In this document: positions 1 through 51,981 of the stretch, piece by piece
Position numbering within the stretch: the stretch's first letter is position 1
Layout: the number at the start of each line of letters is the position of its first letter
Assembly: GCA_947569705.1 (NCBI GenBank)
Contig: CANOSP010000013.1
Coordinates: forward strand, 1-51,981
Source of the DNA: an uncultured Erysipelotrichaceae bacterium
GTDB taxonomy: Bacteria; Bacillota_I; Bacilli_A; Erysipelotrichales; Erysipelotrichaceae
Direction of reading: 5' to 3'
DNA: 51,981 bases
Position numbers and translations under genes: made by a program
The notes under the pieces: generated by a model
Database searches by the model: none
What the model saw: the letters and a program-made list of their open reading frames with translations, nothing else
Told to the model about the DNA's origin: nothing

Positions 1-59
1 CTTGCTTCTATGTTTAATCTCTTATCTTATTTCCACTTTCTACTTGCAATTCAGGATAA

Positions 60-1526
60 TCAGCGATTGCTTTCCTTCACCCATTCGCCGATCTTCTTTA
101 TATCATTCTGCACAATCTTAAAATTCTTCAATTTCCATTCCCAATTCGGTGAACCGATTGTAGAAGGGGTATTCATCCTTCCCTGCTCTTTGATTCCCAA
201 TACATCCTGCATCGGAATCACACAAATATCTGCCTCACTGTTTAAAGCAAAGTGATTTAACAAGTCATGAAAATTTCGCTCTTTATAATTACGGTTATGA
301 AAGAAACGGCGCAATGCGATTTTTAAATTCGGATGCTGCTGCTCATACCATTGTTCAGAGGTCATATTATCATGCGTACCGGTATAAACAATGACATGTT
401 CACGGAATCCTTTACGTAGGCGCTTCGGTTCCATTTCAAATTGAAGAACCCTCATTCCGTATAAATCATAATGATCACGAAGCGTATGCACCTCTTGTCT
501 CAAATCGCCTAAATCCTCTACTACAATTTCAATATCCGGCATTACGCGATAAATACGATCGAATAAATCATAAGCAGGCCCTTCCATCCACTCTCCTTCA
601 ATCGCCGTATCACAGGAAGCAGGTATTTTCCAATACGTATCAAACGCGCGGAAATGATCGATACGAATTACATCGAACTGCTCTTTTGCCCAAGCCAATC
701 GTTTAATCCAAAAGCTGTAACGATTCTTTTTCATGCGGCTCCAATGATAGATCGGATTCCCCCAACGCTGTCCGGTCCAACTGAAATAATCAGGCGGTAC
801 TCCTGCCACAAAAGACGGACTGCCGTCTTTTTCCAACAGAAAGTCTTTACGATTTTCCCATACATCGGCAGAATCCAGTCCTACATAAATCGGCATATCG
901 CCCATAATTTTGATCGCTTTCTCATTCGCATACGCCTTTACACTCTGCCATTGGAGATAAAACATAAACTGCAGGAATTTCTCATAAGCCACTGCCTCGC
1001 TCAAATCTTTGCGCAGCGGTTTTTCTTTAATCCATTCTTTATCTGCTTCATCCCATTCCAACCAGCATTTATTATCATTTTTATGCTTTAACGCCGCAAA
1101 CATCGCATAGCTTTCCAGCCATTCGCAGTTCGCACAGAATTCCTCATACTCAGCTTTAAAACGATTAAACTCTTTTTTAAAGGTGCGAAAAGCCTTTTTA
1201 AAATATGGTTCCTTAAATGCTCTCACACCCTCATAATCAACTGTTTCTTGGAATTTATTAAAATTACGGATGGAACTCATTTTAATTAAGCCTAACTCCG
1301 ATAAACGATCAATATTGATATAGATCGGATCACCGGCATACGTAGAATAAGGCTGATACGGTGAATTTCCGTATCCTAAAGGATGCAGAGGCAAAATTTG
1401 CCATATTTTAACACCCTGTTCTGCGATCAGATCGATAAAGGTATAAGCCGGTTTCCCGAAATCACCGATCCCCTGATTTCCGGGTAATGAGGATACTGCT
1501 AATAATATTCCGCTTGAACGCTCCAT
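60..1526 (-). CDS. malQ: 4-alpha-glucanotransferase (amylomaltase, GH77)
   Basis: Transfers alpha-1,4-glucan segments between maltodextrins in the cytoplasm. The 488-residue protein has the usual length of bacterial MalQ and opens with the GH77 N-terminal signature (SSLPGNQGIGDFG, then QILPLHPLGYGNSPYQPYS). The catalytic elements are visible: the nucleophile Asp in RIDHFR near residue 290, the acid/base Glu in VEDLG near 335 and the third carboxylate in TGTHDNM near 385. The start is fixed by AGGAGG about 7 bases upstream. It is the last gene of the window's left edge on this strand, and no glycogen phosphorylase or maltose transporter is visible nearby. An inverted repeat upstream (1581-1611) might be an operator. 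Function is secure; physiological substrate is inferred from the family. Confidence 0.95.
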   Translation of the reverse strand: MERSSGILLAVSSLPGNQGIGDFGKPAYTFIDLIAEQGVKIWQILPLHPLGYGNSPYQPYSTYAGDPIYINIDRLSELGLIKMSSIRNFNKFQETVDYEGVRAFKEPYFKKAFRTFKKEFNRFKAEYEEFCANCEWLESYAMFAALKHKNDNKCWLEWDEADKEWIKEKPLRKDLSEAVAYEKFLQFMFYLQWQSVKAYANEKAIKIMGDMPIYVGLDSADVWENRKDFLLEKDGSPSFVAGVPPDYFSWTGQRWGNPIYHWSRMKKNRYSFWIKRLAWAKEQFDVIRIDHFRAFDTYWKIPASCDTAIEGEWMEGPAYDLFDRIYRVMPDIEIVVEDLGDLRQEVHTLRDHYDLYGMRVLQFEMEPKRLRKGFREHVIVYTGTHDNMTSEQWYEQQHPNLKIALRRFFHNRNYKERNFHDLLNHFALNSEADICVIPMQDVLGIKEQGRMNTPSTIGSPNWEWKLKNFKIVQNDIKKIGEWVKESNR

Positions 1527-1580
1527 GTTTCTTCCTCCTGTTGCTTATTCATGAAAGCTGTTTTTATAACAAGATTATCC

Positions 1581-1611
1581 TATCTTTTCGTATCTTTAAC
1601 GAAATAAGATA
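1581..1611. promoter_or_regulatory. imperfect inverted repeat upstream of malQ, possible operator
   Basis: TTTCGT (1586-1591) and ACGAAA (1599-1604) form a 6-bp inverted repeat with a 7-base spacer, extended outward by TATC and AGATA. It lies 60-85 bases before the malQ start, where a LacI-type sugar regulator could bind. No regulator gene is adjacent and the arms are short, so this is only a candidate. Confidence 0.25.
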
Positions 1612-1681
1612 ACGGTTACATTTATTGTATCACATTTTATTTCATATCCATAGTAAAATTTGCTTTTTATTGCGAATTTAA

Positions 1682-1709
1682 AAAGACAGCCGATGAAACA
1701 GCTATCTTT
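1682..1709 (-). terminator. Rho-independent terminator after the large surface protein gene
   Basis: On the minus strand AAAGATAGC pairs with GCTGTCTTT (one G-U pair) around a 10-base loop and runs into a T tract. It starts 19 bases after the stop of the 830-residue surface protein gene. Confidence 0.8.
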
Positions 1710-1727
1710 GACTATTTAAACATTTCT

Positions 1728-4220
1728 TTATTTAACATTTTTCTTTAACGAACAGAAAACAGCGATGATGAAAGCTGAGAAAAGACACATCGATAAATAT
1801 AAGCCGCGTATTTGCATATCCCCTGTGTTTACACTGTTCTTATTATTTTTCAGCGATTCATTAGTCTGATGCATATCATCATTACGATCATTTGGTTGTA
1901 TCGGTTTAGGCTTGATCGATTCAATCGGTTCCTGCGGTTTGTTCGGATCCTTTGGATTTGTCGGAACGATCGGTTTCTCCGGTTTAATCGGTTTTTCGGG
2001 AGGCTGCGGCTGTTCGGGTTCCTCAGGTAATACAGGTTTTGTCGGTTGATCAGGTTCTTCAGGTTTTTCCGGCTGATCGGGAGTATCAGGATCTACCGGA
2101 TTTGGCTTATCGTCCGTTTGATCGGGAATTTTCTCCCATATCATATAAATAACCTTGTCCTCATCAAAATGATCACCGAGTTGTAAAGAATGTATGCCTT
2201 CTTTATCTGAAAAGAAGCCTTTACAGCGATATTCACTGAATCGATCCGTTGTATTTAGTTCATCTAAGAGATCGTTCAATTCTTTTAAAACCTCTATATC
2301 CATTTCAGATCCTTTGACAACCTGTTTCTGAAGTACGCTCAGTTCAGTTTGCTCATCTAAGATTGCTTGAATATCAACAGTTACCATTTCCGGTTCCTTT
2401 ACCGTTACCGTAATTGTTTTCTCAACAGTTGCGCCCGCACTGTCGCTCACACGATATATCACTTCATAAATACCTGCCGCAGTAATGTCTACATCATTTT
2501 TCACAACCTCAACAGCGGCGGTAAGATCACCGTCCTCTTGATCTGCGGCAGTGACACCCTTTAACGGCTCAAATACTTCATTGACGATCAGCGTTTGATC
2601 TTCCGCATAAATAATCGGCTCGGTATTTATAAACGGTTTCTTTACCGTTACTGTCGCAGAAGTATGATAATAGATTGTCCCAAAGCTTTTCACGGTGACT
2701 TCGATCTTTGCCGTACCTTCTTTTCCGGTACTGCTCACTAAGCCGTTTTCATCTACTGCAGCGACACTTTCATCGGAAGAAGTCCATTCTATTTTATAAT
2801 AACTCGGAAATGTTTCCGCATTCGGTAAGACCTGATAGGTCATCTGTACACTTTGATCCGGCTCTATTTCCTGATCCTTCATTTCAATCGCCTTGACTGA
2901 AAAGCTCCCTTCAATTTGATATTCTTCATTTGACACAGGATCAATAAGTACCGCTGTTATTTTAGCTGCGCCTGCTTTTTCGCCGACAGCGTAAACACCG
3001 TCATCACGAATATCCAATGTGATTGTATCTTCACTGTCATTGATAAATACAACATCCGGCTTCACTGCGGTTTTATCAAGCATTACTACATTCGCAGACA
3101 GTTTTCTTTCCGCATATTTTCCGCCGAGATAAAGATCACTTGTTGTAAAAGTAAAATTGGATACCGCCTGCGGCTTCACTGTCATGGTTTCATCGCAAAC
3201 CGTTAAAAGAGTAACATTCGCATAGTTGAGTCCGGAAATTACTTGATACGGAAACTGGGAATCCCAATAATTTTCACTGAGATCAATCTTTCCTTGATTT
3301 AGCGAACAGCGGGCCGCATACCCTTTATTTCCTTCCAATGTTTCCGCTCTTGAGATTACATTATGATGAATTTCAATCGGTACCGTGTTGGCTGTTTTGG
3401 TCTTTGTAATATAGATTCCATCCCCCTGACTTCCGCCGGCACCGCTTCCGGCAATACCGTCTCGATTCCAATTCATAATCACATTGTCGGTAATCTCAAC
3501 GCCGTTTTTGATTGTCGCTGACGAAAAATTAATACATGAATGATTCACATCACGAATCACATTATTTTTAATTTTCATTGTATCGGCAGTAATTGTAAAA
3601 TAGATGCCGTTAGTCGCAAAATCTGTCTCTCCGATCTGTGCTATATAATTATCAGAAGCTTCAAATGTGCCGATAAATTCCGTCGCAGCATTCGTATTCA
3701 CATGAATCGCCGATACACTGCCGTTTTCTATATCGGTAATTACATTATTCATTATTTTCAAATCACCGTTGGAATCAATCAGATTCCCCCAGCCTTGAAT
3801 ATTAATACCTTTCTTATGAAGCGTGAACCCGTCAATCGTAAGCGAAGCGCTCTCATGCAGGCCGTTGACTTCAATCCCGCCGTTCAGAATTGTTTCTGAA
3901 TCATTTCGTTGATTTCCGTTCACAACTGCGGAATTGCCCGCCTGCGCTCCTTTTAAAACGATTGTACGATTCAACGTACCTTTGGTATTTGTGATCGTTA
4001 TTGTCTCATCGTATGTCCCTGCGGGAACTTGTATTTCCGCACTTTCACCGTCATTGACACTTTCAACGGCTTCTTGGATCGTATCGTACTCATCAACTGC
4101 GCTGCCTTTAACGACCGTAATTTTATTTTCTGCGGCAGACGCTGTCGTTATTGCGGTAAAATCCAACAGATTGATAACAAGCATCCCTGCCAGCATCAGT
4201 AAAACATATCCCTTTTTCAT
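1728..4220 (-). CDS. secreted beta-helix / Ig-like surface protein with sortase-type C-terminus
   Basis: An 830-residue cell-surface protein. Residues 1 to about 29 form a signal peptide ending ASA-A. Residues 35-335 read as a right-handed parallel beta-helix of the pectate-lyase type (repeated NNVI, SDNYIAQIG and ITDNVIMNW turns). A BIG_2-like Ig domain (about 440-530, with IEWTSSDESVAAVDENG) and a DUF5011/HYR-like domain (about 545-620, with VIYRVSDSAGATVEKTITVTV) follow, then a helical stretch and a Pro/Glu/Lys-rich wall-spanning segment (about 705-775). It ends SVNTGD, a hydrophobic helix and KKNVK, a sorting signal with VNTGD in place of LPxTG. Carbohydrate binding or cleavage is possible, but no catalytic residues can be assigned. 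GGAGG lies 8 bases before the start. It forms its own transcription unit. Confidence 0.85.
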   Translation of the reverse strand: MKKGYVLLMLAGMLVINLLDFTAITTASAAENKITVVKGSAVDEYDTIQEAVESVNDGESAEIQVPAGTYDETITITNTKGTLNRTIVLKGAQAGNSAVVNGNQRNDSETILNGGIEVNGLHESASLTIDGFTLHKKGINIQGWGNLIDSNGDLKIMNNVITDIENGSVSAIHVNTNAATEFIGTFEASDNYIAQIGETDFATNGIYFTITADTMKIKNNVIRDVNHSCINFSSATIKNGVEITDNVIMNWNRDGIAGSGAGGSQGDGIYITKTKTANTVPIEIHHNVISRAETLEGNKGYAARCSLNQGKIDLSENYWDSQFPYQVISGLNYANVTLLTVCDETMTVKPQAVSNFTFTTSDLYLGGKYAERKLSANVVMLDKTAVKPDVVFINDSEDTITLDIRDDGVYAVGEKAGAAKITAVLIDPVSNEEYQIEGSFSVKAIEMKDQEIEPDQSVQMTYQVLPNAETFPSYYKIEWTSSDESVAAVDENGLVSSTGKEGTAKIEVTVKSFGTIYYHTSATVTVKKPFINTEPIIYAEDQTLIVNEVFEPLKGVTAADQEDGDLTAAVEVVKNDVDITAAGIYEVIYRVSDSAGATVEKTITVTVKEPEMVTVDIQAILDEQTELSVLQKQVVKGSEMDIEVLKELNDLLDELNTTDRFSEYRCKGFFSDKEGIHSLQLGDHFDEDKVIYMIWEKIPDQTDDKPNPVDPDTPDQPEKPEEPDQPTKPVLPEEPEQPQPPEKPIKPEKPIVPTNPKDPNKPQEPIESIKPKPIQPNDRNDDMHQTNESLKNNKNSVNTGDMQIRGLYLSMCLFSAFIIAVFCSLKKNVK

Positions 4221-4525
4221 TCTGATTACCTCCGTTTTTCTTCCATAGTCTTTAGATTACTGATCAATTGATTATTATTCTTTTGCTTAAAGACACAAAA
4301 AGCATAAACATTGATTTAAGCATAAATGATTCTTGAATCTTTTGTATGAGTAGAAATTTTCTATATTCTACCTTATTTTAAAAAGCTTGTCTATACTAAC
4401 TATACACTATTTTTACATATATAAATGAAATCAAACAAAATTTTTCATAATAAAATCCAATCAGTATATTTCAAAGATAAAAAAACAGCTGCACACAATC
4501 TGCGCAAACTGTTTATTTCATAACA
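4221..4525. other. AT-rich intergenic stretch
   Basis: About 305 bases without a credible gene. It holds the ribosome binding site and presumably the promoter of the surface protein gene at its left end and the terminator of the GGDEF-like gene at its right end. I see nothing else with structure in it. Confidence 0.6.
4484..4513 (-). terminator. Rho-independent terminator after the GGDEF-like gene
   Basis: On the minus strand AACAG and CTGTT close an outer stem and TGCGCA pairs with TGTGCA inside it; a run of seven T follows. It lies 13 bases beyond the stop codon. Confidence 0.8.
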
Positions 4526-5713
4526 TTATTGAATGGAAATAATTTGATCAATACGCTGATACATATCCATAGCACTTTCATTCGGCATTTGAATAATAGA
4601 ATAAATTTTGAATGAAATAGCTAAACCAAGCGTTGCCAATGCCTTATCCAAAGCATTACATTCCTCAGACATCTTACGATAATCATCGGATATAATTGTA
4701 ATTACAATGCGATTTTCTCGTACACGGGCAATGATGCATTCCTGAAGCACACAGCGCTCTAAACATTCCTTCATTTGGGAGAGCGTCTCTTGTTCAAAAT
4801 CAAGACCGTATGCATCGATATAAGGATGAAGACTGTTCAACTCAATCACGATCATACCGATCGATTTTAAGTTTTGACGCTTCATATTCAATAATAATGT
4901 ATAGAAATATTCGCGATTATAAAATAACCCTAACGGATCCATCAGCTGCTCATCCTTTGCCTGACGCCTGCGTTCTTTTAATTCCTGATTCAAGCGTGTC
5001 AGTTCGGCACGATACGTGTGCTGAATCTCTTCCTTATACATCTTCATACGCTGATATTTCTTCAGCATATGAACTAACATAACCGCAAAAGCAATAATGA
5101 TTGCGGCCAGTATGCCGCCGGCGATCATCAGTAATAAGCGAACATTTTGATACCCGACATTGCGCAGAACGGAAGCTGTTGTGGCAGAGCTGCCGATAAT
5201 ATAGAGCGTGCCGTTGATCTGCATGGTGGTTGTACTGATGCTTTCCCATGCTCCGCCTGCTTCCTTGGTGATAAAACCATGCGCCTGTTCACTGCCGAAC
5301 AATGTATTTGCCTGTGGAAGATTGCCGCCCTTATTGCGCCATTCTTCAATCAAGCGGTTTAAATCCTTACCGTCCTGCATCGCGGTCTGCATCGCATCAC
5401 GCTCAAAGAGAATCTTATCCTTGCGATATAAAAACCAGTAAGTATCGGCACTGCTTTTCTGTTCCTGAATATATGCGACAAAAACAGCATCGGCATTTTT
5501 ATCAGCTGCTTTATTTTGTTCAAATGCTTCCCGCATATGATGAGAAAGACGCTGAGTTGCTTCATCCTGTAAAGCCGCATAAGTATCGATAATACGCTGC
5601 TGCATCATTTGATCGATTTGATATACACCAAACCCATCTAATCCTAATAAACCGATACTGGCACATAATAAAAGCAGGATTTTCACATGAATACTTAGCT
5701 TTCGTTTTTTCAT
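4526..5713 (-). CDS. membrane protein with degenerate GGDEF domain
   Basis: A 395-residue protein with a sensor-like layout: transmembrane helix at about 9-29, an extracytoplasmic region of about 160 residues, a second helix at about 195-218, a charged coiled coil (about 218-255) and a C-terminal domain (about 258-395) beginning MDPLGLFYNREYF, the usual entry to a diguanylate cyclase domain. Where active enzymes carry GG(D/E)EF after a conserved Arg, this protein reads ARVRENRIVIT near residues 330-340. The active-site loop is therefore lost and cyclic-di-GMP synthesis is not expected. It may bind a ligand outside and signal through protein contact, or be an inactive relic. No EAL or PilZ gene is nearby. 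The start gives a Lys/Arg-rich head before the first helix. Confidence 0.75.
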   Translation of the reverse strand: MKKRKLSIHVKILLLLCASIGLLGLDGFGVYQIDQMMQQRIIDTYAALQDEATQRLSHHMREAFEQNKAADKNADAVFVAYIQEQKSSADTYWFLYRKDKILFERDAMQTAMQDGKDLNRLIEEWRNKGGNLPQANTLFGSEQAHGFITKEAGGAWESISTTTMQINGTLYIIGSSATTASVLRNVGYQNVRLLLMIAGGILAAIIIAFAVMLVHMLKKYQRMKMYKEEIQHTYRAELTRLNQELKERRRQAKDEQLMDPLGLFYNREYFYTLLLNMKRQNLKSIGMIVIELNSLHPYIDAYGLDFEQETLSQMKECLERCVLQECIIARVRENRIVITIISDDYRKMSEECNALDKALATLGLAISFKIYSIIQMPNESAMDMYQRIDQIISIQ

Positions 5714-5809
5714 CGGGATAGATCTTCCTTTCTGAATGTCCCCTATATTCTATCATATCCGTTAGAAAAAACAATTTATACCGATACATATTGTCCTAAA
5801 AAAAGAAAA

Positions 5810-5860
5810 AAAAGCTTCAATTTGGCTGAAAATACCGAATCTCAGTCAGAATAAGCTTTT
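5810..5860 (-). terminator. possible terminator overlapping the end of the ketopantoate reductase gene
   Basis: On the minus strand AAAAGCTT pairs with AAGCTTTT, with an inner GACTGA/TCAGCC pairing (one G-U), followed by a T-rich tract. The 5' arm lies inside the last codons of the gene. The long loop makes this less certain than the other terminators here. Confidence 0.4.
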
Positions 5861-6765
5861 TCCATTGCGCTCAAACGTTCCAAAAGCCAAGTGTTCATCG
5901 GCGCAGACAGATCATATTTTGCACACCGTTTACAGACTTCCGCTGCGAACAGTGAAACCTCGGTTTTGCGCTTTGCCTTCACATCTTGTGCCATGCTCGG
6001 CATCCCATCCGGTGAAAGTGTGTCACACATCGCTGCCCATTCGGCAATTTCCGCTTCGTTTAAATGAATGCCTTCATATATTGAAAGCTGCTGCACTTCT
6101 TTCATCGCTTCCAGCATTTGCTTTCGCATCAACCCTTCCTGTTGGATCGATTCATAAGTTCCCTCATAGATCGCAACAACTTGATTCAAGCCACAGTTTA
6201 ACATAAACTTGCCCCATTGATGATGAAGAATATCTGCTTTGACATGATGCGGAAAATCAACAGCCGAAAAAAATTCATGAATGCGCTGTACAGCTTCCGT
6301 TTGATGCTCATTGACAGCACCGAAGCATAATTCACCGATATTATGACAGATTACATGATTGTCTGTTTTCGTCGCATCCATTCCTTGTGCAACGGTATAA
6401 ATAATATTTTGCTTAAGAAAATAATTCGCCATCACTTCTTCACTACTGATTCCGTTGACGGCACTCATCAACAGCGTATGTTGATCCGTATGGGATTTCA
6501 AAGCTTCACAGGCGGCTTCCAAACCGTTTACCTTAGTACAGATTATTGCCAAATCAACCGGCGCTGTTTTTGATTTTGCATCAACGTACATAAAATCACA
6601 ACGCTCTTGATTATAATAAACGCCTTCTCTTTGATAACGCGCAATACGCTTTTGATCCGCAATAATCTGAACGTCACCTTTGTCAAGACGCTGATGAAAA
6701 AAATAAGCAAAATTAGTTCCTACGGCACCCAAACCGATAAAAGCAACTGTTTTTATTGGTCTCAT
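5842..6765 (-). CDS. 2-dehydropantoate 2-reductase family protein (PanE/ApbA)
   Basis: Members reduce 2-dehydropantoate to pantoate with NADPH for pantothenate and CoA synthesis. The 307-residue protein has the N-terminal dinucleotide motif GLGAVG at about residues 11-16 and the family landmarks ICTKVNGLEAA (Lys near 78), SAVNGISSEE and the C-terminal helical domain with KFMLNCGLNQVVAIYEGTY. Length matches the family. No panB or panC is adjacent. The family contains many paralogs acting on other 2-keto acids, so the substrate is uncertain. It sits alone, divergent from the small membrane protein gene at 6889. Confidence 0.8.
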   Translation of the reverse strand: MRPIKTVAFIGLGAVGTNFAYFFHQRLDKGDVQIIADQKRIARYQREGVYYNQERCDFMYVDAKSKTAPVDLAIICTKVNGLEAACEALKSHTDQHTLLMSAVNGISSEEVMANYFLKQNIIYTVAQGMDATKTDNHVICHNIGELCFGAVNEHQTEAVQRIHEFFSAVDFPHHVKADILHHQWGKFMLNCGLNQVVAIYEGTYESIQQEGLMRKQMLEAMKEVQQLSIYEGIHLNEAEIAEWAAMCDTLSPDGMPSMAQDVKAKRKTEVSLFAAEVCKRCAKYDLSAPMNTWLLERLSAMEKAYSD

Positions 6766-6888
6766 ATGTTTTCGCTCCTATCTTTATTATTTATTATAAA
6801 CACTTTTTACAGATGTGCAAGTAGGATCGATAAGGATTCACAAGCCGTTCATAAAGTGTTATACTATTGCCGTAGGAGGAAATTAAAG

Positions 6889-7332
6889 ATGCAAATTTAT
6901 AACTCGCATTTCATGAATAATAAACAACGAATGATAAAAGCCGCTCTCTATGGGCTTTTGTGTGCAATCGGTTGTGCAGTGGTAAGTACATATCTTACGC
7001 AGCTGACCGCTCAAATGCTTCATATTACCTTTCCCATTCTTTATGTTGTCAGCGGATATTTAATCGCGCAGGCAATTCATAAAGCAGGCGGAGGCATCGG
7101 CGTTAAATATTCTTATTTGGGTGCCGGACTGACTGTTTTCAGTATTCTGTTATCGGAAATATTTGCTTTCGGCGGCTTTGATATTCTCGTTCATCCGCAA
7201 TTGTGGAGCATTACGATTCAAATCATGTTTCGCTCTTGGTTTGCTTTTTCCGGAAACAGTATTTTGACCTTGTTCTTTATGGCTTGGGGAATATATACCG
7301 GTTATTCGGAATCCAATATATCTAACAATTAA
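6889..7332 (+). CDS. small four-helix membrane protein of unknown function
   Basis: A 147-residue protein with about four hydrophobic helices (near residues 18-38, 45-64, 75-98 and 120-140). An open frame extends further upstream, but TAGGAGG seven bases before the ATG at 6889 picks this start. The stretch GYLIAQAIHKAGGGIGVKYS resembles the membrane part of some zinc-ribbon-plus-membrane proteins, in which a Gly-rich loop follows a helix; this copy has no zinc ribbon. I cannot assign a function. It is read alone, divergent from the ketopantoate reductase gene, and ends at a hairpin shared with the convergent peroxiredoxin-like gene. Confidence 0.75.
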   Translation: MQIYNSHFMNNKQRMIKAALYGLLCAIGCAVVSTYLTQLTAQMLHITFPILYVVSGYLIAQAIHKAGGGIGVKYSYLGAGLTVFSILLSEIFAFGGFDILVHPQLWSITIQIMFRSWFAFSGNSILTLFFMAWGIYTGYSESNISNN

Positions 7333-7351
7333 ACGGTTTTGCCGTTTTTTT
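7331..7351 (+). terminator. Rho-independent terminator after the small membrane protein
   Basis: AAACGG and CCGTTT pair around TTTTG and run straight into seven T. It starts at the stop codon and overlaps the end of the convergent gene by two bases. Confidence 0.8.
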
Positions 7352-7964
7352 ATTTCACTTTTTGATAATCCTCAATAAAATAGATTAAATCTTCCTGTCC
7401 CGGTCTTTGTTCATTATCCTCTACAATCATATTTTGACGAAATTGTTCTCGCTTCTTTTTCTCTTTTGCTCGCCTGGAAAGCTTTCGCCATGCGGCTTTT
7501 TCATTATTACGCTGAATAAATTCCAACACATCTGCGGCATTTGTTTCAATATTAGCACGCTTATAAGTTTTATAAACTCTGCCTGTCTCATCAATCAAAA
7601 GCGATGATCTTGAAGTAATCCAGCGTATTTCTCCGAAAGTGATCTTTTGATTCCATACATCATAGCACTGTCTTACTTTATGATCTGTATCTGCCAATAT
7701 TGAAAAAGGAATGTGAAGACGTTTACAAATTGTATTTAATTCATCGGAAGCATCGCCGCAAATCGCAATCACGTCGGTCTTAAACAGATGAAAATCATTA
7801 ATCCGTTTTGCATAATTAATGAGGAAAGCTTGATTATCTAAACTTGTAATCGATGAAAAAAAGAGAATACAAACCTTTTCTCCGCGATAGTCGCTTAACT
7901 TGATCCATTGCTCATATTGATCCTGTAAATAAAAATCAGGTGCCTGTAAATCTTTATCAATCAT
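7350..7964 (-). CDS. peroxiredoxin-fold (AhpC/TSA, Bcp-like) protein without the catalytic cysteine
   Basis: A 204-residue protein that follows Bcp-type peroxiredoxins along most of its length: an N-terminal APDFYLQDQ, the strand KVCILFF, then DVIAICGDASDELNTICKRLHIPFSILADTDHKV and SSLLIDETGRVYK. The TPGCT active-site segment is replaced by SITSLDNQ (about residues 37-44), so neither the peroxidatic Cys nor its Thr partner is present. A basic, probably helical tail of about 45 residues follows the fold. Peroxide reduction is therefore not expected; a binding or structural role is possible. The start at 7964 is chosen because GGGAGG precedes it; a frame 19 codons longer has no such site. Confidence 0.7.
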   Translation of the reverse strand: MIDKDLQAPDFYLQDQYEQWIKLSDYRGEKVCILFFSSITSLDNQAFLINYAKRINDFHLFKTDVIAICGDASDELNTICKRLHIPFSILADTDHKVRQCYDVWNQKITFGEIRWITSRSSLLIDETGRVYKTYKRANIETNAADVLEFIQRNNEKAAWRKLSRRAKEKKKREQFRQNMIVEDNEQRPGQEDLIYFIEDYQKVK

Positions 7965-8065
7965 TCTGTTTATTCCTCCCGTAACGCACAGATTGATTCC
8001 TATAATGAAATACCTATCCACCTATCACAGTATCCGTCTGTGCTATCCCATGTATTAAAAAAACA

Positions 8066-8093
8066 GGCTGTATGTGGATCATAGTATACAGCC
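8066..8093 (-). terminator. Rho-independent terminator of the mgtE-to-lipoprotein operon
   Basis: On the minus strand GGCTGTAT pairs perfectly with ATACAGCC around a 12-base loop and is followed by TG and seven T. It lies about 40 bases after the transglutaminase-like lipoprotein gene, the last gene of the unit. Confidence 0.85.
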
Positions 8094-8131
8094 CCAAAGT
8101 TATAGTTATATTATCATATGTTTTTATCGGT

Positions 8132-9043
8132 TTAAGAATGATTGCTAAAAAAGCTGTTAATGATTTCATTTAATGCAGTCTTTTCTGTATTATTTAAAAT
8201 ATGAAGATTATCACCAAAGAAAACATCTTCCTCTGCATTTAAATAAGTTGTAAGGATGCGTCCCTCTTGATCGGGAACCGGATCATCCCAAGTAATATCG
8301 ATATGGCGCCAGCCGTTATCACCTTTTACATAATTCCAACCGTGATTCATCGCTTCCGCTGATACATAAATTGCTTCAATACCGGCTTCCTTTGCCATTA
8401 ACAGAAATGCTCTCGAATAGCCGCTGCACACACCGACACCGTCCAACAATACCCCCGATGCCTGAAACTGAGACGAGTTTGCTTCGGCATTTTCTTCCTC
8501 ATAGCGAGTCGTTAAAATAATATTGTCGTGAATCGCAGCAATTCTTTCATCAAGGCTCATATCCTCACTGATGATTTCGGCAACTCGCCGCTTTGCCTCT
8601 TTCTTTGCCTGTGCATAACGCTCATCGGGATTAGATATTGTGATACGATGGGAAACATATAGCGTATCACCGGCATGATTACTGTATGAGGTATCATTTT
8701 GCAGCAGTGAAATATCAAAAGGATTTAAAATGCTTAATTGCTTGGAGACTGAGTCAAGATCCAATGTATGCTTACTTTGATAGCTGATTGATTCCACATC
8801 ATGATCGATCGCATATTGAATCAGCTTGGCAAGCTCCGTTTCACTTTCCGCATAAAAGATTTGTCCGCTTTCTTCAAACTCATTATTTTCAAGCACCGTA
8901 AAACGCTGTCCCGCCAAATGATACGCATCATCGGGAATTGAGAATTCACTGCGCTGCGCCTGATCTATATCATACGGTTGCTTAAAAATACAGCCGCTTA
9001 ACAGACAGGCGAAAAATATCAAACAATAAATCCTTTGTTTCAT
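8132..9043 (-). CDS. transglutaminase-like lipoprotein
   Basis: A 303-residue exported lipoprotein. The lipobox LLSGC ends the signal peptide at about residue 17. The C-terminal half is a transglutaminase-core domain with all three catalytic positions: Cys in GVCSGYSRAF, His in NHGWNYV and Asp in HIDITWDDP. Such secreted domains act as proteases, peptide cross-linkers or wall-peptide hydrolases; which applies here cannot be read from sequence. The ATG at 9043 follows AGAGAGG; a GTG seven codons upstream is less likely. It begins 14 bases after the deoD stop and is the last gene of a five-gene unit. Confidence 0.85.
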   Translation of the reverse strand: MKQRIYCLIFFACLLSGCIFKQPYDIDQAQRSEFSIPDDAYHLAGQRFTVLENNEFEESGQIFYAESETELAKLIQYAIDHDVESISYQSKHTLDLDSVSKQLSILNPFDISLLQNDTSYSNHAGDTLYVSHRITISNPDERYAQAKKEAKRRVAEIISEDMSLDERIAAIHDNIILTTRYEEENAEANSSQFQASGVLLDGVGVCSGYSRAFLLMAKEAGIEAIYVSAEAMNHGWNYVKGDNGWRHIDITWDDPVPDQEGRILTTYLNAEEDVFFGDNLHILNNTEKTALNEIINSFFSNHS

Positions 9044-9056
9044 GCCATGTTCCTCT

Positions 9057-9773
9057 CTAATCACATGTAATCGCTGCTTCTAATGCTAATCGAAACATAT
9101 CATCAAAGGCAGTTTGACGTTCCTTGGCACTGGCTGCTTCACTGCTTACAAAAGAATCGGAAATCGTTAAAAGACAAGCAGCTTGTTTATGCAGGATATT
9201 CGCATTATGGAACAGCGCAAAGCTTTCCATTTCCACACAATCACAATGATATTGATCATGAAAAGTTTGATATCCGTTCACATTTTCTTCATGATAAAAA
9301 ACATCACTGGAATGTACTCTGCCCTTATGAAGCGGTATCGATAAACGCTGTGCGCTGTCCTCGATCATTTGATTCAATGCGGCGTGCGGATATAAAATCG
9401 CTTCTTTACAGCCGCTTTGTACTTCCGCATAAGTGGATTCACTCCATGCACTTTCCGCTAAAAATAAATCGAATACATTTAAAAGCTCGTTGTACGCACC
9501 GGCACTTCCGACTCTTATAATGCGATCGACATCATAGAAGCGAAACAGTTCATAAGAATAAATACCGATGCTCGGCATTCCCATTCCCGAACCCATCACG
9601 GAGATTTTTTTGCCTTGATACGTTCCGGTATAGCCAAGCATATTACGAACTACATTGAACAGCTTACAGTCTTTTAAATAATGCTCAGCGATATATTTAG
9701 CACGCAGCGGATCGCCGGGCATCAAAACGGTTTTCGCAATTTCTTGTTTCTTCGCTTCATTATGCGGCGTCAT
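9057..9773 (-). CDS. deoD: purine-nucleoside phosphorylase, DeoD type
   Basis: Splits purine (deoxy)ribonucleosides with phosphate, releasing base and (deoxy)ribose 1-phosphate in the salvage pathway. The 238-residue protein has the hexameric DeoD layout: VLMPGDPLRAKYIAEHYL at about 17-34, GTYQGKKISVMGSGMGMPS, IIRVGSAGA for phosphate and ribose binding, CVEMESFAL and the catalytic Asp in TISDSF. It overlaps the end of the preceding short-chain dehydrogenase gene by 14 bases and carries AGGAGA before its ATG, which suggests translational coupling. No deoB, deoC or nucleoside transporter is adjacent. Confidence 0.95.
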   Translation of the reverse strand: MTPHNEAKKQEIAKTVLMPGDPLRAKYIAEHYLKDCKLFNVVRNMLGYTGTYQGKKISVMGSGMGMPSIGIYSYELFRFYDVDRIIRVGSAGAYNELLNVFDLFLAESAWSESTYAEVQSGCKEAILYPHAALNQMIEDSAQRLSIPLHKGRVHSSDVFYHEENVNGYQTFHDQYHCDCVEMESFALFHNANILHKQAACLLTISDSFVSSEAASAKERQTAFDDMFRLALEAAITCD

Positions 9774-10536
9774 CGGTTTTCTCCTGTTTGCTTTTCTGAA
9801 TATGATAAGCTACTTCCAACAATACCGCCAAAGGCATCAGCTTACAGCACAGATATGCCGTTTTCATCAGTCTGCCGGGAATGATATTCGCTTTTTGGGC
9901 AAACATTTCATCGATTGCGATTTTGGCCACCTCGTAACTGGATTTTCCTTTTACGCGAAACTTCACATTAGCGATTTCATTAAATTCCGTATGTACGGGA
10001 CCGGGACATAACGTGCTGACAAACACATGTGCATGTCGCTTTTGCATTTCCTTGCGCAAAGCAAGAGTAAAATGGCGAACATAGGCCTTTGTCGCATAGT
10101 ATGTTGCCATCATCGGCCCCGGCAAGAAGGCAGCCGCAGACGCTACATTTAAGACATATCCGAAATCACGTTTGACAAAGTCACGCAAAAACAGCTTTGT
10201 TAAAATATGACACGCTTTAATATTCGTATCGATCATCGTTAATTCACGCTGTAAATCACTTTCGGTAAAGGGACCTGCCATACCGAATCCGGCATTGTTA
10301 ATTAAAATATCAATATCCTCTTTCTGCAGGCGCTCATATAATAAGCGACAGCTTGATTCATCAGCCAAATCCAATGTAATTGCCGTAACCTTTACCTTTT
10401 GTGATAATTCATCCTGCAGCTGTTTTAAACGCTCACTTCTTCGTGCCACAATAAACAGATCAATGCCGTAATCGGCAAGCACTCTTGCCATATCCCTGCC
10501 GATTCCGGAACTGGCTCCTGTAATACATGCTTTCAT
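9760..10536 (-). CDS. short-chain dehydrogenase/reductase (SDR)
   Basis: A 258-residue NAD(P)-dependent oxidoreductase with the classical SDR signature: nucleotide-binding TGASSGIG near residues 6-13, INNAGFGMAG (NNAG), Ser in NVASAAAF and the catalytic YYATKAY (YxxxK) near 150. The PGPVHTEF segment after the active site is typical of the YqjQ/DltE-like SDRs that often act on acyl or lipid substrates. Substrate unknown. The ATG at 10536 has GGAAGGAG eight bases before it, and a 12-codon-longer frame does not. It starts one base after the stop of the DUF1287 gene and overlaps deoD. Confidence 0.88.
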   Translation of the reverse strand: MKACITGASSGIGRDMARVLADYGIDLFIVARRSERLKQLQDELSQKVKVTAITLDLADESSCRLLYERLQKEDIDILINNAGFGMAGPFTESDLQRELTMIDTNIKACHILTKLFLRDFVKRDFGYVLNVASAAAFLPGPMMATYYATKAYVRHFTLALRKEMQKRHAHVFVSTLCPGPVHTEFNEIANVKFRVKGKSSYEVAKIAIDEMFAQKANIIPGRLMKTAYLCCKLMPLAVLLEVAYHIQKSKQEKTDDAA

Positions 10537-10537
10537 T

Positions 10538-11257
10538 TTATGCTCCTTCCCGCTGACTGAGCAGCTCTTCAATCTTTTCCGTATATTGAAAGCGGTAATG
10601 TCCGCTGATTCCTTTTAAAAATTGTTCTCTTTTTAAGCAGTCCTCTTTGGTTTTCGGCAAGCCGCCGTTATGAAGTAAGAACGGAATGCCCTCATGATTT
10701 CGCACATCGGATAAGATACCGATATGACTGTCCGCAAAAACGACAATATCTCCTGCCTGCCATTCATCAATCTTTGATAAATCACAGGTCAACGCTTCTG
10801 CGTAGCGCTCTAAAAAGACACGAATATTCGCCACTCTGCGAAAATCGATATTGGAATCACTCTGTCCGTGAATCCGTGGATAACAGTTTGGACATGCGGC
10901 AATATCCGCATCGATCATCGCCTTAAAATCATAACCGGCATCACGAAACGCACGCCAAATTAAGTCGCTGCAGACACCCTGTGTTGCCGGCGGATAACCG
11001 CCTTCATAATAAGCACTCACATAAAACGGTGCCCGCCGGGCTTCCCGTTCCGCTCCCAGCCAAAGATCGATAAAGTCATCAATGCCGTTTTTGTTTTGAT
11101 CATGATTCGACAATGTATAGGTAACGTCAAAGCTTTGATCGCTGAATTGTCGATGCGCTATTACATTATAGAGATACATAATCCATAAAACAATCGCCGC
11201 TGCGGCAATACATAAGCATATCAGAACCTTATTCAGCCGCTTTGATCGCTGTTTCAT
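10538..11257 (-). CDS. membrane-anchored DUF1287 family protein
   Basis: A 239-residue protein with one N-terminal membrane helix (about 9-29), so the rest faces outside. The remainder matches the DUF1287 pattern: SAYYEGGYPPATQGVCSDLIWRAFRDAGYD with a candidate catalytic Cys, then WQAGDIVVFADSHIGILSD with a candidate His. Cys followed by His in this order is the NlpC/P60-like arrangement, so a wall-peptide or amide hydrolase is a reasonable inference. It sits one base after the mgtE stop and one base before the SDR start, firmly inside the operon. Confidence 0.85.
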   Translation of the reverse strand: MKQRSKRLNKVLICLCIAAAAIVLWIMYLYNVIAHRQFSDQSFDVTYTLSNHDQNKNGIDDFIDLWLGAEREARRAPFYVSAYYEGGYPPATQGVCSDLIWRAFRDAGYDFKAMIDADIAACPNCYPRIHGQSDSNIDFRRVANIRVFLERYAEALTCDLSKIDEWQAGDIVVFADSHIGILSDVRNHEGIPFLLHNGGLPKTKEDCLKREQFLKGISGHYRFQYTEKIEELLSQREGA

Positions 11258-11258
11258 A

Positions 11259-12599
11259 CTACAATAAATACGGCAGTGCCACAGTAGCTAAGCCGAGGAA
11301 AAACAAGAAACCGAGTACATCGGTAACGGTTGTGACAAACACACCGGATGCGAGTGCCGGATCAACATGACATTTTTCCAGAATCACCGGAATAAAATAA
11401 CCGGCAATTGTGGCTAAAATCATATTCAAGAACATCGCTGCACCGGTTACTAAACCAAAGATCGGATTTTGTTCAAACAACATTGCGCCGATCGCAATCA
11501 ATAGACCAATCACCATACCGCTGAATAAGCCGACACCGATTTCCTTTGCCAGTATTTTCATCGCATTTTCCTTTGTCAGTTCACCTAATGACAAACCGCG
11601 CACAACAATCGTTAAGGACTGGGTACCGGCATTGCCGCCCATTCCGGTCACAATAGGCATAATCGTAGCTAAGGATACCACTTGTGAAATCGTGCCTTCA
11701 AAACAGGAAATGACTGCCGCTGCCAATACGGCAGTAAACAAGTTGATCACCAACCACGGCAATCGTGATTTCAGTGATTCAAACAGCTGTGAATCAATGC
11801 GTTCTTCCTTGCCGACCTGTCCCAACCGGTTAATATCTTCCGTCGTTTCTTCCTGAATGACGCCCATAATATCATCTACGGTGATTACACCGAGCATATG
11901 GTGTTCCTCATCGACGACCGGCATCATCACAAAGCCGTATTTTTCAAACTGTTTCCATACCGCTTCCTGATCCTCATCATATTGTACACTGATTACATTG
12001 GGATTGGTTATTTCCAACATATTTGTATCGAAATTACTGCTCACAATATCACGCAGTGAAACAACGCCCTTCAATACATTCTGACGATCTGTCACATACA
12101 GATAATATGCCATTTCGGCATCAGTATTACGCTGTAAATACTCCAATGTCTGATACACCGTATTCTTTGCCCGTATCGATATAAACTCAGTCGTCATCAA
12201 ACCGCCCGCACATTCCTTCGGGTAGCTCATCAGTTCCTTTACATCTTGACGATCTTCATTATCTAACTTCGCAAGCAGCTCCTGTTGCTCTTCATCCTCA
12301 AGTTCACCGAGCAAATCCGTGACCTCATCCTTCGACATTTCCTCTAAGATATGCTTTTGTTTGACATCAGAGAACAGCTTTAACAGTTCATATTTATCCT
12401 CGTCATCCTCTTCCTCTACAACCTCGGCAATCACCTCATCGGATAAATGTGCCAATAATGCATAAGCCGATTCCTCATTTTCATGAATCAGATCCAAGAT
12501 AACGACAGGATGAATATCCGCAATCACAGCTTTTATTTCCGCTTCATTTCCGCGAAGCAACAGCTGCTTCAATTCTTCATTTGTAATTTTACGCTTCAT
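11259..12599 (-). CDS. mgtE: magnesium transporter MgtE
   Basis: A 446-residue Mg2+ channel. It shows the acidic N-terminal superhelical domain (about 5-130, rich in Glu/Asp such as EEEDDEDKYELL), the paired CBS domains (about 135-260, with MTTEFISIRAKNTVYQTLEYL and VDDIMGVIQEE) and five C-terminal transmembrane helices including the pore stretch MPIVTGMGGNAGTQSLT near residues 315-335. Binding of Mg2+ between the cytosolic domains closes the channel in studied homologs. It is the first gene of the five-gene unit. No M-box riboswitch consensus is recognisable in its leader. Confidence 0.96.
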   Translation of the reverse strand: MKRKITNEELKQLLLRGNEAEIKAVIADIHPVVILDLIHENEESAYALLAHLSDEVIAEVVEEEDDEDKYELLKLFSDVKQKHILEEMSKDEVTDLLGELEDEEQQELLAKLDNEDRQDVKELMSYPKECAGGLMTTEFISIRAKNTVYQTLEYLQRNTDAEMAYYLYVTDRQNVLKGVVSLRDIVSSNFDTNMLEITNPNVISVQYDEDQEAVWKQFEKYGFVMMPVVDEEHHMLGVITVDDIMGVIQEETTEDINRLGQVGKEERIDSQLFESLKSRLPWLVINLFTAVLAAAVISCFEGTISQVVSLATIMPIVTGMGGNAGTQSLTIVVRGLSLGELTKENAMKILAKEIGVGLFSGMVIGLLIAIGAMLFEQNPIFGLVTGAAMFLNMILATIAGYFIPVILEKCHVDPALASGVFVTTVTDVLGFLFFLGLATVALPYLL

Positions 12600-12660
12600 C
12601 GTTTTCCTCCCTTTGGAAGGATCCTACCGCTTTCGTTCAAGTGGCACGTGATCCTCATCA

Positions 12661-12688
12661 GTATTTCTGTCTGTCGTCATCGAAATAC
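12661..12688 (-). promoter_or_regulatory. hairpin in the mgtE leader
   Basis: GTATTTC and GAAATAC form a 7-bp stem around a 14-base loop, 60-90 bases before the mgtE ATG. The leader also contains a CTTTGGAAGGATCC stretch that could pair with the ribosome binding site. It does not match the M-box, NiCo or yybP-ykoY aptamers as I know them. Confidence 0.3.
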
Positions 12689-12765
12689 TCTGTTCTTTCA
12701 CAACTACCACCTGCCTCTCTTTCTCTATTTTATCATATTTTTCATCAGCTTCCCATGCAATAAGC

Positions 12766-12799
12766 AAAAAAAGAAAGAGTGTTGTTACTTTTCTCTTTC
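12766..12799 (-). terminator. Rho-independent terminator after the ClpC-like gene
   Basis: On the minus strand GAAAGAG pairs with CTCTTTC around a 13-base loop and is followed by seven T. The 5' arm begins in the stop codon of the ClpC-like gene. Confidence 0.8.
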
Positions 12800-14735
12800 A
12801 ATTTGAATGAATGATTCCGAAACGCAGCTTTTTCAGTGCATGGGTTAAAGTGTCACTGCCTGTTAATGCACTTTTCAACATCGTCACATCGGGGATACTG
12901 CGCCAGTTTTCTGTTTCCTGTTTCAGCACGGAAAGCTTGGCTGCTTCATCTAAAGCTTCAAAGCAGAAGATTTCATCAAAAATTTCCAAGAATTCCTTGC
13001 CCAACTGCTTTTCCAATACGCTGTCATACGTCTGATTTTCGGCAAAGCGCAAGGAATCAGATGATGCGAGCTGAAAATCACCGCTCATAATAATAATCGC
13101 ATGACGAAGATCAATTTTTTGATTTTGTGTTTCAATAAAGCCTTTACTGATCGACTGTCTTAAAAACTGCAGCGTAGATACAGAAGCCGCATGCAGATTT
13201 GCGACATGAATGGTTGTATACGGATTATGCTTAATCTTACTCAAAACATGAGGCAATGAGCTTTCCGGTGTGCTGACATCGAATTCCAATAAATCCTCTT
13301 GATTAAAATAAGCACGGTTGAATTCTTTCATCACGGTCTTTTTTCCGCAGCAGTGACCTCCGCAAAACAGCCAAACACCTAACGGACGATCTAAGATTAC
13401 GCCTTGTTCAATCCATGCCAACTGGTGCATCAAACGATCAATCATTGCCCGCTGCCCGACAATACGCTCCTCTAAACGATGTCTCACCGCATATAAGCGA
13501 TCATTGGATTCCAGCGGAATCGCCGTCAACTGTTCAATGACCTTGCGCACAATGCCTTCATTTACAGTTTTATTCTTTAAACGCTTCGCATGTACACAAG
13601 ACAGATCAAGCACATCAATCGCTTTATCGGGAAACTTACGCTGCGGCATATAGTAATCACAATATTCAATCATCTGATGAATTAACTTTGCCGGTATGCT
13701 CACTTGATGAAACTGCTCATATTCCTTGATTTTACTGATAATCATTGTTTCACAGGTTGCTTTATCCGGCTCCTTTACGTGAATAATTTGAAAACGCCTT
13801 TCCAAAGCACGATCTTTTTCAATATATTTTTCATATTCATCTAATGTGGTAGCGCCGATACATTTGATTGCCCCGCGTGCCAAATAGGGCTTTAATACAC
13901 TGGATACATCAATACTGCCTTCGCTTTTACCGGCACCGATCATCTGATGAATTTCATCGATAAATAAAATCACATTCGGATGCTTTTCCAACACTTGAAT
14001 CAGATTTTGAATCTTTTCCTCAAAATCACCGCGATATTTTGTTCCGGCAACCAACGAATTCAAATGCAGCTCATAAATAACGGCATTTTGAAGCTCACCG
14101 CTGACCTGATGCTCAGAAATCATCCCCGCCAGCTTTTCAACAAGAGCCGTTTTACCGACACCCGGTTCACCGATCAACAGCGGATTGGCTTTTTCCTTGC
14201 GTGATAAAATCGAAATCATCAATTCCAGTTCATGATCCCTGCCGACAATATCACGATTGTTTTTACATGTATTCAAATTTCGCAGTTCTGCAATTTTATC
14301 AAGCTCACTTGTATTACTGCCCCCTAATTCCTGAAGCAATGCTTCGCTGTCTACATCATAGCGCAGTAAAATTTCATTGGCAACACAGCTTTCGGTCTGT
14401 AACAGCGCCAGTGCCAACATATCTGCATTCACCGCATCCTGATTCTGTTCCTGCATCTGCTTATGGCTGCGTTCCAATATATCGTCAACAACCTGTGTTA
14501 CTTGAATCTCTTTAATTGTTTTTTCTCTCAATCCAAATAAAACCATCAAATCTTCTTTCAGCTGATAATAATAAATTCCCTGTTTAGCCAAAATTTTAGC
14601 GAAGTTTGTCGTTGTATCTTTCAGAAGTGCCAGCAGTACATGCTCACTCCCTACATAATTATTCCCCATATCCTTTGCCTCATTGGCAGCGTCCTTCATA
14701 ATCATTGATACTTGTTTGTGAAAGCGATATTTCAT
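12798..14735 (-). CDS. ClpC-like AAA+ ATPase with degenerate second ATPase domain
   Basis: A 645-residue Clp-family ATPase, against about 810 for ClpC and 860 for ClpB. Residues 1-140 form the double Clp-N repeat (NYVGSEHVLLALL). The first ATPase domain (about 165-400) is intact: Walker A GEPGVGKT, Walker B VILFIDEIH, a pore loop in KYRGDFEEK and the arginine-finger region RALERRFQ. The second domain (about 425-645) has decayed: Walker A reads GGHCCGKK, and IHVANLHAAS stands where Walker B with Asp-Glu is expected. No clear M-domain or ClpP-binding IGF-type loop is visible. It may be a specialised unfoldase or an adaptor-like paralog. A hairpin lies just before its ribosome binding site. Confidence 0.82.
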   Translation of the reverse strand: MKYRFHKQVSMIMKDAANEAKDMGNNYVGSEHVLLALLKDTTTNFAKILAKQGIYYYQLKEDLMVLFGLREKTIKEIQVTQVVDDILERSHKQMQEQNQDAVNADMLALALLQTESCVANEILLRYDVDSEALLQELGGSNTSELDKIAELRNLNTCKNNRDIVGRDHELELMISILSRKEKANPLLIGEPGVGKTALVEKLAGMISEHQVSGELQNAVIYELHLNSLVAGTKYRGDFEEKIQNLIQVLEKHPNVILFIDEIHQMIGAGKSEGSIDVSSVLKPYLARGAIKCIGATTLDEYEKYIEKDRALERRFQIIHVKEPDKATCETMIISKIKEYEQFHQVSIPAKLIHQMIEYCDYYMPQRKFPDKAIDVLDLSCVHAKRLKNKTVNEGIVRKVIEQLTAIPLESNDRLYAVRHRLEERIVGQRAMIDRLMHQLAWIEQGVILDRPLGVWLFCGGHCCGKKTVMKEFNRAYFNQEDLLEFDVSTPESSLPHVLSKIKHNPYTTIHVANLHAASVSTLQFLRQSISKGFIETQNQKIDLRHAIIIMSGDFQLASSDSLRFAENQTYDSVLEKQLGKEFLEIFDEIFCFEALDEAAKLSVLKQETENWRSIPDVTMLKSALTGSDTLTHALKKLRFGIIHSN

Positions 14736-14748
14736 CTAACCACACTCC

Positions 14749-14774
14749 TTTCATGCTATTACTAGCATATGAAA
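14749..14774 (-). promoter_or_regulatory. bulged hairpin adjoining the ClpC-like ribosome binding site
   Basis: On the minus strand TTTCATATGCTA and TAGCATGAAA pair around GTAA with a two-base bulge. The 3' arm runs into AAAGGAG, so the fold could affect ribosome access or mRNA stability. It is not a CtsR (GGTCAAA repeat) or CIRCE site. Confidence 0.4.
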
Positions 14775-14908
14775 AAAGCTGCTGTCATATCCGATTTTTC
14801 TTTTTCTTTTTAAGCGTTTTCTGTTTCATCGAGTATTTCAAAGTTTTTTTTGCGGTTTTACTTCCGTTTATTTCCTATTTTGTATCATCATGACGAATTT
14901 TTATACAA

Positions 14909-14938
14909 TAAAAAAGATGCAGACTTTGCACCTTTTTT
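14909..14938 (-). terminator. Rho-independent terminator after the patatin-like gene
   Basis: On the minus strand GGTGCA pairs with TGCATC (one G-U) around AAAGTC-type loop bases and runs into six T. It begins within a few bases of the patatin-like stop codon. Confidence 0.75.
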
Positions 14939-14940
14939 CG

Positions 14941-15900
14941 CTATCGATATTTTCTTTTCCATTCATTGAAGTTCCAATTCTTTAAGAACTGTTGAGCAGC
15001 CTGTCTGCCGTTTTGATACAATGCTTCACTTTCAGCTTCCGTAATATCAAAATCAGTTGTGCTGATATTTTTTTTATCACCGTTGATTGTAATCGCGGAT
15101 GATATTCGTATGGAGCGGTCACGATCTCCCTTTGCCTTTTCGATTTGATCATTATCATAAGCATCCAGCAGTGTGGAGATTATCAGCTTTACATAATCAA
15201 TGATTGTATTACACGGTTTCACAGTATTCGGACAATCACTGTCTTTACAAAACTGAAAGCCGACGGTCGGTATCTGTAACGTTTTCGTGCCGTCATCCAA
15301 CAGATTGATCGGATAATTGCTCAATAAGCCGCCGTCAACCAGATAATGCACATTGCCGTGTTGATCCTTCAGTAAATAAGGCTCATAAAAAATCGGAATG
15401 CTCATACTCATTCTGACTGCTGCGGCAATCGGAAAAGAATCAATATCGATATGAAATTTACGCAGATCCTGCGGCAAGACCAACAGCTCTTGTGTCGTTA
15501 AATCGACACTCGTTACCTGCAGGCGATAAGAACCGTCCGCTGCTTTCACATCGCCAAAACAGGCAGCGTGCTTTTTCATTAACAGTTCATTCAGCCATGC
15601 TTCCAAATAAGCGGCGCTGTAGATTCCGTAATGAAATAAAATACTTAAGGCTTTTCCGACGGCACCGAGACGATCTAAGAAATCAGTCTGCTTAAACTTC
15701 ATATAGTCGAGTGTTTTCATCAGCTCAGCCATTTCATCCCCGTGATAGCCTGCCGCAACTAATGCGGCAACGATGGCACCGGCACTGGAGCCGGCAACGC
15801 GATGAAATTGATAGCCTGCCTGTTCCAGCACCTGTATCGCACCGACATGTCCGATGCCTTTGACGCCTCCCCCTGCTAAAACGCCGTTACATCGTGGCAT
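14941..15900 (-). CDS. patatin-like phospholipase
   Basis: A 319-residue lipid acyl hydrolase of the patatin/RssA family. All three motifs of the Ser-Asp dyad are present: the oxyanion glycines GGGVKG at residues 10-15, the nucleophile in GSSAG (Ser39) and the catalytic Asp in VDGGLLSNYP near 190. No signal peptide, so it acts inside the cell, probably at the membrane. It lies between the GroEL and ClpC-like genes, separated from each by its own terminator, so the three are neighbours rather than one operon. Substrate is not predictable. Confidence 0.9.
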   Translation of the reverse strand: MPRCNGVLAGGGVKGIGHVGAIQVLEQAGYQFHRVAGSSAGAIVAALVAAGYHGDEMAELMKTLDYMKFKQTDFLDRLGAVGKALSILFHYGIYSAAYLEAWLNELLMKKHAACFGDVKAADGSYRLQVTSVDLTTQELLVLPQDLRKFHIDIDSFPIAAAVRMSMSIPIFYEPYLLKDQHGNVHYLVDGGLLSNYPINLLDDGTKTLQIPTVGFQFCKDSDCPNTVKPCNTIIDYVKLIISTLLDAYDNDQIEKAKGDRDRSIRISSAITINGDKKNISTTDFDITEAESEALYQNGRQAAQQFLKNWNFNEWKRKYR

Positions 15901-15944
15901 TTACCTCACCCGTTTTATCCTATGCATTGTTCCTGTTTGCGCTA

Positions 15945-15969
15945 CAAAAAAAGCCACATTTCTGCGACT
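15945..15969 (-). terminator. Rho-independent terminator after groEL
   Basis: On the minus strand AGTCGCA pairs with TGTGGCT (two G-U pairs) around a GAAA tetraloop and is followed by seven T. It begins two bases after the groEL stop. Confidence 0.85.
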
Positions 15970-15970
15970 T

Positions 15971-17539
15971 TTACTTTTGATTGAGGGTGATTGCCACATC
16001 ACAGCGAATCAATAATCCGGCTACCGATACTGCATTATGCAGTGCCTGTATCACAACCTTTGCCGGATCGACCACTCCCTGTGCATGTAAGTCGCACCAT
16101 TCTTGTTTCCATACATCATAACCGATGTGCATATCCATACTTAATTGTTTTTCCAGCATTTCAATCGCATTTTCATCATTGTTTTCCATCAGCTGTAGGA
16201 ACGGTCTTAATACCGCTGCGAACACACAGTGAATACCTGCCAGCTGATCCTTTGACTTTTCCTTGATCATCGGCAATAAATTGCGATAACACTGCAAAAA
16301 TGCCAAACCGCCACCAGCCACGACACCGTCTTCCATTGCCGCAAAGCCTGCCTGTAAAGCATCCTCACAGCGCATTCGCTTTTCTTCTATTTCACCCTTG
16401 GTATACCCGCCGATTTCAAGTACCGCAATCTTGCCTTCCAAGCGAGCGATCCGCTGATGAATATGAGCAATATCGTATTGCTTGGAAACGGTCAAAAGCT
16501 GTTTTTTCAGTGTATCGATCTTTTGCTTTACCGCATCATTGGCGACCGTAAAAAGCTGTAAAGAATGCTTGCGAATAATCACTTCCTTAGCGCTGCCTAA
16601 CTCATGAACACTGACTTCGGGAAAATCTCTGCCTAATTCCTTAATCAGCGCGCTTCCCTGACAAACCAGCGCTAAATCCTCTAACAGATCCTGTTGATAA
16701 GAGCCGAAGGAAGGTGCCTTCATGATCGCAATCTGACATTTCTTTTGAAGATGAAGCAAAATCAGCTGGGTCAATACTTCATTATCAATATCTTCGCAAA
16801 TAATAATTAAGGCCTTTCGCTCATTCACCGCATATGCTAAAAAATGCTCAATCTGTTGCAGGGAATCAATCGTATCATTACTAATTAACAATAACGGACT
16901 TTTAAAACTGCAGCTTGTTTCATCCTGCGGCAGAAAATAAGGAGATAACAGAGCGGCTGAAAATTCCATTCCCTCTTGAATGCGCAACTTGCTTTCATAG
17001 GAACGCCCCTGTTCACAAACGATACAGCGCGGATCACTCACTTCCTTCAGCGCCTGTGCAATCAATGCGCCGATTTCCTCTGATTTCGCACTGATCGAGG
17101 CAATTTGCGCCAATCGTTCATACGTATCGATTTTTTGCGCATGTGCTTTGATAAAGGTTTCCATCATCGCTGCCGCTTCTTCCATGCCGCTCACAAAGGC
17201 TTTCGCAACGCCGCCGTTTTCCATATATTGAAAGCCGTGCTTTAATAATTCATATGCCAGCAGAATACTTGTAGTTGTTCCGTCACCGCTTGTTTCATTG
17301 GTTTTAACGGCACTGTCTAAAATAATCTGCATACCCATTTGTTCATACGGATCCTGCACTCTTAAGGATTTGGCAATACTGACTCCGTCATTCGTAATAC
17401 AAGGCAATCCTTTTTCTTTTTGGATCACAACATGATGACCGCAGGGTCCTAAGGTTCCCTTTACACTTTCCATTAACAATTCTGCCCCGCGCAAGAGACG
17501 ATCACGAGCTTCTTTTTGAAACAGGATACCGTTTTCCAT
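15971..17539 (-). CDS. groEL: divergent 60-kDa chaperonin (GroEL-type) without adjacent groES
   Basis: A 522-residue group I chaperonin. The ATP-binding elements are present: SGDGTTT with Asp86, ITNDGVSIAK, GVVAGGG near 400, and Asp in CEDALQAG matching the hydrolytic Asp of E. coli GroEL. It is divergent: TLGPKG is TLGPCG at residues 29-34, the apical domain is only loosely GroEL-like, and the C-terminal Gly-Gly-Met tail is missing because the protein ends VAITLNQK. No groES lies next to it and no CIRCE element precedes it. It could be the only chaperonin of the cell or a specialised second copy. The start at 17539 has GGGAGG eight bases upstream. Confidence 0.85.
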   Translation of the reverse strand: MENGILFQKEARDRLLRGAELLMESVKGTLGPCGHHVVIQKEKGLPCITNDGVSIAKSLRVQDPYEQMGMQIILDSAVKTNETSGDGTTTSILLAYELLKHGFQYMENGGVAKAFVSGMEEAAAMMETFIKAHAQKIDTYERLAQIASISAKSEEIGALIAQALKEVSDPRCIVCEQGRSYESKLRIQEGMEFSAALLSPYFLPQDETSCSFKSPLLLISNDTIDSLQQIEHFLAYAVNERKALIIICEDIDNEVLTQLILLHLQKKCQIAIMKAPSFGSYQQDLLEDLALVCQGSALIKELGRDFPEVSVHELGSAKEVIIRKHSLQLFTVANDAVKQKIDTLKKQLLTVSKQYDIAHIHQRIARLEGKIAVLEIGGYTKGEIEEKRMRCEDALQAGFAAMEDGVVAGGGLAFLQCYRNLLPMIKEKSKDQLAGIHCVFAAVLRPFLQLMENNDENAIEMLEKQLSMDMHIGYDVWKQEWCDLHAQGVVDPAKVVIQALHNAVSVAGLLIRCDVAITLNQK

Positions 17540-17554
17540 AGCTTTGCCTCCCAT

Positions 17555-17586
17555 AAAAAATATCTGCCATACAGTGTATGACAGAT
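17555..17586 (-). terminator. hairpin between cls and groEL (terminator or attenuator)
   Basis: On the minus strand ATCTGTCATAC pairs with GTATGGCAGAT (one G-U) around ACT and runs into A and six T. It follows the cls stop by 17 bases and ends only 16 bases before the groEL ATG. That leaves no room for a groEL promoter downstream of it. Confidence 0.75.
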
Positions 17587-17602
17587 CATTATAATTTATG
17601 TA

Positions 17603-19144
17603 TTACAGCATCGGCGCAAACAGATTCAGAACAGCCCTTATCATTCTTACAATCAATCTTGTTTGACGGCATTCTTCCATCGTTACCTGATGACTGACAT
17701 TCAGTGTTTCCAAATAGTCTTTTTTCAATTCATCGACGACACGACTGCGATAAAACCATACACCGCATTCATAATGCAGATAATAAGAGCGATAGTCCAT
17801 ATTGATCGTGCCGACAACTGCCATCTTATCATCAACCACAAAGGTTTTCGCATGAACAAAGCCGGGTGTATATTCATAAATTTTGACCCCTGCGCTTAAT
17901 AAATCACGATAATTTCCGCGTGTCAATTCAAACACATAGCGTTTATCCGGAATATGCGGAACCAAAATACGAACATCAATGCCGTTTTTGGCTGCCAATG
18001 TCAACGCCGTCTTTGTTTCACTGTCAATAATCAAATACGGTGTAGTCGCATAGACATAACGATTGGCACCGTTGATCATATTGATATGCGTATTCTCACC
18101 GACATTTTCATCATCGGTAGGACTGTCGGAATAAGGCTGAACATAGCCGTCATCTTTGATCCCTTCAAAGCATTTGGGATCTGCCTTAAACTGATAAAAG
18201 TCATCTTTGATCTTTTCATCATAATTCCAAAACTGCAAAAACATCAAGGTCAGACTCCATACCGCTTCCCCCTTAATCATCACGGCACAATCTTTCCAGT
18301 GTCCGAAACGCTGTTTTGCGTTGATGTATTCATCTGCCAAGTTGACACCGCCGGTCATCCCGACGACACCGTCAATCACAAGGATCTTGCGATGATCACG
18401 ATTGTTCATCTGCATTGCCAAACGCGGACGAAACGGATTGAACACTTTGCATTTGATTCCCAATCGCCGCATTTTTTCATCATAGTGATTGTTCAGTTTA
18501 CCGATACAGCCTGCATCATCATACATTACTCGTACATCTACTCCCTGTTGTGCCTTATCGCACAAAATATCTAAAACAGTATTCCACATTAAGCCTTCTT
18601 CAATGATAAAGTACTCTAAAAAGATGAATTTTTCAGCTTTTTTTAATTCTTGAATCATCGCTTGAAACTTATCTTCGCCTAACGGAAAAAAAGTTGTTTC
18701 GGTCTTTTGATACAGCGGAAAATCCACATTCTCCCATAAGTATTTCGCTTGCTTATGCGCAATCGGATCACATTCTTCTAAGTGATTTAACAGTTCTTTA
18801 TCCTGATGAATAATCCCCTGTCTGCTTTCCTGTGATTCATGATCGCGTTTTCTGAGTGCTTTGGGAACCTTTTGTCCGCCGAACAGTGCATAGATCAAAC
18901 CACCGAAGATCGGAAGTGCCATCAATAATAAAACCCACGCCAATTTATATGAAGGATTTTCATTTTTATCAATGATATAAATACTCATAATAATGCTCAG
19001 TGCCGTTAAGCAAAAATTAATCACAACAAAATATTCACTTAAGCTGATGACCAATCCAAGTAAAAAGCCAAGCTGTATTAATATTAAGACAGCCACAATA
19101 AATATTTTACTTGTAAAAAAACGAATCAGCTTTTTCATATTCAT
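17603..19144 (-). CDS. cls: cardiolipin synthase (phospholipase D type)
   Basis: Joins two phosphatidylglycerol molecules into cardiolipin at the membrane. The 513-residue protein has two N-terminal transmembrane helices (about 11-31 and 36-56), the PLDNc-type linker GGLIYALFGGQKVPK, and two HKD motifs: NRDHRKILVIDGVVGMTGG in the middle and FVHAKTFVVDDKMAVVGT near residue 445. Length and layout match Cls of Bacillota. The start has a weak ribosome binding site, and a second ATG lies two codons in. The gene follows the M28-like membrane protein by 22 bases, so it is probably translated from the same message. Confidence 0.95.
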   Translation of the reverse strand: MNMKKLIRFFTSKIFIVAVLILIQLGFLLGLVISLSEYFVVINFCLTALSIIMSIYIIDKNENPSYKLAWVLLLMALPIFGGLIYALFGGQKVPKALRKRDHESQESRQGIIHQDKELLNHLEECDPIAHKQAKYLWENVDFPLYQKTETTFFPLGEDKFQAMIQELKKAEKFIFLEYFIIEEGLMWNTVLDILCDKAQQGVDVRVMYDDAGCIGKLNNHYDEKMRRLGIKCKVFNPFRPRLAMQMNNRDHRKILVIDGVVGMTGGVNLADEYINAKQRFGHWKDCAVMIKGEAVWSLTLMFLQFWNYDEKIKDDFYQFKADPKCFEGIKDDGYVQPYSDSPTDDENVGENTHINMINGANRYVYATTPYLIIDSETKTALTLAAKNGIDVRILVPHIPDKRYVFELTRGNYRDLLSAGVKIYEYTPGFVHAKTFVVDDKMAVVGTINMDYRSYYLHYECGVWFYRSRVVDELKKDYLETLNVSHQVTMEECRQTRLIVRMIRAVLNLFAPML

Positions 19145-19166
19145 AATTACAAAACACGCTTTCTAA

Positions 19167-20111
19167 CTATTTTTTCAAATATCCGCTTACCATTTGAATC
19201 ACACAATCAATGTTCGCTTCTTCTATTACACAATCTTTTCCGGTCGCAGTATTGTTCACATATAAGCGTCCCTTATCATCTGTTTCTCCGCCGGCAATTG
19301 CCACTGCTTTAACAAAATGTTCCATCGCCGTAGAGGTACGCATGGAATCGCTTAACGCAATCGTTTTCAGTTTTTCCTTACCTGAGTGCTTGCTCAATTC
19401 TAAAGCAGCTTTTTTATTTTGTGCAGTATAACCGATTTGAAGTTGTGAACCCAGCGCAAAACAGTTCAACAGGATGACATTCGGATTGCGGCTCTGTTTC
19501 AAAAAATCTTCCGCAGCGATATGCGCACCTAAGTGACGAGTCTTATTGCGATCGATAAACAGAAAAGCCGTTGTGCGCTGTTCATCTTTATTCAAGCTTT
19601 TCGCAATTTCATACGCTGCCGCAATTGAAGCAGAATTTCTGACATAATTTTTGCGGTTCGCTACTCCGTGAAGCATCAAATAAAATAATAAAATAATCAA
19701 TGCCGAAACAAGCATAAACAACAGATTCGCACCGAGCGCATCGTTGATGAAGCCTTCACTGCCGTAGATCAATACCAGTAATAGCATATACAATACTACA
19801 ATCGGTGCAAACTGCGGAATCAGATTCTTATTTGATGTGGTCATACCGTCTAAAGGATAGTATTCACTTTTCCGCCAAAAGATATGCTGAGGGGTATCAT
19901 AAGGTACACAGACTACATTTTTCGCATGTTTCATATTGCCGAACTGCAGGTTCACGGCACGGCTGAGATTTTTCTTTCCGGTTATGATCGTATGAGAATA
20001 GCCGATTGCTTTGAAATCTTCAATCAAGGCTTTACGAAATGCCGCCTTTTGTTTATTGGTAAAACGAGTGCCATAGGTTTCACTGTATTTTTTAAATATA
20101 TTCTGATCCAT
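19167..20111 (-). CDS. membrane protein with degenerate M28-peptidase-like halves
   Basis: A 314-residue protein with two central transmembrane helices (about 104-122 and 127-148) and soluble parts on both sides. NVVCVPYDTP, SASIAAAYEIAKSLNKDEQRTTAFLFIDRNKTRHLGAH and NVILLNCFALG follow the order of strands and helices in M28 aminopeptidases, but the metal-binding His/Asp/Glu set (for example HxD then DD then EE) is not complete. It is thus probably an inactive or altered member. It sits 9 bases after a PHP phosphatase gene and 22 before cls. I do not recognise a named family. Confidence 0.6.
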   Translation of the reverse strand: MDQNIFKKYSETYGTRFTNKQKAAFRKALIEDFKAIGYSHTIITGKKNLSRAVNLQFGNMKHAKNVVCVPYDTPQHIFWRKSEYYPLDGMTTSNKNLIPQFAPIVVLYMLLLVLIYGSEGFINDALGANLLFMLVSALIILLFYLMLHGVANRKNYVRNSASIAAAYEIAKSLNKDEQRTTAFLFIDRNKTRHLGAHIAAEDFLKQSRNPNVILLNCFALGSQLQIGYTAQNKKAALELSKHSGKEKLKTIALSDSMRTSTAMEHFVKAVAIAGGETDDKGRLYVNNTATGKDCVIEEANIDCVIQMVSGYLKK

Positions 20112-20120
20112 ATGTTCCTC

Positions 20121-20897
20121 CTATTTTATCGATAATGTATCAATCATGGTAAGCGGTAAACCTGCCAAAACCTCTTGAACGCAGGAAATACGTTTCGTTT
20201 CCAGCAGTGTTGTCGGCTGATGTGCATCATATCCGTAAATGCATTTGATCGGATATTGTGCCGCAATTTCCCAAAAAGCACGATACGGATAAGCGTATGC
20301 ATCTTCAGGTTCATACATCAGCTTGCCGTATCTTAAACCGTTCAAATTGATTTCCAACGGGATATTACATTCTACGGCACAGGCACAAATTTCATGAGCA
20401 GCTTGGATACACGCCGCAGAAAAATTTCTTCTGCCGAGCATAAAATAATCAGGATGAGCAACCAGAGAAACAAGACCGCTGCGCATACAATCACACAGCT
20501 GCTTCGCATATAATCGTACACCGTCATCATCACAATATTCATCATATCCGTCACCGTATACGTTTCGGCAATGCTGACCGACAATCATATAATCACATTT
20601 TTTGCGCAAGGTATGTAAAAAATCGATTTGATCCTCATAATATTCAATTTCAAACCCGACATAAACGGTGATTTCATTTTTGTATTTTTCCTTTAATGCA
20701 TTTACAGAAGCTAAATAATCATTCGTATCCCGATACAGCATACGCTCTCCCGGCTTATCAATACACGGATATCCGACATGCTCACTGAATCCAAGCTCGC
20801 TCATTCCCGCCGCTATTGCCGCTTTAACATAATGCTCGTCCTCACCGATCGCATGTCCGCATCTTTTGGTATGCGTATGAAAATTTCCGTTCTGCAT
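20121..20897 (-). CDS. PHP-domain phosphatase (histidinol-phosphatase family)
   Basis: A 258-residue PHP-domain phosphoesterase. Metal ligands follow the family pattern: NFHTHTKRCGHA near residues 4-15, the Glu/His pair in GFSEHVGYP, GFEIEYYED, VGQHC, VAHPDYF and the late GYDAHQP. This is the layout of the HisK-type histidinol-phosphatase (HisJ) class. No other histidine gene is near, and many members act on other phosphate esters, so the substrate is open. The start at 20897 has AGGTG five to ten bases upstream. It begins the three-gene unit that continues to cls. Confidence 0.85.
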   Translation of the reverse strand: MQNGNFHTHTKRCGHAIGEDEHYVKAAIAAGMSELGFSEHVGYPCIDKPGERMLYRDTNDYLASVNALKEKYKNEITVYVGFEIEYYEDQIDFLHTLRKKCDYMIVGQHCRNVYGDGYDEYCDDDGVRLYAKQLCDCMRSGLVSLVAHPDYFMLGRRNFSAACIQAAHEICACAVECNIPLEINLNGLRYGKLMYEPEDAYAYPYRAFWEIAAQYPIKCIYGYDAHQPTTLLETKRISCVQEVLAGLPLTMIDTLSIK

Positions 20898-21012
20898 ATA
20901 CTTCACCTACATTTCATAGGGTATTATACCGTAAATTCGGCTATTTTCACAGTGCTTAGTGAATTTTTATTTGATTTCTTTCGTTGTTTGTACGATTACC
21001 AAATGATCATAG

Positions 21013-21171
21013 ATAAAATATGAAAATATTTCATTTACGGCGGTTTTCGTTGAAAACATATGGGAGAAAACCGTTCTATTTAATGAAGGTTCCGTATTTG
21101 CCGGCAATGTAATTTCAAAAGACAAAATTCAAAAATTAGACAACGAACAGAAGCAGAAAGCTTTGAAATAG
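21013..21171 (+). pseudogene. possible relic of a surface-protein C-terminus
   Basis: An open frame of 52 codons with no ATG, read plus, containing ISFTAVFVENIWEKTVLF and then a Lys/Gln-rich end before TAG. The FTAV plus aromatic pattern is loosely like the end of a Listeria-Bacteroides-type repeat of secreted proteins. The upstream frame is closed at 21010-21012. It may be a remnant or chance. Confidence 0.2.
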
Positions 21172-21254
21172 TATAGGAAAAGAGCATATCCTGCTTATGA
21201 GCGAGATTTGAACGCATGGACGCAATTGCCAAGTACTTGTATAAAAGCATAAAA

Positions 21255-21305
21255 AACGATATTTGCATATGAATGCTTGATTCAAAAACAAATATCGTTC
21301 TATTT
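21255..21305. terminator. strong inverted repeat with T run
   Basis: AACGATATTTG (21255-21265) and CAAATATCGTT (21289-21299) are perfect 11-bp arms around 23 bases, followed on the plus strand by CTATTTTTT and preceded by a run of six A. It could terminate transcription in either direction. It lies about 50 bases beyond the PNPOx-like gene. Confidence 0.6.
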
Positions 21306-21349
21306 TTTAAGTTCAGTTTTGTAAAATACTCGTTTATTTAAAAGAGATA

Positions 21350-21814
21350 TTATGCCTTTTCATCATAATAAACAACTTCAACGCTTTGTTTATCGAAATC
21401 AAGGAATGTCTGAAAACCGCGTTTATTACTGTCTTGATCCCAGATTTCCACGAATTTCGGCGTAATTTCAATTAAAATTTCACTGTCTTCATGTGAATAA
21501 GCATTATAGCTGCCCCATAAATATTTACGGTACGCCTGCTCAAAGCGACGACCTTCTTCCTCTACCACAAGTCCTTTATTCACAGCGATTCCTTCGACTT
21601 GAATACCGTCCCAACATATCGCGACATGAGGATTTTCCAACAGCTGTTTTGATTTACGGAAATTTTTATCGGTTTTAAAGTAAATTTTATTATCATAGAA
21701 TACACAGCTGACATTGCGGACAAACACATGATCGTTTTTTGATGTCGCCAGTGCCATAATTTTACTGTTCCCCAGCATATCAAACATCTTTTGTACTGCA
21801 GCTTCAAAATTCAT
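21350..21814 (-). CDS. pyridoxamine 5'-phosphate oxidase-family FMN-binding protein
   Basis: A 154-residue split-barrel protein. MALATSKNDHVFVRNVSCVFYDNKIYFKTDKNFRKSKQL is the FMN-binding barrel signature of the PNPOx-like superfamily, and NPHVAICWDGIQVEG forms the next strands. The C-terminal substrate-binding part of true PdxH is absent, so this is one of the small flavin reductase or heme-handling relatives rather than a vitamin B6 enzyme. It follows ribU by nine bases on the same strand, so a flavin-related gene is read together with the riboflavin transporter under the FMN riboswitch. Confidence 0.85.
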   Translation of the reverse strand: MNFEAAVQKMFDMLGNSKIMALATSKNDHVFVRNVSCVFYDNKIYFKTDKNFRKSKQLLENPHVAICWDGIQVEGIAVNKGLVVEEEGRRFEQAYRKYLWGSYNAYSHEDSEILIEITPKFVEIWDQDSNKRGFQTFLDFDKQSVEVVYYDEKA

Positions 21815-21823
21815 ATTCTTTAC

Positions 21824-22426
21824 CTAGCCTTTCATAAAATTTTTCATCAGCGGACTGATTTTCTTATACAGCAGCAATGTGATTACGGAAGCAGCCGCAC
21901 ATTTGATTAAATTGAACGGAACAATACCGAGTATTGCCAGCATCAGCATATCAGTCACATAAGGATTCACAGCCTGACACATCATAATGATGTCAGCGGT
22001 TGTCATACCGTATAAATTCACATAGAACGGAATAATGATAAATACATTCGTGAGTACGGCAGCCAATGCGCAGATCAGCGAACCGCTCAGCATCCCGTAC
22101 AACGCAGAGCGTTTACTCTTATGACGATTATAAATAAATACCGCCGGCAGCACATAGGACAAGCTCAAAATAATATTAGAAAGTTCTCCGGTAAACATGG
22201 AGTTGGTACCGACAAGCGCCAGTTTAACTAAAATTTTGACCAATACGATGAATACTGCAGCGATCGGTCCGAGCGCAAAACCACCGATCATTTCCGGCAA
22301 TGAAGCTAAATCGAAATCCATAAACGGCGGCATAAACGGAATTGGGGTACGAAACAGCATTAGGACTCCTGCCATTCCTCCTAATATTCCAATCAATGCA
22401 ATCTCTTTGACATTCAGCTTTTTCAT
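21824..22426 (-). CDS. ribU: ECF transporter S component for riboflavin
   Basis: A 200-residue integral membrane substrate-binding subunit with about six helices. LIGILGGMAGVLMLFRTPIPFMPPFMDFDLASLPEMIGGFALGP carries the RibU-type N-terminal helix and the loop that contacts the flavin. The gene lies directly under an FMN riboswitch, which makes riboflavin the firm substrate. The energising module (EcfA, EcfA', EcfT) is not in this window. AGGAGG lies eight bases before the ATG at 22426; the longer frame has no such site. A PNPOx-like gene follows nine bases after its stop. Confidence 0.93.
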   Translation of the reverse strand: MKKLNVKEIALIGILGGMAGVLMLFRTPIPFMPPFMDFDLASLPEMIGGFALGPIAAVFIVLVKILVKLALVGTNSMFTGELSNIILSLSYVLPAVFIYNRHKSKRSALYGMLSGSLICALAAVLTNVFIIIPFYVNLYGMTTADIIMMCQAVNPYVTDMLMLAILGIVPFNLIKCAAASVITLLLYKKISPLMKNFMKG

Positions 22427-22498
22427 AAGCAAATGCCTCCTTTCAAAAAAAATACCCAAAAACATAAAAATATGTCTTTGAGCTTACCCACAGATAAT

Positions 22499-22612
22499 GT
22501 CTTTTCTCATCCGGACTATACCGTCGGTACCGGAATTTCACCGGTTCAGCCGCTCACTCCGCGGGTCATGGACTATCACCATCGGTAGGGACTTGCACCC
22601 TGCCACAAAGAC
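22499..22612 (-). promoter_or_regulatory. FMN riboswitch (RFN element)
   Basis: The minus strand carries the conserved RFN pieces in order: GTCTTT of stem P1, GGCAGGGTG, CCTACCGATGGTGATAGTCC, GACCCGCGGAGTGAGCGG, the CCGGTGAAATTCCGG hairpin, GACGGTATAGTCCGGATGA and closing AAAGAC of P1. FMN binding turns off flavin uptake genes in this family. An alternative hairpin with T-rich sequence follows at about 22445-22490 and would be the terminator of the expression platform. The controlled gene, ribU, starts 73 bases beyond the aptamer. Confidence 0.95.
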
Positions 22613-22666
22613 TTCATATTCACTTTTTTTGAAATGAAACAATGCCACAACATTGTCTGCATTACT

Positions 22667-22695
22667 ATGATATACCAAATCAGAAAAAATGTAAA
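22667..22695 (-). promoter_or_regulatory. promoter of the ribU riboswitch transcript
   Basis: On the minus strand TTTACA (22690-22695) and TATCAT (22667-22672) are separated by 17 bases, placing the start of transcription about 45 bases before the FMN aptamer. Confidence 0.6.
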
Positions 22696-22905
22696 TGAGA
22701 ATCAGGGAATTACTTTGATTTTTAACAGTGCAGTTTTATGTAATCTATGATTCCGATATGTCCGAATAAAACGATATTTAGAATAGAATGACATTTTAAT
22801 AAGATAACTAATATATTAAAAAAGGATGATAACAGAATAGAATGATAAAATAATAAAAGGACAAATAGATCGGAAGAAAATAGGGATCATTTCATTCAAA
22901 AATAG

Positions 22906-22957
22906 ATTGACAAAAACAGTAAAAAGCCTTGTCAATATAAAATGATTATGGTAAAAT
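22906..22957 (+). promoter_or_regulatory. secG promoter with overlapping inverted repeat
   Basis: TTGTCA (22929-22934) and TAAAAT (22952-22957) are 17 bases apart and lie about 30 bases before the secG ATG. ATTGACAA (22906-22913) and TTGTCAAT (22929-22936) form an 8-bp inverted repeat whose right arm is the -35 box, so a regulator or a second, overlapping promoter is possible. Confidence 0.55.
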
Positions 22958-22988
22958 AACTAAGCATATAGCAGAAAGGAGGACTATC

Positions 22989-23219
22989 ATGGGTTTCTTA
23001 GATATATTATTAATAATATTTGCGGTCGTTCTGATCCTGCTCTCCTTACTGCAAAGTGGTAAATCAGATGGTCTCAGCAGTGCATTCAGCGGCGGAGACG
23101 GGTTGAATTTATTTGCGAATGTGAAAGAACGCGGAGCCGAAAAAGTTATGTCTAACTTAACATTGGCTGTGGGTACAATCTTTTTCATTCTTGTATTAAT
23201 TGCCAGAGTCATTCAGTAA
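22989..23219 (+). CDS. secG: preprotein translocase subunit SecG
   Basis: A 76-residue small subunit of the SecYEG channel. It has the two-helix layout of SecG: helix 1 at about 3-21 (ILLIIFAVVLILLSLLQ), the conserved loop QSGKSDGLSSAFSGG, and helix 2 at about 55-75. Length is typical for Bacillota. AAAGGAGG precedes the start. It opens the secG-rnr-capA-like-smpB-ssrA segment, an order common in Bacillota, but a terminator-like hairpin follows it directly, so rnr may depend partly on read-through or its own promoter. Confidence 0.95.
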   Translation: MGFLDILLIIFAVVLILLSLLQSGKSDGLSSAFSGGDGLNLFANVKERGAEKVMSNLTLAVGTIFFILVLIARVIQ

Positions 23220-23240
23220 AGACCGTACAGGTCTTTTTTT
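23219..23240 (+). terminator. hairpin with T run between secG and rnr
   Basis: AAGACC pairs with GGTCTT around GTACA and is followed by six further T. It begins at the secG stop and would partly separate secG from rnr. Confidence 0.75.
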
Positions 23241-23298
23241 ATGTTTGTTGCTTTTTACGAAAATAAAAGTGACCATACTAAATAAGAAAGGAGGCATT

Positions 23299-25539
23299 AT
23301 GGATTTAGAATATAAAATCACAGAGCTATTGAAGCGTTATCGAAAAGGCTTGGATTATCATCAGATCATTGAGCTGTTAAAGCTTGAGGATCATGATTTT
23401 ACTTCCTTTTGTAATACACTGAATAAGTTGGTAAATGAATATCAAATATTTACCGATGAAAATAATCACTATGGCTGTAAAGAAGCATTTGGATATGAAA
23501 AAGGGGTTTTAAAGATCAATCCGAAAGGTTTCGGCTTTGTAGAGTGGGATGAAGGCAGTGTATATATTGCTCCGGATACGTTAAAAAACGCATTGCCTGA
23601 GGATGAAGTGCTTGTCAAGGTACATGAAAAATATGACGGTGCGAAGGAAGGAGAAATTCTTCAAATAATCGCTCATCATATTCAGCATGTAGTAGGAACT
23701 GTTAAGGTGAAAGAAAACAAGAAATACTTTTTGCCTGACGGCTTTTTAAATAATCGCCGTTTTGAAATCACAAATATTGATGATTTTAAACTTGTGGATA
23801 ATACAAAGGTCTTACTTAAAATTGATCGTTATGATAAACTGATTGCCGCTCATATTGAAAAGATCATCGGTTTTAAGTATGATCCCGGTGTTGATATTTT
23901 ATCGCTGTTATATGAATTCGGTATTGATCCGCAATTCCCAAAGGATGTTATGCGTGAAGTCACTAAAATCAGCGATTATGTACGTGAAGAGGATAAGGAA
24001 AATCGTCGTGATTTAACCGATATGACTATTATTACGATTGACGGAGCGGACTCAAGGGATTTAGATGATGCGGTAAACGTTGTTAAAACAGCGGACGGCT
24101 ATCGCTTAGGGGTTCATATTGCCGATGTATCGTATTATGTAAAGGAAGGCTCGCCGATTAATGCGGAAGCCTATGAGCGAGGAACCTCGGTGTATGTGGT
24201 TGACCGTGTAGTTCCGATGCTGCCGCAGGCACTGAGCAACGGCATCTGTTCTTTGAATCCGCATGTAGAGCGCTTGACGATCAGCTGTGTGATGGATATT
24301 GATGATCACGGTGAAATTGTTAAATATGAAATCTTCCCGTCTTTTATTAAAACGACGGAGCGTATGACCTATACAAAGGTAAACGAAATCTTGGCACATG
24401 ATGCAAAGGCCTGTAAAGAATATGCTCATATTACACAATTATGTGAAGATATGAAACAGCTTGCACGAATCTTAAGACGAAGGAGAAAAGCACTGGGAGC
24501 GATTGATTTTGATACTAAGGAAGCAAAAATCATTGTCGATGAAAAGGGCAATCCGATTGACATTAAACTTCGAGAACGCCATGAAGCCGAACGGATTATC
24601 GAGGACTTTATGATTGCGGCAAATGAATGTGTCGCTGCACATTTAAAATGGATGGAGCTGCCGGGGATGTATCGAATCCATGAGACTCCGGAGCCGAAGA
24701 AAATGCGTGAGTTTGCCCGTATCTCCATGATGTTAGGGTATCCGCTGAAGGCTGATGTCAATCATGTGTATCCAAAACAGCTGCAGCAGCATTTATTGAG
24801 CATCAAAGATAAAGAGATTTATCCGATTCTCTCTACAATGTTACTGCGCAGTATGCAGAAGGCGCGCTATGATCGTCAATGCCTCGGTCACTTCGGCTTA
24901 GGACTTACGGAATATCTGCACTTTACTTCACCGATTCGCCGTTATCCCGATTTGGTTGTGCATCGCATGTTAAGAAAGTATTATTTCAATACCTGTGATG
25001 AGCCTCATAAAATGAAGGCTGATGAGCATTGGATGGAACAAGCCGCAAAACAATGCTCCGCCCAAGAGCGAAATGCCATTGACGCAGAACGCGCTGTTGA
25101 CGATATGAAAAAGGCACAGTATATGGAAGCCTTTGTCGGTGATATTTTTGAAGGAGTAATTTCCACAATTACAAAATTCGGCTTTTTCGTCGAGTTGGAA
25201 AATACGATCGAAGGCTTAGTACATATCAGCACTTTAAAAGATGACTTTTATCATTTTGATGAACGTGCATATGCTTTGGTCGGTGAACATAATCGTAAAG
25301 CCTATCGCATGGGACAAAAAGTAAGGGTTCGCTGCGTCGATGCAAGCCGCTTTAAAAAGCAGGTGGATTTTGAAGTAATTCCGTCAAAACAAAAAATGCA
25401 TAAGCGTGCCTTGCCGAAGTATGCAAAAGAACCATCTCCTAAAGGACCGCGAACAAAAGGATTGCGTTCAAAAGGTCAGTGCAACAAGTCAGCGCGTTAT
25501 AAAGGAAAACGTACTTTTGAAAAAAGTAAACGAGGATAA
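23299..25539 (+). CDS. rnr: ribonuclease R
   Basis: A 746-residue 3'-5' exoribonuclease that degrades structured RNA and, with tmRNA-SmpB, the mRNAs of stalled ribosomes. Visible parts: winged-helix and cold-shock-like domains (about 1-200), the catalytic RNB domain with DGADSRDLDDAV (three metal-binding Asp) and HIADVSYYV, LHFTSPIRRYPDLVVHR, then the S1 domain (about 615-700, GVISTITKFGFFVELENTIEGLVH) and a Lys/Arg-rich tail ending FEKSKRG. A longer frame exists upstream, but the ATG at 23299 has AAAGGAGG in front. The next gene starts four bases after its stop. Confidence 0.97.
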   Translation: MDLEYKITELLKRYRKGLDYHQIIELLKLEDHDFTSFCNTLNKLVNEYQIFTDENNHYGCKEAFGYEKGVLKINPKGFGFVEWDEGSVYIAPDTLKNALPEDEVLVKVHEKYDGAKEGEILQIIAHHIQHVVGTVKVKENKKYFLPDGFLNNRRFEITNIDDFKLVDNTKVLLKIDRYDKLIAAHIEKIIGFKYDPGVDILSLLYEFGIDPQFPKDVMREVTKISDYVREEDKENRRDLTDMTIITIDGADSRDLDDAVNVVKTADGYRLGVHIADVSYYVKEGSPINAEAYERGTSVYVVDRVVPMLPQALSNGICSLNPHVERLTISCVMDIDDHGEIVKYEIFPSFIKTTERMTYTKVNEILAHDAKACKEYAHITQLCEDMKQLARILRRRRKALGAIDFDTKEAKIIVDEKGNPIDIKLRERHEAERIIEDFMIAANECVAAHLKWMELPGMYRIHETPEPKKMREFARISMMLGYPLKADVNHVYPKQLQQHLLSIKDKEIYPILSTMLLRSMQKARYDRQCLGHFGLGLTEYLHFTSPIRRYPDLVVHRMLRKYYFNTCDEPHKMKADEHWMEQAAKQCSAQERNAIDAERAVDDMKKAQYMEAFVGDIFEGVISTITKFGFFVELENTIEGLVHISTLKDDFYHFDERAYALVGEHNRKAYRMGQKVRVRCVDASRFKKQVDFEVIPSKQKMHKRALPKYAKEPSPKGPRTKGLRSKGQCNKSARYKGKRTFEKSKRG

Positions 25540-25542
25540 ACA

Positions 25543-26724
25543 ATGAGAAGAATTGATTTTTATAAAACAGTGAAAACCGGTGTGCTGCTTCCCTTTTTAC
25601 TGGTAAGTATAGTGAGCGGTTGTCAAGACAAGCAGGCGGAAAAGCCGAAGGACGATGAACCGAAAGTAAGTGAATCGGTGCCGGAAAATGATATACGCGT
25701 CACCTTTTTGGCTGTCGGTGATAATTTAATTCACGGCGCTATCTATCTTGACCCCTATCATAAAAATGCTGAAGGGTATGATTTCCGATCTGTATATGAT
25801 CCGATCAAACCGTATTTAAAAGGCATTGATATAAAAAACATCAATCAGGAGACGGTGTTGGGCGGTGTGGAATTAGGTCTTTCTCATTATCCGATGTTCA
25901 ACGGTCCTCAGGAAATCGGTGATGCGGCAGCGGACTGTGGCTTTAATTGGATCTCACAGGCAAGCAATCATGCAATGGATGCCGGTGAAGCCGCAGTCCA
26001 AAATCAGCTGAAGCTATGGGACCGCTATCCTAAAATCACAGCTACCGGCATGAATCGTGATCAAGCAGAAGCAGATAAATTACGTATCATCGAAGTAAAA
26101 GGTTTAAAATTCGGCTTATTAAATTATACGTACGGATTAAACGGCTTATCTGCTCCTGTCGGAAAAGAGTATATGGTAAATTTAATCGATGAAGCCAAAA
26201 TAAAAAGTGACATTGCGAAACTGAAACCACATTGTGACGTCATTCTCGCAAGCATGCATTGGGGTGTTGAATATGCATATGAGGAAAACGATGAACAGCG
26301 TCGGCTTGCACAACTTTTGGCTGATGAAGGAGTATCCGTTATCATCGGCTCTCACCCCCATGTCTTAGAACCTGCGACCTATATCACAACGAAGGATCAG
26401 CGCAAGGTGCTTGTTTATTATTCGTTAGGGAATTTCCTTTCCGCTCAAGACAGCGGCGATACCATGCTAGGCGGTATGGCAAAGTGGGAAATCGTTAAAG
26501 ACGGCAAAACCAAAGAAATTCGCATTGAACATGCCGAGCTTTATCCGACGGTTACCCATTATAACAAATCAATTCAGGATTTTAAGGTGTATACTTTAAT
26601 AGATTACAATGATGAACTTGCTTCTAAGCATTACTTATCCCATGAAATCTCACGTCAATTCTTTATCGATTTGACAAATCAAATCATGAAACAACCAAAG
26701 GATATCAAAATCATATATGAATAA
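25543..26724 (+). CDS. CapA-family (poly-gamma-glutamate capsule type) lipoprotein
   Basis: A 393-residue exported lipoprotein. The lipobox VSGC gives a lipidated Cys near residue 27. The rest is a PGA_cap metallophosphatase-like domain: LAVGDNLIHGAIY, NQETVLGG, QASNHAMDAG, a pair of late motifs ASMHWGVEY and GSHPHVLEP, and YYSLGNFLSAQ. These Asp/Asn/His positions match the two-metal site of calcineurin-like enzymes, and CapA/PgsA proteins act in export of poly-gamma-glutamate. No capB or capC is here, so a true capsule role is doubtful. Its insertion between rnr and smpB, only four bases after rnr, is unusual. Confidence 0.88.
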   Translation: MRRIDFYKTVKTGVLLPFLLVSIVSGCQDKQAEKPKDDEPKVSESVPENDIRVTFLAVGDNLIHGAIYLDPYHKNAEGYDFRSVYDPIKPYLKGIDIKNINQETVLGGVELGLSHYPMFNGPQEIGDAAADCGFNWISQASNHAMDAGEAAVQNQLKLWDRYPKITATGMNRDQAEADKLRIIEVKGLKFGLLNYTYGLNGLSAPVGKEYMVNLIDEAKIKSDIAKLKPHCDVILASMHWGVEYAYEENDEQRRLAQLLADEGVSVIIGSHPHVLEPATYITTKDQRKVLVYYSLGNFLSAQDSGDTMLGGMAKWEIVKDGKTKEIRIEHAELYPTVTHYNKSIQDFKVYTLIDYNDELASKHYLSHEISRQFFIDLTNQIMKQPKDIKIIYE

Positions 26725-26762
26725 AAAAGTATAACACACATATATTGGAAGGAGGTGTTTTT

Positions 26763-27212
26763 ATGCCTAAGATAATTGCTCATAATCGCAAGGCTTCTCA
26801 TGATTATTTTCTGACCGATCGCTTTGAAGCCGGATTAGTCCTGCAGGGTACGGAAATTAAATCAATTCGTAAAGGCAGTGTTCAGCTTAAGGATTCTTAT
26901 ATCAGCTTTGTGAATCATGAGGCTTTTATAAAGGAAATGCACATTTCACCTTATGAGTTTGGTAATCGCTTTAATCATAATGAAACAAGAATTCGTAAAC
27001 TTCTGCTGCATAAGGATGAAATCAAAAAGCTGCAGGAAAAGGTAAAGCTGAAGGGTTTTACGGTCGTTCCTGTCTCACTGTATCTCGATAAAGGCAGAGC
27101 GAAGCTGGAAATCGCTTTAGCCAAGGGTAAGAATCTGCATGATAAGCGTGAAAGTGAAAAAGCTAAGGATGCGAAGCGTGAAATCGAGAAAGCATTAAAG
27201 CATCAATATTAA
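26763..27212 (+). CDS. smpB: SsrA-binding protein SmpB
   Basis: A 149-residue RNA-binding protein that carries alanyl-tmRNA to stalled ribosomes. It shows the whole SmpB signature: HNRKASHDYFL, GLVLQGTEIKSIRKGSVQLKDSY, the central barrel LHKDEIKKLQEKVKLKGFTVVPVSLYL, the GKAKLEIALAKGK-type loop (here GRAKLEIALAKGKNLHDKRE) and the basic tail. GGAGG sits 7 bases before the ATG at 26763. Its RNA partner ssrA starts 54 bases after the stop. Confidence 0.97.
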   Translation: MPKIIAHNRKASHDYFLTDRFEAGLVLQGTEIKSIRKGSVQLKDSYISFVNHEAFIKEMHISPYEFGNRFNHNETRIRKLLLHKDEIKKLQEKVKLKGFTVVPVSLYLDKGRAKLEIALAKGKNLHDKRESEKAKDAKREIEKALKHQY

Positions 27213-27220
27213 ATTCAGTA

Positions 27221-27250
27221 TTGAATTAAACGCATGATTTGTGGTAAACT
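27221..27250 (+). promoter_or_regulatory. ssrA promoter
   Basis: TTGAAT (27221-27226) and TAAACT (27245-27250) are 18 bases apart. Transcription would begin about ten bases before the mature tmRNA 5' end, as expected for a precursor trimmed by RNase P. Confidence 0.55.
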
Positions 27251-27266
27251 ATCAGCGTTATCCTAT

Positions 27267-27651
27267 GGGGGTGTCCTTGGTTTCGACAAGGGTATGCTTG
27301 ATAGGAATCGCAGCCGAGTGGCTCACGTAACAGCCAATCAATTTAAACGCAAAAACTAAATTAGCAAACGTGTTCGGTGGTAACCGTGCCGTTGCTTTCG
27401 CTGCCTAATTAACCAATAGCGGTTTGCAGCCTCCTTCTTGTACTCTCATTCTGCGGTACTTGAAGCGAGTCTAACCTCAGTAGAATGTATGGGGAATGAC
27501 AGTCTGGATCATTTTCAAGAATTCTAACAGACAGCCTCAATAGGTGTTTGTCCGTTCACTACCTATTGAGTGATCAGTAACGGACTAAGCTGTAGACGTT
27601 CCTATGGGGAGCTACTTTTGGACAGGAGTTCGACTCTCCTCACCTCCACCA
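27267..27651 (+). ncRNA. ssrA: transfer-messenger RNA (tmRNA)
   Basis: About 385 nt. The 5' end GGGGGTG pairs with CACCTCC at 27641-27647 to form the acceptor stem, followed by A and an encoded CCA. The 5' part has GTCCTTGGTTTCGACA and the 3' part has GGAGTTCGACTCTCC, the T arm. The reading frame probably resumes at GCA 27349-27351 after TTTAAAC and runs to TAA at 27406-27408, giving the encoded tag AKTKLANVFGGNRAVAFAA (19 residues); an in-frame GCA at 27364 would give a 14-residue tag. Both end AFAA, a hydrophobic degradation signal. The adjacent smpB and rnr complete the rescue system. Confidence 0.96.
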
Positions 27652-27662
27652 TATAGTCGATT

Positions 27663-27685
27663 AAGCCTTTAAACAAGGCTTTTTT
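27663..27685 (+). terminator. Rho-independent terminator of ssrA
   Basis: AAGCCTT pairs with AAGGCTT around TAAAC and continues into T residues, 12 bases after the CCA end. Confidence 0.85.
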
Positions 27686-27935
27686 ATTAAAAGTATTCGT
27701 TTATAACGAAACAAATAACGAAATATTTGGCGTATTTATTAATTAAATGAACTAATCAAAATAGGAAAAAGCAAACGATATAATTAGTGGTAAGAATTAG
27801 CCATTTACTAATAATTTTCTGAAACAACGTATTAAAATTATAAAAAAGTTGCTTGATTTGAATATATGATACAGTCGAAGCCTGAAACCAAACAGAAACA
27901 AGTGCTTAATATTTAACCGATTTAAAAGAAACTTA

Positions 27936-27964
27936 TTTACATAATAAAAAATATCGATTATAAT
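27936..27964 (+). promoter_or_regulatory. promoter of candidate small RNA
   Basis: TTTACA (27936-27941) and a perfect TATAAT (27959-27964) with a 17-base spacer, in an otherwise gene-free stretch. The predicted start site falls at the foot of a perfect hairpin. Confidence 0.6.
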
Positions 27965-27967
27965 ATG

Positions 27968-28027
27968 ATTGTCATTTGGGGTGGGATGACAATATTTCGG
28001 ATCGAGATTAATTTCTCGGTCTTTTTT
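27968..28027 (+). ncRNA. candidate small RNA of about 60 nt with two hairpins
   Basis: Directly after the promoter, ATTGTCAT and ATGACAAT form a perfect 8-bp stem with a G-rich loop TTGGGGTGGG. Nine bases later GATCGAG and CTCGGTC (one G-U pair) form a second stem that runs into six T, a standard terminator. The unit is closed, has no ribosome binding site or start codon, and matches no RNA family I recognise. The G-rich loop could pair with C-rich targets; that is inference. Confidence 0.45.
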
Positions 28028-28576
28028 AGTAAATAGAGCCTGTTGCTTGCAGAAACAGATAAGAAAATGTTATCTGAGATATAAGATACAGTAACCGTTC
28101 TGTTTTTACTAATCTCTTCACACCCATTTAAAACCGATATTTCTCATTAAAATTAATGTTTCATAAAATTCTAACCACTAATGAATTAGACACCTACCGC
28201 ATTATACTCTCACCACAAAGCGTTCTTTATTACACAAAATTGCATATTCAATAACTGATAGAATACGATGTATAATATCTTATTAAATTTAGACTATTTT
28301 TAATAAGAAAAGAATATAATTCATGAGTTATGAATTATTATCAAGCTTTTTGTACTATTCTGATTAACATGCTTAATAAAATAGAAAGAATATTTAAATT
28401 AAATAATGATGTTAATATCATGACTGAAAAATCACCTGATATTGCTACATTTTTAAATGTATAATTAAATCGATATTCATCTAACAAAAAAGCTGCCGCA
28501 AAATATATCAATCGATAATTGTTATCTGCAAAAGACGCATCATATGATATAATATAAAAATGATGAGGTGCTGCCA

Positions 28577-29206
28577 ATGAAAAATATACTGATCCATGGC
28601 TTGGGGCAGAACGCTTTAAGCTGGAACCAAATATCCGAATATCTAAACAAAAACGCAATAACTCCCCTATGCCCCGATTTATTTTCGCTCCTGCAAAATA
28701 ATGAGAAAGATTTTTCTGCTCTTTATCATGCGTTTTGTACGTATTGTTTAAATCAAAACGACAAGCTGAATCTTTGCGGATTATCCTTAGGCGGTGTTTT
28801 ATCATTAGAATTTGCGAAGCAATATCCCGAAAAAGTAAACTCGTTGATTTTAATCGGTACACCGTATAAGATACCAAAAGCATTATTTAAGCTGCAGGGA
28901 ATCATCTTTCATCTGATGCCGAAATCCGTATTTCTGAAAATGGGCAATGACAAGAAATCATTTATCAACTTGGTTAATTCAATGGGCGCGCTTAAAATAC
29001 ATGAAAGATTGGATAAAATAACTTGTGATTCTTTTGTTTTGTGCGGAATGAAAGATAAAGCAAACAAAAAGGGAGCCGTTTCCTTAAATGAACATATAAA
29101 GAACAGTCAGCTTAAATTCATTGAGGACTCCTCTCATGAGGTCAATATCGAAAATCCGGATAAGCTCGCTGAGATCATTTTAGAGTTCTGGAAAACCAAG
29201 CAATAA
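28577..29206 (+). CDS. alpha/beta hydrolase
   Basis: A 209-residue alpha/beta-fold hydrolase. It starts ILIHGLGQNALSWNQI (oxyanion region His-Gly), has the nucleophile elbow GLSLGG near residue 70, an acidic position in GMKDKAN and the catalytic His in DSSHEVNIENP. The small size and short lid fit carboxylesterase or BioH/MenH-like enzymes; the substrate is unknown. It stands alone between the gene-free stretch and the WYL regulator. AGGTG six bases before the ATG supports this start. Confidence 0.85.
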   Translation: MKNILIHGLGQNALSWNQISEYLNKNAITPLCPDLFSLLQNNEKDFSALYHAFCTYCLNQNDKLNLCGLSLGGVLSLEFAKQYPEKVNSLILIGTPYKIPKALFKLQGIIFHLMPKSVFLKMGNDKKSFINLVNSMGALKIHERLDKITCDSFVLCGMKDKANKKGAVSLNEHIKNSQLKFIEDSSHEVNIENPDKLAEIILEFWKTKQ

Positions 29207-29491
29207 AATACTGCATCCTATTTCTTATAACAACCCAATCTCTCATTACGTAATAACAATGTATACTCATAAAACAGGAAACAGGCTGAAAAAAACACTT
29301 ATAAACGGAGATCAAAACAACGAAATTCCTTTCATTTCCGCTGAGGAAATTAGGTGACGGGCAAAAGCATATTTTAAATACTACGATTTACATTAGTTTA
29401 ATCAAGTATAAATATTGAATCATGTTTTCCCTCATGACGACGATGATAAATAATGCTATAATAGAAACAAGCTTATCTAACAGGAGAATAC

Positions 29492-30397
29492 ATGAAAAAC
29501 AGTCGACTATTCGCAATTATCTATCTGCTTTTAACGAATGAAACGATGACTGCCGCCGAACTGGCAGCCTACTTTGAAGTATCCACACGTACTATATACA
29601 GAGATATCGACGCATTAAGTGAATGCCGTATTCCGATTTATATGAGCAAGGGAAAAAACGGCGGAATTCGTCTGTTAGATAATTATAAATTAGATAAAGC
29701 ACTGTTGAGTGATGAAGAACAAAAACAAATATTGTTTTCGCTTCAAAGCATAAACAAGCTGGAAATCGATACCACTTCTATCTATGAAAAGCTGAAACAA
29801 ATTTTTTCCAAACAAGACACCGATTGGTTTGAAGTTGATTTTTCCGTATGGAGCAGATCTAAGCGACATCAAAAAAACTTTGAGCTGTTAAAAAACGCCG
29901 TTATCAAACAACAGCGCATTACCTTCAACTATTACAGCAGCTATGGAGAATATACAAAACGATATGTGGATCCCTATAAGTTATGCTTCAAGCATAACGC
30001 TTGGTATTTATATGCTTATGATAATCATAAGCAAGCAGAGCGTTTCTTTAAAATACTGCGTATGAAGGATATTACAATCAGTGATGAAGTATTTGAGCGA
30101 AAAGCGACTGCTGTGACACTCAATCAAAGCAACTTGCCGAAATATGCTCCCAAGCTTGTTCATTTAAAGCTGTTAATAAATAAGCAACAGGCATATCGTA
30201 TCTACGATGATTTTGATGAAGCTTCTGTCAAAATAAATGAACACGGTGATTTTATAATTGATGTTGAATTTCCCGAAAGTGAATGGATTTACGGTTTTAT
30301 TCTTTCCTTCGGAAACGATGCCACCGTATTATCCCCCGAATATGTCAGAACTGAAATTATCACAAGGCTTCAAAAGAATTTAAATAATTATTTATAA
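29492..30397 (+). CDS. WYL-domain transcriptional regulator (HTH_11-WYL)
   Basis: A 301-residue DNA-binding protein. Residues 1-60 are a winged helix-turn-helix (MTAAELAAYFEVSTRTIYRDIDALSECRIPI), followed by GKNGGIRLLDNYKLDKALLSDEEQ, a WYL domain (about 135-215, YVDPYKLCFKHNAWYLYAYDNHKQAERFFKILRM) and the WCX extension. WYL proteins sense ligands, often nucleic acids or nucleotides, and regulate neighbouring genes. A perfect inverted repeat begins in its stop codon and precedes the GyrI-like gene, a likely operator. AGGAGA precedes the start. Confidence 0.9.
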   Translation: MKNSRLFAIIYLLLTNETMTAAELAAYFEVSTRTIYRDIDALSECRIPIYMSKGKNGGIRLLDNYKLDKALLSDEEQKQILFSLQSINKLEIDTTSIYEKLKQIFSKQDTDWFEVDFSVWSRSKRHQKNFELLKNAVIKQQRITFNYYSSYGEYTKRYVDPYKLCFKHNAWYLYAYDNHKQAERFFKILRMKDITISDEVFERKATAVTLNQSNLPKYAPKLVHLKLLINKQQAYRIYDDFDEASVKINEHGDFIIDVEFPESEWIYGFILSFGNDATVLSPEYVRTEIITRLQKNLNNYL

Positions 30398-30421
30398 TAT
30401 GACAATACGTTGTCATATTAT
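30394..30421. promoter_or_regulatory. perfect 12-bp-arm inverted repeat, candidate operator
   Basis: ATAATATGACAA (30394-30405) and TTGTCATATTAT (30410-30421) are perfect arms around TACG. It starts in the WYL regulator stop codon and lies just before a TATAAT box at 30428-30433 and the GyrI-like gene start at 30458. There is no T run, so it is not a standard terminator; an operator over the -35 region is more likely. Confidence 0.6.
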
Positions 30422-30457
30422 GTTTGTTATAATAGAATCATCGAAAGGAGTGAAAAC

Positions 30458-31096
30458 ATGAGCTTTGATTTTAAAAAAGAGTATAAAGAATACTATCTGC
30501 CGAATCAACAACCGCAGACGGTATATATTCCGAAGATGAATTTTATCGCTGTGAAAGGAAAAGGTGATCCGAATCAAGAAAACGGTGAATATAAGCAAGC
30601 ACTGGAAGCCTTGTATACGATTGCCTATACAATCAAAATGAGCTATAAGGGGGAACATAAAATCGATGGCTTTTATCAGTATGTGGTGCCGCCGCTGGAA
30701 GGATTGTGGTGGCAGGAAGGTATTTGCGGAATGGATTATTCACGCAAAGATGAACTATGTTTTATTTCGATGATTCGCCTTCCTGAATTTGTCACAGAAA
30801 ATGATGTCGCATGGGCAAAGAAAACAGCCGAACAAAAGAAACAAAAGGATTTTTCTAAAGTAGAGTTCTTCACTTACGAGGAAGGAGAATGTGTGCAATG
30901 TATGCATATCGGCAGTTATGATGATGAACCTACAACTCTCACATTAATGGAACAATTCGCAGAGGCAAACGGTTATGAATGTGCCGTTAGTGATACACTG
31001 TTTCATCATGAAATTTATTTGAGCGATCCGCGCAAATGTAACCCCGCAAAGTTGAAAACAGTAATTCGTCATCCAATCAGGAAAAAGACTGCCTAA
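30458..31096 (+). CDS. GyrI-like small-molecule-binding protein
   Basis: A 212-residue protein without a DNA-binding domain, of the standalone GyrI-like (SHS2, effector-binding) type. MNFIAVKGKGDPNQENGEYKQALEALYTIAYTIK, GFYQYVVPPLEGLWW and VQCMHIGSYDDEPTTLTLMEQFAEANGYE are typical of the subgroup that occurs with MerR, TetR or WYL regulators and binds or hydrolyses small cyclic compounds. GAAAGGAG precedes the ATG at 30458. The stop overlaps the ATG of the radical SAM gene as TAATG, so the two are coupled. Confidence 0.85.
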   Translation: MSFDFKKEYKEYYLPNQQPQTVYIPKMNFIAVKGKGDPNQENGEYKQALEALYTIAYTIKMSYKGEHKIDGFYQYVVPPLEGLWWQEGICGMDYSRKDELCFISMIRLPEFVTENDVAWAKKTAEQKKQKDFSKVEFFTYEEGECVQCMHIGSYDDEPTTLTLMEQFAEANGYECAVSDTLFHHEIYLSDPRKCNPAKLKTVIRHPIRKKTA

Positions 31097-31977
31097 TGGA
31101 AACAATACAAGCAAAATCGCTACTTCATAAGATTGCTCACGGTGAAATGTGGTTCGGCTCTGACTACAATATGAATCTATATCGAGGCTGCTGTCATCAA
31201 TGTATCTATTGCGACTCCCGAAGCAGCTGTTATCAGATCACAGATTTTAATTGCGTGAAAGTGAAAAAAGATGCGCTTTTCATTCTTCAAAAAGAGCTGC
31301 AGTCAAAAAGACAGAAAGGCGTTATCCAGCTCGGAGCGATGTCTGATTCCTATAATCCTTTTGAACAAGAATATGAAATCACTCGAAACGCACTGGCTTT
31401 GATTGCTCATTACGGCTTCGGCTTATCACTGGAAACCAAAAGCAATCTGATCGTCAGAGACATTGATTACTTACAGAAAATACATCAAAATGCCGATATG
31501 ATCCTTAAGCTGACGATTACTGCATACGATGATGCATTGTCTCAAAAAATCGAGCCGGGTGTATGTGTATCATCGAAACGCTTTCAGGCATTAAAAACAC
31601 TTTCTGCACAAGGCTTCTTTACCGGTGTTGTACTTTCACCCATTCTGCCCTTTCTTACTGATACCGAAGAAAATATCAAGGCAATTATTCATGCCGCATA
31701 TGAAAGCGGCGCAAGCTTTGTTTATACAATCGGCGGTGTTACGCTGAGAGAAAATCAACGTGATTATTACTATGAACAGCTTGATCGATTATTTCCCGGC
31801 TTAAAAAATAAGTATCAAAATACCTACGGAAATCGCTATTTATGCATGTCAAAAAATCGTGAGCTGATAAAAGTGTTTCAGGCAGAATGTGAAAAATACG
31901 GTTTGTTATACCGCATGAAAGATATTATTCGTGCCTATAAAAAAGCGCAGCCGCAACAATTAAGCTTAAATCTGTAG
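31096..31977 (+). CDS. radical SAM protein (SPL-like)
   Basis: A 293-residue radical S-adenosylmethionine enzyme. The [4Fe-4S] cluster motif is Cys32-x3-Cys36-x2-Cys39 in MNLYRGCCHQCIYCDSRS, the form seen in the spore photoproduct lyase-like group. LGAMSDSYNPFEQEYEITRNALALI and LSLETKSNLIVRDIDYL follow the barrel pattern of that group. It is too general to name a substrate: this group includes DNA repair enzymes and many uncharacterised proteins. Its start codon overlaps the stop of the GyrI-like gene, so both come from one message, with a DUF3781 gene 45 bases later. Confidence 0.88.
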   Translation: METIQAKSLLHKIAHGEMWFGSDYNMNLYRGCCHQCIYCDSRSSCYQITDFNCVKVKKDALFILQKELQSKRQKGVIQLGAMSDSYNPFEQEYEITRNALALIAHYGFGLSLETKSNLIVRDIDYLQKIHQNADMILKLTITAYDDALSQKIEPGVCVSSKRFQALKTLSAQGFFTGVVLSPILPFLTDTEENIKAIIHAAYESGASFVYTIGGVTLRENQRDYYYEQLDRLFPGLKNKYQNTYGNRYLCMSKNRELIKVFQAECEKYGLLYRMKDIIRAYKKAQPQQLSLNL

Positions 31978-32022
31978 GTATCACCATACACATACAGACA
32001 ATTAGATAGGAGCGTAATCTTT

Positions 32023-32289
32023 ATGTCAACAGAAAATATATTAAAAGCAGAGTTTATTGCCAATATACATAAGCTGCACACAACACCTATGGGTATTTCA
32101 CGAATCAAACGCAATCTTGACTTAGAATGTGAGGATGTTGTTGCCTATTGCCAAAGTATCATAGCGGATCCGAATTGTTTTATTTATCGCTGCGGTAAAA
32201 ATTGGTATTGTGATTTAAACGGTGTTGAAATCACGGTGAATGCACATAGCTACACAATCATTACCGCACATAAGAAAAGCACAAAATAA
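32023..32289 (+). CDS. DUF3781 family protein
   Basis: An 88-residue protein matching the DUF3781 pattern from end to end: LHTTPMGISRIKRNLDLECEDVVAYC, then RCGKNWYCDLNGVEITVNAHSYTIITAHK. Function of the family is unknown; the Gly-Lys-Asn-Trp-Tyr and Ser-Tyr-Thr-Ile-Ile-Thr-Ala-His stretches are its most conserved parts. It is the last gene of the run after the GyrI-like and radical SAM genes, and it ends at a strong palindromic terminator. AGGAGCG lies about ten bases upstream of the start. Confidence 0.85.
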   Translation: MSTENILKAEFIANIHKLHTTPMGISRIKRNLDLECEDVVAYCQSIIADPNCFIYRCGKNWYCDLNGVEITVNAHSYTIITAHKKSTK

Positions 32290-32314
32290 ACAGGCACATG
32301 TGCCTGTTTATTTT
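32283..32314. terminator. perfect bidirectional terminator palindrome
   Basis: AAAATAAACAGGCACA and its complement TGTGCCTGTTTATTTT meet without a loop, a 16-bp-arm palindrome with A and T tails. It serves the DUF3781 gene on the plus strand and the Ntn hydrolase gene on the minus strand, which converge here. Confidence 0.9.
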
Positions 32315-32319
32315 TCATT

Positions 32320-33330
32320 TTATACAATAGAGTGAAACTTCATCCGTGAATCTTTTTGATACTGCTTGCGCATAGGATTTCCCTCGGCGCGATAGATTTC
32401 TTGTTTACTGATGTCATAGATCACCGACCATACAGTATCGGCATTCTGTTTTCGATCATATTGACACATAAAGCCATACTTCCCTGCCAATAATGATTCG
32501 ACAAAGCTTCTGTCATAGCTTCCCTGAAATCTATTTAAGGCTGAACAGGCAACTTGATAGCGTTCCTCTGCTCGCCAGTTATCAATTCCCTTTTTATTAA
32601 AGCATTGCATACGCTCACTGTGAAACACATTGGCTGCCGCTAAATAATTTTGCTTAGGGGTAATGATCTCAACGTCGCAGCAGTTACATTCCGCAACGGC
32701 AATATCACCATACGCATCCGCTATCGTAAAGATCTGTGACGATGCGATCGGCAACTTTTTTAATGCCGTCGTTGCTTCATTGACACTTTTGCATTTTTCC
32801 AATAAATAGCGCAATAACATCCCTGCCTGTAATCCCGGTTGAATCATTTTCGGATAAACAAAAGTCAATCCGACAGCCAATCCATATTCATTAATACCGT
32901 CTTCCATCTCAATAAAGGCAGTCGTATTCCCTTGAAATGCATAGCCTTGTTCAAGACGATATATACAATTCATATACAGCTTTTCTAATGAAACAAGAAA
33001 ATCAGAATTTCTGGCTAACAGTGTTTTCCCTTGTTCATGATACGCAATACACGTACAGTGCTGTTCAAGTGAAAAACAATACATACCGGATAAGAACGTA
33101 TAAAAATCCTCATAGCTGCCGCACTGCCCGTCAGCCACTCCTTTGATTTCTGCTAATATCTCCGGATAATAACGCTCATACAAAGGCAAGCACTGCTCCG
33201 CAAACAGCTTTCGTTTTTCATCGATCACAAAGGTAGGCTGATCCATAATCAATTTGCCGCGACGAAATAACCGCCTGCCCCATTCATAGCCTGCTTCATA
33301 ATGACTTTTTTTCATTCTTTCATGATACAT
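32320..33330 (-). CDS. C45-type Ntn hydrolase (acyl-CoA:6-APA acyltransferase-like)
   Basis: A 336-residue member of the isopenicillin N acyltransferase-like family, related to linear amide hydrolases. The chain would be cut before the nucleophile Cys92 in HCTCIAY, followed by TLLARNSDF, with NGINEYGLAVGLTF-type strands (here DGINEYGLAVGLTF) and ASSQIFTIADAYGDIAVAEC further on. True members self-cleave and hydrolyse N-acyl amides; bile salt or acyl-homoserine-lactone type substrates are possible in gut bacteria. No signal peptide. AGGAGG precedes the start by ten bases. It stands alone. Confidence 0.8.
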   Translation of the reverse strand: MYHERMKKSHYEAGYEWGRRLFRRGKLIMDQPTFVIDEKRKLFAEQCLPLYERYYPEILAEIKGVADGQCGSYEDFYTFLSGMYCFSLEQHCTCIAYHEQGKTLLARNSDFLVSLEKLYMNCIYRLEQGYAFQGNTTAFIEMEDGINEYGLAVGLTFVYPKMIQPGLQAGMLLRYLLEKCKSVNEATTALKKLPIASSQIFTIADAYGDIAVAECNCCDVEIITPKQNYLAAANVFHSERMQCFNKKGIDNWRAEERYQVACSALNRFQGSYDRSFVESLLAGKYGFMCQYDRKQNADTVWSVIYDISKQEIYRAEGNPMRKQYQKDSRMKFHSIV

Positions 33331-33491
33331 GTTAAATAATCCTCCTCATTATCGGTGAGTAAGATCTTGCTCAACAGTATGCTAACAGAATAAAAAATTT
33401 AAGTCAATGAAATAAAAATCAAATTCACGCTTTTATATAAACAATAAAAACTTCATCACTTTTTACACTTTTCATATGTCCGTTTTACATA

Positions 33492-34133
33492 TCATTTGTC
33501 TACTTGTTTGTTGAGAAAGGCCTCAATATTATCCATACATTTTTGTATCGCTGTTAAAAAAGCACATGCTTCCATTCCATCCATTTGCACATGATGAAAC
33601 TGAAAGGATATTTGCAGTGTTGTCTTTTCATTTTCTTCACGATATTTTCCCCAGATGAGAAACGGATTATTGAAGATACCGCTGTACATATTCATAACGG
33701 CATCGAACTCAAAATGAATCAACGCACTTGTTCCGATCATCATTGTATCCTTGATTTCATAATCTGTGCAGCTTTCATACACAAGCCTTGTATTTTCCAA
33801 ATATGCCCTTTGAAATTTCTTAAAATCATCTTCAAAAGGAATATCGCATGAATTGATACCACCGTTTTTATTGGCAACTATGACACTGATTCCGATTTTA
33901 TCATATTGCATCATTTTTCGCTGCACCGGCAATAAATAAAATTCTTCGAATTGATAAGCTGCTTTGGCAATGCAGTAACATATCAACATATTTAGTTGAT
34001 ACCCCGCTTCCTTAAGTTTGATCAGCCTTGAGATTTTAAAAGTCTTCATAATTGTCACCATAGGCATCGGTGCGTCAATATATAATTCCCAGCTTGCGGC
34101 TCTTTTTGTTTCTGATGGATTTACTTCCTTCAT
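33492..34133 (-). CDS. chloramphenicol acetyltransferase-like protein (CatA family)
   Basis: A 213-residue protein, the usual length of type A CAT. The catalytic motif HHVQMDG near residue 185 corresponds to HHxxxDG of CAT, and PMVTIMKTFKISRLIKLKEAGYQLNMLICYCIAKAAYQFEEF matches the trimer-forming N-terminal half. Several residues that contact chloramphenicol in resistance enzymes are not recognisable, so this may be one of the housekeeping CatA-like acetyltransferases of gut bacteria without a resistance role. AAAGGAG eight bases before the ATG at 34133 favours this start over one 20 codons upstream. Confidence 0.85.
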   Translation of the reverse strand: MKEVNPSETKRAASWELYIDAPMPMVTIMKTFKISRLIKLKEAGYQLNMLICYCIAKAAYQFEEFYLLPVQRKMMQYDKIGISVIVANKNGGINSCDIPFEDDFKKFQRAYLENTRLVYESCTDYEIKDTMMIGTSALIHFEFDAVMNMYSGIFNNPFLIWGKYREENEKTTLQISFQFHHVQMDGMEACAFLTAIQKCMDNIEAFLNKQVDK

Positions 34134-34561
34134 TTGTATAACTCCTTTCTGATCTTTCTGTGTCGCTTTATTCAGTTGCTTTTTCATATTCATATTTTTT
34201 CATTCTGTTTTTCAATATCAAAACAGCTTCTCGGATATGTCATTCCGATGCAATGTACCCTTATATGCACTGCAAATAGAAAAATTCATTATACAAGAAA
34301 ATACAGAAAACCGCAATCGGTTCATGCGGTTAATACAGAAAATACGTATCATTTCACTTAGCGTGTTTGCTTTTCGCATAAATGAAAACAAGAAAACTTC
34401 AGATACTATCGTGAACAACGGATAAATCATAGTCCAAATACAAAAAGATATAATAAAAAGACAATGGATCTAAATTCATAAATCCACTGCCCTTTTCACA
34501 GTTATTTAAAACTTATTTTATCCTCTGAAGAAATATAGAAATCTTCAGTCAATTCACGATA
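34134..34561. other. intergenic stretch between the CAT-like gene and eno
   Basis: About 430 bases. It contains the upstream region of the CAT-like gene, a short AACCGC/GCGGTT hairpin at 34309-34331 without a T run, and the eno terminator. Short frames present on both strands lack ribosome binding sites and are not convincing. Confidence 0.5.
34455..34491 (-). terminator. Rho-independent terminator of eno
   Basis: On the minus strand GGCAGTGGAT pairs with ATCCATTGTC (two G-U pairs) and is followed by five T. It lies about 70 bases after the enolase stop. Confidence 0.75.
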
Positions 34562-35860
<1,299 letters not shown>

Positions 35861-35896
35861 TTAAAGTCCTCCTTTAGTAGTTTTGCCTACATTGTT

Positions 35897-35925
35897 AGTA
35901 TAGCACAGCGAACCTGAAAAGTTAA
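35897..35925 (-). promoter_or_regulatory. eno promoter
   Basis: On the minus strand TTAACT (35920-35925) and TATACT (35897-35902) are 17 bases apart, about 37 bases before the enolase start. A small AAGCA/TGCTT hairpin lies just upstream and may end the HAD gene transcript. Confidence 0.6.
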
Positions 35926-35940
35926 GCAAGGTGCTTATTT

Positions 35941-36723
35941 TTAATAACATTTTTGTAGGCAAAATTCGACACGGAGTTCGTTCAAATCAGAAACGATATG
36001 ATCCGGATAAATCCCCAGTCGCTCACAATCTGCCTCGGTATGAACCCCACCGAGTACGAGTACCGTTTCAACGCCGTTTTGTACCCCTAATAAAATATCC
36101 GTTTCTAAATTATCTCCGACAAAAATGACTTCATCCTTTTGTAATTGAGCCGCTTCCAATGCCTCAGTGAGAATCGGCTCATACGGTTTACCGATACAAG
36201 GACTTTTCTGATTACCGGCATACTCCATCATTGCCACAACACTACCGTTCCCAAGCATAAAACCGTTTTCCTGAGCCAATACTCGATCATGATTCGTACC
36301 GATTAAAACAGCACCGTTTTTCAATGCATTCACGGCATGTGAATATTTCTGATAGCTTGCCTTTTGATCCAATCCGACAAAAACGAAATCAGGATTTTCA
36401 TCATCAAATAAAAATCCCTGTTCCAACAAAGCTTCCCTCAAGCCTTCCTCGCCGATCATAAATACCTTGCGCTTATCATAATTCTTACGGACATAAATGG
36501 CGGCTGCCATTGCACTTGTAAAGAAATCATTTTTTCTGATTCCGATATACCCCATACTTTCCATATGTTCTACGTTTTGTTTACGGGTGCGCTTTGAATT
36601 ATTTGTTAAAAATAAATAACGCTGATGATTTTGATGTAAGGCTTCCATTAATTCCTTTCCGCCTTCCATCATTTTATTTCCTCGATACATTGTTCCGTCC
36701 AAATCTAATAATATTGCTTTCAT
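35941..36723 (-). CDS. HAD-superfamily phosphatase, NagD-like (class IIA)
   Basis: A 260-residue phosphatase. Motif I is LLDLDGTMYRG (nucleophile Asp near residue 7), motif II LTNNSKR, a class IIA cap domain sits in the middle, and motif III/IV is GKPYEPILTEAL with IFVGDNLETDILLG. Members of this subgroup dephosphorylate sugar phosphates, nucleotides or damaged metabolites such as 2-phosphoglycolate. Being next to enolase suggests metabolite repair for glycolysis, but that is inference. It has no partner in an operon. Confidence 0.9.
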   Translation of the reverse strand: MKAILLDLDGTMYRGNKMMEGGKELMEALHQNHQRYLFLTNNSKRTRKQNVEHMESMGYIGIRKNDFFTSAMAAAIYVRKNYDKRKVFMIGEEGLREALLEQGFLFDDENPDFVFVGLDQKASYQKYSHAVNALKNGAVLIGTNHDRVLAQENGFMLGNGSVVAMMEYAGNQKSPCIGKPYEPILTEALEAAQLQKDEVIFVGDNLETDILLGVQNGVETVLVLGGVHTEADCERLGIYPDHIVSDLNELRVEFCLQKCY

Positions 36724-37060
36724 AGGCTCACCCCTTTTCCATAATTATACACTATCTTCTGGAAATTACGACCAAATATTTCAAAAATGAAACACAAAAA
36801 TGTCATTCTAAGCCAAAAATTATAACAAAAATCCATTTTTAGTGTTAATAACACTAAAAATGGATTTCATGTACATGATAAATACTACATATTCATTATA
36901 GAATGAAGTCATAAAAATGAATAGATATATAAACGGAATATTAGAGCAGCGATTACCGCAAAAAAAGTGTCTTAAAAAACATTGTAATGATAAAATACAG
37001 TTCGATCAGAAATAATAATAAAATATGAAACGATTCGATATATTGTGAAAAGATATAAAA
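36724..37060. other. intergenic stretch with a long perfect hairpin
   Basis: About 340 bases between the HAD gene and the ald terminator, AT-rich and without a credible protein gene. The only strong structures are the 19-bp-arm hairpin at 36829-36867, the adjoining palindrome CATGTACATG (36868-36877) and a TATAAT on the minus strand at 36895-36900. Confidence 0.5.
36824..36888 (-). ncRNA. candidate short RNA ending in a 19-bp perfect hairpin
   Basis: On the minus strand a perfect TATAAT (36895-36900), with a weak -35 (TATTCA, 17 bases away), precedes a stretch of about 65 bases. This ends in AAATCCATTTTTAGTGTTA and its exact complement separated by one base, followed by five T. The hairpin is a convincing terminator for a transcript that would contain no gene. 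The short length and weak -35 keep confidence low. Confidence 0.3.
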
Positions 37061-37085
37061 AATGCACCTCATTATAAAGTGCATT
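37056..37085 (-). terminator. Rho-independent terminator of ald
   Basis: On the minus strand AATGCAC pairs with GTGCATT around 11 bases and runs into six T, about 45 bases after the alanine dehydrogenase stop. Confidence 0.85.
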
Positions 37086-37129
37086 ATCGTTGTTTACCTA
37101 TCAACTTTCATCATTTACTGCTATGAATA

Positions 37130-38239
37130 TTACCACAATTCATTAGGATCTTTATAGGTCATTTGTAATGCGTCCGCAACCTTTTGATAAGTGATATGCC
37201 CCTGATACGTATTTAGTCCCGAAAGGAACAGCGGATCATTTTTTAAAGCATCAATACCCTGTTCAGCCAATCTCAATACATACGGTAATGTCGCATTGGA
37301 AAGAGCTGTCGTAGAGGTACGCGGTACAGCACCCGGCATATTCGCAACCGCATAATGTCTTACACCATATACCTCATAATAAGGATCATCATGAGTAGTG
37401 ACACGATCGATTGTTTCGATACATCCGCCTTGGTCTATCGCCACATCAACGATTGCGCTGCCTTTTTTCATAGTCTGAACCATATCGGCAGTTACCAGTT
37501 TCGGCGCCTTAGCTCCCGGTATTAATACGGCACCGATTACTAGATCGGCACTCTTTAATGCACGGCGTAAATTATATTCATTATTATAGGCAGTATGAAT
37601 CGTACCGCCGGAAATATCATCAATATAGCTCATGCGATTGGCATTGATATCGAACACGGTAACGATCGCTCCCAGACCGCAGGCGATTTTGGCTGCGTTT
37701 AAACCAACCGTACCGCCGCCGATAATTACGACTTCTGCCGGAAAAACACCCGGAACGCCGCCCAATAAAAGACCTCTGCCGTGATTGTTTTTCTGTAACA
37801 TGGTCGCGCCGATCTGCACTGCCATTCTTCCTGCGACCTCACTCATCGGTGTTAATAACGGAAGTCCGCCTTTTTCATCCTTAATGGTTTCGTAAGCAAT
37901 CGCCGTTGTTTTTGACTCTACCAAAGCATTCGCAAATGCGGCATTGTTTGCGATGTGCAGATACGTAAACACCATTTGATCTTCACGTAAATAATGGTAT
38001 TCCTCACTTAAATATTCTTTTACTTTTACAATTAAATCCGCTTGTGCAAATACTTCTTTCACATCACATAAAATCGCATTTGCCGCCGCATATTCCTGAT
38101 CCTCAAAACCGCTTCCTAATCCGGCACCGTGTTCCACATATACGGTATGTCCTGCTTGCGTCAATGCATAAACACCGGCAGGTGTCATAGAAACGCGATT
38201 TTCATTGTTTTTTATTTCCTTAGGTATTCCGATTTTCAT
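37130..38239 (-). CDS. ald: alanine dehydrogenase
   Basis: Oxidises L-alanine to pyruvate and ammonia with NAD+, or the reverse. The 369-residue protein has the family start MKIGIPKEIKNNENRVSMTPAG (RVSxTP substrate Arg), the catalytic Lys in DLIVKVKEY and His in FTYLHIAN, the NAD-binding GGGTVGLNAAKIACGLGA and the closing LPGAVPRTSTTALSNATLPY-like segment (here MPGAVPRTSTTALSN). AAGGAG lies eight bases before the ATG at 38239; two further in-frame codons upstream are unlikely. A promoter sits at 38266-38294. It makes a single-gene unit, divergent from a small lipoprotein gene. Confidence 0.97.
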   Translation of the reverse strand: MKIGIPKEIKNNENRVSMTPAGVYALTQAGHTVYVEHGAGLGSGFEDQEYAAANAILCDVKEVFAQADLIVKVKEYLSEEYHYLREDQMVFTYLHIANNAAFANALVESKTTAIAYETIKDEKGGLPLLTPMSEVAGRMAVQIGATMLQKNNHGRGLLLGGVPGVFPAEVVIIGGGTVGLNAAKIACGLGAIVTVFDINANRMSYIDDISGGTIHTAYNNEYNLRRALKSADLVIGAVLIPGAKAPKLVTADMVQTMKKGSAIVDVAIDQGGCIETIDRVTTHDDPYYEVYGVRHYAVANMPGAVPRTSTTALSNATLPYVLRLAEQGIDALKNDPLFLSGLNTYQGHITYQKVADALQMTYKDPNELW

Positions 38240-38265
38240 GACCATCACTCCTTGTTATTTAAACT

Positions 38266-38294
38266 ATTATAACACTTTTTTATGTCTGCGCCAA
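38266..38294 (-). promoter_or_regulatory. ald promoter
   Basis: On the minus strand TTGGCG (38289-38294) and a perfect TATAAT (38266-38271) are 17 bases apart, about 27 bases before the alanine dehydrogenase start. Confidence 0.7.
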
Positions 38295-38453
38295 TGTACA
38301 ATTTATCATCTTCAGAAAGGTACAATGATGTAGTTTTGCGCTTATAATTATGTTATAATGATTACAATTAGGAGCGTGTACATAAATCGGTACTGTCAAG
38401 TATTGCATACCTTCATCAATGAATTCGGTTTGCCATTTATAGAGGAGGAGCTT

Positions 38454-38792
38454 ATGAGAAAAGGATTATTGGTATTATCATTATTAGTATTACCGACAGT
38501 TTTAACAGGATGCATCAAAGGAATCACCGAAACAAAAGTACATCCGGACAGTAAAGATGTTACAATCAGCTTAGAGGAATATAATCAACTGAAATCCGGT
38601 ATGACCGAAGACGAGGTTTGGGCTATTATCGGCGGGCAATGTACAAACACCGGAACGACTGACTTAGGTCTTGGAGAAGCATATAAAACCGTTTCATACG
38701 GATGTAACGGCGAAGGCAGTCTCGGCGCAAATGCTATTTTAATGTTCCAAGGCGGTAAATTAACAACTATGTCACAGGCAGGATTGAAATAA
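38454..38792 (+). CDS. small lipoprotein with a DUF3862/BLIP-like domain
   Basis: A 112-residue lipoprotein: the signal peptide MRKGLLVLSLLVLPTVLTGC ends in the lipobox LTGC (Cys at residue 20). The remainder, SLEEYNQLKSGMTEDEVWAIIGGQCTNTG and VSYGCNGEGSLGANAILMFQGGKLTTMSQAGL, follows the DUF3862 / BLIP-like two-repeat fold in which a (S)GMT-x-DEV helix packs on a small sheet. Such domains bind other proteins; a partner cannot be named. AGAGGAGG fixes the start at 38454 although the frame is open further upstream. It ends at a terminator near 38930. Confidence 0.82.
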   Translation: MRKGLLVLSLLVLPTVLTGCIKGITETKVHPDSKDVTISLEEYNQLKSGMTEDEVWAIIGGQCTNTGTTDLGLGEAYKTVSYGCNGEGSLGANAILMFQGGKLTTMSQAGLK

Positions 38793-38888
38793 GGCGATTG
38801 CTTCATAACAATGAATGTGTGAATAATGCAGTGATCTTACCGATGATTGTGTACAAAAAAATTCGCTCCTATTTAGTAATACTGCATA

Positions 38889-38930
38889 TAAAAAAACGGT
38901 GATGCTTAAGATCAGCTCAGCCGTTTTTTT
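38889..38930 (+). terminator. Rho-independent terminator after the small lipoprotein
   Basis: AAAACGG and CCGTTTT close a stem with an inner TGAT/ATCA pairing and a following T run. It lies about 100 bases beyond the lipoprotein stop and could also serve the convergent Nudix gene. Confidence 0.65.
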
Positions 38931-38975
38931 ATTGTTTAAAAATGCTTTATCCAAACAATTTGATTGTTTATACAT

Positions 38976-39551
38976 TTAACCTTTTGATAAAAATGCGGTC
39001 GTTTTATTTATCAGTTTTTGATAAACAGGAAGCATTGCTTTTTCTGTCACTATACGATCGATTTCATCAACGGAAAACCATGCCGCTCCGCTGTTTTCAT
39101 CAGCTTTTATCGATAAGGGAGCTTGATCATCAGCTTCACATAAATACGTAAGGTTCAGATGCAAGTGCGAAGCGATGTATTCATTGTGTTTGAAATGACC
39201 GTGAACCGGCAGAAGATCAAGCGCAAGCGGATCTTTTTTCAGCACTCTTAATGCAGCTAAACCGCTTTCTTCTTTTCCTTCCTTTAATGCCACTGCCAAA
39301 GGATCATTTGTACCGTCTAAATGTCCGCCGCACCAACTCCATGAGTCATAAATATTATGATATACCATTAATACCTTGGTATGATCTTGATTGATAATCC
39401 ACAAAGAAGCGGTAAAATGTGCAATGTCATTGTTGCGGGTTATAATGTCGGGAAATAATGCGATAAGCTTTAACATCATCGAGCGATCTTTTATTTCCTG
39501 TTCGTCCTGTGCTTGATATGCATTGACTGTCTCATACAATTTATAATTCAT
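38976..39551 (-). CDS. Nudix hydrolase
   Basis: A 191-residue Nudix protein. The Nudix box lies at GGHLDGTNDPLAVALKEGKEESGL (mid protein): the metal-binding Glu residues of KEGKEESG are intact, while the Glu expected seven residues after the first Gly is Asn and the Arg is Lys. It could hydrolyse nucleoside diphosphate compounds. The ATG at 39551 lies inside the 3' end of mutY (11-base overlap), so the pair is translationally coupled. This suggests a MutT-like role against oxidised nucleotides, but the altered box means another substrate cannot be excluded. Confidence 0.85.
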   Translation of the reverse strand: MNYKLYETVNAYQAQDEQEIKDRSMMLKLIALFPDIITRNNDIAHFTASLWIINQDHTKVLMVYHNIYDSWSWCGGHLDGTNDPLAVALKEGKEESGLAALRVLKKDPLALDLLPVHGHFKHNEYIASHLHLNLTYLCEADDQAPLSIKADENSGAAWFSVDEIDRIVTEKAMLPVYQKLINKTTAFLSKG

Positions 39552-40617
39552 TGTTTTTTGCTCCCGATAATGCCTGAAGTGCAATATCCTTATAGATATG
39601 AAATGCCGATGCAATCGCATAAGTGTGCATGAGATCGTGTTGATAACACCATATATCATTTTCATATTTTAAATCATCAATGACTGCCAGCCATCCCTGC
39701 ATATGCCATTCTTTATGGGTAAAGATATGCTTGGATGCGGGCAGTGGTTCTATTCGCTTCATTGTCGCAAACGCACCGCAATACTTCTTAATTTCATTTT
39801 CAGTAAAATATCCTTCAAGAAAATCAAATTGATATAGATCTGCCAATAAGCCTTGATTGGGGCGTTTCGTTAAATGCACCTTGTTTTGATGTAACAGAAT
39901 CAAAACCGTATGCTGTTCAATTGTTCGCTGTTTTTTGGCTTTCTTCAGCGGCAAGCGAGTTGTATCATTACGCTGATAGGCGATGCATTCACTTGAAACG
40001 GGACAACGATCACAATGCGGAGCGCCGTTGGGAACACAGATCAACGCCCCCAATTCCATTAATGCCTGATTATAAGCATCACAGCGATTGGGAATATACT
40101 CCTGAATGATTGTTCTGAATTTATGCTTTACTGCTTCTGATGAAATATCATCTTCAAGATAAAGGATACGCGCGAATACGCGCATTACATTCCCATCTAC
40201 TGCACATACCGGAACGCGATAAGCGATAGATGCAATCGCACCTGCAGTATATAAACCGATACCGGGCAGCTGCAATAACTGGGCAACCTCACAAGGCAGT
40301 TGTCCGTGATAGCGTTCCATGCATATGAGCGCACTCTTTTTCATATTGCGGACACGATTATAATACCCAAGACCTTCCCACAGCTTAATCAGACGATCAT
40401 CCTCGCATTCCGCCAAAGCTTGCAGCGTCGGAAGTTCTTGCATAAACCGATTGAAATACGGTTTTACTGCCTCTACTCTCGTCTGTTGAAGCATAATCTC
40501 ACTGACCCATACTGCATAAGGAGACGGGTGATCCCGCCAAGGTAAACTACGCTTATTGGCATCATACCATGCCAACAGCTTCTCATTCATTTTTTCTTTA
40601 TTATGTGTAGTATTCAT
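39541..40617 (-). CDS. mutY: A/G-specific adenine glycosylase MutY
   Basis: Removes adenine mispaired with 8-oxoguanine. The 358-residue protein has the helix-hairpin-helix region (LPGIGLYTAGAIASIAY), the catalytic Glu in LQQTRVEAV, the catalytic Asp in VCAVDGNVMRVFAR and the [4Fe-4S] Cys set in CVPNGAPHCDRCPVSSEC (spacing 6, 2, 5). The C-terminal domain is MutT-like, with KHIFTHKEWHMQGW. It has no recognisable ribosome binding site. A promoter at 40624-40652 would start transcription at the A of the ATG, so the message may be leaderless. The next ATG, nine codons in, also lacks a good site. Confidence 0.96.
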   Translation of the reverse strand: MNTTHNKEKMNEKLLAWYDANKRSLPWRDHPSPYAVWVSEIMLQQTRVEAVKPYFNRFMQELPTLQALAECEDDRLIKLWEGLGYYNRVRNMKKSALICMERYHGQLPCEVAQLLQLPGIGLYTAGAIASIAYRVPVCAVDGNVMRVFARILYLEDDISSEAVKHKFRTIIQEYIPNRCDAYNQALMELGALICVPNGAPHCDRCPVSSECIAYQRNDTTRLPLKKAKKQRTIEQHTVLILLHQNKVHLTKRPNQGLLADLYQFDFLEGYFTENEIKKYCGAFATMKRIEPLPASKHIFTHKEWHMQGWLAVIDDLKYENDIWCYQHDLMHTYAIASAFHIYKDIALQALSGAKNNEL

Positions 40618-40623
40618 AGCATT

Positions 40624-40652
40624 AGTATATCATAATCAATATGCTTATCCAA
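40624..40652 (-). promoter_or_regulatory. mutY promoter, predicted start at the initiation codon
   Basis: On the minus strand TTGGAT (40647-40652) and TATACT (40624-40629) are 17 bases apart. Seven bases beyond the -10 box is 40617, the first base of the mutY ATG. The unit lies in the 40-base gap after copA. Confidence 0.5.
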
Positions 40653-40657
40653 ACATT

Positions 40658-43105
40658 TTACTTCAGCCTGCGTAAGCGCAGCGCATTTGTAACGACACTG
40701 ACACTGGAAAATGCCATAGCCGCCCCGGCAAAGACCGGCGATAACAGAGGTCCGCCGAAACAGTATAATAATCCTGCGGCAATCGGAATACCGAGTGAAT
40801 TATAAAAGAACGCCCAAAATAGATTTTGTTTAATATTGCGTATTACTGCTTTAGAAATGTGTATACAGGTCAGTACATCATGTAGACTGTCTTTTACCAA
40901 AACCACATCTGCACTTTCTACAGCTACATCACTGCCGCTGCCGATCGCAATACCGACATCACTCTGTGTCAAAGCCACCGCATCATTGATACCGTCACCG
41001 ACCATCGCTACTTTTTTCCCTTGTTGTTGGAGCCGTTCAATTTCAATCGCCTTGCCGTCCGGAAGCACTTGAGCAATAACATGATCGATTCCTGCCTGTT
41101 GAGCGATTGCCTGTGCCGTTATTTTATGATCGCCGGTAATCATTACAACGTCAATTCCCTGCTGTTTCAATTCCTGAACCACCTGAGAGCTGTCATCCTT
41201 AATTTCATCAGCCAAAGCGATAATTCCCAATACTTTGGTTTCATCACCGACCCAAACGACTGTTTTACCTGCTTTTGAATATTGTTGTTCCTGTTGCAGG
41301 CAGCTGTCAGTTGTAAGTCCTTGTTGTTCCATCAAGGCGCGATTACCGATATAGATCGTTTTCTTTAAAACTGTCCCGCGCATTCCCAAACCGTTATAAG
41401 TAATAATTTGTTCGGCTGTTAAAGGATCACAAGACAATTCTTCTGCTTTGGAAATGATCGCTTTTGCCAGCGGATGCTTACTGCCGGATTCGATAGTTGC
41501 ACACATTCGCATGAAATCATTTTGATCTGTTTCAGTTTCAATATCGGTAACCGTCAGTTTGCCTTTTGTCAGCGTACCGGTTTTATCGAATACGATCGTA
41601 TCGATATGAGCTGCTTGTTCCAATGCTTCACTGCTTTTCATCAATACACCGAGCTGTGCCGATCGCCCGGTTCCTACCATGATCGCCGTCGGTGTTGCTA
41701 AACCGAGCGCACACGGACAGGCAATCACTAATACACTTACGAACACGGTAAGTGAAAATGCCGCATCTTGTTCTGCCAAATACCACAAAAATGCCGCCGC
41801 AAAAGCAATCGCCATAACCGTAGGCACAAATACTGCCGATATTTGATCTGCGATACGAGCAATCGGTGCCTTTTTGCCTTGTGCATTTTCGACCATCGCA
41901 ATAATTTTTGCCAACATCGTATCCTGTGGCAATGCCGTGACTCTCATTCGCAATCGTCCGTCTAAATTCATCGTTCCGCCGATCAACCGATCATCCTCAT
42001 GTTTATCTATCGGGATACTCTCACCCGTCAACATACTTTCATCAACTGCACCGCTTCCCTCTATCACAATTCCGTCAAGGGGAATATGGTCTCCCGGTTT
42101 CACGATCAACTCATCATCTAACGCAATTTCATCTAAGGAAACAACTATTTCTTTCCCATTTTTCCACAACAATGCGACCGGAGCCTGTAACGACATCAAT
42201 GCCGCAATCGCATCAGTTGTCTTTGCCTTGGAGCGTGCTTCCAAATGCTTTCCGAACATCACCAATGCAACCACCACACCGGCAGATTCAAAATAGAGAC
42301 GATGCACACTGTGAAGGTCTCCCTGCCATATTAAATATAAAGAATATAAGGAATAAAGATATGCACTTCCCGTCCCTACCGCAACTAATGTATCCATATT
42401 CGCTGCCCCGTGTACCAATGCTTTCATACCGCGAGTAAAGAAATGTCTTCCGAGCAATAAAATCATAGTCGCTAAGACAAATTGGATTAAGGCAAAATAA
42501 AACGGATGCGTATCATAATGAATAATGTCAGGAAGCGGCAATGTTATTTCTCCCAGCATATGAGACATGCCGATATACAAAAGCACGAATGCCAATACTA
42601 AGGTCACATAAATAGTATAGCTGCGTTTTTTCTTTGTCTCTTCCATACGCTGCGTTTCTTTTAAGGCAGCCTGAAAGCCGCTTTTTTCAATTCGCTGAAT
42701 AATTTCAGCCAGCTTGATCATCTTTGCGTCATATTCTACATATGCACTGTTTGTCAATAAATTCACCTGTATCAAGCTGACTCCCGCCAATTTACCGACA
42801 CTTCGCTCAATCGCCGCACTGCATGCCGCACAGTGCATTCCCGAGATGCTTAATTCGGCATGTTTATGTTGTGCTTTTGCTTCTGTTTTCATCTCACTTA
42901 ATCGAAATCCTGCTTTCATCAGCTTTTCATTATACAATGAAAGATCAGGCTCATTTTTTGCCTGCACACTCACTTGATTCATCACCAAATTCACCTGTGC
43001 GCTCTCTACATCATCCAGCTTGTTTAAGATTCGCTCGACCCCTGCAGCACATGCCGCACAGCTCATGCCGTCCACATGATATGTCTTTTCACATTTGTTT
43101 TCCAT
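40658..43105 (-). CDS. copA: copper-exporting P1B-type ATPase
   Basis: An 815-residue membrane pump that exports Cu+ using ATP. Two N-terminal metal-binding HMA domains (MSCAACAAG and MHCAACSAA, each CxxC) precede eight transmembrane helices. The ion-path motif is CPC in VIACPCALGLATPT, the actuator has TGES, the phosphorylated Asp is in FDKTGTLTKG and the nucleotide pocket has HP and GDGINDAVAL. It follows csoR by ten bases and is repressed by it without copper. No separate copZ chaperone gene is present here. Function is secure; silver export is also possible. Confidence 0.97.
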   Translation of the reverse strand: MENKCEKTYHVDGMSCAACAAGVERILNKLDDVESAQVNLVMNQVSVQAKNEPDLSLYNEKLMKAGFRLSEMKTEAKAQHKHAELSISGMHCAACSAAIERSVGKLAGVSLIQVNLLTNSAYVEYDAKMIKLAEIIQRIEKSGFQAALKETQRMEETKKKRSYTIYVTLVLAFVLLYIGMSHMLGEITLPLPDIIHYDTHPFYFALIQFVLATMILLLGRHFFTRGMKALVHGAANMDTLVAVGTGSAYLYSLYSLYLIWQGDLHSVHRLYFESAGVVVALVMFGKHLEARSKAKTTDAIAALMSLQAPVALLWKNGKEIVVSLDEIALDDELIVKPGDHIPLDGIVIEGSGAVDESMLTGESIPIDKHEDDRLIGGTMNLDGRLRMRVTALPQDTMLAKIIAMVENAQGKKAPIARIADQISAVFVPTVMAIAFAAAFLWYLAEQDAAFSLTVFVSVLVIACPCALGLATPTAIMVGTGRSAQLGVLMKSSEALEQAAHIDTIVFDKTGTLTKGKLTVTDIETETDQNDFMRMCATIESGSKHPLAKAIISKAEELSCDPLTAEQIITYNGLGMRGTVLKKTIYIGNRALMEQQGLTTDSCLQQEQQYSKAGKTVVWVGDETKVLGIIALADEIKDDSSQVVQELKQQGIDVVMITGDHKITAQAIAQQAGIDHVIAQVLPDGKAIEIERLQQQGKKVAMVGDGINDAVALTQSDVGIAIGSGSDVAVESADVVLVKDSLHDVLTCIHISKAVIRNIKQNLFWAFFYNSLGIPIAAGLLYCFGGPLLSPVFAGAAMAFSSVSVVTNALRLRRLK

Positions 43106-43115
43106 GAATTCACCT

Positions 43116-43382
43116 CTATTTCAGTACCTTTGCCAACAGCTGTTCTATTTCTTTCAGCTTCTCATCAACATCATTTTGGCTTGAAATCGCTGTTTTTACA
43201 CAGCTTTCTAAATGCCCGCTTAAAATATGCAGATTAGCTTTTTTCAATAATGCATTGCTTGCCATGATCTGATTCGATATATCGATACAATACCGTTCTT
43301 CCTCAATCATGTGTAGGATTCCGTCAATTTGACCTCGTGCCGTTTTTAAACAGCGCAAGGCGTTGGATCGTTCTTTATTCAT
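43116..43382 (-). CDS. csoR: copper-sensing repressor CsoR
   Basis: An 88-residue all-helical repressor that releases DNA when Cu+ binds. The Cys-His-Cys site is complete: Cys32 (RYCIDISNQ), His57 and Cys61 (GHLESC), matching Cys36-His61-Cys65 of characterised CsoR. MNKERSNALRCLKTARGQIDGILHMI is the N-terminal DNA-contact helix. GGGAGG precedes the ATG at 43382. The operator at 43393-43411 lies just upstream, so the gene regulates itself and copA. Confidence 0.95.
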   Translation of the reverse strand: MNKERSNALRCLKTARGQIDGILHMIEEERYCIDISNQIMASNALLKKANLHILSGHLESCVKTAISSQNDVDEKLKEIEQLLAKVLK

Positions 43383-43392
43383 AAGCCCTCCC

Positions 43393-43411
43393 AACACCCC
43401 CTATGGGTGTT
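43393..43411. promoter_or_regulatory. CsoR operator
   Basis: AACACCC and GGGTGTT are perfect 7-bp arms around five bases containing the CCTAT core of CsoR sites. The operator lies directly downstream of the -10 box and 12-30 bases before the csoR start, so a bound repressor would block initiation. Confidence 0.8.
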
Positions 43412-43419
43412 ACGTTAAC

Positions 43420-43448
43420 AGTATATAAAAAATTTCCTTGATCGTCAA
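43420..43448 (-). promoter_or_regulatory. csoR-copA promoter
   Basis: On the minus strand TTGACG (43443-43448) and TATACT (43420-43425) are 17 bases apart; the CsoR operator follows immediately. Confidence 0.75.
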
Positions 43449-43593
43449 TTGATTTGACTGACTTCATTTGATAAGCACACCTAAAGCTTCAAAAGTTGTG
43501 AAAACATGAAACTGTGTGAAAATCCATTTTATATCGGCATTTGGAATGAAAACAATGTTGGATCCCATACTAAGCTTAAGAGGTGATAATTTT

Positions 43594-45117
43594 ATGAATG
43601 AAAGCTATTGGATCAAACAAAATCAAGCGAAACAATACCCTAAGCTTGATCATGATGAACATGTACATACACTGATTATCGGCGGCGGTCTCTGCGGTTT
43701 GACTACAGCCTATTATCTTTCCTCTGTAACAAACAATCTGATGGTAATTGAAGCTGATCAAATCGGAAACGGAACCAGCGGCAGAAACAGCGGTAAAGTT
43801 ACGGTTCAGCATGGCTGTATTTATCAAAAGCTGATTAAAAAGCATGATTTAAAAACCGCAAAGCTGTATTATGAAGCACAAAAAGAAGCATTAGAATCGA
43901 TCGCTTCAATTATTGATGAACATCACATTTCGTGTAATGCGGTAAGAAAAGATGCAGTATTATATACAAACGATGATACAAAGGTTGCACTGCTTCAGGA
44001 TGAATATCAAGCGTATCTTGACATCGGTATTCCCTGTGAATTTCTCGATGCTCAAGAAGCTCCGATTGCTTATCAAGCTGCAATTCGCATAAAAAATCAG
44101 TTGGGATATGATCCTTATGCTTATTTACTCGGATTATCCGACTGCTTGGATCAGGAAGGCATTGTGATTTATGAGCATTCAGCGGCAACTGCGATTGAAA
44201 AGGACGGCAGCGGATTTAAGGTATCTGTCAATGATCATGTGATTTATGCACAAAACATCGTTTCAGCCACAATGACACCTTTATTAGACGGATTTACTTT
44301 TATCTATGCCAAAAGCTATCCGTCTGTATCTCATATAGCGATGATGCCGGTATCTCATTCTTTATCAAACCAAATGCTTTACAGCATCGACGATCCGATG
44401 GCTTCCTATCATGATATTTGCCAAGATCTGTTATTATGCGGCGGTTATGAACACCCTTGTGCCAAAATTGATCAAACCCAATATGATGAATGGCTGATTT
44501 CCTTGCAGAAAACATGGAAATGTGAAGGCGCAGAAGCAGTATGGGACAGTCAGGATTTAATCGCTTTCGATCATTTGCCCTTTATCGGTTCCTTATCAAA
44601 GCGTTATCCGAATTTCTTCATTGCCTGCGGCTTTTCAAAATGGGGCAATACCAATGCGAATGTCGCTGCTAAATTAATTTGTGCCAAACTGTTGAAACAA
44701 GACAGTGATGCGATTAATATTTTTGAGCCGTCACGCATCCATCCGTTTTTTCAAGCACAGTGCTTCCACATGAATCTAAAAACAGCTGTCAATTTTATCA
44801 AAAGTCAGTTTCCCGATGTCGGTGATTTAAGTTGCAGTATGAATGAAGGAAAAACTGTTTCATTAGGCGGAAAACTTTACGGCATGTATCTTGATGAAAA
44901 TGAGGAATTATATCTTGTGGATATTCGCTGTCCGCATTTAGGCTGTATTTGTAATTTTAATGAGGTGGATCATACTTGGGATTGCCCTTGCCACGGATCG
45001 CGATTTCATTATGACGGCAGTATTATAAAAGGACCGGCACAGAGTCCTTTATCGGAATATAAATCCGATGAACACAACCATGTCGATCCTCATGAAATGC
45101 TTCATAAAGCAGATTAA
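43594..45117 (+). CDS. FAD-dependent oxidoreductase with C-terminal Rieske domain
   Basis: A 507-residue protein joining two redox domains. The N-terminal part (about 20-390) is a DadA-like FAD-binding amine oxidase fold: GGGLCGLTTAYYL at about 24-36, SGRNSGKVTVQHG and the late FIACGFSKWGNTNANVA. The C-terminal part is a Rieske [2Fe-2S] domain with CPHLGC and CPCHGSRFHYDGS (Cys-x-His, Cys-x-x-His). Related fused proteins, such as Bacillus YhfW, have unknown substrates. AGAGGTGAT precedes the ATG at 43594. It lies between the divergent csoR operon and the convergent niaX gene (only one base apart), and no linked partner suggests its job. Confidence 0.9.
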   Translation: MNESYWIKQNQAKQYPKLDHDEHVHTLIIGGGLCGLTTAYYLSSVTNNLMVIEADQIGNGTSGRNSGKVTVQHGCIYQKLIKKHDLKTAKLYYEAQKEALESIASIIDEHHISCNAVRKDAVLYTNDDTKVALLQDEYQAYLDIGIPCEFLDAQEAPIAYQAAIRIKNQLGYDPYAYLLGLSDCLDQEGIVIYEHSAATAIEKDGSGFKVSVNDHVIYAQNIVSATMTPLLDGFTFIYAKSYPSVSHIAMMPVSHSLSNQMLYSIDDPMASYHDICQDLLLCGGYEHPCAKIDQTQYDEWLISLQKTWKCEGAEAVWDSQDLIAFDHLPFIGSLSKRYPNFFIACGFSKWGNTNANVAAKLICAKLLKQDSDAINIFEPSRIHPFFQAQCFHMNLKTAVNFIKSQFPDVGDLSCSMNEGKTVSLGGKLYGMYLDENEELYLVDIRCPHLGCICNFNEVDHTWDCPCHGSRFHYDGSIIKGPAQSPLSEYKSDEHNHVDPHEMLHKAD

Positions 45118-45118
45118 A

Positions 45119-45703
45119 TTACGAATGAAGTTCCAACTTTTTCACATTGGAAATTGCCGCTACACTGTTTGCTTTCACCAATACTTTCCAAACGCCCAGT
45201 GAGATCACAAAATCAATCGTAGAATGTACCAGTGTACCGATTCCTACCAAAGTAAATATGGAATACAGAAAGCCTTGTGTATAGTTTGCTTCGGGAAGTG
45301 CATGCGAGAAATACAGCGGTAAAATAATCAATACCTCACAAATTGCATGAAGTATTCCGATCATTAAAATAAACATCAGACTTTTCTTGCGGCTTTGAAA
45401 CAGATTCGGATCCTTTTGCAGATACCATGCACCGATCAATGCCCATACGACATGGGATAATGCGCGAAGCACGACCGCAATCGGAAATCCGCCTAATAAA
45501 AAGCCTAAAGTCGTTCCTAACGCAACGGTTACGGCGACAAACGGCGACACAAACATCGCAACGATGATCGCAACGTGGCTTGCCAAGGTAAAACTTGCCG
45601 GCGGTATTACTAATTTCAGCGGCATAAACATCGGAATGACAACTCCTACCGCAATCAGTAATGCGGATAATGCCATTGTATGAATTTTCTTTGTTGTACT
45701 CAT
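45119..45703 (-). CDS. niaX: ECF transporter S component, probable niacin transporter
   Basis: A 194-residue integral membrane protein with about six helices (MALSALLIAVGVVIPMFMPLKLVIPPASFTLASHVAIIVAMFVSP is the S-component entrance). It lies directly downstream of the NiaR repressor gene with its own consensus promoter, the arrangement that defines NiaX in NAD-linked regulons. The energising module is not here. AGAGAGG sits seven bases before the ATG at 45703; the frame could start 38 codons earlier but without a site. Niacin as substrate is inferred from this context. Confidence 0.82.
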   Translation of the reverse strand: MSTTKKIHTMALSALLIAVGVVIPMFMPLKLVIPPASFTLASHVAIIVAMFVSPFVAVTVALGTTLGFLLGGFPIAVVLRALSHVVWALIGAWYLQKDPNLFQSRKKSLMFILMIGILHAICEVLIILPLYFSHALPEANYTQGFLYSIFTLVGIGTLVHSTIDFVISLGVWKVLVKANSVAAISNVKKLELHS

Positions 45704-45724
45704 CAGATAACCTCTCTTTACATA

Positions 45725-45775
45725 TGTCATGACAACTGACTTGTTTATTATAGAGAAGATAAAAAATAATGTCAA
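45725..45775 (-). promoter_or_regulatory. consensus niaX promoter with putative NiaR operator
   Basis: On the minus strand TTGACA (45770-45775) and TATAAT (45747-45752) are separated by exactly 17 bases, a full consensus promoter. The palindrome TGTCATGACA (45725-45734) lies just downstream of the predicted start, and AATGTCA/TGACATT arms (45768-45795) overlap the -35 box. A strong promoter with overlapping symmetric sites fits repression by NiaR, whose gene is next door; which of the two sites is used is unknown. Confidence 0.6.
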
Positions 45776-45847
45776 GCTTTTCTCAGCCTGACATTTTATT
45801 ATTGCATAATTTTTCATTTATTATAAAGTACATCTCTCTATTACCGA

Positions 45848-46366
45848 TTATCCTTTTTCATATAAATAGCCTTTTTTACGCAAAGCATCAAGAATTCTTT
45901 CATAACATGCTTCATCATGCACACGAATGGTATGAAGATGAATTCCGTCCGTTAAAGCGGATAACGGCACTGCTTTTTTATCTGCCAGCTTATTAAAAAA
46001 CTGATCGGCATCATAGCGTGAATAAATATGCAGAGAACCGCGCAGTTCTCCATACAGCGGATGCTCCACAATTACATCGATCAGCGCTCCGCCTAAATCA
46101 ACGATCGTATAAATTTCATCGCTTAATTCCTCACTGCGATGACATACGGCAATCGTTTTCATTGTTTGATCCTGCTCTCTTTGTTCATAAAGATAGCCTC
46201 TCGGAGTCGCAATAATTTGGCAACCCTTTGCTCGTAACAGTGCAATGTCGCCGACAATCAACTGTCTTGATACATGAAATTGTTTTGCCAGTGTACCGGC
46301 ACTGATCGGAGCCTCTCCTTGTTGAATCAGCTGTAATATCGCATCTCGCCGCTGTTGAGTATTCAT
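45848..46366 (-). CDS. niaR: NAD-linked transcriptional repressor NiaR (HTH-3H)
   Basis: A 172-residue repressor of niacin uptake and NAD synthesis. Residues 1-60 are an HTH_11 winged helix (APISAGTLAKQFHVSRQLIVGDIALLRAKG). The C-terminal 3H domain shows its three His-containing motifs: EHPLYGEL, SLHIYSRYDADQF and LTDGIHLHTIRV; these bind the nicotinate co-repressor through a metal in studied homologs. It lies directly upstream of niaX. Its promoter (46393-46421) is separate. AAGGATG precedes the ATG. Confidence 0.93.
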   Translation of the reverse strand: MNTQQRRDAILQLIQQGEAPISAGTLAKQFHVSRQLIVGDIALLRAKGCQIIATPRGYLYEQREQDQTMKTIAVCHRSEELSDEIYTIVDLGGALIDVIVEHPLYGELRGSLHIYSRYDADQFFNKLADKKAVPLSALTDGIHLHTIRVHDEACYERILDALRKKGYLYEKG

Positions 46367-46392
46367 GAGCTACATCCTTTCTATTCGGTTAT

Positions 46393-46421
46393 ATCATATC
46401 AAAATTTATTGTCTGATACAA
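46393..46421 (-). promoter_or_regulatory. niaR promoter
   Basis: On the minus strand TTGTAT (46416-46421) and TATGAT (46393-46398) are 17 bases apart, about 25 bases before the niaR start. Confidence 0.6.
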
Positions 46422-46427
46422 TGAAAA

Positions 46428-47783
46428 TCACCATATCTTTGCCAATGAAGCGATTGCCTTTACAAGTGTTTCCTCAGCTACTGAGGCAAAGGATAACGCA
46501 ATAGCATTTTGTTCTGTCCCCTGTACTAAAATATGTTGTTTTTCAGCAGCTTCCATATAGAAAGAAAGTTCTTTTTCATTTCCCATATATAATAAGACCT
46601 GCAGATTACTTTCATCCAGTAAATAAAATTTATCGGGAAAATAAACTTCAAGCAGCTTTATCATTAAATTACTTTTTGCTTCATAACGCTTACGCAGCTG
46701 TCTGATTTGTTTTTCCATATGTCCATCCATTAAATAATGAGCCAAGGTCAACTGTTCAAGCTTAGAAGCACTCGGATGATAATTGTGTTTCTTTTTAAGA
46801 TACCTTGTCATCATTTCCCGATTCAAAACCATAAAGCTCATTCTGATTGAGGGTAATAACAGTTTGGAAAAGGAGCGCATATAAAGAACATGTCCGTTGG
46901 AATCAAAGCCTTGAATTGCCGGTCGCAGCTTGGTTTGATAGCGCAGTTCTCCGTTATGATCATCCTCTAATAAAATAATATTATGTTCATTTACATAATC
47001 AAGCAAGGCTTTGCGACGTTTGGAATGCAGCGGCATTTTTTTCGTTCCGCAGGAAGCACTGTTGATATACAGCATACCCAGTTCTCTTGTGTTTAATTCC
47101 GACATATTGATGCCTTCCTCATCGCTTTCTAAATAAATTATCGTAAAACCACAGTCGGTAAATACTTGTTCTGCCTGTCTGAAGCCGCTTTTTTCCATAC
47201 CGATTACTTTTTTTCCTTCATATAAGGAACAGATCAAATACAACAATGACTGAAAATTGGCACCGATAACAATCTGATCTTCTTTGCATAATACTCCACG
47301 CATCGCATAACTGTATTTTTGGATAGCTTTTCTTAATAAAAATTCGCCTTGTGAATCACCGTAAGAAGTCAGCCATGTATGGTTTTGTAAAACAAGCTTG
47401 ATATAATGAAGCCAAACCGTAGTATCAAACGCCGAGGCATCAATCGATGAGGTTCTTAAGTCAATCACTGTTTCTTCGCTTTGCGTAAGAACATTTGTGT
47501 TCATGATTTCCTTTCTCAATTCACTTTGTGTTTCATCCGCATCTACAAAATAACCGCGCTGTGGATGGGCGATAATTAAGCCTTCCGTCAGTAAACGCTG
47601 ATACGCATTTTCTATTGTGGTTCGACTGAGATTCAACTGCTTGGCAGCATTTCGTATGGAAGGCAGCTGATCGCCTTTTTTCATTTTTCCCTGTAAAATA
47701 TCTCGGCATATCGCATCGTATAATTGCGTATACCGACTTCCCCCATCTTTTTTTAATGTAAATGCAATCGTATTCAGTTTCAT
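46428..47783 (-). CDS. MocR-family regulator (GntR-HTH plus aminotransferase-like domain)
   Basis: A 451-residue protein: GntR-type winged helix in residues 10-80 (SRYTQLYDAICRDILQGKMKKGDQLPSIRNAAKQLNLSRTTIENAYQRL), then a fold-type I aminotransferase domain. The PLP Lys is in RSFSKLLLPSIRMSF, and DDHNGELRY matches the cofactor-binding Asp region. PdxR, the best-studied member, controls vitamin B6 synthesis; others govern taurine or GABA use. It is divergent from an ECF S component across a shared repeat, which points to a vitamin-transport role, plausibly B6. The start at 47783 has AGGTGAT before it; the open frame upstream lacks one. Confidence 0.88.
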   Translation of the reverse strand: MKLNTIAFTLKKDGGSRYTQLYDAICRDILQGKMKKGDQLPSIRNAAKQLNLSRTTIENAYQRLLTEGLIIAHPQRGYFVDADETQSELRKEIMNTNVLTQSEETVIDLRTSSIDASAFDTTVWLHYIKLVLQNHTWLTSYGDSQGEFLLRKAIQKYSYAMRGVLCKEDQIVIGANFQSLLYLICSLYEGKKVIGMEKSGFRQAEQVFTDCGFTIIYLESDEEGINMSELNTRELGMLYINSASCGTKKMPLHSKRRKALLDYVNEHNIILLEDDHNGELRYQTKLRPAIQGFDSNGHVLYMRSFSKLLLPSIRMSFMVLNREMMTRYLKKKHNYHPSASKLEQLTLAHYLMDGHMEKQIRQLRKRYEAKSNLMIKLLEVYFPDKFYLLDESNLQVLLYMGNEKELSFYMEAAEKQHILVQGTEQNAIALSFASVAEETLVKAIASLAKIW

Positions 47784-47876
47784 TTTATCACCTGCTTTGA
47801 TCTTAGATAGATTCATATGTCGTATGCTTATATTATATGCAGAAGCATTATAACATAAATGATAAATATGATACAA

Positions 47877-47927
47877 AACTGTACATTATTTTTTTATTAT
47901 TTGTGGCTATTTATATAGTGTACAGTT
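47877..47927. promoter_or_regulatory. inverted repeat operator between the MocR gene and an ECF S component
   Basis: AACTGTACA (47877-47885) and TGTACAGTT (47919-47927) are exact 9-bp inverse copies 33 bases apart, roughly four helical turns centre to centre. A further GTACAT lies near 47943. On the minus strand the repeat sits just upstream of TTGTAT-18-TATAAT for the MocR gene; on the plus strand it overlaps the promoter region of the S component. Widely spaced sites are typical of MocR proteins. Confidence 0.65.
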
Positions 47928-47963
47928 ATTGATAGAATATGGTACATACAAGGAGTGATCATC

Positions 47964-48545
47964 ATGAACAATAAAAAAATAATTGCGAAATTCAGCGCTA
48001 CTGCATTATTAGGTGCGTTATGTTACATCGGCTTTATGTTTTTGAAAATCAATATTCCGACTCCGGGCGGTACAACAGCTATTCATTTCGGTAATACGTT
48101 TTGTGTTTTGGCAGCGTTGTTAATCGGTGGAGTCGAAGGTGGAATTGCCGGCGCCCTCGGAATGGGATTAGCCGATCTGATGGATCCGATCTATATCGTA
48201 AGCGCACCGAAAACCATCTTATTGAAATTTATGATCGGTGTGATCGTCGGTTTGATTGCACACAAGGTCGCTCATCTGAAAGAACACAGCGATGATCACA
48301 AGTACAGTATGAAATGGGCTTTTTGGGCTTCCTGCGGCGGTATGGTATTCAATGTATTTGCGGATCCGATTGTCGGTTTCTTTTATAAAAATTATATTCT
48401 CGGGGTTCCTTATGAAGCTGCTAAAATATTTGCGGCATGGTCTTCTGTTTCTACATTGATCAACGCCGTTACCTCAATTATAATCGCAACCGTTCTTTAT
48501 TCAGTATTAATTAAACACCTAAAACATATGACTTTTTTCAAGTAG
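47964..48545 (+). CDS. ECF transporter S component, substrate not certain (possibly vitamin B6)
   Basis: A 193-residue integral membrane protein with about six helices, of the PF07155/DUF1393-like S-component group: LLGALCYIGFMFLKINIPTPGGTTAIHFGNTFCVLAALLIGGVEGG is the conserved N-terminal half with the substrate loop. AAGGAGTGATC precedes the ATG. Divergent MocR regulation is the best clue to substrate: PdxR-type regulators point to pyridoxine or pyridoxal. It shares the missing ECF module with RibU and NiaX. It ends at a terminator. Confidence 0.8.
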   Translation: MNNKKIIAKFSATALLGALCYIGFMFLKINIPTPGGTTAIHFGNTFCVLAALLIGGVEGGIAGALGMGLADLMDPIYIVSAPKTILLKFMIGVIVGLIAHKVAHLKEHSDDHKYSMKWAFWASCGGMVFNVFADPIVGFFYKNYILGVPYEAAKIFAAWSSVSTLINAVTSIIIATVLYSVLIKHLKHMTFFK

Positions 48546-48573
48546 TGATTTCATTAGAATCACTGCTTTTTTT
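48544..48573 (+). terminator. Rho-independent terminator of the S component gene
   Basis: AGTGATT pairs with AATCACT around TCATTAG and is followed by GC and seven T. The 5' arm contains the stop codon region of the S component gene. Confidence 0.85.
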
Positions 48574-48735
48574 CATTCCTTACAAGCAGCGCTGTTTTCT
48601 TTGTTGGTAACGAATGTTTTTTTGATGAATAAGCCGTCATTTATTGACTATCCATAGGAAAAAGTTTACAATATAAAGGTAAGCGTAAAGCTTCTTCTAC
48701 ACGCTTGTAACATATGCTCATTTTCGAGCAGAGTA

Positions 48736-48760
48736 TTTCTTTCATGGAGAATGAAAGAGA
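48736..48760 (+). promoter_or_regulatory. hairpin beside the ribosome binding site of the scaffold gene
   Basis: TTTCTTTCAT and ATGAAAGAGA pair over ten positions (one G-U) around a GGAGA loop, and AAAGGAG of the real ribosome binding site starts one base later. It could protect the 5' end or tune translation. Confidence 0.5.
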
Positions 48761-48772
48761 AAGGAGAAACTA

Positions 48773-49465
48773 ATGATATACTCAAAAGAAGTAGAAAACA
48801 TGTGCACGGTAAAATGCGGCGCAAGTCATGGCTGTGCACCGATTCCTGAAGAAGGAAAATGGGTAAATTCCCGCGAAATTAAAGACATCAGTGGCTTAAC
48901 ACACGGTATCGGCTGGTGTGCTCCGCAACAGGGTGCCTGCAAATTAACTTTGAATGTTAAGGAAGGTATCATCGAGGAAGCATTAATTGAAACTTTAGGC
49001 TGTTCCGGTATGACTCACTCTGCCGCTATGGCCAGTGAAGCACTTGTCGGTAAAACTTTGCTTGAAGCATTGAACACTGACTTGGTTTGTGATGCGATCA
49101 ATACCGCAATGCGTGAATTGTTCCTTCAGATCGTTTACGGACGTACTCAATCCGCATTCTCTGAAAACGGTTTGCCGGTCGGTGCAGGTCTTGAGGATTT
49201 AGGTAAGGGTACTCGCTCTCAGGTAGGTACTGTTTACTCAACTAAGGTAAAAGGTCCTCGTTACTTAGAGTTGGCTGAAGGCTATATCACAAGAATGGCA
49301 TTAGATAATAATAATGAAATTATCGGATATGAATATATCAATATGGGTCTGTTCATGGATGCAGTGAAAAAAGGAACAGACGCTGATGAAGCATTGAACA
49401 GTGCTAAGAAAACATACGGTCGTTTCGCCGATGGCGTTAAATTCATCGACCCACGTCACGAATAG
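48773..49465 (+). CDS. NifU/IscU-like iron-sulfur cluster assembly scaffold protein
   Basis: A 230-residue protein with an unusual Cys-rich head: Cys11-x3-Cys15-x5-Cys21 (MCTVKCGASHGCAP), then GIGWCAPQQGACKL and the core LGCSGMTHSAAMASEALVGKTLLEAL, which resembles the cluster-binding loop and helix of NifU-N/IscU proteins. The C-terminal part (about 125-230) has YSTKVKGPRYLELAEGYITRM and no recognised fold. No sulfurase or suf genes are near. AAAGGAG precedes the ATG. Its only partner is the GGGtGRT protein 12 bases later, so the two probably act together. Function is not established. Confidence 0.8.
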   Translation: MIYSKEVENMCTVKCGASHGCAPIPEEGKWVNSREIKDISGLTHGIGWCAPQQGACKLTLNVKEGIIEEALIETLGCSGMTHSAAMASEALVGKTLLEALNTDLVCDAINTAMRELFLQIVYGRTQSAFSENGLPVGAGLEDLGKGTRSQVGTVYSTKVKGPRYLELAEGYITRMALDNNNEIIGYEYINMGLFMDAVKKGTDADEALNSAKKTYGRFADGVKFIDPRHE

Positions 49466-49477
49466 GAGGAAGAAAGC

Positions 49478-50479
49478 ATGTCATTATTTGAAGGTTATGA
49501 AAGACGTATTGATAAAATCAATGAAGTATTAAATTCATATGGTATTTCTTCCGTTGAAGAAGCAAAAAAACTATGTGATGATGCAGGTGTTGATGTATAT
49601 AACATCGTAAAAGGCATTCAGCCGATCTGTTTTGAAAATGCCTGCTGGGCATATATCGTAGGTGCTGCAATTGCCATTAAAAAAGGTGATAAGACAGCTT
49701 ACGATGTCGCAAAATCCTTAGGTGAAGGCTTACAGGCTTTCTGTATTCCGGGAAGTGTTGCGGATGATCGTAAGGTTGGCTTAGGTCACGGTAATTTGGC
49801 TGCCATGTTATTGAATGATGAAACAAAATGCTTCGCATTCTTGGCAGGTCATGAAAGCTTTGCGGCAGCTGAGGGTGCAATCGGTATTGCCCGTAATGCG
49901 AACAAAGCAAGAAAAGAACCGCTTCGTGTTATCTTAAACGGTTTGGGAAAAGATGCAGCGAAAATCATTTCCCGTATTAACGGTTTCACTCATGTAGAAA
50001 CTGAATTCGATTATTTCACAGGCGAATTAAAGGTTGTTTCTAAAACTCCTTATTCCGACGGTGAAAGAGCTGCAGTAAACTGCTACGGCGCTGACGATGT
50101 TCGTGAAGGTGTTGCGATTATGCATCATGAGGGTGTCGATGTTTCTATTACCGGAAACTCTACAAACCCAACTCGTTTCCAGCATCCGGTTGCAGGTACT
50201 TATAAAAAGGAATGCACTGAACAGAATAAGAAATATTTCTCTGTAGCATCAGGCGGCGGTACAGGACGTACACTTCACCCTGACAATATGGCTGCAGGTC
50301 CTGCTTCCTACGGTATGACTGATACTATGGGACGTATGCATTCAGATGCACAGTTCGCAGGTTCTTCTTCCGTTCCGGCTCACGTTGAAATGATGGGTCT
50401 GATCGGTATGGGTAATAACCCGATGGTAGGTGCTTCTGTAGCGGTTGCCGTTGCAGTTGCCGAGGCAATGAATAAATAA
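49478..50479 (+). CDS. GGGtGRT-family protein
   Basis: A 333-residue protein named for its conserved motif, here SGGGTGRTLHPDN near residues 258-270. Other conserved-looking parts are FCIPGSVADDRKVGLGHGNLAAMLLNDETKCFAFLAGHESFAAAEGAIGIARNANKARKEPLRVILNGLGKDAAKIISRINGF-type helices in the first half and a Gly/Ala/Val-rich end. The family has no proven activity. TAGGAGG precedes the ATG, and it lies 12 bases after the scaffold gene, a strict pair. The codons (GGT, CGT, GTT) look biased toward those of highly expressed genes. A terminator follows. Confidence 0.88.
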   Translation: MSLFEGYERRIDKINEVLNSYGISSVEEAKKLCDDAGVDVYNIVKGIQPICFENACWAYIVGAAIAIKKGDKTAYDVAKSLGEGLQAFCIPGSVADDRKVGLGHGNLAAMLLNDETKCFAFLAGHESFAAAEGAIGIARNANKARKEPLRVILNGLGKDAAKIISRINGFTHVETEFDYFTGELKVVSKTPYSDGERAAVNCYGADDVREGVAIMHHEGVDVSITGNSTNPTRFQHPVAGTYKKECTEQNKKYFSVASGGGTGRTLHPDNMAAGPASYGMTDTMGRMHSDAQFAGSSSVPAHVEMMGLIGMGNNPMVGASVAVAVAVAEAMNK

Positions 50480-50497
50480 ATCATTTATAAATCAGAT

Positions 50498-50535
50498 AAG
50501 CTGTATCATGCGGTATGTATGGTACAGCTTTTTTT
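50498..50535 (+). terminator. Rho-independent terminator after the GGGtGRT gene
   Basis: AAGCTGTA pairs perfectly with TACAGCTT around 17 bases and runs into seven T. Confidence 0.85.
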
Positions 50536-50602
50536 ATGGATAAAAAGAATTATCACTGACATAAACAAAGCTGAATGAGAAAGGATGGCTTTGTAACAAA
50601 AA

Positions 50603-50630
50603 AACAGCCTTCTTTTATAGAAAAGCTGTT
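50603..50630 (-). terminator. Rho-independent terminator after the thioesterase gene
   Basis: On the minus strand AACAGC pairs with GCTGTT, with further TTTTC/GAAG pairing inside, and is followed by seven T, four bases after the stop. Confidence 0.8.
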
Positions 50631-50633
50631 CTA

Positions 50634-51074
50634 TTATTGATCATTGCTTTCTTTTGCCTTATAGCTGTTTCCGTCAAGAAAAAACATGGTAAAGGTGGCA
50701 CGGGATAATAAAATTTCATCATCATTATAAATAAACACTTCATATACACCGGTCGTTCTTCCGGCATTGATTTCCGTAGCGATACCGATCAGTTTTCCGC
50801 CCTTGCCCGGTTTCATATAATTTATGGTTCCGGCCAGTGTCACACTGTCTCTCCCGGTCGCAAAGCTTGCGGCTCCCGCAGCCGTATCTGCCAAGGAGAA
50901 TAATGCGCCGCCATGCACAAAGCCGTGTACATTCAAGATTTGCTTATCTATCACCATTTCTACTCTTGCGTATCCGCGCCGTAATTCTGTTACTTTCATA
51001 TCGTTACTTTGCAGATATTGCGAATTACCGTTTAGACGAAGCATCAATTCATCTAAATTTTTCATATCATCCAT
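50634..51074 (-). CDS. hotdog-fold thioesterase (PaaI-like)
   Basis: A 146-residue acyl-CoA thioesterase-type protein. HGFVHGGALFSLADTAAGAA (near residues 50-70) is the helix and catalytic loop of the PaaI/YbgC-like hotdog fold, with the oxyanion HGG and the Asp of SLAD. GTINYMKPGKGGKLIGIATEIN and YEVFIYNDDEILLSRATFTMFFL form the strands. The substrate is unknown. AGGATG before the ATG at 51074 favours it over codons six residues upstream or three downstream. It is a single-gene unit. Confidence 0.88.
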   Translation of the reverse strand: MDDMKNLDELMLRLNGNSQYLQSNDMKVTELRRGYARVEMVIDKQILNVHGFVHGGALFSLADTAAGAASFATGRDSVTLAGTINYMKPGKGGKLIGIATEINAGRTTGVYEVFIYNDDEILLSRATFTMFFLDGNSYKAKESNDQ

Positions 51075-51268
51075 TATTTCACATCCTATCATGACTATTA
51101 TAACTTTATTATGGTTAGAAAGCTACTTCTGTTATCGTTTTATTTTTAATTATGATAGATAAGCGCATTTAAAGATGAAAGATTCACATGCATAACGGAA
51201 AACAGGCATTATCGTTCAATGCCTGTTTATCATGATTGTTCATTTTATGAATACTTTTATCTGAAAAA

Positions 51269-51981
51269 TCAGATCATATTACGCTTATAAATGATATATA
51301 GCATGATACCTAATGCAATAAAGCATAATCCGATATTAAGCGACAGATGAGACATATCTCCTGTTAAAGCACCGCCGACACTGTCTCCCGGATAATAAGT
51401 ACCTTTTACATCAGTATTATGCCCCTTTTGATCGGGATCCTTTGGTTCATCAGGATCGCTTGGATTATCCTGTTCATCAAAGGTCATTGTATCGAACGGA
51501 AATTCACCATCGCCATTTTTATCAGGCTTCCATTCTGTAATTTCTTTGATGTTTTCATCAGGATTGCCATCGCCGTCCGTATCTATATTTACATCGGGGA
51601 TACCGTCACCGTCACTGTCAATATCTATATCGGGTATTCCATCTCCGTTGACATCAATATTTATATCTGCTGTACCATCTCCATCTAAATTGACATTCAC
51701 ATCAGGAAGTCCATCACCATCTGTATCAATATTCAGGTATGGCTTATGTTGGATCGTATCGTAAGAAAAACCTTTATAACTAAAATCTTTATTCGGTTTC
51801 CAACTTTCGATAGTAGCTATATTAATACTTGGTTCAGTTTGACCGCTTTTTGTAATATTAAGGTCTGCTTTCATATCACCGTTTGTATCAATGTTGATAT
51901 CAGGGATTCCGTCTTCATCTGTATCCACATTGATTACTGCTTTTACATTTGTGCCGGTACAATATTCCTCCAAGATATTGT
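51269..51981 (-). CDS. surface protein with calcium-loop repeats and sortase-type C-terminus, 5' end outside the window
   Basis: The C-terminal 237 residues of a larger protein; the frame is open to the window edge, so the N-terminus is missing. It holds five tandem 12-residue repeats of the form NIDTDGDGIPDV (thrombospondin type 3 or EF-hand-like Asp-rich loops), two degenerate WKPN/WKPD-flanked spacers, an Asp/Pro-rich stalk (EQDNPSDPDEPKDPDQKG) and GALTGD, a hydrophobic helix, KRNMI. Ca2+ binding and wall attachment follow from the sequence. The LTGD signal is similar to VNTGD of the protein at 1728. Its function and total length cannot be given. Confidence 0.75.
   Translation of the reverse strand, partial: NILEEYCTGTNVKAVINVDTDEDGIPDINIDTNGDMKADLNITKSGQTEPSINIATIESWKPNKDFSYKGFSYDTIQHKPYLNIDTDGDGLPDVNVNLDGDGTADINIDVNGDGIPDIDIDSDGDGIPDVNIDTDGDGNPDENIKEITEWKPDKNGDGEFPFDTMTFDEQDNPSDPDEPKDPDQKGHNTDVKGTYYPGDSVGGALTGDMSHLSLNIGLCFIALGIMLYIIYKRNMI
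51554..51733 (-). repeat. five tandem 36-bp repeats encoding Asp-rich calcium loops
   Basis: Inside the partial surface protein gene, five units of 36 bp each encode NxDxDGDGxPDx. The copies differ at many third positions but keep the Asp and Gly codons, so they are maintained by protein selection rather than recent duplication. Confidence 0.7.

What the first reader, a model, noticed from the sequence alone, without database searches (positions are those of the whole stretch)
27936..28027. Promoter-hairpin-terminator unit after ssrA, a possible new small RNA
A near-consensus promoter (TTTACA-17-TATAAT) is followed directly by a perfect 8-bp hairpin with a G-rich loop TTGGGGTGGG and then by a standard terminator. 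All parts fit a transcript of about 60 nt with no gene in it. It lies in the 0.9-kb gene-free stretch beside the tmRNA. I know of no RNA family with this loop.
Basis: seen in the sequence. Interest (0 to 1): 0.6.

Follow-up and report, generated by a model that had tools for sequence, protein, structure and literature searches.

The report
Orphan small-RNA unit beside tmRNA gene
Next to the tmRNA gene of an unnamed bacterium lies a real but solitary mini-gene (promoter, hairpin, terminator) for a possible RNA of about 57 letters, found in no relative, sitting in a gene-turnover slot where sister species carry toxin-antitoxin or anti-phage cassettes, so it is probably a leftover or lineage-specific RNA of that kind.

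Summary
The unit is in the sequence as described: TTTACA-17-TATAAT (27936-27964), a hairpin (27968-27993) and an intrinsic terminator (27999-28027). None of 1500 dinucleotide shuffles of the slot reproduces it, and it is the only such unit in 452 kb of its own genome. It matches no Rfam family and no other sequence: 272 family genomes by DNA, 315 order genomes by covariance model (weak matches; those inspected share only the terminator), 395 class genomes by pattern, IMG/VR, phages, plasmids. So the requested conservation test fails, and novelty rests on absence.

The surroundings are informative. The ssrA-to-hydrolase slot differs in every congener examined: AbiF with its upstream RNA (G005), a decaying Fst-type toxin-antitoxin (G006), Fic (G002), DUF3267 (G004). 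The window's 'gene-free' slot holds a decayed Fic gene. The other two strong promoter/short-RNA/terminator units that the same blind scan found in congeners' slots are RNA antitoxins. I favour an orphaned antitoxin-type or antisense RNA (about 0.35), over a lineage-specific trans-acting RNA, a promoter or leader whose gene is lost, or an inert relic. Three base pairs of the stem lie upstream of the likely start site. Transcription is untested.

The parts
27936..27964 (+). sigma-A type promoter TTTACA-17-TATAAT (11/12)
   Evidence: read directly
27968..27993 (+). dyad/hairpin ATTGTCAT-TTGGGGTGGG-ATGACAAT; likely transcript begins about 27971, inside the left arm
27999..28027 (+). intrinsic terminator, 9-pair stem, then TTTTTT
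27267..27651 (+). ssrA (tmRNA), left border of the variable slot
27663..27684 (+). ssrA terminator; homology to the congener G002 runs on to about 27723
28225..28464 (+). decayed Fic-family gene: promoter region and 5' coding part (ATG 28323), internally deleted and out of frame; nucleotide homology 28225-28447
28568..29206 (+). alpha/beta hydrolase gene, right border of the slot (homology to congeners starts about 28539)

Best explanation
A solitary transcription unit for a non-coding RNA of about 57 nt (5' hairpin with a G-rich loop, short linker, terminator hairpin). It most likely is, or descends from, the RNA half (antitoxin or antisense RNA) of a toxin-antitoxin or abortive-infection cassette that passed through the ssrA-hydrolase slot and has lost its protein partner. 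Shown: the anatomy, its rarity, its absence from relatives, the turnover of the slot, and that the comparable units in two sister slots belong to RNA antitoxins. Inferred: that it is transcribed, that it once had a partner, and that it acted by binding that toxin or its mRNA.
For: The unit is non-random and unique in 452 kb of the genome. The slot holds different cargo in each congener examined: AbiF with a preceding promoter-RNA-terminator unit in G005, Fic in G002, DUF3267 in G004, a different ORF in G003. A blind scan of 30 tmRNA-downstream regions for promoter + terminator found strong promoters (>=11/12) only in G000, G005 and G006. The G005 unit precedes AbiF, whose upstream RNA is a proven antitoxin in C. 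difficile (PMC12373285). The G006 unit belongs to a genus family whose other copies face a small Fst-like toxin ORF, with a ribosome-binding site (toxin matches in 52, 53), as in the par locus (PMC7472228). Decay with RNA parts left behind is seen in the same genome: an Fst-type antitoxin promoter remnant at C9:30068 and the Fic relic 300 nt downstream of the unit.
Against: No sequence or structural similarity to the AbiF-linked RNAs or the Fst antitoxin RNA. No toxin gene remains next to it: the genome has no Abi_2 protein, and the small ORFs in the slot match nothing credible. The Fic relic's intact homologues share homology only to about 100 nt upstream of their start codon, so the unit is not part of that module. 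The argument from neighbours rests on two cases.
Confidence: 0.35

Rival explanations
1. A lineage-specific trans-acting small RNA with its own function: the G-rich loop (UUGGGGUGGG) pairs with C-rich stretches of target mRNAs.
For: Complete free-standing unit; intact stems and T-run in a slot that is otherwise decaying, which argues for recent origin or selection.
Against: No other genome holds it. All six other near matches to the 14-nt loop complement (2 mismatches or fewer) are in the same sense as the overlapping or adjacent mRNA, so none is a pairing site. Pairing with the neighbouring tmRNA is at chance level.
Confidence: 0.25
2. A regulated promoter or leader whose gene is gone: the dyad is a DNA operator over the start site, and/or the hairpin-terminator pair is an attenuator.
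For: The perfect dyad begins 3 bp after the -10 box, so about 3 of its 8 pairs would not be transcribed, which suits a DNA-level palindrome; a decayed gene lies downstream in the same direction.
Against: The exact dyad occurs once in the genome; 50 sites at up to 3 mismatches against 32 in the control, and 7 of the first 9 inspected fall in long open frames. The Fic relic has its own upstream region from 28225, about 200 nt after the terminator. The two stems fold independently in the predicted structure, with no sign of an alternative antiterminator.
Confidence: 0.2
3. An inert relic or chance assembly that is not transcribed to any effect.
For: No conservation in any relative; it lies in AT-rich decaying DNA.
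Against: None of 1500 shuffles reproduces it, none of the other 400 kb scanned has one, and promoter, stems and T-run are all near-perfect.
Confidence: 0.17

Closest known systems
AbiF antitoxin RNA (abiF motif RF03085; RCd22 of C. difficile)
   Same: Strong promoter, short structured RNA, terminator; one sits in the same ssrA slot in the congener G005
   Different: No Abi_2 gene in this genome; no abiF motif match; a single perfect hairpin; no tandem motif
Fst/par-family antitoxin RNA II (type I toxin-antitoxin)
   Same: Promoter, RNA of roughly 40-65 nt, terminator; a member occupies the same slot in the congener G006
   Different: No convergent Fst-like ORF with ribosome-binding site; the terminator has a T-run on one side only; no sequence similarity
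Type III antitoxin RNAs (ToxI, CptI, TenpI)
   Same: Short structured RNA before a terminator
   Different: No tandem repeats and no toxin gene downstream

Membership tests
Free-standing bacterial small RNA | Own promoter and intrinsic terminator with no gene inside | tested here: met
Free-standing bacterial small RNA | Discrete transcript | not testable with these tools
   no expression data
Free-standing bacterial small RNA | Conservation of stems or loop in relatives | tested here: not met
   no homologue of the whole unit or the first hairpin
abiF RNA (RF03085) | Match to the family model | tested here: inconclusive
   no match at E <= 10, but the model also misses seven loci carrying Abi_2 genes, several with a visible upstream RNA unit
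abiF RNA (RF03085) | Adjacent Abi_2/AbiF gene | tested here: not met
   no Abi_2 in the genome
Fst/par type I antitoxin RNA II | Convergent small toxin ORF with ribosome-binding site and shared bidirectional terminator | tested here: not met
   slot ORFs lack a ribosome-binding site; no Fst hit for the convergent 33-aa ORF; T-run on one side only
Type III antitoxin RNA | Tandem repeat array before a toxin gene | tested here: not met
   single hairpin, no repeat array covering it; no toxin gene

The most novel reading that the evidence does not exclude
A new class of RNA antitoxin or anti-phage RNA, with a G-rich-loop hairpin, that works with a partner encoded elsewhere in the genome or persists as a solitary protector against incoming elements that carry the matching toxin.
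Probability: 0.06. Interest if true: 0.65.

Novelty: new member of a known kind. Interest (0 to 1): 0.27.

Why it matters
If transcribed, it would be an orphan RNA from a mobile defence or addiction cassette, and it marks the ssrA-hydrolase slot of this genus as a turnover site for RNA-based toxin-antitoxin and defence systems. By itself it is a modest candidate small RNA. The slot is the more useful finding, because two known RNA-antitoxin kinds and two Fic genes (one decayed) occur in it among a handful of species.

Tried and rejected
Exact 15-mer loop search in genome contigs: 119 unrelated chance hits, no use. Exact and relaxed core in IMG/VR: none; a 17-nt promoter-edge pattern gave 13 viral contigs that were not followed up, the pattern being short and AT-rich. 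Phage and plasmid BLAST of the unit: only partial matches at E >= 0.04; of the whole slot: none. Covariance model from the single sequence: best family matches of 29-31 bits; the ten alignments inspected share the terminator, not the first hairpin. Peptide reading: the only overlapping frame with a start codon (MIVIWGGMTIFRIEINFSVFFSK) starts 1 nt after the -10 box, lacks a ribosome-binding site and runs through the terminator. Pairing with tmRNA: 135 of 300 shuffles do as well. Rfam sub-threshold hits on the slot are mostly snoRNA/miRNA-type or remote sRNA chance matches.

Full report
OBSERVATION. The sequence at 27936-28027 reads as stated: TTTACA, 17 bases, TATAAT; ATTGTCAT-TTGGGGTGGG-ATGACAAT; then a 9-pair stem and TTTTTT. 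The RNA folds at -19.6 to -22.6 kcal/mol, z = -4.5 to -4.9. Dinucleotide shuffles of the 916-base slot never give the combination, 0 of 1500 on both strands even with a relaxed promoter. In the window plus 400 kb of the same genome no other promoter (>=10/12) + stem (>=7) + terminator unit exists; other short promoter-terminator units include a tRNA. One correction: TATAAT ends at 27964, so a start site 6-8 nt later (about 27971) removes roughly three of the eight pairs from the RNA. A transcript from 27971 is 57 nt and folds at -19.6.

RELATIVES. DNA search of 272 family genomes gives only partial promoter or terminator matches. A covariance model of the unit gives 96.6 bits on itself and at most 31.5 elsewhere; the ten best alignments inspected match the terminator but not the first hairpin with its G-rich loop. 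At E <= 0.001 in 315 order genomes nothing better appears. The 24-mer core with up to 3 mismatches occurs in none of 394 other class genomes, nor, by the patterns used, in IMG/VR. Phage and plasmid records have no match to the slot. Rfam has none at E <= 10 that is credible.

THE SLOT. In this genus the stretch between ssrA and an alpha/beta hydrolase gene changes from species to species. G005: AbiF (Abi_2, E 6e-37) preceded by two related hairpin motifs, the second directly after a 12/12 promoter. G006: an Fst-type antitoxin unit whose convergent toxin ORF is cut short; related loci in G002 and G004 keep the small toxin ORF with ribosome-binding site, and G005 a similar one. The toxin peptides match Pfam Fst_toxin (E 1e-5) and NCBIfam type_I_tox_Fst (E 1e-5), both below their cut-offs. 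G002: a Fic protein. G004: a DUF3267 protein. G003: another ORF. G001 has a different neighbour. In the window the slot is 25.7% GC and holds a degraded Fic gene: 28225-28447 is 72-78% identical to the promoter and 5' coding part of intact fic genes elsewhere in this genome (C14) and in G002 and G005. Between about 27724 and 28224, including the unit, nothing convincing matches anywhere.

MECHANISM. The unit has no partner gene beside it. The two other strong promoter/short-RNA/terminator units that the same blind scan found in ssrA slots are an AbiF-linked RNA, of the kind shown to be an antitoxin in C. difficile (PMC12373285), and an Fst-type antitoxin (PMC7472228). The same genome also keeps a bare promoter remnant of an Fst-type antitoxin at C9:30068. 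This makes an orphaned antitoxin-type RNA the best single reading, though only by neighbourhood (0.35). A private trans-acting RNA cannot be excluded; no loop target was found. The dyad's left arm crosses the likely start site, which leaves room for an operator, but it does not recur convincingly.

MEMBERSHIP. It is not filed as an abiF RNA, an Fst antitoxin or a type III antitoxin, because defining features were tested and not met. Rfam silence on abiF means little: the model also missed seven Abi_2 loci.

VERDICT. A real, well-formed, species-restricted candidate small-RNA unit of unknown partner. Its interest is modest. The slot is the better lead.

Noticed in passing
window 28225-28464: Decayed Fic-family gene (promoter and 5' end kept) inside the supposedly gene-free slot; intact homologues at G000:C14, G005:C43 and G002:C2.
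   Followed up: yes
L145 about 2284-2568 (G006), L248, L249, L250: A genus-wide Fst-type type I toxin-antitoxin family with convergent antitoxin RNA; the toxin strand of the G006 copy gives a sub-threshold Rfam match to SpF66_sRNA (RF02442), suggesting that SpF66 may be a par-type RNA.
   Followed up: partly
L251 (G000:C9:30068-30107): Remnant of an Fst-type antitoxin promoter in the window's own genome without terminator or toxin.
   Followed up: partly
L147 1990-2180, L175, L194: RNAs preceding AbiF genes, often as two copies with a shared core, that Rfam's abiF model (RF03085) does not detect; the family model may need widening.
   Followed up: partly
L153 2000-2110 and L145 about 2005: Fragments that by eye resemble the N-terminal start of tyrosine integrases directly after ssrA, consistent with past integrations at the tmRNA end; not tested with a profile.
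   Followed up: no
window 21824-22616 (-): FMN riboswitch before a 213-aa membrane protein, probably a riboflavin transporter.
   Followed up: no
L285 15833 (+), G000:C1 about 75.8 kb: Another short unit with an 11/12 promoter and a terminator, about 116 nt, content unknown.
   Followed up: no
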